Positions 1 through 34,908 of a DNA stretch of 34,908 bases are shown here, piece after piece. The notes below the pieces were generated by a model. It was not told where the DNA came from. It saw only the letters and a program-made list of their open reading frames with translations, and searched no databases. The stretch's first letter is position 1; each line of letters opens with the position of its first letter. The DNA comes from a virus, in the IMG/VR virus record IMGVR_UViG_3300046507_000309, positions 1-34,908 of that record. One strand, 5' to 3'. The position numbers and the translations under genes are program-made.

Positions 1-348
1 GAAGGGTTTGGTCTGCGCGGCGAGCATCGCAAGCCGCTGCTTTTGCTCGAACTCGGCGCGCTCTTCGGCGGTCATGTTCGGATGCTTGATGCGCTTCCGT
101 ACGCTCGGCGGCCGGCGCGGCGCTGGCGGCTGCGCATCCGGCGCTTTTCCGACCGCGTAATACCGCGTCTTACGCTTACGTGCGCTCGTGTCGTAACCGG
201 CGATTCGGATCCCCTTCTCGTACTTGCGGAAGGTGCCGATATGGAACGTCACGGTCTTCTCGCTGAAGCCCAACGCCGCAGCGATCTCGAAAACTGTCAT
301 CGGTCCGCGCTCGCGAAGCAGCCCGATGATTTCGTCGACACGTCTCAC
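1..348 (-). CDS. Putative winged-helix DNA-binding protein (3' part off the window)
   Basis: A GTG-initiated frame of 116 codons runs open to the left edge. Residues 5-50 (EIIGLLRERGPMTVFEIAAA and onward) have the shape of a winged helix-turn-helix: helix, turn, recognition helix around FSEKTVTFHI, then a short wing. A basic, proline-rich linker (PPAPRRPPSVRKR) and a charged helix follow. The GTG overlaps the TGA of the upstream gene, so translation is probably coupled. It is distal in the leftward early operon, so it could be an early regulator. No named family is recognised. The C-terminus is missing from the window. Confidence 0.7.
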   Translation of the reverse strand, partial: MRRVDEIIGLLRERGPMTVFEIAAALGFSEKTVTFHIGTFRKYEKGIRIAGYDTSARKRKTRYYAVGKAPDAQPPAPRRPPSVRKRIKHPNMTAEERAEFEQKQRLAMLAAQTKPF

Positions 349-557
349 GCCAGCCCCCGTACGTTCATGTAGGTATAGGCGCGCGCGACGTTCGGCGGCA
401 CGTGTCCCTTGCCAATCTCCATCGGCTTGATGCCGCGGCGCACGAGTGCGGCTTTCGCTTCGCGTTGTCGACGCTCGTTTCGCGCGCGCAGCGCTTCGAG
501 CTTCAGGTCTTGCACGCGCTCGCGCGAGAGCGCTGCGGGCTTCGAAAAGAGCTTCAT
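345..557 (-). CDS. Small basic early protein, unknown function
   Basis: This 70-residue protein is rich in Arg and Lys (ALRARNERRQREAKAALVRR in the middle) and is predicted helical, with no cysteines and no membrane segment. The ATG at 557 is preferred to an upstream in-frame ATG because it starts just after the stop of the preceding small gene and has GAGG upstream on the minus strand. Its stop overlaps the GTG of the next gene. The charge would suit nucleic-acid binding, but no family is recognised. Confidence 0.6.
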   Translation of the reverse strand: MKLFSKPAALSRERVQDLKLEALRARNERRQREAKAALVRRGIKPMEIGKGHVPPNVARAYTYMNVRGLA

Positions 558-559
558 GG

Positions 560-673
560 TTACCCTCGGAGGAAGATGACGATGAGCATCGTCAAGAGAA
601 CTGCCAAGCCGCAAAGCGCGGTGTAGAAGAGAAGCGCGGACGCGCTGCTCAGTTGGTCATCTGTGTGGGTCAC
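560..673 (-). CDS. 37-residue single-span membrane protein
   Basis: This short GTG-started frame encodes a polar N-terminus (VTHTDDQLSSAS) and then one strongly hydrophobic stretch of about 20 residues (ALLFYTALCGLAVLLTMLIV) ending IFLRG. The GTG overlaps the TGA of the upstream gene, and the stop lies three bases before the next ATG, so it fills the only gap in a coupled chain. One membrane span with a short positive tail suggests an inner-membrane peptide. Its role is unknown; membrane micropeptides encoded in early phage operons sometimes alter host physiology or exclude other phages. Confidence 0.6.
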   Translation of the reverse strand: MTHTDDQLSSASALLFYTALCGLAVLLTMLIVIFLRG

Positions 674-834
674 GCTGCTGCCTTCGTGTTGCTCAGCTCG
701 CGCTGCATCTGGGCAATGTGCAGGTTGAGCATCGTTTTGGTCTGGGTGAGTTCGCGATCGGTGACTTTCACGGTCAGCGCGTCGCGCGCCATTTCGAGCG
801 TGTCGAGCACGGCTCGCATTTCTCGCTCTGTCAT
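670..834 (-). CDS. Small coiled-coil-like early protein
   Basis: This 54-residue protein starts at MTEREMRAVLDTLEMARDAL and is predicted almost wholly helical, with heptad-like hydrophobic spacing. An in-frame ATG at 921 would lengthen it, but that extension overlaps the acidic gene upstream and encodes low-complexity Thr/Lys sequence, so the ATG at 834 is chosen. It has no strong Shine-Dalgarno and starts four bases after the preceding stop, suggesting translational coupling. Function unknown. Confidence 0.55.
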   Translation of the reverse strand: MTEREMRAVLDTLEMARDALTVKVTDRELTQTKTMLNLHIAQMQRELSNTKAAA

Positions 835-838
835 CTGG

Positions 839-970
839 TCAATTCCCGTATCGTTCGAACCACTCGTCCGAGTGGTCCTCGTCTTCGTCGTCTGCTTCGT
901 CTTCGTCGTCGGGCAGATCACGCAGAAGCAGGTCGTCGTGATCCGGAAGGGTGTCTACGAGGCGCGCCAC
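839..970 (-). CDS. Small very acidic early protein
   Basis: A GTG-initiated frame of 43 residues carries a run of Asp and Glu (LPDDEDEADDEDEDHSDEW) after a more hydrophobic start. The GTG lies just past the TGA of the preceding gene, and the stop is four bases before the next ATG, matching the coupled pattern of this operon. Such acidity is common in small phage proteins that mimic DNA or bind basic host proteins, but that role is only a possibility here. The repetitive GAC/GAA codons make a chance frame possible; position is the main support. Confidence 0.45.
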   Translation of the reverse strand: MARLVDTLPDHDDLLLRDLPDDEDEADDEDEDHSDEWFERYGN

Positions 971-971
971 A

Positions 972-1100
972 TCAGCACCACGGGATTGAGTTCAGGTCGA
1001 CCGAGCGGCGATACACCGAGCGGTTCAGCCAGGGAACGAACGTGTATTCGGCGTACGCGTTCGAGCCGATGTAGATCCAGTTGTGAAGAGCGTTCTTCAT
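972..1100 (-). CDS. First gene of the leftward early operon, 42 residues
   Basis: The ATG at 1100 has a clear GAGG Shine-Dalgarno ten bases upstream on the minus strand. The product (MKNALHNWIYIGSNAYAEYT and on, ending SIPWC) is rich in aromatic residues and has no clear membrane span. It is the first reading frame after the PL leader, about 295 bases from the predicted transcription start. The position matches lambda N, but the protein lacks the Arg-rich N-terminus of N. Function unknown. Confidence 0.55.
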   Translation of the reverse strand: MKNALHNWIYIGSNAYAEYTFVPWLNRSVYRRSVDLNSIPWC

Positions 1101-1164
1101 GGGTCGCCTCGTGTTTGTCTTAGCGGTGCGTCGACACGCGGCGCACTGGTAAAACTCATCAATC

Positions 1165-1208
1165 CGCGCGGCGTTCTATAACTGCATCTGGCAGTCAGGC
1201 GCCGCGCG
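1165..1208. repeat. Nested inverted repeat in the PL leader
   Basis: CGCGCGGCG at 1165-1173 pairs perfectly with CGCCGCGCG at 1200-1208. Inside it, ACTGC at 1181-1185 pairs with GCAGT at 1191-1195 around a five-base loop. The nested stem lies between the boxA-like element and the first leftward gene. No T-tract follows immediately, so it is not a standard intrinsic terminator. It may be a structured leader or a protein-binding site. Confidence 0.6.
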
Positions 1209-1292
1209 AATAGCCGTCGATCTTGTTGTTTCCGGGGTAACGGGTTGCGCCCGGTGCCTAGCCACTTCCATTTCGAAAGTCATCGGCATGTA

Positions 1293-1337
1293 CGGCCCGA
1301 AGGCCGGTTCTATCGCTTAGCAAGTTGTCAAAGAGCG
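1293..1337 (-). promoter_or_regulatory. nut-like antitermination element: boxA plus cUUCGg hairpin
   Basis: On the minus strand, CGCTCTTTGACAA (1325-1337) closely matches rrn and lambda boxA sequences (lambda CGCTCTTA; rrn TGCTCTTTAACA). Some 18 bases downstream, CGGCC-TTCG-GGCCG (1293-1306) forms a five-pair stem with the very stable cUUCGg tetraloop, in the position of a boxB. The element lies about 55-100 bases downstream of the predicted PL start. The sequence match is direct; its role in NusB/S10-dependent antitermination is inferred. Confidence 0.6.
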
Positions 1338-1379
1338 GTTCACGAAAATGCAGCACTGCGTCTCGCTGCGTTTCGTTAT

Positions 1380-1438
1380 GAAGCATTGCTTCTGGAACGT
1401 ATAGTAGCATCGCTACTTTATCTGTCAAGAGCATTGCT
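1380..1438 (-). promoter_or_regulatory. PL promoter with three CI/Cro operators (OL)
   Basis: Leftward promoter: TTGACA (1423-1428, minus) and TACTAT (1401-1406) with a 16-bp spacer. Three palindromic sites, GAAGCATTGCTTC (1380-1392), GTAGCATCGCTAC (1404-1416) and AGCATTGCT (1430-1438), are centred at 1386, 1410 and 1434, exactly 24 bp apart. They cover the start point, the spacer and the region just upstream of -35. The same AGCATTGCT motif occurs at the cI-cro divergent promoter, so these are operators of the phage repressor pair. Confidence 0.85.
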
Positions 1439-1516
1439 AATAAAAATGAGCGTCACTGCAGAAACAAATGGAGACTGTGCTCTAGTCAGATGAACCGGGA
1501 CGCGCGATGGTCCGGT

Positions 1517-1704
1517 TCTGTTACCGGAAACCAACGATGAGTGAAGGAACGAGTGCGGCGTGCTACGCGAGTGCTACGGGACAAAACTAAGACACGGACC
1601 GGCGCGCGCCGAGAAGCGCTTATCGGTGTGATAAATAGCTCGAGCAACAGCAAAAAATGTCGCCGCAGTACCACATTCGTTTGACGAAAGGTATCTGTTA
1701 CCGG
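1517..1704. repeat. Direct 11-bp repeat TCTGTTACCGG, two copies
   Basis: The 11-mer occurs at 1517-1527 and 1694-1704, both in the gene-free stretch between PL and the cI-operon terminator. No other feature in that stretch explains it. It could mark protein-binding sites or a decayed duplication. Confidence 0.4.
1560..1578. repeat. GTGCTACG pair, 11-bp period
   Basis: GTGCTACG occurs at 1560-1567 and 1571-1578. The same 8-mer with the same 11-bp period occurs next to the attachment region (28047-28054 and 28058-28065). One helical turn between copies suggests a protein binding one face of the helix. The integrase is the obvious candidate, but this pair is far from attP. Confidence 0.5.
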
Positions 1705-1745
1705 CCGAGACGACGGGGAAATGGGCCGCTGTTCGACGAAATGGC

Positions 1746-1775
1746 AAAAAAAAGCCCGCCGAAGCGGGTTTTTTG
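1746..1775 (-). terminator. Intrinsic terminator of the cI operon
   Basis: CCCGC (1755-1759) pairs with GCGGG (1764-1768) around a four-base loop, flanked by an A-run and a T-run that extend the stem. Read leftward it is a G/C stem with a UUCG loop followed by eight U, just after the lipoprotein stop. The rightward reading also has a T-run, so it may work both ways. Confidence 0.85.
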
Positions 1776-1791
1776 TTTGCGGGCGATAGCG

Positions 1792-2103
1792 TCAGCTCGG
1801 GCTCGCCGTAGCGGTCCTGGTCTGGCAGGCGAACTGGATCTCGACGCGAGGATAGTTGCCGAGGATGTAGGGCGGCTTCGACTCGTCGGTCGACAGGACC
1901 TGCAACGCCCTGCCTTGCTTAGCGCAGTAGGCGCCTGCATCGTGCAGGACGTCCGCCTTCAGGCTTCCCATCCCGCTAAAGCTGCTCGCGCCCTGCTTCG
2001 AGAGAAAGAATGTGTCTTGGCCAGCGGGGACGACGCCCGAGTAAGACGAGCAGCCGCACAAGGCGATGCCGCTGCCGAGGATGACCGCGAGGCGCTTATT
2101 CAA
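1792..2103 (-). CDS. Predicted lipoprotein co-transcribed with the repressor
   Basis: The 103-residue product starts at a TTG that overlaps the repressor stop (CTTGAATAA), so it is translationally coupled to cI. Residues 2-18 form a lipoprotein signal: Asn-Lys-Arg, a hydrophobic core (LAVILGSGIAL), and a lipobox Leu-Cys-Gly-Cys that makes Cys18 the likely lipidated residue. The mature part (SGVVPAGQDTFFLSKQGA; a later CAKQG) resembles a widespread family of small bacterial lipoproteins of unknown function. Being in the repressor operon it should be made in lysogens, as lambda rex is, so superinfection exclusion or another surface change is plausible but inferred. Confidence 0.75.
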   Translation of the reverse strand: MNKRLAVILGSGIALCGCSSYSGVVPAGQDTFFLSKQGASSFSGMGSLKADVLHDAGAYCAKQGRALQVLSTDESKPPYILGNYPRVEIQFACQTRTATASPS

Positions 2104-2845
2104 GGCCGCCGCTCCCGCTGCGATCGCGCACGCGCCCGAGGATCGTGATGAACTGGGCGGCCTGCTGCTCGGTGACGACCTCTTCCGGATACTTCTTGTT
2201 GTCGCTCACCAGGACGATCGAGCCGTCGAAGCGCTTGAGCAGCCGCTTAATGCGAAAGCCGTCGCCGTAGCGCAGGACGTAGACCTTCCCGTCGCGCACG
2301 GCCGTGTCGCTGATGTCGATCAGGGCTGAGTCGCCGTCATAAAGCGTGGGCTCCATGCTGTCGCCTGAGACTTTCACGCGCCGCGCATTGTGCGGCCGGA
2401 TGTCTTGTTGCTGGAGATACCGCAACGAGTAGGTGTGCGGTTCGCTTTCCTGCTCGATTTCCCACTGAATATGACCGCTGCCAGCCTCGAACTTGAGGTT
2501 GTATCTGTCGATTGCCACGTAACCCTCTGGCGTTTCTGCGCCGTGCTCAACTGGAATGACGGGTGTCCCGATTCCGAAGTCCGAGGACGGCACCAGCTTC
2601 GCTAGTCTCGGGCTTACGTTCTCAGGGCTTACTTTCAAAACCCGGCAAAAGTTTAACAAAGCGGAAAGGTTCAGAGGAATGACGCCACGCAGGTATTGAC
2701 CGACGGCCCCTTGTGACCCTAGGCCCGTCTCACGGCCCAACCATTCCTGCGTCACCCCGTGGTTTCGATCCTTGTAGGCGGCCCATGCATCCCGCAGGCG
2801 CGCGGCTTCGTGCTGCTCTTCGGCAGTAAGTTCTCGTCTTTTCAT
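2096..2845 (-). CDS. CI-type repressor, HTH plus LexA-like S24 peptidase
   Basis: This 249-residue protein has an N-terminal helix-turn-helix (about 30-75; VTQEWLGRETGLGSQGAVGQ) and a C-terminal S24 autoprotease (about 110-240). The catalytic serine is Ser163 in GDSMEPTLYDGD, the catalytic lysine is Lys200 in FRIKRL, and a scissile Ala121-Gly122 lies in KFEAGSG. This is the layout of SOS-cleavable phage repressors, in which RecA-stimulated self-cleavage separates the DNA-binding and dimerisation parts. It is divergent from the cro-like gene, with operators between them and at PL. No good Shine-Dalgarno precedes the ATG, and a TAAAAT -10 six bases upstream would make a leaderless message. The length is typical. 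Confidence 0.95.
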   Translation of the reverse strand: MKRRELTAEEQHEAARLRDAWAAYKDRNHGVTQEWLGRETGLGSQGAVGQYLRGVIPLNLSALLNFCRVLKVSPENVSPRLAKLVPSSDFGIGTPVIPVEHGAETPEGYVAIDRYNLKFEAGSGHIQWEIEQESEPHTYSLRYLQQQDIRPHNARRVKVSGDSMEPTLYDGDSALIDISDTAVRDGKVYVLRYGDGFRIKRLLKRFDGSIVLVSDNKKYPEEVVTEQQAAQFITILGRVRDRSGSGGLE

Positions 2846-2851
2846 GGTCCG

Positions 2852-2882
2852 ATTTTATTAGTTCCGCTTTTGTCGCTGTCGA
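2852..2882 (-). promoter_or_regulatory. Putative PRM promoter, leaderless cI transcript
   Basis: On the minus strand, TAAAAT (2852-2857) lies six bases before the cI ATG, and a TCGACA -35 candidate (2877-2882) is 19 bp further upstream. The long spacer suggests a weak, activator-dependent promoter, as lambda PRM is. Transcription would start at or within a base or two of the ATG. A degenerate operator half-site (TTTGTCGCT, 2869-2877) lies in the spacer, 24 bp from the first clear operator. Confidence 0.5.
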
Positions 2883-2886
2883 CCAC

Positions 2887-2926
2887 TTGAAAAGCATTGC
2901 TTCTCGCGTACAATAGAAGCATTGCT
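2887..2926 (+). promoter_or_regulatory. PR promoter with two operators (OR)
   Basis: TTGAAA (2887-2892), a 16-bp spacer and TACAAT (2909-2914) give a near-consensus sigma-70 promoter for the cro-like gene. AGCATTGCT occurs at 2893-2901, in the spacer, and at 2918-2926, over the start site. The centres are 25 bp apart. The core is identical to two of the three PL operators, so bound repressor would block PR directly. Confidence 0.85.
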
Positions 2927-2949
2927 AATCAGACAGGGAGGTTTCCCCG

Positions 2950-3180
2950 ATGCGACTCGACGAATACATGCGCGAACAGAAGCTGGGCCAAGCGAGCTTG
3001 GGAGCCAAGCTCAATCCCCCGGTTACCCAGGGTGCGATCAGCCAATGGATGCGCGGCGAAGTGCGCGTGCGTCTTGACTACGCACTGCAGATCGAGGCTT
3101 TGACGGGCGGTCGCGTCACTCCGAAGGAGTGCGCGGACCTTTTTCGTTCTAGCACGGCCGACCAACCGGTCACTGCCTAA
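2950..3180 (+). CDS. Cro-like repressor (YdaS-type HTH)
   Basis: The 76-residue protein has a helix-turn-helix over residues 12-45 (GQASLGAKL, then TQGAISQWMRGE) and a further helix ending in PKECADLF. It is the first rightward gene behind PR, with GGGAGG eight bases before the ATG, and diverges from cI. Size, position and fold match Cro/YdaS-type lytic regulators, which compete with CI for the same operators. The family assignment is from pattern and position, not a search. Confidence 0.85.
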   Translation: MRLDEYMREQKLGQASLGAKLNPPVTQGAISQWMRGEVRVRLDYALQIEALTGGRVTPKECADLFRSSTADQPVTA

Positions 3181-3260
3181 CTTCCCCCGAAGCGGTGACC
3201 GTGAGACGAATTCTGTCCGAAAAACGCACTGCACAAAACCATTAAACGGGACAAATCAAT

Positions 3261-3776
3261 ATGGCCAACAAGAACACGTATCTGCAGATGGTTCGCGCCT
3301 TCCCGGGCGGCGTCGAGGCGATGGCAGCGGCCATCGGTATGCCGTCTGGTGCAGCGCTCAATAACCGCATCTATGAGCTGAAGGGTCAGCGCATCCACGT
3401 CGACACCGCGCTCGCGATGCAGGCCGCATCGGGCACGACGTTGTTCGCTGAAGCCGTGGCGCAAGTTTCGGGCGGCACATTCGTGAAGCTGCCGGACGTC
3501 GACGAGGAAGTCGACAACGAGGAACTGCTCAAGAAATTCACCCAGATCATCGACCAGATCGGCCGCCTCGCATCGCGCCACGCCGCAGCGATCGAAGACG
3601 GTGAGCTCGACGACAAGGAAGAGGTCGAGCTGCGCCGCATCGCCGCGACCATTCATCAGCGCGTCGAAGAGCTCGTCTCCCTCACGGTTCGCATCTTCCG
3701 CAAGGATCCGCTCAAGGGCATGAAGGCTGCAGCCCAAATCACGCGCGTCTCGGAAGAGTTCGCTACGGGGCGATAA
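3261..3776 (+). CDS. CII/YmfL-like phage regulator
   Basis: This 171-residue protein begins ANKNTYLQMVRAFPGGVEAM and has an HTH-like region at about 14-50 (MAAAIGMPSGAALNNRIYEL), then an acidic helical C-terminal half with likely coiled coils. It is the second gene after PR, the position of lambda cII, and resembles the YmfL/phage regulatory CII family. Members of that family are thought to bind DNA and influence early promoters; which promoters it would act on here cannot be told. An 80-bp gap to the cro-like gene holds no clear terminator. Only a weak Shine-Dalgarno is seen. The stop is adjacent to the next ATG. Confidence 0.75.
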   Translation: MANKNTYLQMVRAFPGGVEAMAAAIGMPSGAALNNRIYELKGQRIHVDTALAMQAASGTTLFAEAVAQVSGGTFVKLPDVDEEVDNEELLKKFTQIIDQIGRLASRHAAAIEDGELDDKEEVELRRIAATIHQRVEELVSLTVRIFRKDPLKGMKAAAQITRVSEEFATGR

Positions 3777-4742
3777 ATGCGCGACTACTCGAAGATCGAT
3801 CCGAAGTTCTGGATCGGGGAAACCGGCAAGCGTCTGAAGAAGTCAGGCCCCGAAGGTGTTGTCGTCGGCCTGTACCTCATGACGTCCCCGCATTCGAACA
3901 TGCTTGGCCTCTATTACCAGCCGGAATTGCTCATCGCGCATGAAACCGGATTGGGCTTCGAAGGGGCCTCGAAGGGGCTTCGAAGCTGCGTTGAGGCGGG
4001 CTTTTGTGCCTACGACGCTGAGTCCGAGATGGTTTGGGTCTTCGAAATGGCGCGTTTTCAGATCGCGGACAAGCTCTCAGCTAATGATCGGCGCTCGATT
4101 GGCGTTCAGAACGACTACAACGCACTGCCCGAGAACCCTTATCTGTCGGGCTTCTTCGACAAATACGCGGGTGCTTTCAACCTGACGAAAAAGCGCGAAT
4201 CGAAGGTCCAAAACACAAGCCCCTTGGAAGCCCCTTCGAAGCCCCTTCTTAGCCAAGAGCAGGAACAGGAGCAGGAACAGGAACAAGAGCAGGAGCAGAA
4301 ACACACGTCGCTCTCGCTCGTGCCTCCGACCGCCGAAAAGGTCGATGAAGTCGCCAAGGTTTTTGCCTACTGGCAGCAGCGCATGGACTCACCGCGCTCT
4401 GCCCTCGACGACAAGCGCCGTCGTTTGATCCGCGATGCCCTGAAGCTCTACAGCCCCGAGGACGTCTGCAAGGCGATCCGTGGCTGCTCGAAGTCGCCGT
4501 ACCACATGGGCCAGAACGACCGCGCGACGAAGTACAACGGCCTCGACTTGATCCTGCGCAACGCGGAAAAGATCGACGCCTTCATCGCAATGGACACCAA
4601 CCCGCCGGCGCAACACGCCGCGCGCGCCGCTACCCCGCAGGACCGCATCGCACAGCAGAACGAGGAAACGATGCGCGCCTTTCTCGGCACTGGCACCGAC
4701 GACAGCCACGCCAATCCGATGACCATCGACATGGAGCACTGA
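3777..4742 (+). CDS. Replication initiator, lambda O-like
   Basis: The 321-residue protein has an N-terminal domain (1-135; KIDPKFWIGETGKRLK, GVVVGLYLMTSPHSNMLGLY) of the winged-helix kind seen at the start of phage replication proteins. A low-complexity linker follows with a Gln-Glu tract at about 160-173, and then a C-terminal domain (about 190-270; VFAYWQQRM, YSPEDVCKAIRGCSKSPYHM) shared by many phage replication proteins. In lambda, O binds iterons inside its own gene and recruits P and the DnaB helicase. The iteron clusters at 3958-3990 and 4218-4250 lie inside this gene, as in lambda. The hexamer-repeat tract could vary in length between isolates. Confidence 0.8.
   Translation: MRDYSKIDPKFWIGETGKRLKKSGPEGVVVGLYLMTSPHSNMLGLYYQPELLIAHETGLGFEGASKGLRSCVEAGFCAYDAESEMVWVFEMARFQIADKLSANDRRSIGVQNDYNALPENPYLSGFFDKYAGAFNLTKKRESKVQNTSPLEAPSKPLLSQEQEQEQEQEQEQEQKHTSLSLVPPTAEKVDEVAKVFAYWQQRMDSPRSALDDKRRRLIRDALKLYSPEDVCKAIRGCSKSPYHMGQNDRATKYNGLDLILRNAEKIDAFIAMDTNPPAQHAARAATPQDRIAQQNEETMRAFLGTGTDDSHANPMTIDMEH
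3958..4250. other. Candidate replication origin: opposed 11-bp iterons
   Basis: The first cluster has TCGAAGGGGCC (3958-3968), TCGAAGGGGCT (3969-3979) and a degenerate third unit (3980-3990). The second has AGCCCCTTGGA (4218-4228), AGCCCCTTCGA (4229-4239) and AGCCCCTTCTT (4240-4250), the reverse complement of the same unit. Each cluster is exactly 33 bp of three 11-bp units, and they face each other across 227 bp of less GC-rich DNA. Lambda's origin likewise lies inside O with tandem iterons. The repeats are direct observation; origin function is inferred. Confidence 0.6.
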
Positions 4743-4745
4743 GCC

Positions 4746-5528
4746 GTGAAAAACACCGATAAAGCCGACTTCGTCTCGACCCTCAACCTCTGCTACTCGA
4801 CGCTGCTCAAGCCGCTTCCGTCCGTCGACGCGCTGAACCTGTGGTTCAAGCTGCTCGATCCGTACAGCATCGAGCAGGTCAAGGCCGCGCTCGCTCAGCA
4901 CATGCGCGAAAGCAAGTTCGCGCCGGTGCCCGCCGACGTCATCGGCCGCATCGCGCCGCAAGGCGACGGCCGCCCGGACGCGAACGAAGCCTGGGCGATC
5001 GCGCTGCGCAGCCGCGACGAGTTCGAGACGGTCGTGTGGACTGACGAGGCAGCGCAGGCCTTCGCGATCGCGGCGCCCGTGCTCGAAGGCGGCGACGAGA
5101 TCGGCGCGCGCATGGCGTTCAAGGGCGCATACGAGCGGCTCGTAAGCGAAGCCCGCGCCGAGAAGCGCCCGGTGCACTGGGTGCAGTCGATCGGATTCGA
5201 CGGGAAGCGCCGCGAGGAAGTGCTCACGCAGGCCGTGCGCGCCGGCCATCTGTCGATCGAGCACGTGAAGCAGGTCGTGCCCGCGCTGGCCGCGCCGGTG
5301 GTCGAGGCAGATCCGGCGAAGGCCGCCGCGGCGAAGCGCCAGCTGAACGAGCTGCTCGCGAAGATGCCGAGCGTCGCCGAAAAGCTCGCACGCGCGAAGG
5401 CACAGCAGACCGAGCGGGAGCGCGAGCAGCTCGCCGCGCTGAAACGCCAGAGCGCCGAGCGCGTCGCGCACTACGGCCTCGACCCGATGAAGGTCGCTCT
5501 CGGCATCGACTCGCGGAGCTACGTATGA
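4746..5528 (+). CDS. Putative helicase loader, lambda P-like
   Basis: This GTG-started 260-residue protein follows the O-like gene by three bases, the lambda O-P order. Its N-terminal region (FVSTLNLCYSTLLKPLPSVD, then LWFKLLDPYSIEQVKAAL and PVPADVIGRI) resembles the helical domain of phage helicase-loader proteins. The C-terminal third is a charged helix. Its likely job is bringing host DnaB to the origin complex. Assignment rests on position and the N-terminal pattern, and no ATPase P-loop is visible, so it is not a DnaC-type loader. The stop overlaps the next ATG. Confidence 0.65.
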   Translation: MKNTDKADFVSTLNLCYSTLLKPLPSVDALNLWFKLLDPYSIEQVKAALAQHMRESKFAPVPADVIGRIAPQGDGRPDANEAWAIALRSRDEFETVVWTDEAAQAFAIAAPVLEGGDEIGARMAFKGAYERLVSEARAEKRPVHWVQSIGFDGKRREEVLTQAVRAGHLSIEHVKQVVPALAAPVVEADPAKAAAAKRQLNELLAKMPSVAEKLARAKAQQTEREREQLAALKRQSAERVAHYGLDPMKVALGIDSRSYV

Positions 5529-5728
5529 CCAGCGAGCGCACCCCGTTCGTCTTCGGCCACGGCGACGCGCCGATCGCGGAGATGATCGACGACGCCGCGC
5601 GCGTCGATTTCCTCGAGTCCCTCACGTTCGGCCAGATCGTCGACCTGTGCATCGTCGCGATCGACAAGCACGACCACATGCTGCGTCGCGCGATCGACGC
5701 GGCAATCCTCGAAGCGGTGGCCGCATGA
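5525..5728 (+). CDS. Small protein of unknown function
   Basis: This 67-residue acidic helical protein overlaps the previous stop by ATGA and is itself overlapped by the next start, so it sits firmly in the coupled replication operon. Visible stretches are IAEMIDDAARVDFLESL and VDLCIVAIDKHDHMLR. No family recognised. Confidence 0.65.
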   Translation: MTSERTPFVFGHGDAPIAEMIDDAARVDFLESLTFGQIVDLCIVAIDKHDHMLRRAIDAAILEAVAA

Positions 5729-6027
5729 GCGACGAAAACCTCAGACCCGGCATGTGCTCGGCCTACGGCTGTCCGCTGATGGGCACCCTCGGCGAAGACG
5801 GCAAGTGGCATTGCTTCTGCCACGTGCGCAAGCCGCACTCGCTCAACGACGCCATCACGGCCGAGATCAATCGCAATCGCCCGCTCGTCGACGCCATCCT
5901 GCTCACGCGCAACACCGGCGCGGGCTATCTCGAAATCAAAAAGCACGAGGACGAGCTCGCCGAACTCACGCGCATGATCGGCCAGCAACAAGAACTCGAT
6001 ACCCCATACGCGGAGACCTTCGCATGA
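5725..6027 (+). CDS. Small protein with a zinc-ribbon-like Cys cluster
   Basis: The ATG overlaps the preceding stop by four bases. The 100-residue product has Cys11, Cys16, Cys30, Cys32 and His33 (MCSAYGCP, then WHCFCHVRK), a plausible zinc-binding cluster. The rest is helical (ITAEINRNRPLVDAILLTRN). Its place among replication and recombination genes hints at nucleic-acid binding, but no family is recognised and the metal site is inferred from spacing. Confidence 0.65.
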   Translation: MSDENLRPGMCSAYGCPLMGTLGEDGKWHCFCHVRKPHSLNDAITAEINRNRPLVDAILLTRNTGAGYLEIKKHEDELAELTRMIGQQQELDTPYAETFA

Positions 6028-6134
6028 ACACGCTTCCGAGCGCTGACGCCGTCGGCGTCGTCTTTTCCCTCGTCTGGCCGGTCGTGCTGGGCGTTGTCTT
6101 CAACCTGTACCTGCAATGGGAGGCGCGATGCTGA
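6024..6134 (+). CDS. 36-residue single-span membrane protein
   Basis: The ATG overlaps the preceding stop (ATGA) and the frame ends inside the start of the RuvC-like gene. A hydrophobic segment at about 10-30 (VGVVFSLVWPVVLGVVFNLY) is flanked by a short polar N-terminus and QWEARC. The coupling on both sides supports it as a real gene. Function unknown. Confidence 0.55.
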   Translation: MNTLPSADAVGVVFSLVWPVVLGVVFNLYLQWEARC

Positions 6135-6628
6135 TCCTCGGAATCGATCCGGGCGTCACGGGCGCCTTTGCATGGATGGAACCGGACGGCCGCCTCATCG
6201 ACGTCGATGACATGCCGGTGCGTGCGATGGTCGGATCCGGCCGGCTGAAGAACGAAGCGGACCCGACGGCGATGCGCAAGCTGCTCAATCGTCGCATCCC
6301 GGCCGATCGCACGGCGCTCGCGATCATGGAGCACATGCCGGTCTCGCCGATGGGCAAGCAAGGCGTGCAGACGCAAATGTCGCTCGTCGCCACGAAGCAG
6401 GTCGTGCGCACCGTCTGCGAGCTGCTGCGCATCGACGTCGCGTTCATCACGCCGCAGGTCTGGCAGAAGGCGTATGGCATCAAGACGCGCGCCGACAGCG
6501 ACACGAAGCAGCAGAGCCTGAAGCTGGCGCGCGAGCTGTACGGGCGCGATCACTGCCCCCTTCAGAAGCATCACGGACGGGCCGACGCGATCCTCATCGC
6601 GCGTTACGCGCAGAAGAACCTCGTATGA
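6128..6628 (+). CDS. RuvC-like Holliday junction resolvase
   Basis: The 166-residue protein opens with ILGIDPGVTGAFAW, the RuvC/RNase H-fold first strand with catalytic Asp7. Glu68 in AIMEHMP and Asp153 in HHGRADAILIARY fill the other acidic positions. RuvC-type nucleases cleave four-way junctions; in phages they resolve replication or recombination intermediates before packaging. The ATG at 6128 is chosen over the in-frame ATG at 6116 because GGGAGG lies just before it and the conserved motif then begins at residue 3. It ends in an ATGA overlap with the next gene. Confidence 0.85.
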   Translation: MLILGIDPGVTGAFAWMEPDGRLIDVDDMPVRAMVGSGRLKNEADPTAMRKLLNRRIPADRTALAIMEHMPVSPMGKQGVQTQMSLVATKQVVRTVCELLRIDVAFITPQVWQKAYGIKTRADSDTKQQSLKLARELYGRDHCPLQKHHGRADAILIARYAQKNLV

Positions 6629-6879
6629 GCGAAGCCCGCGTGAACCTCGTGCAGATGGCCGGCATCCTCGCCCGCGATCCGCAGTTCCGCACGTGGATCG
6701 CATCGCTCGACGGCGGCGAAGAACTCGATCACGAGCAGTGCGCCGAGTTCATCCGGCTCGTGTGCTGCGTCGAATCCCGCCGCGAGTTGGCGACCAGCAA
6801 AGAGGCCGCAGAGCGGTTTCACAACGCAATTCGCAAACCCTTCCTCGAATGGAAGGAAAACCACCTGGAGAACGCATGA
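6625..6879 (+). CDS. Small protein of unknown function
   Basis: An 84-residue, mainly helical, acidic protein (VNLVQMAGILARDPQFRTWI, then EQCAEFIRLVCCVESRRELA) with ATGA overlaps at both ends. Similar small proteins follow RuvC-like genes in other phages; no function is recognised. Confidence 0.65.
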   Translation: MSEARVNLVQMAGILARDPQFRTWIASLDGGEELDHEQCAEFIRLVCCVESRRELATSKEAAERFHNAIRKPFLEWKENHLENA

Positions 6880-7235
6880 ACTCATACCAAGGCATTCCGC
6901 CGCACGTCGCTGAGCAGATGAAGATGCAGGAGCAGCACATGAAGATGCAAGGGATCGGCAGCGTGCTGGGCTCGATTCAAGCGGCCCCGCCGCGCGTCTC
7001 TCTGATCGATCAGATCTGCCGTGCGCACGACGCGATGGACCGGCTCTACTCGCTCGCGCGCGAACTCGAAAACCGCCTCGGCGCGGTGCTGGATTCGGAG
7101 CCGCCCACGCAGGAAGGAAACTGCCAGACCGCCGGTTGCGAACCGCCGGCGCTTAGCGAGATGGACCGCCTCATCACGCGTATCCACGCCACAGCGGACT
7201 ACATCGACCGCATCCACGCGCGCACGCGCCTCTAA
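6876..7235 (+). CDS. Protein of unknown function, end of replication operon
   Basis: The ATG overlaps the previous stop. The 119-residue product has a Met- and Gln-rich N-terminus (VAEQMKMQEQHMKMQGIGSV) and two helical segments (DQICRAHDAMDRLYSLAREL and EMDRLITRIHATADYIDRIH) that look like a coiled coil or an oligomerising pair. Two cysteines lie in the linker. No family recognised. An 88-bp gap follows, with a GGCTC/GAGCC stem but no T-run. Confidence 0.6.
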   Translation: MNSYQGIPPHVAEQMKMQEQHMKMQGIGSVLGSIQAAPPRVSLIDQICRAHDAMDRLYSLARELENRLGAVLDSEPPTQEGNCQTAGCEPPALSEMDRLITRIHATADYIDRIHARTRL

Positions 7236-7323
7236 TTCGCCACGCTGGTACGCGCTCCCCCGGCGCGTCGTCTGGCTCACGAAACGAGCCATCCCCCGAA
7301 TACCCTCACCGAACCCCTGATGA

Positions 7324-7587
7324 ATGACCGTCGTCACCCCTGACACGAGGATCGATTGGTTTCGCGTATTGACCGATCTGTGTCAGGACGGCGGCTCTCT
7401 ATATCAGGTATCCCGCATCACTTCCATTCCCCGCAGTTCCCTACAGTCCTACCGCCTGGGCGTCGAGCCTTCGCATTCTGTCGGCTCGTGCCTTTTGCGC
7501 CTTTGGGCGATCACGACAGGCAACGACCGCGACGACGCACCGACCGTCGAACGTATGCCGTCCGTGTCCGTCATGCGCCGCGCATAA
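7324..7587 (+). CDS. Putative HTH protein upstream of terminase
   Basis: The 87-residue protein (RIDWFRVLTDLCQDGGSLYQ, then VSRITSIPRSSLQSYRLGVE) has a helix-turn-helix-like centre in which SIPRSSLQSY would be the recognition helix. It lies just before the packaging genes, where phages often place late regulators or packaging accessory factors. Its regulatory role is inferred. A 119-bp gap to the terminase small subunit holds no further gene; it could hold a late promoter or packaging signal, but none is clear. Confidence 0.6.
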   Translation: MTVVTPDTRIDWFRVLTDLCQDGGSLYQVSRITSIPRSSLQSYRLGVEPSHSVGSCLLRLWAITTGNDRDDAPTVERMPSVSVMRRA

Positions 7588-7706
7588 ATTGCGCGGTCGT
7601 GCGATTTAGCCAAGATATCGTCTGCTGAAGGCCGGATACTCGAATCCGTTCAAGGGCGGGAGTCAATCGATTCCTGCATTCGATAGTAGAAACGGATTGA
7701 TTGCCG

Positions 7707-8030
7707 ATGCCGCGTCCTAAAGGGCTCCCGAAGACAGGTGGAAGAACGGCCGGAACGCCGAACCACGCCACGTCTGAGGTCAAGTCTCTCGCGCGTCAGC
7801 ACGGGGCCGACATGATCAAGGTATTAGCGAGCATCGCGAAGAACACGAAGAAGCCCGACGCTTCTCGTGTCGCTGCCGCCAAGGAATTGCTCGATCGCGG
7901 CTACGGCAAGTCAATTCAGGCCATCAGCGGGCCGGACGAAGGTCCGATCCAGCACCAGCACGAACACTCCTTCGCACAAGATCTGACCGACGATGAACTC
8001 GCCAATATCGTTGCACGAGGCAGCCGCTGA
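7707..8030 (+). CDS. Putative terminase small subunit
   Basis: This 107-residue protein has a basic N-terminus (PRPKGLPKTGGRTAGTPNHA) typical of small DNA-binding phage proteins next to TerL, then a helical region (SRVAAAKELLDRGYGKSI). It overlaps the large subunit start by 38 bases. In P22-like phages the small subunit recognises pac and starts headful packaging. The ATG at 7707 is preferred to a TTG six bases upstream. Assigned from position and the KELLDRGYGK-type segment; confidence is moderate. Confidence 0.7.
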   Translation: MPRPKGLPKTGGRTAGTPNHATSEVKSLARQHGADMIKVLASIAKNTKKPDASRVAAAKELLDRGYGKSIQAISGPDEGPIQHQHEHSFAQDLTDDELANIVARGSR

Positions 8031-9438
8031 GCTGCTCGCGCGTCGATCGGCGCGCCGCAGCTTGATCGACTTCACCACATACACGAAGCCTGACTTCGAG
8101 GTGGGCGAACACCACAGGATCATTGCATCCGAGCTTGAGGCCGTGGAGCGTGGTGAAGTCGATCGCCTGATGGTGTTCGCACCGCCGCGTCACACGAAGT
8201 CTGAGCTTTCGTCGCGCCGCTTCCCGGCGTGGTATCTCGGGCGGCATCCGAATCACCAGCTGATCTGCGCGACCTATTCGGGCGAGTTCGCGCTCGACTT
8301 TGGGCGCGACGTGCGCGGCATCGTGGCCGCGCCGCTCTTCCGCAACGTCTTCCCTGAAGTCTTCCTGCGCGGCGATTCGCGCGCGGCGAACGTCTGGCGC
8401 ACCTCGCACGGCGGGATCTCCGCTTACGTCGGCGTCGGCGGCGCTATCACGGGCCGCGGCGCGCACCTCGCGCTGATCGATGACCCGTTCAAGAATCGGG
8501 AGGAAGCGGACAGCGAGGTCCGCCGCGAGATGGTGTGGAAGTGGTATTCGTCGACGCTTCGCACGCGTCTGATGCCCGGCGGAAAGATCGTGCTCGTGCT
8601 CACGCGCTGGCATGAAGACGACCTCGCGGGCCGCATCCTCGCGAAGCAGGCGAAGCAGTGGCGCGTCGTCGAGTTGCAGGCCATCTCGAACGAGCACACG
8701 GACGAAGAAAAGGCGCTGTGGCCCGCGTGGTATCCGCTCGAGGAACTGCGCCGCGTGCGCGCCGACATCCTGCCGCGCGACTGGTCCGCGCTCTATCAGC
8801 AGAAGCCATCGCCCGACGAAGGCACGTACTTCCAGCGTAGCTGGATCAAGCACTGGGACGAGCTGCCGAAGAACCTCGCGCTCTACGGCACGAGCGATTA
8901 CGCCGTCACGGAAGGCGCGGGCGACTACACCGTGCATCGCGTCTGGGGCGTCGATCCGATCGGCGACATCTATCGCGTCGCGGGCTGGCGCGGTCAGACG
9001 ACCGCCGACACATGGATCGAGAAGAAGCTCGACCTGATGGAGAAGTATCGGCCGCTCGCGTGGTTCGGCGAAGCGGGCGTCATCCAGAAGACGATCGCGC
9101 CGATGCTCACGCGCCGCATGCGCGAGCGAAAAGTCTTCTGCCGCATGGAATGGGTGCCGAGCGTCACGAACAAGCCGACGCGCGCCCGCGGCATTCAGGC
9201 CCGCATGTCGATGGGAAAGGTCTGGTTTGAGCCAGGCGCGAACGTCGACGAGTTCCTCGCATTCCCGACAGGCAAGAACGATGACGACGTCGACACCGCG
9301 TCAATGCTCGGCATGGCGCTCGATGAAGCACACCCGGCAATCCTGCCGGCCAAGGAACAGCGGCCGGTCGAGCGTGATCGCTGGAACCGCGCATTCAACC
9401 GTCACGACGAGGACGACGAATCATGGAAGGTGGCGTAA
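7993..9438 (+). CDS. Terminase large subunit (TerL)
   Basis: The 481-residue packaging motor has an N-terminal ATPase and a C-terminal nuclease. A Walker A-like APPRHTKSE lies at about 63-71, Walker B LALIDDPFKN at 159-168, and the coupling motif LVLTRWHEDD at 201-210. The RNase H-like nuclease starts around GTSDYAVT (Asp302), with Glu360 (FGEAGV) and the Asp cluster at 431-434 (NDDDVD) as likely metal ligands. It cuts concatemers and pumps DNA into procapsids through the portal. Its length is normal for the family. The TAATG overlap couples it to the portal gene. Confidence 0.93.
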   Translation: MNSPISLHEAAAELLARRSARRSLIDFTTYTKPDFEVGEHHRIIASELEAVERGEVDRLMVFAPPRHTKSELSSRRFPAWYLGRHPNHQLICATYSGEFALDFGRDVRGIVAAPLFRNVFPEVFLRGDSRAANVWRTSHGGISAYVGVGGAITGRGAHLALIDDPFKNREEADSEVRREMVWKWYSSTLRTRLMPGGKIVLVLTRWHEDDLAGRILAKQAKQWRVVELQAISNEHTDEEKALWPAWYPLEELRRVRADILPRDWSALYQQKPSPDEGTYFQRSWIKHWDELPKNLALYGTSDYAVTEGAGDYTVHRVWGVDPIGDIYRVAGWRGQTTADTWIEKKLDLMEKYRPLAWFGEAGVIQKTIAPMLTRRMRERKVFCRMEWVPSVTNKPTRARGIQARMSMGKVWFEPGANVDEFLAFPTGKNDDDVDTASMLGMALDEAHPAILPAKEQRPVERDRWNRAFNRHDEDDESWKVA

Positions 9439-11429
9439 TGGCGCAGCCAGTTGCTGTCGTGGCCGAGGTGGACGTGATCGAGGCGCCCGATGCGTCGTTG
9501 CTCTGCCGCTGGTTCGAGGAAGCCGAGCAGATGACCGACGAGGCGCGCCGGTTGTCCGAGCGCGATCGCGACTACTACAACGGGCAGCAGTGGACCGAGA
9601 AGGAACTCGCCACGCTGCGCCGTCGCGGACAGCCGGCGCTGACGATCAACTACATCAAGCGCAAGGTCGAGTATCTGCGCGGCTTCGAGCGCCGCATGCG
9701 CAGCGATCCGAAGGCCTTCCCGCGCAATCCCGACGACGACCAGCTGAGCGAGGCCGCGACTGACGCTCTGCGGTTCGTCGCCGATCGCAACGACTTCGAC
9801 GTGATCCGCTCGGACGTCTACGAGGACATGCTCATCGAGGGAACCGGCGGCGTCGACGTGACCGTCGAGAACGGCTCGGACGGCCTGGAGGTCGTGCTCA
9901 CGCGCGTTCCATGGGATCGCATCTTCGCTGACCCGTACAGCCGTCAGAAAGACTACAGCGACGCGCGCTATCTGGGCGTCGTGATCTGGATGGACAAGGA
10001 CGAGGCGTTCGAGACGTTCCCCGGCTACGAGGATGCCATCGAGACGACGCTCGGCTCGACCTCGCTGAGCAACACCTACGACGACCGGCCGAAGTTCTCG
10101 ACGTGGAGCGACAACCGCCGCACGCGAGTGCGCGTGATCCAGATCCAGTTCAAGCACAAAGGCGTCTGGATGATCGCGACGGTGACGAAAGGCGGCTATC
10201 TGAGCGAGCCGATCCCCTCGCCGTACGTCGACCGTGAAGGCCAGCCCGCGTGCTCGCTGAAGCTGCGCAGCGCCTACGTCGACCGCGACAACAATCGCTA
10301 CGGCCACGCACGCGACATGATCAGTCTGCAGGACGAGGTGAACAAGCGCCGCTCGAAGGCGCTCCACCTGATGAGCGTGCGCCAGACCTACGGCAATCGT
10401 CAGGCCATCTCCGACGTCGACCGCGCGCGCCGCGAACTGGCGAAGCCGGATGGGCACATCGAGATCGAAGCCGCGGGCGAGTTCGGCAAGGACTTCGGCA
10501 TTCTGCCGACCGGCGACATGGCGCAATCGCAGATGGCGCTGCTCCAGCACGCGACGGGCGAACTGCAGGCGAGCGGGCCGAACGCCGCGATGGCCGGCAA
10601 AGATCCGCGTATTCAGTCGGGACGCGCCATCCAATCGCAGCAGGCCGGCGGTGCGATCGAGGTCGAGCCGATCATCGACGACCTTCGCCAATGGACGAAG
10701 CAGGTCTATGAGGCCGTGTGGCTTCGTGTGCGCCAGTTCTGGACGGGCGAAAAGTGGATTCGCGTCACCGACGACGAGAAGAACGCGAAGTGGGTCGGCC
10801 TGAATCAGCCCGTGACGCTCGGTCAGGCGCTCGGCGAGTTGCCGCCCGAGGAAGCCGCGCAGTACGCGCAGCAGATGGGCCTGCAGCCGGGCGATCCGCG
10901 TCTCGCGCAGATCGTACGCATGGACAACGACATCGCGGGCCTCGACGTCGACATCACGATCGATGAAGGCCCGGACGTGGCCAACGTGCAGGCCGAGCAA
11001 TTCCAGATGCTCTCGCAGCTCGCGCCGGCCATGGCGCAGGCGGGCACGCCGCTGCCGCCCGAGGTGCTCATCGAGGCTTCGCAGCTGCGCAACAAGGACA
11101 AGTTGCTGGAGATGCTCAAGCAGAAGCAGGAAGCCGCCGCACCGGTTCAGCAGCAGGCCGCGCAGCTTGGACAGGCGAAGGCCGAAGCCGACATCAACAA
11201 GACGAACGCCGACGCGCAGAAGAGCCAAGCGCAGGCCGCGAAGACGATGGCCGAGGCGCAGCAAGGCCCGACTCCGCAGGCGCCCGCGCAAGGCCCGTCG
11301 CAACTCGATCAGATGAAGCAGGCCGCCGAGATCCGCGCGCTCGACGCGAAGGCCGGCGACCTCCAGGCATCGGCGGTCAAGAAGATCGTCGAGGCGCAGC
11401 AGCCGCCCTCGCCTGCGATGTACGGATGA
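9438..11429 (+). CDS. Portal protein, P22-like
   Basis: The 663-residue protein matches the P22-type portal in size class and order. An early motif is DRDYYNGQQWTEKELATL; a central one is ARDMISLQDEVNKRRSKAL; a long helical, Gln/Ala-rich C-terminus (AQAAKTMAEAQQGPTPQAP) is the likely barrel or crown. The portal forms the dodecameric ring through which DNA enters and leaves. An in-frame ATG at 9423 exists, but the ATG at 9438 has GGAAGG seven bases upstream and overlaps the TerL stop. Confidence 0.9.
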   Translation: MAQPVAVVAEVDVIEAPDASLLCRWFEEAEQMTDEARRLSERDRDYYNGQQWTEKELATLRRRGQPALTINYIKRKVEYLRGFERRMRSDPKAFPRNPDDDQLSEAATDALRFVADRNDFDVIRSDVYEDMLIEGTGGVDVTVENGSDGLEVVLTRVPWDRIFADPYSRQKDYSDARYLGVVIWMDKDEAFETFPGYEDAIETTLGSTSLSNTYDDRPKFSTWSDNRRTRVRVIQIQFKHKGVWMIATVTKGGYLSEPIPSPYVDREGQPACSLKLRSAYVDRDNNRYGHARDMISLQDEVNKRRSKALHLMSVRQTYGNRQAISDVDRARRELAKPDGHIEIEAAGEFGKDFGILPTGDMAQSQMALLQHATGELQASGPNAAMAGKDPRIQSGRAIQSQQAGGAIEVEPIIDDLRQWTKQVYEAVWLRVRQFWTGEKWIRVTDDEKNAKWVGLNQPVTLGQALGELPPEEAAQYAQQMGLQPGDPRLAQIVRMDNDIAGLDVDITIDEGPDVANVQAEQFQMLSQLAPAMAQAGTPLPPEVLIEASQLRNKDKLLEMLKQKQEAAAPVQQQAAQLGQAKAEADINKTNADAQKSQAQAAKTMAEAQQGPTPQAPAQGPSQLDQMKQAAEIRALDAKAGDLQASAVKKIVEAQQPPSPAMYG

Positions 11430-11441
11430 GTTTCGTATTAC

Positions 11442-11493
11442 CTGCCGCCGGGGTTTCGGGCGTTATGACTGCCGCCGGGTCGAATCGGGCGTT
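11442..11493. repeat. Two-part direct repeat between portal and scaffold
   Basis: CTGCCGCCGGG occurs at 11442-11452 and 11469-11479, each followed about 15 bp later by TCGGGCGTT (11456-11464 and 11485-11493). It makes up most of the 79-bp gap. No promoter or terminator is evident. Confidence 0.5.
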
Positions 11494-11508
11494 TGTGAGG
11501 GGTAACAG

Positions 11509-12279
11509 ATGAACAGCTTGGACGATGTTCTTCGTGGAGAGCAGACCAATGAGGCTACCGCTAACGCTGCAGCTGACACGGTCGAGGCAAACCACACGGG
11601 CGAAACGCAGCAGACGGATGCAGCAGCAGGCGAAAGCCAAACGGCTGCTCCTGAAGCTGGAAACGATGCGCCGCCGGCATCCGAGCATGACAAGTTGGTT
11701 CCGCTGAAAGCCCTGGAGGAAGAGCGAAAAGGCCGTCAGGACTGGAAGGAAAAGGCGATCCGCTTCGAGGAAGAGCTGAAGCATCTGCGCGCGCAGAAGG
11801 AGCAACCGCCGGCTCAGGAAACCTCGCAGCAACAGCATCAGCCGGTCGAGATGGACTATCAAACCGCGCTGATCAATGAGCGGCTCAACACGTCCGAGAT
11901 GCTTCTGCGTTCGAAGCACGACGACGTCGACGAGAAGCTCGCCGTGTTCCAAGCAGAAGCCGCGAAGAACCCGGCATTGGGCGCTGAACTGCTCAAGCAA
12001 CGGCATCCGTACGAATGGATGTATCAGCAAGCGACGCGCATGCAAGCGCTCGCCTCGATCGGTGACGACCCGGTCGCGTATCGCGAAAAGATGCGCGCCG
12101 AGCTGCTCGCCGAGTTGCAAGGGCAGCAACAGACCCAGACCGCCGAAACCGTTCAGCAACCGACGCAAGCCGCCGCGCCCGTCCTTCCGAAATCTCTTGC
12201 AACCTCCCGATCCGCAGGCCCGCGCAGCGCGGCGACGTGGACGGGTCCGACCGCACTCAACGACATTCTCAAACGCTAA
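11509..12279 (+). CDS. Putative scaffolding protein
   Basis: The 256-residue protein lies between portal and coat, the scaffold position. It has an acidic, low-complexity N-terminus, a charged coiled-coil region (VPLKALEEERKGRQDWKEKA), a Gln-rich linker and a short basic C-terminus ending LNDILKR. Scaffolds direct coat assembly and leave the procapsid; the helical, charged make-up fits, and a basic C-terminal tail is the usual coat-binding part. It has a strong GAGGGG ribosome site. Family assigned by context. Confidence 0.75.
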   Translation: MNSLDDVLRGEQTNEATANAAADTVEANHTGETQQTDAAAGESQTAAPEAGNDAPPASEHDKLVPLKALEEERKGRQDWKEKAIRFEEELKHLRAQKEQPPAQETSQQQHQPVEMDYQTALINERLNTSEMLLRSKHDDVDEKLAVFQAEAAKNPALGAELLKQRHPYEWMYQQATRMQALASIGDDPVAYREKMRAELLAELQGQQQTQTAETVQQPTQAAAPVLPKSLATSRSAGPRSAATWTGPTALNDILKR

Positions 12280-12291
12280 GCGAGGCCACAA

Positions 12292-13434
12292 ATGGCAGAA
12301 AGCACCGTACGTCAGAGCCTTACACCGGCTCAATGGGATGACAAATTCTTCCGTGAGTATGTGCGCGAGAACTTCTTCTCGAAGTACATGGGCACGGATG
12401 AAGGCTCGATCATCCAGATCAACGAAGACTTGGCCCGCAAGGCCGGCGACCGCATCTCCTTCAACACCGTGCGCCAGCTGCGCGGCTCGGGCGTGGAAGG
12501 CAACGAGGTTCTCGAAGGCAACGAAGACGAGCTCGACGCTCGTGCGCTGTTCGTCATTGCCCGCGTGCTCCGTAACGCGGTGATGCTGACGAACTGGGAC
12601 GAGTCGAAGTCGGCTATCGACATGCGCGACGCGGCCAAGGGTGCCCTGAAGGATTGGGACACCTCGAAGATGCGCGACGACATCATCGCTGCGCTCCAGC
12701 AGGTCGCGGTCTATTCGAACGGCAAACCGCTCCCGTTCAACGTGGCGACCGCAACGCAGCGCAACGCATGGCTTGCGGCCAACGCTGACCGCGTGCTGTT
12801 CGGCAACTCGGTGAGTAACAACGTCGGCAACGACGCGGCTGCATCGATGGCGAACATCAATGCAACGACGGGCAAGCTGAGCATGGCGACCGTGACGCTT
12901 GCAAAGCGCCGCGCACGTCTGGCGGGCCGTGGCCTGAACACGAACGGCCTGCAGAACCCGACGATGGCTCCGTACCGCGTGAAGAACGGCGACGGCACCG
13001 AGTGGTACATGATGTGGGTCAACTCCCTTTCGTTCCGCGATCTGCAGATCGACATGCAGCAGGTCAATCGGGACGCCCGCGAACGCGACAGCAACGGCGC
13101 GTACACCAACCCGCTCTTCACCGGCGGCGACCTCGTCTATGACGGCGTGATCATCCGCGAGGTGCCGGAGCTCGACCAGTTCATGGCAACTGGCGCGAGC
13201 GGCGCACAGGTCGGCCAGTACTTCCTGTGCGGCGCGCAGGCGCTGGGCGTGGCCTGGGCGAAGCGTCCGAAGACCACGACCGACACCCGCGACTATGGCT
13301 TCCGCAACGGCGTCGGCATCGAAGAAGTTCGCGGCATCAACAAGCTCCAATTCGGCGTCGGTCCGGATGACAACGACACGCTCGTCGATGCGGGCGTGTT
13401 CACGGGCTTCGTCAGCGCCGCTGCAGACGCCTAA
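12292..13434 (+). CDS. Major capsid protein, P22/N4-gp56-type
   Basis: The 380-residue protein begins with a helical arm (SLTPAQWDDKFFREYVRENF) and has GTDEGSIIQINEDLARKAGD and the strongly conserved region RISFNTVRQLRGSGVEGNEV seen in the N4-gp56/P22-like coat group. The C-terminal half includes ISLG-fold-like strands and VGVGPDDNDT-type loops. It follows the scaffold by 12 bases with GAGG as ribosome site. It should be the most abundant virion protein. Confidence 0.88.
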   Translation: MAESTVRQSLTPAQWDDKFFREYVRENFFSKYMGTDEGSIIQINEDLARKAGDRISFNTVRQLRGSGVEGNEVLEGNEDELDARALFVIARVLRNAVMLTNWDESKSAIDMRDAAKGALKDWDTSKMRDDIIAALQQVAVYSNGKPLPFNVATATQRNAWLAANADRVLFGNSVSNNVGNDAAASMANINATTGKLSMATVTLAKRRARLAGRGLNTNGLQNPTMAPYRVKNGDGTEWYMMWVNSLSFRDLQIDMQQVNRDARERDSNGAYTNPLFTGGDLVYDGVIIREVPELDQFMATGASGAQVGQYFLCGAQALGVAWAKRPKTTTDTRDYGFRNGVGIEEVRGINKLQFGVGPDDNDTLVDAGVFTGFVSAAADA

Positions 13435-13460
13435 TCGCCAACGGATAAAGGAGAAATCGC

Positions 13461-13820
13461 ATGGCAACTCTCAACGCAACGCCGATGGCGGGCTTCACCA
13501 GCAACATGGGCGGCACTGGCGACGGCCAGACCATCAAACGCGTCATTCGTCAGATCACGCTGACCGGCGCACTCGCGATCGGCGACAAGATCGTCGGCCC
13601 GAAGGTGCAGAAAGGCGCAGTCATCACGGCGGCCTACAAGGTGAACGGCCCGGCGTCGAACATCGGCACCGACTCGAGCGCGTCGGCGTTCAACACACCG
13701 GGCTTCACGCCCTACGTCGTGCCGAACAACGAGTATGTGAACCTCGTCGCGACAGCGGCCGGCGGCGCCGCGAATGACGTCGTGTCGATCGTCGTCGACT
13801 ACATCCCGCGCAACGCCTAA
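13461..13820 (+). CDS. Putative head decoration or minor structural protein
   Basis: This 119-residue, Gly/Ala/Thr-rich, predicted beta protein (KRVIRQITLTGALAIGDKIV, ending VVDYIPRNA) directly follows the coat with an excellent AAGGAG site. It resembles small proteins found after the coat gene in many phages, often decoration proteins. Its abundance in virions would test this. Confidence 0.6.
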   Translation: MATLNATPMAGFTSNMGGTGDGQTIKRVIRQITLTGALAIGDKIVGPKVQKGAVITAAYKVNGPASNIGTDSSASAFNTPGFTPYVVPNNEYVNLVATAAGGAANDVVSIVVDYIPRNA

Positions 13821-13866
13821 CGGGGCACGCGAGGCGGCTCGGGTCGCCTCGCTCTCAGGAGAAATC

Positions 13867-14289
13867 ATGCCGAAAGCAAAGAAGCAAGCGCAGGTCAGCG
13901 TGACGTATCGCGGCGACCTCGATGCAATCGAGTACCAAGGCTATCACCTGCCGCGCGACGAAGCCGTCGAAGTGGACGAGGGCGTCGCGAAGTTTCTCGC
14001 GAACAACGACTACTTCGACGTCGAAGGCGTCACGCCCGACGAACCGGCGAGCACGGTCGCACCGGAAGACGCGCTCGCGGCCGAGCGCAGCGCGCATCAG
14101 GCCGAGATCGACAAACTCAACGCTGAGCATAAGGCGGCGATGGAAGCTCAGGCTGACTCGCTGAAAGCTGGCTGGCAAGAGCAGCACGACGCGCTCGTCG
14201 CGGAGAACGAGCAGCTGAAGGCGGCGCTCGCGGGCGATCAGGCAGCAGCGGCAGCAGTACAGGCCGATCAGCAACCGGCACAGGGCTAA
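13867..14289 (+). CDS. Structural-cluster protein with coiled-coil tail
   Basis: The 140-residue protein has an N-terminal small beta domain (VTYRGDLDAIEYQGYHLPRD) and a C-terminal coiled coil (LVAENEQLKAALAGDQAAAA). GGAG six bases before the ATG marks the start. Function unknown; position suggests a capsid or head-completion accessory. Confidence 0.6.
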   Translation: MPKAKKQAQVSVTYRGDLDAIEYQGYHLPRDEAVEVDEGVAKFLANNDYFDVEGVTPDEPASTVAPEDALAAERSAHQAEIDKLNAEHKAAMEAQADSLKAGWQEQHDALVAENEQLKAALAGDQAAAAAVQADQQPAQG

Positions 14290-14293
14290 GGCA

Positions 14294-14626
14294 ATGGCGA
14301 CTCAGGCAGAACTGGCGACGCGCGTGCTGCGCAAGCTGAAGGTGCTCGGCACGGGCCAGACTGCCGAGCCCGAAGACCAGCTCATCGCTGAAGAAAAGGT
14401 GTCCGCCGTGCACGCGAGCCTGAAGAAGGACGAGCGTGTGCGGTGGACCCTGCAAGACATTCCGGAAGCCGCGTGCGAGCCGTACGTCTTCATGGCGTCG
14501 TTTCTCGCGGCTCCCGAGTTCGGCGCGGGCCTCACGCAAGACGTGTGGAACTGGGGCGAGCAAGAGATCACGCGGCTCATCAGCGTGCCGCGCTCGGGCG
14601 AGACCACTCGAGCGGAGTACTTCTGA
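14294..14626 (+). CDS. Putative head-completion (P22 gp4-like) protein
   Basis: The 110-residue helical protein (ELATRVLRKLKVLGTGQTAE, then YVFMASFLAAPEFGAGL) has the position and general pattern of the adaptor that closes the portal after packaging (P22 gp4). It is shorter than P22 gp4 (166 residues) and lacks a visible muramidase motif, so only the adaptor role is suggested. It overlaps the next start by one base (TGATG). Confidence 0.55.
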   Translation: MATQAELATRVLRKLKVLGTGQTAEPEDQLIAEEKVSAVHASLKKDERVRWTLQDIPEAACEPYVFMASFLAAPEFGAGLTQDVWNWGEQEITRLISVPRSGETTRAEYF

Positions 14627-15012
14627 TGGATATCAATTTCTCTGTCGCGCTCGACTCGCCCGCGCAGGAACGCGACTTCGCCTTCCAGACGGACGACGAT
14701 TTCAAGCTGGCGATGGCGGTCTACGCGACCGATAGCGCGGACGACATCGACCCCGTCGTCCTGACAGGCAAGCTGCTCACGTTCGAGATCGCGGGCTATC
14801 CGTCGAGCACGATGACGGCTGTCGGAAACACGTTCACCTTCGACACGCCGCTGCCCGACACGATCTACGGCCGCCCGCGCACGCCGTATCGCATCGTTAT
14901 GACCGACGCCGACAACCTGCGCACGACGCTCTGCTTCGGCCATATGGTCTCGCGCGGCGGCTGCGGCTGGCCATACGGCGTGAGCGGCACCGATTACGGG
15001 TGGCTCGCATGA
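14626..15012 (+). CDS. Virion-cluster protein of unknown function
   Basis: A 128-residue beta-rich protein (INFSVALDSPAQERDFAFQT, ending GVSGTDYGWLA) lies between the gp4-like and gp10-like genes with overlaps at both ends. It may be a head-tail joining component. No family recognised with certainty. Confidence 0.6.
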   Translation: MDINFSVALDSPAQERDFAFQTDDDFKLAMAVYATDSADDIDPVVLTGKLLTFEIAGYPSSTMTAVGNTFTFDTPLPDTIYGRPRTPYRIVMTDADNLRTTLCFGHMVSRGGCGWPYGVSGTDYGWLA

Positions 15013-16421
15013 AGCTCGCGCTCACCACCGGCGCATACGAGGCGCGCAGCGTAATCGCGAGTGCGCAGCGTTGCGTCAACCTCTTTCCCGAGGCGAATCC
15101 GGCCAACTCCGAATTCCCGACGACGCACTATCCGACGCCCGGCCTGATCAAGCGCGCGGCCGCGCCGCTCGCGGGCTTTCGTGGGCTGTATGCGGCATCG
15201 AACGGCGAGCTCTACGCGGTCGTGTCGACCGGCGTCTATCAGGTCAAGAGCGATTGGAGCTTCACGCTGCTCGGCTCGGTCGCATCGCTTTCCGGCCCCG
15301 TCTCGATGGTCGACAACAGCCTCACGCTCGTGATCGTGGACGGCTCGCCGAACGGTTACACGGTCGATCTGGAAACGCACGTGTTCGCGCAGATCAGCGA
15401 CCCCGCGTTCTACGGCTCGAACCGCGTCGCGGTGCTCGATGACTTCCTCGTCTTCAATCAGCCCGACACGCGCCAGTTCTACGTGAGCGGCGCGCTCGCG
15501 GTCACGTTCGATGGGCTCGACATCGCCTCGAAGAACGGCGGGCCGGACAAGCTCGTCGCGGCGGCTGTCGTGAATCGCGGTATCTGGCTGCTCGGCGAGC
15601 GCTCGACCGAGGTCTGGTACAACAGCGGCGCGGCGGACTTCCCCTTCGAGCGATATCCGGGCGTATTCATTCAGCAGGGCTGCGCTTCGGCCGCGTCGGT
15701 GGCAACTATCGACACCGCGCTCTACTGGCTGTCCGATGGTGCCGACGGCGAGGGCATGATCTTCCGCAGCAATCAGATGAGCGCGCTGCGCATCTCGACG
15801 CACGCGATGGAGCAGGAGATCAAGAAGTACGCGCGCATTGACGACGCGATCGGCTACTGCTACCAGCGCGACGGGCATACGTTCTATGTTCTGACCTTTC
15901 CGACCGCCGACAAGACGTGGTGCTTCGATCTGGCCACCAATCAGTGGCACGAGCGCCTGTGGCTCGACGACGCGGGCGCGCTGCATCGTCATCGCGGCAA
16001 TTGCTTCACGCAGTGGAACCGCATGCAGCTCGTCGGCGACTGGCAGACGGGCGACCTTTACGAGATGACGCCCGACGCTTACGACGACGCGGGCAGCGAC
16101 ATGCTGCACATCCGCTCGTGGCCGGCGCTCTCGAACGAGAAAAAACGCATCTTCCTCGACCGCTTCAGCCTGGACATGGAAGTCGGCGAGATCCCGGTCG
16201 ATCAGGACGAGCCGCAGGTGCGTCTGCGCTGGTCGGACACGCGCGGGCGTACGTGGAAGAACCCTGTCTCGCGCGGCTTCGGCGAGCGCGGCGAGTTCGG
16301 CCATCTCGTGCAGTTCAATCGGTGTGGGCAGTCGCGCGAGCGCGTCTTCGAGGCGTCGTGGTCCGCGCGCGTGAAGACGGCGCTTAACGGCGCGTACGTC
16401 GATCCGGAACTGGGGGCGTGA
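15009..16421 (+). CDS. Packaged DNA stabilisation protein, P22 gp10-like
   Basis: The 470-residue protein is almost the same length as P22 gp10 (472). It begins LTTGAYEARSVIASAQRCVN, LFPEANP, which is the hallmark start of this family, followed by repeated beta-blade segments (GFRGLYAASNGELYAVVSTG and similar). Gp10 forms part of the tail hub that plugs the portal and carries the needle and spikes. The start at 15009 overlaps the previous stop by ATGA; an in-frame GTG at 15000 is less likely. Confidence 0.88.
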   Translation: MKLALTTGAYEARSVIASAQRCVNLFPEANPANSEFPTTHYPTPGLIKRAAAPLAGFRGLYAASNGELYAVVSTGVYQVKSDWSFTLLGSVASLSGPVSMVDNSLTLVIVDGSPNGYTVDLETHVFAQISDPAFYGSNRVAVLDDFLVFNQPDTRQFYVSGALAVTFDGLDIASKNGGPDKLVAAAVVNRGIWLLGERSTEVWYNSGAADFPFERYPGVFIQQGCASAASVATIDTALYWLSDGADGEGMIFRSNQMSALRISTHAMEQEIKKYARIDDAIGYCYQRDGHTFYVLTFPTADKTWCFDLATNQWHERLWLDDAGALHRHRGNCFTQWNRMQLVGDWQTGDLYEMTPDAYDDAGSDMLHIRSWPALSNEKKRIFLDRFSLDMEVGEIPVDQDEPQVRLRWSDTRGRTWKNPVSRGFGERGEFGHLVQFNRCGQSRERVFEASWSARVKTALNGAYVDPELGA

Positions 16422-17383
16422 TGGCAGGCAACGCCAAGTCACCTTTCCCGCCGAACAACGTCGCGCCGCTCGGGCCTGACGGTCAGTTCTCGCGCGTGTG
16501 GCTCGACTTTTTCGTCGCGATCTTCCGCCGCACGGGCGCGGAAGGCGGCTTCGATCTGTCGGCGCTGAAGCTGCTCGTCGATCAGTTGCAGGCTGCTTTG
16601 AAAGTGCAGGCCGGTGAGATCGACGACATCGACGTGCAGCTGGCCGAGCGCTCGACCGGTTCGCTCGCCGGGCAGGTGGCTGACATGTTCGCGGCGCTCA
16701 GCGCTCACGTCGACGCGCAGATCGCACAGGCATTCGCCGCCGCACAGCGACGCGACGAAGGTGTCGAGATCGACGCACTGGTGGCGCAGGCTGCTGCCGC
16801 GAGCGCGGCGCGCAGTGACGATCGCGGCGACGCGGGCGAATCGTCGGCAGTCGGGTATCTCGAACGCCGCATCAACGAGCTCGAAGTGCGTCTGGCCGAA
16901 GGCTTCGCCATCGCAGTCGATCAGGTGTCCGGCCTCGGCACGATGTCCACGCAAAACGCCAACTCAGTCGCGATCACGGGCGGCAGTGTGCAGGCGAGCG
17001 GAACCCTCAACAGCGCGGTTGCAACCGGCGGCGAAGCGCACGTCGATTCGATATCCGGCACTGCATTCGGGCGCATCTACTTCCGCGACTCGGATAACAA
17101 CTTCGGATTTTTCGTTTCAGACAGCGGCGGAACGGCGACGCGCCTGCGGATCATCGGCTCATCGGGCGCGATTCGCATCGCGGAGTCCGCCGGCAACGTG
17201 CTGATCGGCACAGCGACCGATAACGGCAGCGACAAGCTCCAGGTGAACGGCAGCATTGCGATGTCTCCGACCACAACGACAACGGCGCCCGCGGCGGGCG
17301 GCGCTGGCGCACTCCCGGCCACTCCGACCGGCTACGCAAACATCCGTATCGGCGGCACGGTCCGCAAGATCGCTTACTACTGA
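16421..17383 (+). CDS. Putative tail fibre/needle-like protein
   Basis: The 320-residue protein has an N-terminal anchor (PPNNVAPLGPDGQFSRVWLD), a long helical, Ala-rich coiled-coil region (about 40-170) and a beta-rich C-terminus (GSVQASGTLNSAVATGGEAH onward) ending GTVRKIAYY. Trimeric coiled coil followed by beta structure fits a needle or fibre attached to the gp10-like hub, as P22 gp26 is. The exact family is not certain. TGATG overlap with the previous gene. Confidence 0.6.
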   Translation: MAGNAKSPFPPNNVAPLGPDGQFSRVWLDFFVAIFRRTGAEGGFDLSALKLLVDQLQAALKVQAGEIDDIDVQLAERSTGSLAGQVADMFAALSAHVDAQIAQAFAAAQRRDEGVEIDALVAQAAAASAARSDDRGDAGESSAVGYLERRINELEVRLAEGFAIAVDQVSGLGTMSTQNANSVAITGGSVQASGTLNSAVATGGEAHVDSISGTAFGRIYFRDSDNNFGFFVSDSGGTATRLRIIGSSGAIRIAESAGNVLIGTATDNGSDKLQVNGSIAMSPTTTTTAPAAGGAGALPATPTGYANIRIGGTVRKIAYY

Positions 17384-17391
17384 GGCAAACG

Positions 17392-17715
17392 ATGATCAAC
17401 TGGAAACAACTCTCTCAGGCGGTTTTGACCGGATCGGCCGCGGCTCAATACACCGCGCCCGCGCTCACCAACGCGGCAATCCATCAGGTGTCGGCGTGGA
17501 ATCCGGGCGCGTCCCCTGTCGCGCTGAAGCTCTACATCGTGCCGGCGGCAGGCGCGGCCGCTGACGCGACGACGGTCTGGTCGGTGAACGTGCCGGCGGG
17601 CCAGCCGGTGCAGGTGCCGCAGATGATCGGCCACAAGATTCCGGCAGGCTCCGCGCTCTATGCGTCGGGCAACGGCGTGACGCTGACCGTCTCGGGCGCG
17701 GAGAACGTGCAATGA
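17392..17715 (+). CDS. Small structural protein of unknown function
   Basis: A 107-residue beta-rich protein (IHQVSAWNPGASPVALKLYI, then VQVPQMIGHKIPAGSALYAS) has the look of a small virion decoration or tail protein. A TGAGG site lies before the ATG, and the stop overlaps the next start by ATGA. Confidence 0.6.
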   Translation: MINWKQLSQAVLTGSAAAQYTAPALTNAAIHQVSAWNPGASPVALKLYIVPAAGAAADATTVWSVNVPAGQPVQVPQMIGHKIPAGSALYASGNGVTLTVSGAENVQ

Positions 17716-18179
17716 GCGGCGAACTGAACCCGATTGAATCCGTCGTGAACGCGGTCGAGAAGCCCGACGCGCGGCAGATGCGCGAGAAGGTCGTGCGGCT
17801 CGAGGAAGAGATGCTGAAGCAGCCGCAGGTGGCAATCGAGACGATTCACCACTTCGCACCCGGCATCTATGCGCGCGAGATCTTCGTTCCGGCCGGCACG
17901 CTGTTGACCGGCAAGATTCACAAGACGGGCCATCTGAACATTCTTTCGAAGGGCGATATCACCGTCCTGACAGATGGCGGCATGAAGCGCCTGAAAGCGC
18001 CGTGCACGTTCGTCGCGAGTCCGGGCACGAAGCGCGCCGGCTACGCGCACGAGGATTCCGTGTGGACGACCATTCACGCCAGCGAAGAAACGGATCTCGA
18101 CAAGCTGGAAGCGGAACTGATCGTGCCGACGTTCGATGAATTGCCGTCGCAAGACGTGCTCAAGCTGATGGAGGAATGA
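17712..18179 (+). CDS. Cupin-like podophage protein
   Basis: The 155-residue protein has a jelly-roll/cupin pattern at about 45-125: FAPGIYAREIFVPAGTLLTG, KIHKTGHLNIL, GDITVLTDGG, then PGTKRAGYAHEDSVWTTIHA. His residues in KIHKTGH and YAHED sit where cupins bind metal, but enzyme activity is not implied. This protein type recurs near ejection genes of podoviruses. Its role in assembly is unknown. Confidence 0.7.
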   Translation: MSGELNPIESVVNAVEKPDARQMREKVVRLEEEMLKQPQVAIETIHHFAPGIYAREIFVPAGTLLTGKIHKTGHLNILSKGDITVLTDGGMKRLKAPCTFVASPGTKRAGYAHEDSVWTTIHASEETDLDKLEAELIVPTFDELPSQDVLKLMEE

Positions 18180-18180
18180 C

Positions 18181-19068
18181 ATGTCTTGGGTCGCAGCAGC
18201 AGTAGCAGGCGGGGCAATCGTCGGCGGCGTCGCATCGTCCGTCATCGGAGGCAATGCCGCGAAGAGCGCCGCAAACACGCAGGCGGACGCGGCGACGTAC
18301 TCCGCCGATCTTCAGAATCAGGCCATTCAGCAAGAGCGCACCGACCTTCAGCCGTATGCGTATTTCGGGCAGTCGTCAATCAATCCGCTGATTCAGGCGC
18401 TCGGATACAACGCTATCCAAGGCGAAAACGGCCTCTATTCGTGGACGAAGGACGGCAGCAGCCCGCTACAGCAGACGTTCAGCTATGGCGACTTCACCGC
18501 GCCGACCGGCGCTGAAGCGGCGGCGACCCCGGGCTATCAGTTCACGCTCGATCAGGGTCTGAAGGCCGCGCAGAACAGCGCATCGGCGCGCGGGCTTGGC
18601 TCGTCTGGCGCCGCGATCAAGGGTGCGGAGAAGTATGCGACCGGGCTCGCGGACAGCACGTACGGCGACACATATAACCGCTCGCTCTCGGCATACACGA
18701 CGAACCGGAACAACGCGCTCGGCAACTTCACGACGAATTACGGTGTAGCGAGCGATAACGCGAACAAGCTGCTCGGCCTTGTCACGCTCGGGCAGAACTC
18801 GGCGGCGATGCAGGGGGCGACGGGCGTACAGGGCGCGAACAGCGTCGCGAATACCGTGGCGTCAGCTGCCAATGCGCAAGCCGCCGGGACCGTGGGCGCG
18901 GCGAACGCGGCCACCAGCGGGATCAGCACGGCGGTGAACGGCGGGACGAACGCGCTGCTGCTGAGCACCCTGAATAAGACGCCGACGACCATGTACGGCT
19001 CGGGGTCATTCAATCCGAACTATCAGAGCTCGTACTCGGGCATCGACAATCCCTCCAATTACGGTTGA
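18181..19068 (+). CDS. Ejection/DNA transfer protein
   Basis: The 295-residue protein opens with a Gly/Ala hydrophobic segment (VAAAVAGGAIVGGVASSVIG), then a coiled coil rich in Gln and Ala, and has many Asn-Ala repeats toward the C-terminus. This is the layout of podovirus internal proteins, often annotated DNA transfer protein or P22 gp7-like, which leave the head first and help form a channel across the envelope. First of three such genes in a row. Confidence 0.7.
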   Translation: MSWVAAAVAGGAIVGGVASSVIGGNAAKSAANTQADAATYSADLQNQAIQQERTDLQPYAYFGQSSINPLIQALGYNAIQGENGLYSWTKDGSSPLQQTFSYGDFTAPTGAEAAATPGYQFTLDQGLKAAQNSASARGLGSSGAAIKGAEKYATGLADSTYGDTYNRSLSAYTTNRNNALGNFTTNYGVASDNANKLLGLVTLGQNSAAMQGATGVQGANSVANTVASAANAQAAGTVGAANAATSGISTAVNGGTNALLLSTLNKTPTTMYGSGSFNPNYQSSYSGIDNPSNYG

Positions 19069-19073
19069 TTGAC

Positions 19074-20444
19074 ATGGCCATCGATCCTTCTATCGCCCTT
19101 CAGGTGCAGCCGGCGCAGATCCAGAACCCGCTCACGACGTATGCGACCGCCGCGACGCTGCAGAATGCGCAGCAGCAGAACCAGCTGCTCGGCCTGTCCA
19201 TTCAGGACAAGCAGCGCGAGATCGGGCAGAACCAAGCCATCAGCGACGCCTTCAAGGGCAACATGAACGCGGACGGCACGCTGAACCGCACCGGCGCGCT
19301 TACGAGCATCGCGCAGTCCGGATACGGCTCCGCGCTGCCCGCGCTCACGAAGACGCTCAACGAGTCGGACCGATCGGCGCTTGAACTGAGCAAGTCGAAG
19401 GTCGAGGGCGCGCTGCAGCAGGTGGGCGCGATCGGTCAGGTGCTTAACGGCGTGACCGACCAGACGAGCTATGACGCCGCGCGTGCCTGGGCAGTGAAGA
19501 ACCTTGGGCCCGAAGCCGCCGCGAACATGCCCGCGCAATACGACCCGACGCTCGTCGCGAAGAAGCGGCAGGAAGCGCTGACGGTCGTGCAGCAGCTCGA
19601 CGAGCAACACCGGACAATCGCCGACACGCTCGCGCAGAACCAGTTCACCGAGACACAGCGCCACAATCAAGCGACCGAGGGCAACGCCGCCGGCCAACTC
19701 GCCGTGTCGCAGGGGCAGCTCGGAGTGTCGCAGGGCAACGCGGCGGAAACCGCGCGTCACAACCGCATCAGCGAAGTTCAGGCGCACGTTCCGGCCGGAT
19801 ACCGCGCAAACGCGGATGGCTCCCTCTCGCCTATCCCGGGCGGACCGGCCGACAAGGGAGCGAACCTGAACGAAGGTCAGGCGAACGCCGTCGCCTTTGG
19901 TTCGCGCGCGCTCGATGCGCAGAACATCCTGCGCAACCTCGAAGCGAACGGCACGACGAACACCAACGGCATCTATCGCGCCGCGTCGTCACTGCCGGGC
20001 GTCGGCGGCGCACTCGGCGCGGCGACGAACTGGCTCAACAGCGACCAGCAACAGAGCTACGACCAGGCGAAGCGCAACTTCGTGTCCGCGGTCCTGCGCA
20101 AGGAATCGGGCGCCGCGATCAGCAACGAGGAATTCGCCACCGAAGACAAGAAGTACTTCCCGCAGGCGGGCGACAGCGCGGCGACCATCGAGCAGAAGGC
20201 GCGCGCGCGTGACCTCGTGATCGAAGGCCTGAAGGCACAGGCGGGCCCGGGCGCGTCGATGATCGGCGGCATCATCGCGAACGCGAATCAGGATTACAGC
20301 AATCAGCCGAAACCGGCGGCGCAACAGCCTGCCGCGCAGAAAGCGCCCGCACCGATCGATGCAGACGTCGCCCGCGCCGAGCTGCTGCGCCGTGCGCAAA
20401 ACAATCCCGCGCTCGCCGCGCGCCTTCAGGCAATGGGGCATTAA
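19074..20444 (+). CDS. Internal virion (ejection) protein
   Basis: The 456-residue Ala/Gln-rich helical protein (LQNAQQQNQLLGLSIQDKQR; a repeat LAVSQGQLGVSQGN in the middle) lies between the other two ejection genes, the P22 gp20 position. A conserved-looking block near 340-390 (SYDQAKRNFVSAVLRKESGA, AISNEEFATEDKKYFPQAGD) resembles internal virion proteins of other podoviruses. The ATG at 19074 is chosen over a TTG at 19065. Stop and next ATG abut. Confidence 0.7.
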   Translation: MAIDPSIALQVQPAQIQNPLTTYATAATLQNAQQQNQLLGLSIQDKQREIGQNQAISDAFKGNMNADGTLNRTGALTSIAQSGYGSALPALTKTLNESDRSALELSKSKVEGALQQVGAIGQVLNGVTDQTSYDAARAWAVKNLGPEAAANMPAQYDPTLVAKKRQEALTVVQQLDEQHRTIADTLAQNQFTETQRHNQATEGNAAGQLAVSQGQLGVSQGNAAETARHNRISEVQAHVPAGYRANADGSLSPIPGGPADKGANLNEGQANAVAFGSRALDAQNILRNLEANGTTNTNGIYRAASSLPGVGGALGAATNWLNSDQQQSYDQAKRNFVSAVLRKESGAAISNEEFATEDKKYFPQAGDSAATIEQKARARDLVIEGLKAQAGPGASMIGGIIANANQDYSNQPKPAAQQPAAQKAPAPIDADVARAELLRRAQNNPALAARLQAMGH

Positions 20445-23081
20445 ATGGCCGATCTGAGCAACCTGTCCGACGATCAGTTGCTGTCAGCGCTCGGCCCCGC
20501 GCCGAAGGCAGCAGGCACGCCCGCCGCGTTCATCGCGCAGCACCAAGGCACCGCCCAAGCCACCGGCCAGAAGCTCGGCGTCGATCCGGATCTGCTGCTC
20601 GCGCAGTGGGGCCTCGAAACGGGCTGGGGCAAGTCCGTCGTGCCGGGCACGAACAACCTCGGCAACATCAAGGACATGTCTGGCGGTGGCGTCGCCGCGC
20701 GCGACAACATGACCGGCTCGACGGACAACTATCGCGCGTATTCGTCGCCTGACGCGTTCGCAGCGGATCAGGCGTCGCTGCTCTCGCGCAAGTATCCGGG
20801 CGTCGTGAACGCGGGTTCGAACGTGAAGCAGTTCGCGAACGGCCTGCACGGCTATGCGCAAGATCCGGCCTATGGCCAGAAGCTCGCGGCTGTCGTGCAG
20901 ACCGTGAAGCGCAACGAGCCGGGTGTGTTCGCGCGCGTCGGCGACGCGGTCGCAAGCGCCATCTCGGGCACGGCCAACGCGGCGACGCCGCAAGACCTTT
21001 CGGGCATCAGCGACGATGACCTGCTCGCGGCGCTCTCGTCGCGCGGCAAGACGCCCGGCGCGGCCGCAGCGCCCGCACAGCAGTCGAGCAATCCGCCGCT
21101 GCTGAGTTCGGTAGGACACCAGCTTGGGCTGACGGCGCGCGCGGCAGGTCACGGCATCGCGGACGCGGTCGGACTGGTCGCAAACCCGGTCAATGCGTTG
21201 ATCAATACGGTGGGCGGTGCGATCGGTCATAACCCGCACCTGCAGGACGTCGACACGCTCATTAAGCGCGGCGTCGATGCGGTCACGCCTGCGCCGGCCA
21301 ACAGCACGGAAGCCACGGTCAACGACATTTCGAGCGCGGTCGCGAACCCGGTCAACGCGCTCGGCGGCCCGATCATGAGCGGCGCGAAGACTGTCGGCGG
21401 CGCTATCGTGCGCGGCGCGCTCGCAGGCGGCGCAACGGGCGGTATGCAGCCGCTGCACGGCGATGACACGATCGGCACGGAAGCGGCGCGCATCGGCGCT
21501 GGTGCAATCGGCGGTGCGGCGGGCGGCGCAGTCGGTGCAGCCGCGAGCGGCATTGTCGACAAGCTCGTGAACGGCGCGAATCGCGTCGTAACCGCGATCA
21601 AGGCCGCGACGCCCGGCGTGCAGCGCACGGCGAACATGAACGCCGACGAGCTCCTCGTGAACGTCGCGCGACAGGAAGGCATTGATCTCGCGTCGATCCC
21701 TGAATCGATCCGAAACGGCCTGCGCAATCAGGTTTCCGAGGCGCTCGCGAGCAACAAGACAACCGACGCAGCCGCACTGCTGCGCCGTGCTGAAGGCGAG
21801 GCCGTGCTCGGTCCGCAAAACGGTCTGACGCTCGGGCAGGCGACGCGCGACCCGATGCAGTTCGCGCAAGAGCGCAACATGCGCGGCATCCAAGGCGCAG
21901 GCGAGCCGCTCACGCAGCGCTATGCGGATCAAAACCGCGCGCTGATCAATGCGCTTAACGAGCGCGGCGCGGCGGGCGCGCCCGGCGAGTTCAACGCTGG
22001 CCAGTCGACGATCGATGCGCTTGCAGCGCGCGACGCTGCGGCGCAGGGCAACGTAAGCGCCCTGTATCAACGTGCGCGCGATCTGAACGGCGGGGACATT
22101 CCGCTGAATCACACGACGTTCGTCAATCAGGCGAACACGACGCTCGATCAGGATCTCGCGCACGCGCATCTTCCCGAGTGGGCGCGCACGACGATGAATC
22201 AGATTTCGTCGGGCGAGATTCCGCTGACCGTCGGCGTGGGCGAGCAGTTCAAGACGCAGCTTTCGCGCGCTATCCGTTCATCGACAGACGGCAATGAGCG
22301 GCACGCACTCGGCGTCGTGCGCAACGCGCTCGAAAGCGCAGAGCCGCTGCAAGGCTCGACGCAGTTCGGCGGCAATCAGGTCGTGCCGCACGGCGCGCCG
22401 CTGCCGCCGTCGAATCCCGGAGAGGAAGCGGTGCAGGCATTCGGCCAGGCGCGCGCCGCGGCCGCGCAGCGCTTCGGCACGATCGACAGCAATCCGGCAC
22501 TGCGCGCAGTCGTGAACGGCGATGCGGTGCCCGACAACTTCTTCAAGCGCTATGTGGTGAATGGAAACGTGGGCGATGTGAATTCGCTGCTGCGCCTCGT
22601 GCCCGATCAGGGCAATCAGCTGCGTTCGCAGATGCTCGACTACCTGAAGTCGAAGGCGCTGAATGGCGCGAGCGACGAGATCGGCACCTTCTCGCAGGCG
22701 GGCTTCAACAAGGCGCTGAACTCGGTCGGCGACGCGAAGCTGCAGGCGATCTTTGGTCCGGATATGGCGGGTCAGTTGCGCCAGATCGGGCGCGTGGCCG
22801 CGAACATTCAGGCGCAGCCGGCGGGGTCGGCGGTGAACAACTCGAACACGGGCGCGGCCGTGATGAACCTGCTCTCGCAGATGAGCGGCAAGGTCGGCGG
22901 CTTCCCGGGCGTGAACATCGTGCGCAACTCAGTGAATCAGTTTCTTGATGAACGCACCGTAGCGAACGCCCTTGCTGCTCGCATTAACCCACAGGCCAAT
23001 GCAGGTGTTTCGGGCTCGCTGAACTCGCTGCTGCCGCTCGCCGCGCCCGCCGGCGGTGCTGCTGCCCAGCCTGGACATTAG
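20445..23081 (+). CDS. Large ejection protein with N-terminal glucosaminidase domain
   Basis: The 878-residue protein joins a muramidase/glucosaminidase domain (about 25-165) to a long Gly/Ala-rich internal-virion region. The enzyme part shows LGVDPDLLLAQWGLETGWGK, with Glu58 as the likely catalytic acid, then NNLGNIK and AYSSPDAFAADQASLL, as in FlgJ-like enzymes. It would open peptidoglycan locally during DNA entry. Hydrophobic Gly/Ala stretches at about 300-390 could cross the membrane. It fills the P22 gp16 position, but P22 gp16 lacks such a domain at its start. A 91-bp gap without a convincing gene follows. Confidence 0.82.
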   Translation: MADLSNLSDDQLLSALGPAPKAAGTPAAFIAQHQGTAQATGQKLGVDPDLLLAQWGLETGWGKSVVPGTNNLGNIKDMSGGGVAARDNMTGSTDNYRAYSSPDAFAADQASLLSRKYPGVVNAGSNVKQFANGLHGYAQDPAYGQKLAAVVQTVKRNEPGVFARVGDAVASAISGTANAATPQDLSGISDDDLLAALSSRGKTPGAAAAPAQQSSNPPLLSSVGHQLGLTARAAGHGIADAVGLVANPVNALINTVGGAIGHNPHLQDVDTLIKRGVDAVTPAPANSTEATVNDISSAVANPVNALGGPIMSGAKTVGGAIVRGALAGGATGGMQPLHGDDTIGTEAARIGAGAIGGAAGGAVGAAASGIVDKLVNGANRVVTAIKAATPGVQRTANMNADELLVNVARQEGIDLASIPESIRNGLRNQVSEALASNKTTDAAALLRRAEGEAVLGPQNGLTLGQATRDPMQFAQERNMRGIQGAGEPLTQRYADQNRALINALNERGAAGAPGEFNAGQSTIDALAARDAAAQGNVSALYQRARDLNGGDIPLNHTTFVNQANTTLDQDLAHAHLPEWARTTMNQISSGEIPLTVGVGEQFKTQLSRAIRSSTDGNERHALGVVRNALESAEPLQGSTQFGGNQVVPHGAPLPPSNPGEEAVQAFGQARAAAAQRFGTIDSNPALRAVVNGDAVPDNFFKRYVVNGNVGDVNSLLRLVPDQGNQLRSQMLDYLKSKALNGASDEIGTFSQAGFNKALNSVGDAKLQAIFGPDMAGQLRQIGRVAANIQAQPAGSAVNNSNTGAAVMNLLSQMSGKVGGFPGVNIVRNSVNQFLDERTVANALAARINPQANAGVSGSLNSLLPLAAPAGGAAAQPGH

Positions 23082-23172
23082 CGTGACGAACGCACTGAAC
23101 AGGCCAGTAGCAATGACGCCGATCCAAAACTTTTCCATGTCTTCCGCCTTATCGTTTCGGGGATATTAGACC

Positions 23173-25347
23173 ATGTCATCCATTCTGCCGAAGGGCAAAA
23201 CGCAGTTCACGAACCTGCTCGGTCGGCCGCTCGTTGGCGGGTCGGTCTACTTCTATGCACCCGGCACTGAGAACAAGAAGGACACGTGGCAAGACGAGGC
23301 GCTGACGATTCCGAATACGAACCCGGTGTTGCTCGACGCGCGCGGCGAGGCGACGATCTGGGGTGACGGCGAGTATCGGCAGGTCGTAAAAGACCTGCTC
23401 GGCATCACGATCTGGGATCAGGTCGTGTCGGCGTCTATCTCTTCGGTCGCGCTCTCCGGGCCCGGCGGCGCCGCGATGGTCGGCATGCCTTTCGGCGGCA
23501 CGCTGGCGGATCAATTCTCGCTCGGGATCAATCGAGTGGTCGATTCGATTGCGGCACTGCGTGCGCTGAACCACACGGTCTTTCAGCGCGCCTTCGTCGC
23601 GGGCTATTACGCGCCGCACGACGGCGGCGGCGGAGCGTACCAATACGATTCGAATGACACGTCGAGCGTAGACAACGGCGGGACGATCATCGTCGCGAGC
23701 GATGGCGCGCGCTGGAAGCTTCAGGTAACGAACGGCGTCACCGTGAAGCAGTTCGGCGCGAAGGGAGACGGCACGACCGACGACTACAACGCATTTTCGA
23801 AGGGGCTGCTCGCGGTCCGGAAACTCACGGTCCCGTATGCCGCGTCGGGCTATTACCTCTCGCAAGGGCTGGTCGTTAGCGACGGACACGACCTTTCGGG
23901 CGAAGTGTTCTATCCCGGCAATGACACGAAAAGCACGAAGCTAATCTTTGCGAACGGCGTGTCGATCTGCCTCGCCATTGATGGCGTGAAGTCGTCGGAT
24001 AGTGTGGGCGGCGGCACGGCATCGGCGCATAAGCTCGCGATCACTCGGCAGGGAACCCCGCCGGCCGGTTCAATCGGCGTTCAGGTTCGAGGGGCCTATA
24101 ACTCGATCCTCGAAGACATCTTCTCGGTCAATCACCAGATCTGCATGAGCCTGCTCGGCGCGGGCGGCTCGGGCAATGCGTCGCTCTCCAACGGCATTGC
24201 CTGCACGATGTCGCGCATTTACACGGCAATCGCCTACGACGCGCACTGGGAAATCAATTCGTGGCCTGAGCTGCGCGTCACCGGCGGCCGCTCGGGAATG
24301 AACGGCCTGGGCGACGTGGCAGGAAACACGCACGTGCGAATCACGTCACCGTCGGGTGGCACGGGCGGCGCAGGCCCGAATACTATCGTGTTCGATAACT
24401 TCCAGTTCAATCAGGGGCAGCCGGGCCCAGCGAACTGGCTGACTTTCACGAACAACCTTGCGGGTGTCGGCAATCAGGTTATTTTCCAGTTCAATAACTG
24501 CCACATTGAAAACATCACCGGCGCCTATATCAAGTCGACTTCGACCAACTCGTATATCCAGAAGCTGACGATCTCGAACACGGTTTTCAATCAGCCGGTG
24601 CCGATGTTCGATGTGCAGTCGACGCTCGAAATCGACGCTATGAAGTTCGTGGCGTGCAACATCGCGGCAACGACATTTAATCCGACCGTGCAGTATCTCA
24701 ACGGAATGGCGCTGATCGGATGCACGTTCGGCGGAACTGCGGCCACGTTGAGCGCGCCGGCCAATAAGAATTGGCAAGTGGCGAGCATCGGCAATAACTG
24801 GTTCGGCGGATCAGCGATTGTGCTGTCGGGCACGGGTTGGAGCAGCTTGGTATTTCAGGACACGGTCGATTTCTCATCGACGTTCACGAATACCGCATCG
24901 CCGGCAGAAAAGACGAATGTCGTCGTGCCGCGGCAATCGCTTCAGTCATGGACGCCGCAACTGACGTTCGGCGGTTTGTCGACGGGCATTGCCTATTCGA
25001 TCCAGTCCGGCGCGTTCCAGATTATCGGCAATCTCTGCGTGATGCAGTTCAGGGTAAAGCTGTCTTCGAAGGGATCGGCGACCGGCAACGCGGAGATTTG
25101 GAATCTGCCTGTCCCGTTCAATGCATCGCTTTATCAGACGGGGGGCGGCGGGGCCATCGTGCAAAACAATGGCATGGCAGCGCTGGCCGGGCCAATCCTC
25201 GCGCAAGGCGCTATCGGCCAAACCGCTGGAAGTTCGCAGTCGGTTATCAAACTGCTTCAACAGCAAGCCGCTTCGACGAATACGGTGACCGACGCCAATT
25301 TCACGAATGCGAGTGAGATCTCCGGCGTGATCGTGTTCTTCACCTGA
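23173..25347 (+). CDS. Tailspike with P22-type head-binding domain
   Basis: Residues 1-105 (FTNLLGRPLVGGSVYFYAPG, then DEALTIPNTNPVLLDARGEA) match the head-binding domain shared by P22-like spikes. At about 191 VKQFGAKGDGTTDD is the start motif of the pectate-lyase superfamily beta-helix, which runs to about 560, and a beta-rich C-terminal domain ends the 724-residue protein. Such spikes bind and often cut host surface polysaccharide. The receptor-binding part sets host range and is expected to vary between relatives. Catalytic residues cannot be assigned from sequence alone. Confidence 0.88.
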   Translation: MSSILPKGKTQFTNLLGRPLVGGSVYFYAPGTENKKDTWQDEALTIPNTNPVLLDARGEATIWGDGEYRQVVKDLLGITIWDQVVSASISSVALSGPGGAAMVGMPFGGTLADQFSLGINRVVDSIAALRALNHTVFQRAFVAGYYAPHDGGGGAYQYDSNDTSSVDNGGTIIVASDGARWKLQVTNGVTVKQFGAKGDGTTDDYNAFSKGLLAVRKLTVPYAASGYYLSQGLVVSDGHDLSGEVFYPGNDTKSTKLIFANGVSICLAIDGVKSSDSVGGGTASAHKLAITRQGTPPAGSIGVQVRGAYNSILEDIFSVNHQICMSLLGAGGSGNASLSNGIACTMSRIYTAIAYDAHWEINSWPELRVTGGRSGMNGLGDVAGNTHVRITSPSGGTGGAGPNTIVFDNFQFNQGQPGPANWLTFTNNLAGVGNQVIFQFNNCHIENITGAYIKSTSTNSYIQKLTISNTVFNQPVPMFDVQSTLEIDAMKFVACNIAATTFNPTVQYLNGMALIGCTFGGTAATLSAPANKNWQVASIGNNWFGGSAIVLSGTGWSSLVFQDTVDFSSTFTNTASPAEKTNVVVPRQSLQSWTPQLTFGGLSTGIAYSIQSGAFQIIGNLCVMQFRVKLSSKGSATGNAEIWNLPVPFNASLYQTGGGGAIVQNNGMAALAGPILAQGAIGQTAGSSQSVIKLLQQQAASTNTVTDANFTNASEISGVIVFFT

Positions 25348-25392
25348 TCACGTCGTGAAAGAAAAACGATACGGCCAAGAACGGGGAAAACA

Positions 25393-25764
25393 ATGGGTGA
25401 GCGGATGCGCTACGGTGATCCGCCGCTTACCGAGGGCGATGGATTTGGAGCCATCGCGGACGCGCTCAATAAGCTGCGCGACGAAATCGGGCAGCGGCAT
25501 GTCGAAAACACCAGTTCTCTGGAAGTGTTGGAGAAGGACTTGAAAGTGGTAATCGATCGAGTCGATGACCTCGCGAAGGGATTTCCCGGCGGTGATCCTG
25601 AAGGCCATCGGCGCGCGCACGAGGCGCTTATTCGGAAGGCTGAAGCGCGCGCGAAGTTCTATGAGGACTTGTGCAGCGAGCTCGCAAAGAAAGGACTGTG
25701 GGCATTGCTCGCGCTGATCGGCATCGCCGTCTGGCAGTACGTCAAAACGAAGGTAAATACGTGA
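25393..25764 (+). CDS. Holin-like protein, coiled coil plus C-terminal span
   Basis: The 123-residue protein has an amphipathic helix and coiled coil (EVLEKDLKVVIDRVDDLAKG), a charged region and one membrane span at about 101-118 (GLWALLALIGIAVWQYVKTK). It directly precedes the endolysin, with a GTGA overlap. The layout recalls XhlA-type holin accessory proteins. Whether this or the protein at 26309 is the holin is open. Confidence 0.6.
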   Translation: MGERMRYGDPPLTEGDGFGAIADALNKLRDEIGQRHVENTSSLEVLEKDLKVVIDRVDDLAKGFPGGDPEGHRRAHEALIRKAEARAKFYEDLCSELAKKGLWALLALIGIAVWQYVKTKVNT

Positions 25765-26312
25765 ACTCGACCGACTACATCGACAAAGTGATTGGCCGCG
25801 AAGGTGGCTATTCAAATAACCCGGCCGACAAGGGCGGCGAGACCATGTGGGGCATCACGGCGGCGACCGCGCGAGCGTTCGGCTATGCCGGGCCGATGGC
25901 GCAGATGACGCGCGACACCGCGATCGCGATCTATCGCGCGCGCTACTGGACGCAGCCGCGGTTCGATCAGGTGCAGGCGATCGACGGCGACATCGCCGAA
26001 AAGCTGCTCGACATCGGCGTGAACATGGGCCCGGCGACCGGCATCCAGTTCCTGCAGCGCGCGCTGAATGTGCTGAACAATCAAGGAAAGGCCTTCCCCG
26101 ACATCGCTGTCGACGGCGGCATCGGTGCGATGACAATCGCGGCGCTGCAGTCCTTCATCGCGCAGCGCGGCAACGATGGCCGGCGCGTGCTGCTCGGGAT
26201 GATCGCGTCGCAGCAGTCGGTGCGGTATGTCGAGATCGCAGAGAAGAACCCGTCGCAGGAAACCTTCGAATACGGGTGGCAGTTGAACCGCGCACTGGGA
26301 GTCGCAGCATGA
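25761..26312 (+). CDS. GH108 endolysin (muramidase)
   Basis: The 183-residue lysozyme begins with the GH108 signature VIGREGGYSNNPADKGGETM, WGIT; Glu14 is the catalytic acid. A C-terminal peptidoglycan-binding part (VDGGIGAMTIAALQSFIAQR) follows, as in the ZliS family. There is no signal peptide, so export depends on a holin. The GTG start overlaps the holin-like stop and lies directly at the conserved N-terminus. It would cut the glycan strands of host peptidoglycan at lysis. Confidence 0.92.
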   Translation: MNSTDYIDKVIGREGGYSNNPADKGGETMWGITAATARAFGYAGPMAQMTRDTAIAIYRARYWTQPRFDQVQAIDGDIAEKLLDIGVNMGPATGIQFLQRALNVLNNQGKAFPDIAVDGGIGAMTIAALQSFIAQRGNDGRRVLLGMIASQQSVRYVEIAEKNPSQETFEYGWQLNRALGVAA

Positions 26313-27013
26313 GCACATGGGGAGATGTCGCGGCGACTGTCGCGAAGGTCGCGCCGATCGTCGGCAACCTGCTGCCGGGCGTCGGCACTGCGGCGGGCGT
26401 CGGCGTGGGAGCGGTGGCGTCCATCGTTGCATCGGCGCTCGGCACTGCGGCCGATCCTGATTCGGTGATGGCCGCGCTGAAGAATGATCCGGAAGCGCTC
26501 GCGAAGGTGCGGCAGGCCGAGCTCGACAATCAGTCGAAACTCGCCGACATCGCCATGCAGCGCGAGCAGAACCGGCTCGCCGCCGAGACCGCGCAACAGC
26601 AGGCGCAGTTCGCCGACCTTCAGAACGCGCGGCAATACGCGACGCAGAACAACGATCACACGGCGCGCAATCTCGCGTATCTGTACACGGTCGCGCTGTT
26701 CTGCACGATCGCGGCGCACCTTGGCATCCTCGTGATGAAGGTCGCCATCGAGCCGCTGGCGATGAGCCTGATCAGCACCTTGGAAGGCGTGCTCGTGACG
26801 ATGGCGGTCAAGACGAGCGAGTTCTTCACGGGCGGCTCGCGCAGCGCGGACCAACTCGCCAGCCAGTTCGCGCAGTTCGCCACGGCGCCGGGCACCGTGA
26901 CAGCGCCAACTGTCAGCGCGCCACAGACTGTCACGACGATCCAGACCCCGCCGATGCAGCCACAGACCGTGACCATCGCGCCAGCCGAGCGCGACCTGTA
27001 TCGAGGCAGTTGA
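26309..27013 (+). CDS. Putative three-span holin-like protein
   Basis: The 234-residue protein has a Gly/Ala hydrophobic N-terminal segment (about 10-45; VAPIVGNLLPGVGTAAGVGV), a polar helical middle, two more spans at about 123-165 (NLAYLYTVALFCTIAAHLGI and IEPLAMSLISTLEGVLVTMA), and a Pro/Thr-rich C-terminal tail. It resembles the Holin_3TM/GTA-holin group. ATGA overlap with the endolysin. No Rz/Rz1 spanin pair is visible nested in it. Confidence 0.6.
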   Translation: MSTWGDVAATVAKVAPIVGNLLPGVGTAAGVGVGAVASIVASALGTAADPDSVMAALKNDPEALAKVRQAELDNQSKLADIAMQREQNRLAAETAQQQAQFADLQNARQYATQNNDHTARNLAYLYTVALFCTIAAHLGILVMKVAIEPLAMSLISTLEGVLVTMAVKTSEFFTGGSRSADQLASQFAQFATAPGTVTAPTVSAPQTVTTIQTPPMQPQTVTIAPAERDLYRGS

Positions 27014-27024
27014 TACGACGAAAA

Positions 27025-27050
27025 AAAAGCCACCTCACCGGGTGGCTTTT
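27025..27050. terminator. Bidirectional intrinsic terminator
   Basis: AAAAGCCACC (27025-27034) pairs with GGTGGCTTTT (27041-27050) around a six-base loop, with A-rich and T-rich flanks. It lies between the convergent lysis operon and moron, so it can end both transcripts. Confidence 0.9.
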
Positions 27051-27069
27051 CTCTTTGCAGCACGGCCCG

Positions 27070-27996
27070 TTACACGTCCGTCAGATCAATATCGAATTGC
27101 CTGATCAGGCGCATGACAGCCATGTCATCGATCGGCTCTTCGAAGCCCACGCCGAGTTCAGGCGACGACGGCTGAAATTCATAGAGCGCGTGGTCGCCGT
27201 CCTCGCGCAGCATTTGCATCGAGTGACAGCCTGGTTGTTCAGTGGGCTCGCGCAGCTGCACGCAGATGAAAGCGCTGTTTTCCGTCATCGAGCGGATCTT
27301 GTCAGATAGCAGGGGGAAGGCTCTGACCGCGTTGTGCTTCGGGCGCAGAATCATAACGAAGAGCTTCGCGTCGGGCAGTTGCATCATCCGGCCGAAGCGA
27401 CCGACAGTATTCTGCAGATACCCGTAATCGTCAGGCGTCGACGGGTCGCGGTGCGCAAACATGTCGCCCACGCCGTCACGATCGCGATAGAAGGCGTGAT
27501 CCGCGCCCGGCTCCTTCGATTCCCGACGCTGCGTGATGGCGACGTAGTGCTTCGAATCGAGGAAGGTCGCGAACTGATCGTCGAGGCAGTGAAGGATCGT
27601 GGCCGGCGACGAAAAGAGCCAATCGAACGGCAATGAATACCGCTTCAGGCCGTGCTTCTTCAGCAGAAAGCTGGTCAGGCAATGCGTTCCGAGCGACACG
27701 ATATGCTTGACCTGCTGTCCGCCTACCAGCCGTTTGCCCGGTGGGCCGCTCACGCGCAGCGCGATCCCGGGCTCCTTCGCTACACGGTCCGCATATTCCC
27801 GGCTGGCCAGAAGGCTGCGCACCGCTTCCGCGATACCGTCGTCCCGCACGCCTGCTGTCAACAGCCGCCGATAGGCGACTGTGCCGCCCGGATCTGCGCG
27901 CCGTCCGAGAATGGCCCGGTAAAGCGCGTCGATGAGCGTGCGGTCCGCTTCGTCGCTTGCGTCGATGTTGGATTCGGGGAGGTTGAGAAGCTGCAT
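27070..27996 (-). CDS. Moron: DUF4214-like plus papain-like DUF1796-type protein
   Basis: The 308-residue protein has an N-terminal DUF4214-like segment (about 20-68; LIDALYRAILGRRADPGGTV, ending SLLASREY), known from S-layer and glycan-related proteins. From about 97 it follows the DUF1796 pattern, a putative papain-like cysteine peptidase fold: IVSLGTHC with Cys106, then SLPFDWLFS at 121-129, and His182 in MFAHRD. It lies alone, oriented against the late genes, between the lysis terminator and attP: a lysogenic-conversion position. The ATG at 27996 starts just before the conserved part; an upstream in-frame start at 28080 would add low-quality sequence. Surface or glycan modification is a guess; enzymatic activity is untested. 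Confidence 0.75.
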   Translation of the reverse strand: MQLLNLPESNIDASDEADRTLIDALYRAILGRRADPGGTVAYRRLLTAGVRDDGIAEAVRSLLASREYADRVAKEPGIALRVSGPPGKRLVGGQQVKHIVSLGTHCLTSFLLKKHGLKRYSLPFDWLFSSPATILHCLDDQFATFLDSKHYVAITQRRESKEPGADHAFYRDRDGVGDMFAHRDPSTPDDYGYLQNTVGRFGRMMQLPDAKLFVMILRPKHNAVRAFPLLSDKIRSMTENSAFICVQLREPTEQPGCHSMQMLREDGDHALYEFQPSSPELGVGFEEPIDDMAVMRLIRQFDIDLTDV

Positions 27997-28044
27997 GTCT
28001 GTTCTTGTTGGAGTTGTATGCCACGACGGCGCGCGGTCCAGTCG

Positions 28045-28304
28045 CGGTGCTACGACGGTGCTACGCGACCGTATGATCAATCGCGCCGTGCCTTTTGTGT
28101 TGGTTCTAAGGAGATTTTAGCCCGTCCAATCCATCATCGGTGCAACCGATACACGGCGAGGGCTTGTATTCATTGGGTTTCCGCGCCACGGCTTGGTTTG
28201 GCGCGCTTCAGAGAGTTGCATGATTCGATGCGGTTTTCGGCGTTTTCCGGTCGTTTCACAGCAAAGTGCTACGATGTAGGACCGAATTCTGGCCTGTAGC
28301 ACCG
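28045..28304. promoter_or_regulatory. Putative integrase arm sites around attP
   Basis: CGGTGCTACG occurs at 28045-28054 and 28056-28065, GTGCTACG at 28266-28273, and its inverse TGTAGCACCG at 28295-28304. The copies flank the dusA-like core on both sides at distances usual for arm-type sites of tyrosine recombinases. The right-hand copies lie just upstream of int, so bound integrase could also repress its own gene. Binding is inferred. Confidence 0.6.
28120..28173 (-). pseudogene. dusA: dusA 5' fragment carried in attP
   Basis: On the minus strand an ATG at 28173 opens a frame reading MNTSPRRVSVAPMMDWTG and then TAA. SVAPMMDWT (28123-28149) is the N-terminal signature of tRNA-dihydrouridine synthase A, whose next residues are normally DRHCR. 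Only 18 codons are present. dusA is an established insertion site for phages and islands, which carry its 5' end to restore the gene. The recombination core should lie in 28123-28149. The piece is therefore part of attP, not a decayed gene of this genome. Confidence 0.85.
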
Positions 28305-28311
28305 GGGAACG

Positions 28312-29382
28312 ATGGGAACGATATCGGCGCGAGAACGCAAGGACAAGAGTATAGGCTACACCGCCCAGATCCGTCTGAAGGACGGTGGGAAGGTCGTCTA
28401 CACCGAGTCGAAGACCTTCGACCGCCGCCAGGCGGCGCAGTCGTGGCTCGACAAGCGCGAACGAGAGCTGGCGCAGCCTGGCGCGCTGGAGTCGGCCGCG
28501 ACGGAAGATCCGACCCTTGCCGACGTCATCGACCGCTACGTGCGTGAGTCACGCAAAGAGGTCCAGGGAACCAAGAAACAGGTGCTACGCGCGATCCAAG
28601 GAGCACCGATCGGCGAGGTGCACTGTAGCCGGATTGTCAGTCATACCTATGTTCAGTTCGCGCAGAGCCTGAAGGTTAAACCTCAGACGGTCGAAAATTA
28701 CATGTCGCACCTGGCGGCCGTCGTCCACATCGCGCGGCCCGCGTGGGGCTATCCGCTCGACGAGAAGCAGCTCATCGACGCGCGCACGGTGCTGAAAAAG
28801 TTGGGCACGACCGGCAAGTCTCGGCACCGCGATCGCCGACCGACGTTTGACGAGCTCGACCGGCTGATGGAGCACTTCGGCCAGATCCGGAAGCGCCGCC
28901 CGAGCAGCGTGCCGATGCAGGCAATCACCGCGTTCGCGATCTTCTCGACGCGCCGGCTCGAGGAAATGCTGCGCATCACGCACGAGGATCTCGACGAGGC
29001 GCACAGCCGCGTGCTCGTGCGCGACCTGAAGCACCCTGGTCAGAAGATCGGCAACGACGTCTGGTGCGATCTGCCGCCCGAGGCGATGCGGATTATCAAG
29101 GCGCAGCCGACGAAAGCCGGTCGCATCTTCCCGTACTCATCAGACGCCGTCGGCGCGGCCTTCACGCGGGCATGTCAACTACTGGGGATTGGGGATTTGC
29201 ACCTGCATGATATGCGGCACGAGGGTGCCAGCAGGCTGTTCGAGATGGGCCTGACGATTCCGCACGTGGCGGCGGTCACAGGGCATCGAAGCTGGTCGAG
29301 CCTGAAGCGCTACACGCACCTCAGGCACACGGGGGACAGGTTTGAGGGGTGGCAGTGGCTCGATGTGATCGCGCCAATCTGA
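28312..29382 (+). CDS. int: Tyrosine recombinase integrase, dusA-targeting
   Basis: The 356-residue integrase has an arm-binding-like N-terminus (SIGYTAQIRLKDGGKVVYTE), a core-binding region (about 68-165) and a catalytic domain with Arg215 (FSTRRLEEM), Lys240, His299-x-x-Arg302 (HDMRHEG), His325 (GHRSW) and the nucleophile Tyr334 (RYTHL). It lies next to the dusA fragment, so its target is inferred to be dusA. GGGGAAC precedes the ATG. It is transcribed toward the interior of the leftward genes, unlike lambda int. All catalytic residues are present, so it should be active. Confidence 0.93.
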   Translation: MGTISARERKDKSIGYTAQIRLKDGGKVVYTESKTFDRRQAAQSWLDKRERELAQPGALESAATEDPTLADVIDRYVRESRKEVQGTKKQVLRAIQGAPIGEVHCSRIVSHTYVQFAQSLKVKPQTVENYMSHLAAVVHIARPAWGYPLDEKQLIDARTVLKKLGTTGKSRHRDRRPTFDELDRLMEHFGQIRKRRPSSVPMQAITAFAIFSTRRLEEMLRITHEDLDEAHSRVLVRDLKHPGQKIGNDVWCDLPPEAMRIIKAQPTKAGRIFPYSSDAVGAAFTRACQLLGIGDLHLHDMRHEGASRLFEMGLTIPHVAAVTGHRSWSSLKRYTHLRHTGDRFEGWQWLDVIAPI

Positions 29383-29409
29383 GGCTGCAACAGAACGACG
29401 AGGAAACTG

Positions 29410-30108
29410 ATGGGTAAGAAGCCGGCTGCGTGCCCCCAATACGATGAAGCGCCGCTACACGACGTCTACTTGTTTGAACTGCACCGTCACTCAACTAACT
29501 TGGTGCGGAAACTGAACGATTTGTTCGAGCGCATGCCGATCCCTGCAGAGGGAATGGGGTTTATCGACCCCGATCCCGAGGCTCATTCGCTTATTACGTC
29601 GCTGCTTTCAGACGCAGCAAGCGCAAAAAATCTTCTTGCCGATTACAAGCGCAGAGATCTCAGCGGCCTTGAAAACGCTTATCGCGCGAAACGGACTGCT
29701 TTTCTACGAAGTGTCCTTGATGGTATCGATATTTCGACACTTCTGGACAAGTCCGTACGCAACAGCGTTGAGCATTTCGACGAGTATCTAGACAAGGCAA
29801 ACATTGCGTTCTCCAATAAATCGGGGAAGCGTGGATTCGGTCTTTACAATCTCGTGCTGAGTTCTTTAAAGGTTCTCGAAGCCATGGACACCTTCAATGG
29901 CACGGAAATTCATCCGCTGAAGATTTATGTAGCCGACCAACGGACCTATTACAACTTTGAGGCGAAGGTAGACCTTGGAGCCCTGCTTCAAGAAGCCCAA
30001 GCGATCGTCGCAAGAGTCGAAGCGCACATGAACTATCCCGATGCGCAGAGAGGAAAGGCTGGCGGCGGAATTATTCCCTTGGGGAATCACGCCGAACCGG
30101 CAAGCTGA
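29410..30108 (+). CDS. Putative HEPN-like protein with RNxxxH motif
   Basis: The 232-residue protein is mostly helical. R117-N-S-V-E-H122, in DKSVRNSVEHFDEYLD, is the RNxxxH motif of HEPN RNases, in the middle of a predicted four-helix region. HEPN proteins are common in toxin, abortive infection and other defence systems. No partner such as an MNT nucleotidyltransferase is adjacent. It has a GAGGAA ribosome site, follows int on the same strand by 27 bp, and its last 22 bases overlap the end of the convergent PrtN-like gene. Its base composition is visibly less GC-rich than its neighbours, suggesting separate acquisition. Function is inferred. Confidence 0.6.
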   Translation: MGKKPAACPQYDEAPLHDVYLFELHRHSTNLVRKLNDLFERMPIPAEGMGFIDPDPEAHSLITSLLSDAASAKNLLADYKRRDLSGLENAYRAKRTAFLRSVLDGIDISTLLDKSVRNSVEHFDEYLDKANIAFSNKSGKRGFGLYNLVLSSLKVLEAMDTFNGTEIHPLKIYVADQRTYYNFEAKVDLGALLQEAQAIVARVEAHMNYPDAQRGKAGGGIIPLGNHAEPAS

Positions 30109-30353
30109 TTGCACTCTTTGACAGCGGCCTTGCGGCGCTTGTCAATGTAATCGGCCAGGTCGGTCAAGTGAACGCCCTTTGCGCCCTTCTGCGACGTCTC
30201 CATCCGCACGAGCGGCAGCGTGATTTCCCCCGCGGAAATCTTGCGCAGCAGCGTCGGGACGGTGAGCGGCGCGAAGTAGTCGCGGCACACGGTTTCAATC
30301 GGGATGACGGCCGCCGCATTGTATTGGGCCATCAGGAGAAAGGTCGTATTCAT
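30087..30353 (-). CDS. PrtN-like regulator
   Basis: The 88-residue protein matches the pyocin activator PrtN family along its length: NTTFLLMAQYNAAAVIPIET, VCRDYF, then LVRMETSQKGAKGVHLTDLA and YIDKRR. PrtN activates pyocin genes in Pseudomonas; phage members near int probably act in excision or early control. It lies at the distal end of the leftward genes, next to the AlpA-like gene. Start at the ATG at 30353. Confidence 0.85.
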   Translation of the reverse strand: MNTTFLLMAQYNAAAVIPIETVCRDYFAPLTVPTLLRKISAGEITLPLVRMETSQKGAKGVHLTDLADYIDKRRKAAVKECNQLAGSA

Positions 30354-30380
30354 TTCAGGCTCCAGGCGTGTCGCGTGATA

Positions 30381-30599
30381 TCAATTATGTGCTGCGCTGT
30401 GGTTTTCATCTTTCGGTGTCGAAGCCGCGATGAGTTTGTCGATGCTCTCGGCCGTAATGCGCGGGGAGCGCTCGCCGATTTTCACGAGGCAGAGCTTCCC
30501 GGCTTCGGCCATCCGATAGACCGTCGCGCGCGAGACGCCGAGCTGCGCCATCACGGCGCTGATGCGGTACAGCTTCGGGGGCGTGGTGGTCGTCTTCAT
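30381..30599 (-). CDS. AlpA/excisionase-like HTH protein
   Basis: The 72-residue protein has a MerR/AlpA-type HTH: LYRISAVMAQLGVSRATVYR, MAEAGKLCLVKIGERSPRIT. Such proteins bend DNA as excisionases or activate int. The ATG at 30599 is preferred to upstream in-frame ATGs because AGAGGA lies just before it. With the PrtN-like gene it forms the likely excision control pair. Confidence 0.8.
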   Translation of the reverse strand: MKTTTTPPKLYRISAVMAQLGVSRATVYRMAEAGKLCLVKIGERSPRITAESIDKLIAASTPKDENHSAAHN

Positions 30600-30614
30600 T
30601 TCGTCCTCTCTCAT

Positions 30615-30635
30615 AAAAAGCGCGCCGTGGCGCTT
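30615..30635 (-). terminator. Leftward intrinsic terminator before the AlpA-like gene
   Basis: AAGCGC (30618-30623) pairs with GCGCTT (30630-30635) around a six-base loop. Read leftward, a run of T follows (30615-30619). It would stop leftward transcription before the excision genes unless polymerase is antiterminated. The stem is short, so strength is uncertain. Confidence 0.5.
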
Positions 30636-30715
30636 ACGAATTGTTCGGTGCATTTTGGCGGTCTAAAGCTGGCCCGCGCGTTGCTGAAATGCAGTCAAGG
30701 TCGTAGGAGACAGCC

Positions 30716-30940
30716 ATGAGCTACGGAAACCCTCACGAACTGCTCGAACTCGTTTCAAGCGCGCTGCCGCCGCGAAACGAACTGGGCCACACAGGGCAAG
30801 AGGACTTCGAATACTTCTGCGCATACACCGGCCTCCGGAAGGAGAACGTCGGGGCCGATGCGTTCGCATGGGCGAAGCTCGCCTTTCTGTCCGCGTGGAG
30901 ACGTCGAACTGATGCCCTTGCCGAGCATTCAATGCAGTGA
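30716..30940 (+). CDS. Small protein upstream of ligase
   Basis: A 74-residue helical protein (NPHELLELVSSALPPRNELG, then FAWAKLAFLSAWRR) starts after a strong AGGAG. It overlaps the ligase start by 29 bases. Opposite in strand to the genes on both sides of this three-gene block. No family recognised. Confidence 0.65.
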   Translation: MSYGNPHELLELVSSALPPRNELGHTGQEDFEYFCAYTGLRKENVGADAFAWAKLAFLSAWRRRTDALAEHSMQ

Positions 30941-31553
30941 CTTGATGCTCGCCACGCTCGGGAAGCGCCCGTTCAAAGATGCGAACTGGATCTTTGAACT
31001 GAAGTACGACGGATACCGTTGCCTCGTGCGCAAGTCGGGCAGCCTGGTCGAACTCTTGAGCCGAAACTGCAATGAGCTGGGCGGCTCGTTTCCCGACGTG
31101 GTTGCGGCGGTCGCGAGCATCCCGGGCGATTTCGTGCTCGACGCTGAGTTGACCGTCGACGAGCCAAACGGCCGGTCGTCGTTCGAATGGCTGCGCCGCC
31201 GCGCTGTCACGAAGACGGCCGGCGCCGTGCGAGCTGCGGCAGCCCGCCACCCCGCGCGGCTCTATTTCTTTGACGCGCTCTGCATCGGCGACGAAGATCT
31301 CCGTTGCCTGCCGCTCGACGAGCGAAAGCGATACCTGCGCGACCTGTTCGACGATACGAAGACGATGATCGTCGCCACGGGCATAGTCGGCGAAGGCCGA
31401 TGGGTGTTCGAGCAAGCTGCGGCGCATGATCTGGAAGGGATGGTCGCCAAGCGGCTCGACGCGCCCTATCAGCGCGGCCGATCTCGCGATTGGATCAAGG
31501 TCAAGAACCCGGATTACAGCCGCCGCGAGGCGCTCGCATGGGGTAAGAGTTAG
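30912..31553 (+). CDS. ATP-dependent DNA ligase, adenylation domain only
   Basis: The 213-residue protein has the nucleotidyltransferase motifs of ATP-dependent ligases: motif I ELKYDGYR with Lys31 as AMP acceptor, LLSRNCNEL (motif Ia/II region), VLDAELTVD at 75-83 (motif III region), LEGMVAKR at 174-181 (motif IV) and WIKVK at 194-198 (motif V). It ends about 15 residues later, so the OB-fold domain of typical ligases is absent. It could seal nicks as a minimal enzyme or need a partner. The ATG at 30912 puts motif I at the usual distance; an upstream frame to 30858 overlaps the previous gene. Confidence 0.82.
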   Translation: MPLPSIQCSDLMLATLGKRPFKDANWIFELKYDGYRCLVRKSGSLVELLSRNCNELGGSFPDVVAAVASIPGDFVLDAELTVDEPNGRSSFEWLRRRAVTKTAGAVRAAAARHPARLYFFDALCIGDEDLRCLPLDERKRYLRDLFDDTKTMIVATGIVGEGRWVFEQAAAHDLEGMVAKRLDAPYQRGRSRDWIKVKNPDYSRREALAWGKS

Positions 31554-31614
31554 GTTCGTCACAGCTGCTTTTTAATTGTCTAAGGTTTTGAGAGGTACGG
31601 CCGATAACGCAGGC

Positions 31615-31812
31615 ATGAACAGAGATCAAGCCCAAGCCCTTATCGACTCCATCGACGTCTCTGCCGTCGCAATCGTCACTGCCAAGTTCGGCAACTATGA
31701 CGACCTAGACCGCGAGCACGGTGACGCCTACTACAAGACGACGGTCGCTCTGCTCGCTGAGCACGATCCGAACTTGAATCTCACGGACCTCTGGAGAATT
31801 GTCGGTCTCTGA
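31615..31812 (+). CDS. Small acidic protein of unknown function
   Basis: A 65-residue protein (MNRDQAQALIDSIDVSAVAI, ending NLTDLWRIVGL) ends eight bases before the convergent membrane peptide gene. An in-frame TTG at 31576 is possible, but no ribosome site supports it. Function unknown. Confidence 0.55.
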   Translation: MNRDQAQALIDSIDVSAVAIVTAKFGNYDDLDREHGDAYYKTTVALLAEHDPNLNLTDLWRIVGL

Positions 31813-31820
31813 GCGGCTAA

Positions 31821-31907
31821 TCACATCCACTCCGCGATCAGGTATGCGATCGTCGCAAGGACGGGAACAGCGAGCCAAACCTTGGCCGACATGCTCAGTT
31901 TTTTCAT
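31821..31907 (-). CDS. 28-residue membrane peptide
   Basis: The ATG overlaps the upstream stop by ATGA. The sequence MKKLSMSAKVWLAVPVLATI, AYLIAEWM has a basic N-terminus and one span, the shape of a small inner-membrane peptide. It has no independent ribosome site, so coupling to the upstream gene is likely. It ends the leftward run before the opposed ligase block. Confidence 0.5.
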   Translation of the reverse strand: MKKLSMSAKVWLAVPVLATIAYLIAEWM

Positions 31908-32617
31908 TGCTGCTCCATCGCCATAGCCGCGTCGACAGCCTCGCGCGCCGATTCGTAGAATTCGCCAGATCCAGAAAGGACGCCGGCGCTGCCGTGAAGC
32001 TGGCACGTCTCGCCGTACCACTGCACGACTGCGCCAGTGCGGACCATGAAGTCGAGGCGGGCAGTATCAGCGCCGGCCTTCACGACAGTGCGCGATAGCC
32101 ACCGAATACGATCCTTCGCGGCGGTCAGCCAGACAATCGCCGAGTGATACTCAGGATCACGCGCAAGCGCGCGCTTGAGATCGAGAGGCTCGTTGCCGTG
32201 CATGAACACGCCGTTCGCGATCTCGTCGTCGGTGTATTTCCCGAGCGTGAGCGCCGCGCGCTCGCAGTCGTAGCTGTCGCCGTGCGGATCGGATTCGCCT
32301 TTCTCGCGCCACTGCGCGGCGGGCGTGCTGGCTGCGAATTGCTCATAGGGAACGTGCTTGACCATTCCGGTGCCATGCACGATCGCGTCCTGTAACGCTC
32401 TCTCGTACGGATTAGCGGCGGCGCTCTGCTCAGCAGAAAGCAACGCGCCGAGCTTCGCGATCAGCGCTATGTCGGCGTCGTAGTCTGCCTTAGCCTCGTG
32501 ATCGTCGCCCCAGTCGTCCCGGTTGTCGAAAGACGTATGGCACGCGCGCAGCGAGTCGGCGCTTGCCGTGATGCTGCTGATTGCGTCGCGGATCACTGCG
32601 CGTTGTTCTTCTGTCAT
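31904..32617 (-). CDS. Early protein of unknown function
   Basis: The 237-residue acidic protein has AGGAG before its ATG. Visible segments include RAVIRDAISSITASADSLRA and a later block DPEYHSAIVWLTAAKDRIRW. The C-terminal part repeats aromatic and Gly residues (VVQWYGETCQLHG). The N-terminal segment is repeat-free and helical. No family recognised. Confidence 0.65.
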   Translation of the reverse strand: MTEEQRAVIRDAISSITASADSLRACHTSFDNRDDWGDDHEAKADYDADIALIAKLGALLSAEQSAAANPYERALQDAIVHGTGMVKHVPYEQFAASTPAAQWREKGESDPHGDSYDCERAALTLGKYTDDEIANGVFMHGNEPLDLKRALARDPEYHSAIVWLTAAKDRIRWLSRTVVKAGADTARLDFMVRTGAVVQWYGETCQLHGSAGVLSGSGEFYESAREAVDAAMAMEQQ

Positions 32618-32626
32618 CTGAATCTC

Positions 32627-33052
32627 CTATGCGGCGAACAGGTCGCCAATCGCCTTGCGCTCGCGGCGCGTCTTTGCGGCGGTCTGTCGATGGTGGTCCG
32701 CGTCGTAACGCAGATGGTGCAACTGGCACAGCGCGAGAAGGTTTGATGGGTCGCAGTTCTCGGGCATGTGGTCGAGATGCGCGATGGTCAGAACGATCTT
32801 TACGGCGCGCGAGACGGAATACTCGGACGCCTTGCATCGGCCCAGATACCGTCCGTCGTCTTCGTCGTAGACCTCGCCGTCGCCTTCGAGCAACTGAAAT
32901 GTCCCGTCGTCTTTGCCGTTGCCGCGCACGACGTAAGCGCCGTTCGGCGCGCCGCACTTCTCGCAGAGGTTGTTGGCGCGCAGCAGGATCGCCGCGCGGA
33001 TCTCCTTCCAGTTCGGGGGATATCGGTCGCGGTTTTCAGGCTTGATTGGCAC
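32627..33052 (-). CDS. HNH endonuclease-like protein
   Basis: The 141-residue protein begins PIKPENRDRYPPNWKEIRAA. A CEKCG pair and a later LALCQLHHLRYD flank TIAHLDHMPENCDPSNLLAL, the HNH arrangement with zinc-binding Cys pairs around a His-rich metal site. Phage HNH proteins nick or cut DNA in replication or packaging; here the gene lies with recombination genes. GTG start at 33052 overlaps the upstream gene by 17 bases. Confidence 0.8.
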   Translation of the reverse strand: MPIKPENRDRYPPNWKEIRAAILLRANNLCEKCGAPNGAYVVRGNGKDDGTFQLLEGDGEVYDEDDGRYLGRCKASEYSVSRAVKIVLTIAHLDHMPENCDPSNLLALCQLHHLRYDADHHRQTAAKTRRERKAIGDLFAA

Positions 33053-33239
33053 GTGGGGATCTCACAGGATCACGGTTGATTGAAACGCCGTCGACGAGGA
33101 ACGAGACGCGGCGCTCGGTATCGGCGGCGACCATCTTCGCGGTCGCGTCGAGCAGCTCGTGCACGAGCGCCGCGGTCGGGTCTTTGGCCTGCCGATATCG
33201 GGCGAAGGCTTTGTCCAATGCGCGGCGCTCGGGCGTCAT
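33036..33239 (-). CDS. Small helical early protein
   Basis: The 67-residue protein (TPERRALDKAFARYRQAKDP, then ELLDATAKMVAADTERR) starts at an ATG overlapping the exonuclease stop by ATGA; an upstream in-frame start would run deep into that gene. Function unknown. Confidence 0.6.
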   Translation of the reverse strand: MTPERRALDKAFARYRQAKDPTAALVHELLDATAKMVAADTERRVSFLVDGVSINRDPVRSPRANQA

Positions 33240-33907
33240 GCCGCGAACGCCTTGCGCACGTACGGATCGACGTCCGGCTGCTTCAGCAGCCACCGCACGT
33301 AGTCCGGCGGCACATCAGCGACCGCTGCGCCCTTGTGCTTGCCGAACGGCATAACCGTCGGCACACGCGCCTCTTCGCTGAACTCCCACATTTGTTCGAA
33401 CGATTCGAAGCCGCCGGCGCTGTCCGAGATGGCCTGGAGAATCCACAGACAGAAGCCGACGTCGGCGACCGCGCTGTGCGCCTCGCGCAGCAGTTCGCGC
33501 GTCTTCGCGGGGTCGATCGAGAGCCGATACATCAGCGCGCCGAGCCGGTGACTGTCGGCCTTCGGCCAGACCTTGCGCGCCATCGCGAGCGTGCAGATAC
33601 GCTTCACGTTCGGCTCGCCGATGATCTTCCAGTCGAAGTCGACGTTGTGCGCGATCAGGTACTTCGTGCCTTCTGGAAGTTCGAACGTGTGATGCGCCGG
33701 GCATCCTGCCAGGTCGGCTTCGAGAATGTGGTGCGTCGCCATCGCACCGAAGCTGATCGGCTTGCTCGGCTTGTAGCGCTGGCCAAAGACGGCATTCGGC
33801 ACAGGCTGCACCTGACGATTGACGATCTGCACGCCCTGATAGGCCGCTTCGATCAGTTCGCCGTCGACGGCGTCGGTGGTCTCGGTGTCGAAGATGATCG
33901 CGCTCAT
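33236..33907 (-). CDS. DEDDh 3'-5' exonuclease with ExoX-like C-terminus
   Basis: The 223-residue protein starts IIFDTETTDAVDGELIEAAY: Asp7 and Glu9 are the first metal ligands. AHNVDFDWKI at 86-95 gives the third (Asp90), and EAHSAVADV gives His144 and Asp149, completing DEDDh. The C-terminal PTVMPFGKHKGAAVADVPPD, YVRWLL is the small domain found in ExoX-like proteins. It would degrade single-stranded 3' ends in repair or recombination. ATGA overlap with the next upstream gene indicates coupling. Confidence 0.88.
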   Translation of the reverse strand: MSAIIFDTETTDAVDGELIEAAYQGVQIVNRQVQPVPNAVFGQRYKPSKPISFGAMATHHILEADLAGCPAHHTFELPEGTKYLIAHNVDFDWKIIGEPNVKRICTLAMARKVWPKADSHRLGALMYRLSIDPAKTRELLREAHSAVADVGFCLWILQAISDSAGGFESFEQMWEFSEEARVPTVMPFGKHKGAAVADVPPDYVRWLLKQPDVDPYVRKAFAA

Positions 33908-34551
33908 GCCTGGGCCCCTTCTTCCGATTCGGATTCGGCGTCGTCCTTCGGGCCGTTCTCTGCGCCGCGTGCGAGGTCGGAACCTGCGAAGGGATCGTCG
34001 TCGCCGCCGGCCTTTTCGGCTGCGGTTTTCTTCTTCGGCTTCTGCGCCTTCTCGACGAGGTCGCTTTGCTTCGCCGTCGGCGGCACAAGGCTGATCTCGA
34101 TCTCGCGCTGGATCAGTTCGCAGAGGCGGCCGGCGACGTTCGCTTCGGGGTGCGCCTGCACGCGGAAGCTCGTGAAGACGGTGCCGCCGTCCTTCATCGA
34201 GAATTCGAAGTTATCGACCTGAATGTCGGAGAGCTTGATGTCTTCGACGCCCGACACGCCCCAGTGAATGTGCAGCTCGTATCCGGGCAGATCCGATTCC
34301 CACTTGATGGACTTGATCTGATTGAACTTCAGGCCGCGCATCGCGCCCTGCTCTTCCGGCAGCAGGTCGCGCGGCTCGGCGTCGCGCTCGAAGAAAGCGG
34401 CCTTCAGCTTGGAATCGAACGAATCGAGAATGTCGTTGCTGCTCTCGATCTTGAACTTCAGGTCCATCGCGGGCTTGCGCTCTTCGCCGTGGATCTCGGC
34501 GCGCGGATTTGCGGACGACAGGAATGCGCTCTTGTTCGCAAGAGTGAACAT
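33904..34551 (-). CDS. Early protein with acidic C-terminal tail
   Basis: The 215-residue protein begins MFTLANKSAFLSSANPRAEI, a start shared by many phage early proteins, with a predicted beta domain (ELHIHWGVSGVEDIKLSDIQ) and a Lys-rich linker leading to an acidic tail (DDAESESEEGAQA). The compact domain plus acidic tail recalls single-strand binding proteins, and it is coupled to the exonuclease, so a DNA-recombination role is plausible. No function is established. Confidence 0.65.
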   Translation of the reverse strand: MFTLANKSAFLSSANPRAEIHGEERKPAMDLKFKIESSNDILDSFDSKLKAAFFERDAEPRDLLPEEQGAMRGLKFNQIKSIKWESDLPGYELHIHWGVSGVEDIKLSDIQVDNFEFSMKDGGTVFTSFRVQAHPEANVAGRLCELIQREIEISLVPPTAKQSDLVEKAQKPKKKTAAEKAGGDDDPFAGSDLARGAENGPKDDAESESEEGAQA

Positions 34552-34596
34552 AGGGTGTTTCTCCGGGGGAATAAAACGAGGAATAAAGCGGGGGAA

Positions 34597-34785
34597 TTAC
34601 TGCGGACGCTTCGGCAGGCGTGCGTCGATGGCGCGGATTCGTGCGATGACGCGCGCCGGCAGGGAAATCACCGGCGCGCCGTCGAGTGCGGCAAAGGCCG
34701 GGCGCAGCATTTCGCGATCAGCGGCGGACATTTGAGCATCGCGGATGCGGCGCAGGGCTTGATACAGGGGACTCTCGACGGTCAC
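34597..34785 (-). CDS. Small helical protein
   Basis: A 62-residue GTG-started protein (SPLYQALRRIRDAQMSAADR, ending RAIDARLPKRPQ) overlaps the stop of the gene at 34889. Basic C-terminus. Function unknown. Confidence 0.55.
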   Translation of the reverse strand: MTVESPLYQALRRIRDAQMSAADREMLRPAFAALDGAPVISLPARVIARIRAIDARLPKRPQ

Positions 34786-34889
34786 TCGTCCACCTCCATG
34801 CCGAGCGCACGCTTCGCGATGTTCGCGAGCTTGGTGTCGTTGTCGAGATGGCCGTTCGCACCGTTCGCGATCTGTCCGAGTGCATTCAT
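34782..34889 (-). CDS. Small protein at the right edge, possibly incomplete
   Basis: A 35-residue frame (MNALGQIANGANGHLDNDTK, ending KRALGMEVDE) starts at the ATG at 34889. The same frame stays open without a stop to 34907, so the gene may start beyond the window. Its stop overlaps the next GTG. Function unknown. Confidence 0.5.
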   Translation of the reverse strand: MNALGQIANGANGHLDNDTKLANIAKRALGMEVDE

Positions 34890-34908
34890 AAGACGGTACG
34901 GCGATGGG

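Follow-up and report, generated by a model that had tools for sequence, protein, structure and literature searches.

Integration at the 5′ end of dusA is widespread in Proteobacteria, reported from more than 200 genomes in the survey by Farrugia et al. (2015, PMC4482086), which also lists the integrases of Burkholderia phages AH2, BcepIL02, BcepMigl and DC1, and of Pseudomonas phage H66. In a Vibrio island inserted at this target, experiments have shown that the new 5′ end brought by the element supplies a promoter and restores the reading frame, and the directionality factor RdfN is a PrtN-type protein (Durand et al. 2021, PMC8409611); factors of this type are common but not universal among dusA elements. 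The DNA analysed here, referred to as the window, is the whole 34,908-nucleotide stretch of IMG/VR record IMGVR_UViG_3300046507_000309. Its positions 28045-28304 are the attachment site (attP) of a temperate phage of a soil bacterium with a dusA-associated tyrosine integrase (DAI family), and the integrases of the five phages named above are relatives of this integrase. A lambda-type attP for dusA, with five arm sites and excision driven by RdfN, is very probably the best joint explanation of the data presented below.

Anatomy of the attachment site and its surroundings

The phage carries a replacement 5′ end of dusA, which can be read directly at 28117-28173 on the minus strand as MNTSPRRVSVAPMMDWTG followed by a stop. 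From 28173 down to 28117 the codons are ATG AAT ACA AGC CCT CGC CGT GTA TCG GTT GCA CCG ATG ATG GAT TGG ACG GGC TAA, with the TAA stop of this 18-codon frame at 28119-28117. The DusA signature SVAPMMDWT, noticed in the initial annotation, lies inside the frame at 28149-28123 (minus strand), and the accompanying remark that there are only 18 codons with phage genes on both sides also holds, since the integrase gene (28312-29382, plus strand) is found on one side and a DUF1796 gene (27070-27996, minus strand; PF08795, E 3e-11) at the late end of the genome on the other. The integrase gene starts at 28312, which is 139 bp beyond the start of the dusA piece, and runs in the opposite direction. The DUF1796 product is a putative papain-like cysteine peptidase, and its gene is a possible moron between the late genes and attP.

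The integrase is a protein of 356 amino acids (PF00589, E 1.7e-15) with the catalytic residues R214, K240, H299, R302, H325 and Y334, and this R-K-H-R-H-Y set is invariant in the alignment of relatives. Its structural model has a mean pLDDT of 89, and the closest solved structure is lambda Int (Z 17.7 over 250 residues, rmsd 2.9). The segment encoded by 28312-28491 (plus strand) forms an N-terminal domain that is presumed to bind the arms, and which AlphaFold models as a three-stranded sheet with a helix. Among the structural matches listed for this N-domain model there was no solved arm-binding domain, and folds resembling double-stranded-RNA-binding domains reached a Z score of 5.9.

Beyond the integrase gene lies a minus-strand gene for a PrtN/RdfN-type protein of 88 amino acids (30087-30353; PF11112, 99 bits against a cut-off of 24.2), a candidate recombination directionality factor, and next to it a minus-strand gene for a small HTH_17/AlpA-like protein (30381-30653; PF12728, 32 bits against a cut-off of 27), which may be a second excision factor or a regulator. 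These two genes end a minus-strand run that begins near a cI-like gene (2096-2845) and that, given a circular genome, would continue across both contig ends, an arrangement resembling that of lambda. When the contig ends are joined, open frames continue, yet there is no terminal overlap. A winged-helix-like frame (1-348, minus strand) runs off the left contig end and, together with a frame at 34597-34785 (minus strand), hints at a cut circle. A gene with an ATP-dependent DNA ligase domain (30858-31553, plus strand) stands on the opposite strand within the minus-strand left-operon region. The closest annotated phage DNA to the terminase, portal and head region (7993-13434, plus strand) is that of the cyanobacterial phages Pan3, Pam1 and Pam5, with 66-70% identity over part of the region.

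Integration into dusA

The initial annotation had proposed dusA as the integration target, and had named related prophages at another locus as an observation that would speak against it. Among the 80 nearest relatives in bacterial genomes, retrieved with the integrase as query and checked on this point, 74 have the integrase gene head-to-head with an in-frame dusA remainder that stays open for at least 250 codons, indicating that this phage family targets dusA. In 68 of the 80, the SVAPMMDWT frame itself, head-to-head with the integrase, leads into an open frame that exceeds 250 codons, and six further relatives show the same fusion with the variant residues SIAPMMDWT, AIAPMMDWT or AVAPMIDWT. 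Of the remaining six, two are cut by a contig end, three possess the core but no intact dusA, and the last has no identifiable core; a convincing dusA remainder was not found in four of the 80 (L053, L062, L072 and L076). The nearest relative, in Paraburkholderia tuberum (L002, 88% integrase identity), is fused to dusA and reads MNSSPRRISVAPMMDWTDRHCRSL.

The suggested search of host genomes for attL and attR recovered such pairs, with the core repeated in direct orientation. A second core, oriented like the first, marks the far end of the elements, in most cases at a distance of 20-55 kb within one contig. It is preceded by a different (host) N-terminus and soon followed by a stop, and this is where the original dusA 5′ end lies. 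Core repeats at both ends were read in 45 integrated relatives, including a minority with the far end on another contig that were paired by deduction, and the same core, GTTGCACCGATGATGGATTGGACG, is present in the window at 28123-28146 (minus strand). The attL and attR copies, found with a search pattern that itself required ATGATGGA, are identical within ATGATGGA and differ on both sides of it, which places the exchange inside this shared stretch. This placement agrees with the core repeats that Farrugia et al. (2015, PMC4482086) mapped. The evidence for the attB side comes from the genomes of the relatives.

The element supplies an in-frame dusA 5′ end, and the corresponding frame, MNTSPRRVSVAPMMDWT, is present in attP. 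In the 68 integrated relatives, the residues of the phage-supplied codons R-R-F/V-S-V-A-P are kept and the third positions are free, as expected if this piece is translated within DusA and is not kept merely as DNA sites. A consensus scan of 28000-28330 for a sigma-70-like promoter found none, so that we infer a replacement promoter for dusA solely from published work.

Candidate arm sites and their relation to the integrase

Five candidate arm sites flank the core in the window. The left (P) arm holds two exact copies of CGGTGCTAC on the plus strand, site 1 at 28056-28064 (+82 from the core, the position of the left arm in relatives) and site 2 at 28045-28053 (+93 from the core on the dusA strand, and 11 bp from its neighbour). 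In the right (P′) arm, site 1 is again an exact CGGTGCTAC (28296-28304, minus strand), site 3 is AAGTGCTAC (28264-28272, plus strand), and between them lies site 2, a degenerate CGGTCCTAC, also read as GTAGGACCG (28276-28284, minus strand, inverted relative to site 3), with an exact copy at the same position in three relatives (L004, L005 and L006). The initial annotation was right on the site, the dusA target and the arm repeats, the last judged by position and sequence comparison. It counted four motif copies, of which two on the left with an 11-bp period and two on the right, one of them inverted, were found again as exact GTGCTAC, in direct orientation at 28047, 28058 and 28266 and inverted at 28296; it overlooked the degenerate fifth copy. 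GTGCTAC occurs seven times in the window against 1.6 expected, the copy at 28582 lying within the integrase gene, and a pair with 11-bp spacing is found twice, compared to none in 100 shuffles.

Both arms could be read in 50 elements, namely 45 integrated relatives, the window, and four other phages or contigs in unintegrated form; phages AH2, BcepIL02, CSP3 and RHph_Y3_1, which are without the exact core pattern, were left out of this analysis. With words called by a finder of fixed geometry, the integrase side shows a pair of direct words with a spacing of 20-21 bp and a third word in inverted orientation. These lie at approximately −158, −137 and −127 from the core, except in one Pseudomonas group, where they are shifted outwards by about ten bases. 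The far side shows two words 11 bp apart at approximately +80 and +91. The words themselves differ by lineage, with CGGTGCTAC in the window and TTGCTACA, NTGGTACA, GTGCTAAA, GTGGTAAA, GTGCTCC and TACAGCA elsewhere. GTGCTAC is found in Burkholderiaceae and one Stutzerimonas, TTGCTAC or NTGGTAC in Pseudomonas, GTGGTAA in phage Haddon, GTGCTCC in phage AS1, TACAGCA in Methylobacterium, and GTGCTAA or TTGCTAA in others. In the complete genome of phage Haddon the word occurs five times, all in attP.

Across the 50 elements the word switches in concert on both arms. When the right-arm word of each element was scanned over both strands of the 130-bp left region, the best match was inverted and located at +69 to +91 in 49 of the 50. 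The right and left words of the same element agreed at 7.9 of 9 positions, whereas permuted pairs gave 6.96 and, in 20,000 permutations that ignore relatedness, never more than 7.34. Word-class changes on the integrase tree numbered eight, with a possible minimum of seven. Such concerted words on two arms that cluster on the integrase tree are expected from one protein that reads both arms and is inherited with the element. Judged by this layout and concerted sequence change, the candidate arm sites look real.

The word also covaries with residues 5 and 14 of the integrase N-terminal domain, which supports the presumed role of this domain in arm binding. Among the 117 loci whose words are clear, every one of the 59 TGGTA elements of the beta/gamma clade has Arg at residue 5 and none of the 57 intact TGCTA ones does; the latter have Thr, Ser, Val or Ala there. 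L042, considered as an exception with Arg5 in a TGCTA element, was rejected as its reading is frameshifted. On a tree built without the N-terminal domain, word and residue 5 each need four changes; in independent pairs the two agree in all cases, with four switches, two of them on well-supported (starred) branches, numbers that are too few for significance. A telling element (L067), which falls among the TGCTA integrases (best tree, support 94/84, not starred), keeps Gly2 and has Arg5 together with three perfect TGTACCAAC sites. Ile14-Gly15 goes with an outer C in the word, which is C in 25 such cases and A in one. Four alpha-proteobacterial elements (L088, L294, L311 and L312) have GTACC-containing words without Arg5, and since the register of their words cannot be aligned, the rule is claimed for the beta/gamma clade only.

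A left-arm-like pair without a core, GTGCTACNNNNGTGCTAC, is located at 1560-1577 (plus strand) and is the same 11-bp pair as in the left arm. It lies approximately 130 bp upstream of a good minus-strand promoter match (1428-1401), the predicted promoter of the left operon. No such pair outside attP was found in Haddon, AS1, G077 and G080, and a comparison of the 1560 region with 12 related genomes or contigs yielded only short matches, some 30 bp long, most of which fall in a terminator-like sequence close to 1750, so that the pair is without comparative support. The pair may serve the integrase as a binding site for control of the left operon, or be a stray piece of attP.

The same words could in principle be read as operators for a transcription factor, or for RdfN or the HTH proteins, that controls int and its neighbours. 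The palindrome formed by right-arm sites 2 and 3 just upstream of int would fit such a role, as would the coreless pair upstream of the predicted left-operon promoter. However, the sites flank the core at near-fixed distances, with two on the side away from int, the word follows the phylogeny of the integrase and changes together with residues of its N-domain, and there is no exact copy of the word at the repressor/cII region, which makes operators decidedly unlikely. It is also very hard to believe that the dusA piece is a degraded remnant of a host gene in a defective element. Its 18 codons and the degenerate right-arm site might be taken as signs of decay, but this short piece, closed by a stop shortly past the core, also occurs in attP of E220, AS1 and G080 and on the phage side of integrated elements, and the catalytic residues of the integrase are intact.

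The initial annotation had taken the sequence to be in the unintegrated arrangement, and this agrees with the integrase gene adjoining the late-gene end and with the 34.9 kb, in which no host DNA or host genes were recognised, although the junction in a tandem prophage array would look identical. The contig could be the inner junction of two tandem dusA prophages, and its attP-like site a hybrid of neighbouring elements. Pseudomonas sp. LD120 (L062, G060:C5 2366715-2466707) provides a precedent, with three dusA cores in a single stretch of the chromosome and an attP-like junction beside an integrase gene, apparently from two elements in tandem. Against this, the gene order across the junction in the window is that of one phage, with late genes, attP, int and then the excision end of the left operon, and we consider a tandem origin unlikely. 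The reading of 28045-28304 as the attP of a single phage is followed below.

Proposed mechanism and comparison with known systems

The integrase would join the phage core (the ATGATGGA region within 28123-28146) to the matching codons close to the beginning of the host dusA. After integration, the phage stretch between integrase and core would give dusA a new start codon and N-terminus (MNTSPRRVSVAPMMD...), and presumably a promoter too, and the original dusA start would be left behind at the far end of the prophage. The N-terminal domain of the integrase presumably binds the five arm sites directly, two on the left and three on the right, with the other two domains at the core. Since 8 bp separate the end of the right arm from the start of the integrase gene, binding to this arm may also repress that gene. 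In this phage, the PrtN-type factor (RdfN) encoded nearby would drive excision.

For dusA integrases more generally, we propose one fixed scaffold of three right and two left sites, with lineage-specific words read through an N-terminal code in which Arg5 corresponds to TGGTA, Thr, Ser, Val or Ala at position 5 to TGCTA, and residue 14 (Ile-Gly-Tyr versus Thr-Ala-Tyr) to the outer base; the phage may also place the word near the left-operon promoter, so that the integrase influences its own excision operon. We give this proposal about an even chance of being correct. If the layout is fixed and the words can be exchanged, this could explain how members of the family share one chromosomal target without cross-reaction on the arms of others, and the residue-to-base rule offers a testable handle on the arm specificity of tyrosine integrases.

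No description of the arm sites of dusA elements was found in the literature searched, nor one of a fixed arm scaffold whose words switch or of the association with residue 5. The attP itself belongs to the known DAI kind. As in the elements described by Farrugia et al. (2015, PMC4482086), the 5′ end of the integrase gene faces the 5′ end of dusA, a replacement 5′ end is supplied, and the core repeats are semiconserved. Whereas that survey covers core sequences and N-terminus replacement, both arms are mapped here and vary with the integrase, and this two-arm architecture and the covariation of arm word and integrase residues are new. The window shares with IMEVchUSA3 (Durand et al. 2021, PMC8409611) the dusA target and a PrtN-like protein, RdfN in the island and the PF11112 protein here. 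IMEVchUSA3, for which the new promoter and N-terminus were shown experimentally, is a conjugation-mobilised Vibrio island with an rdfN controlled by AcaCD, whereas the window is a phage in which the rdfN-like gene lies on the int side of attP, convergent with int, and which encodes an additional HTH_17 protein.

The window's integrase has core-binding and catalytic domains with the fold of lambda Int (Z 17.7). In lambda, too, arm words recur to either side of the core, and its left operon ends in an excision factor gene convergent with int, as in the window. The arm words, their numbers and their spacing differ between the two, and whereas lambda integrates at an intergenic target and uses Xis, this phage targets the 5′ end of a protein gene and has a PrtN-like candidate directionality factor.
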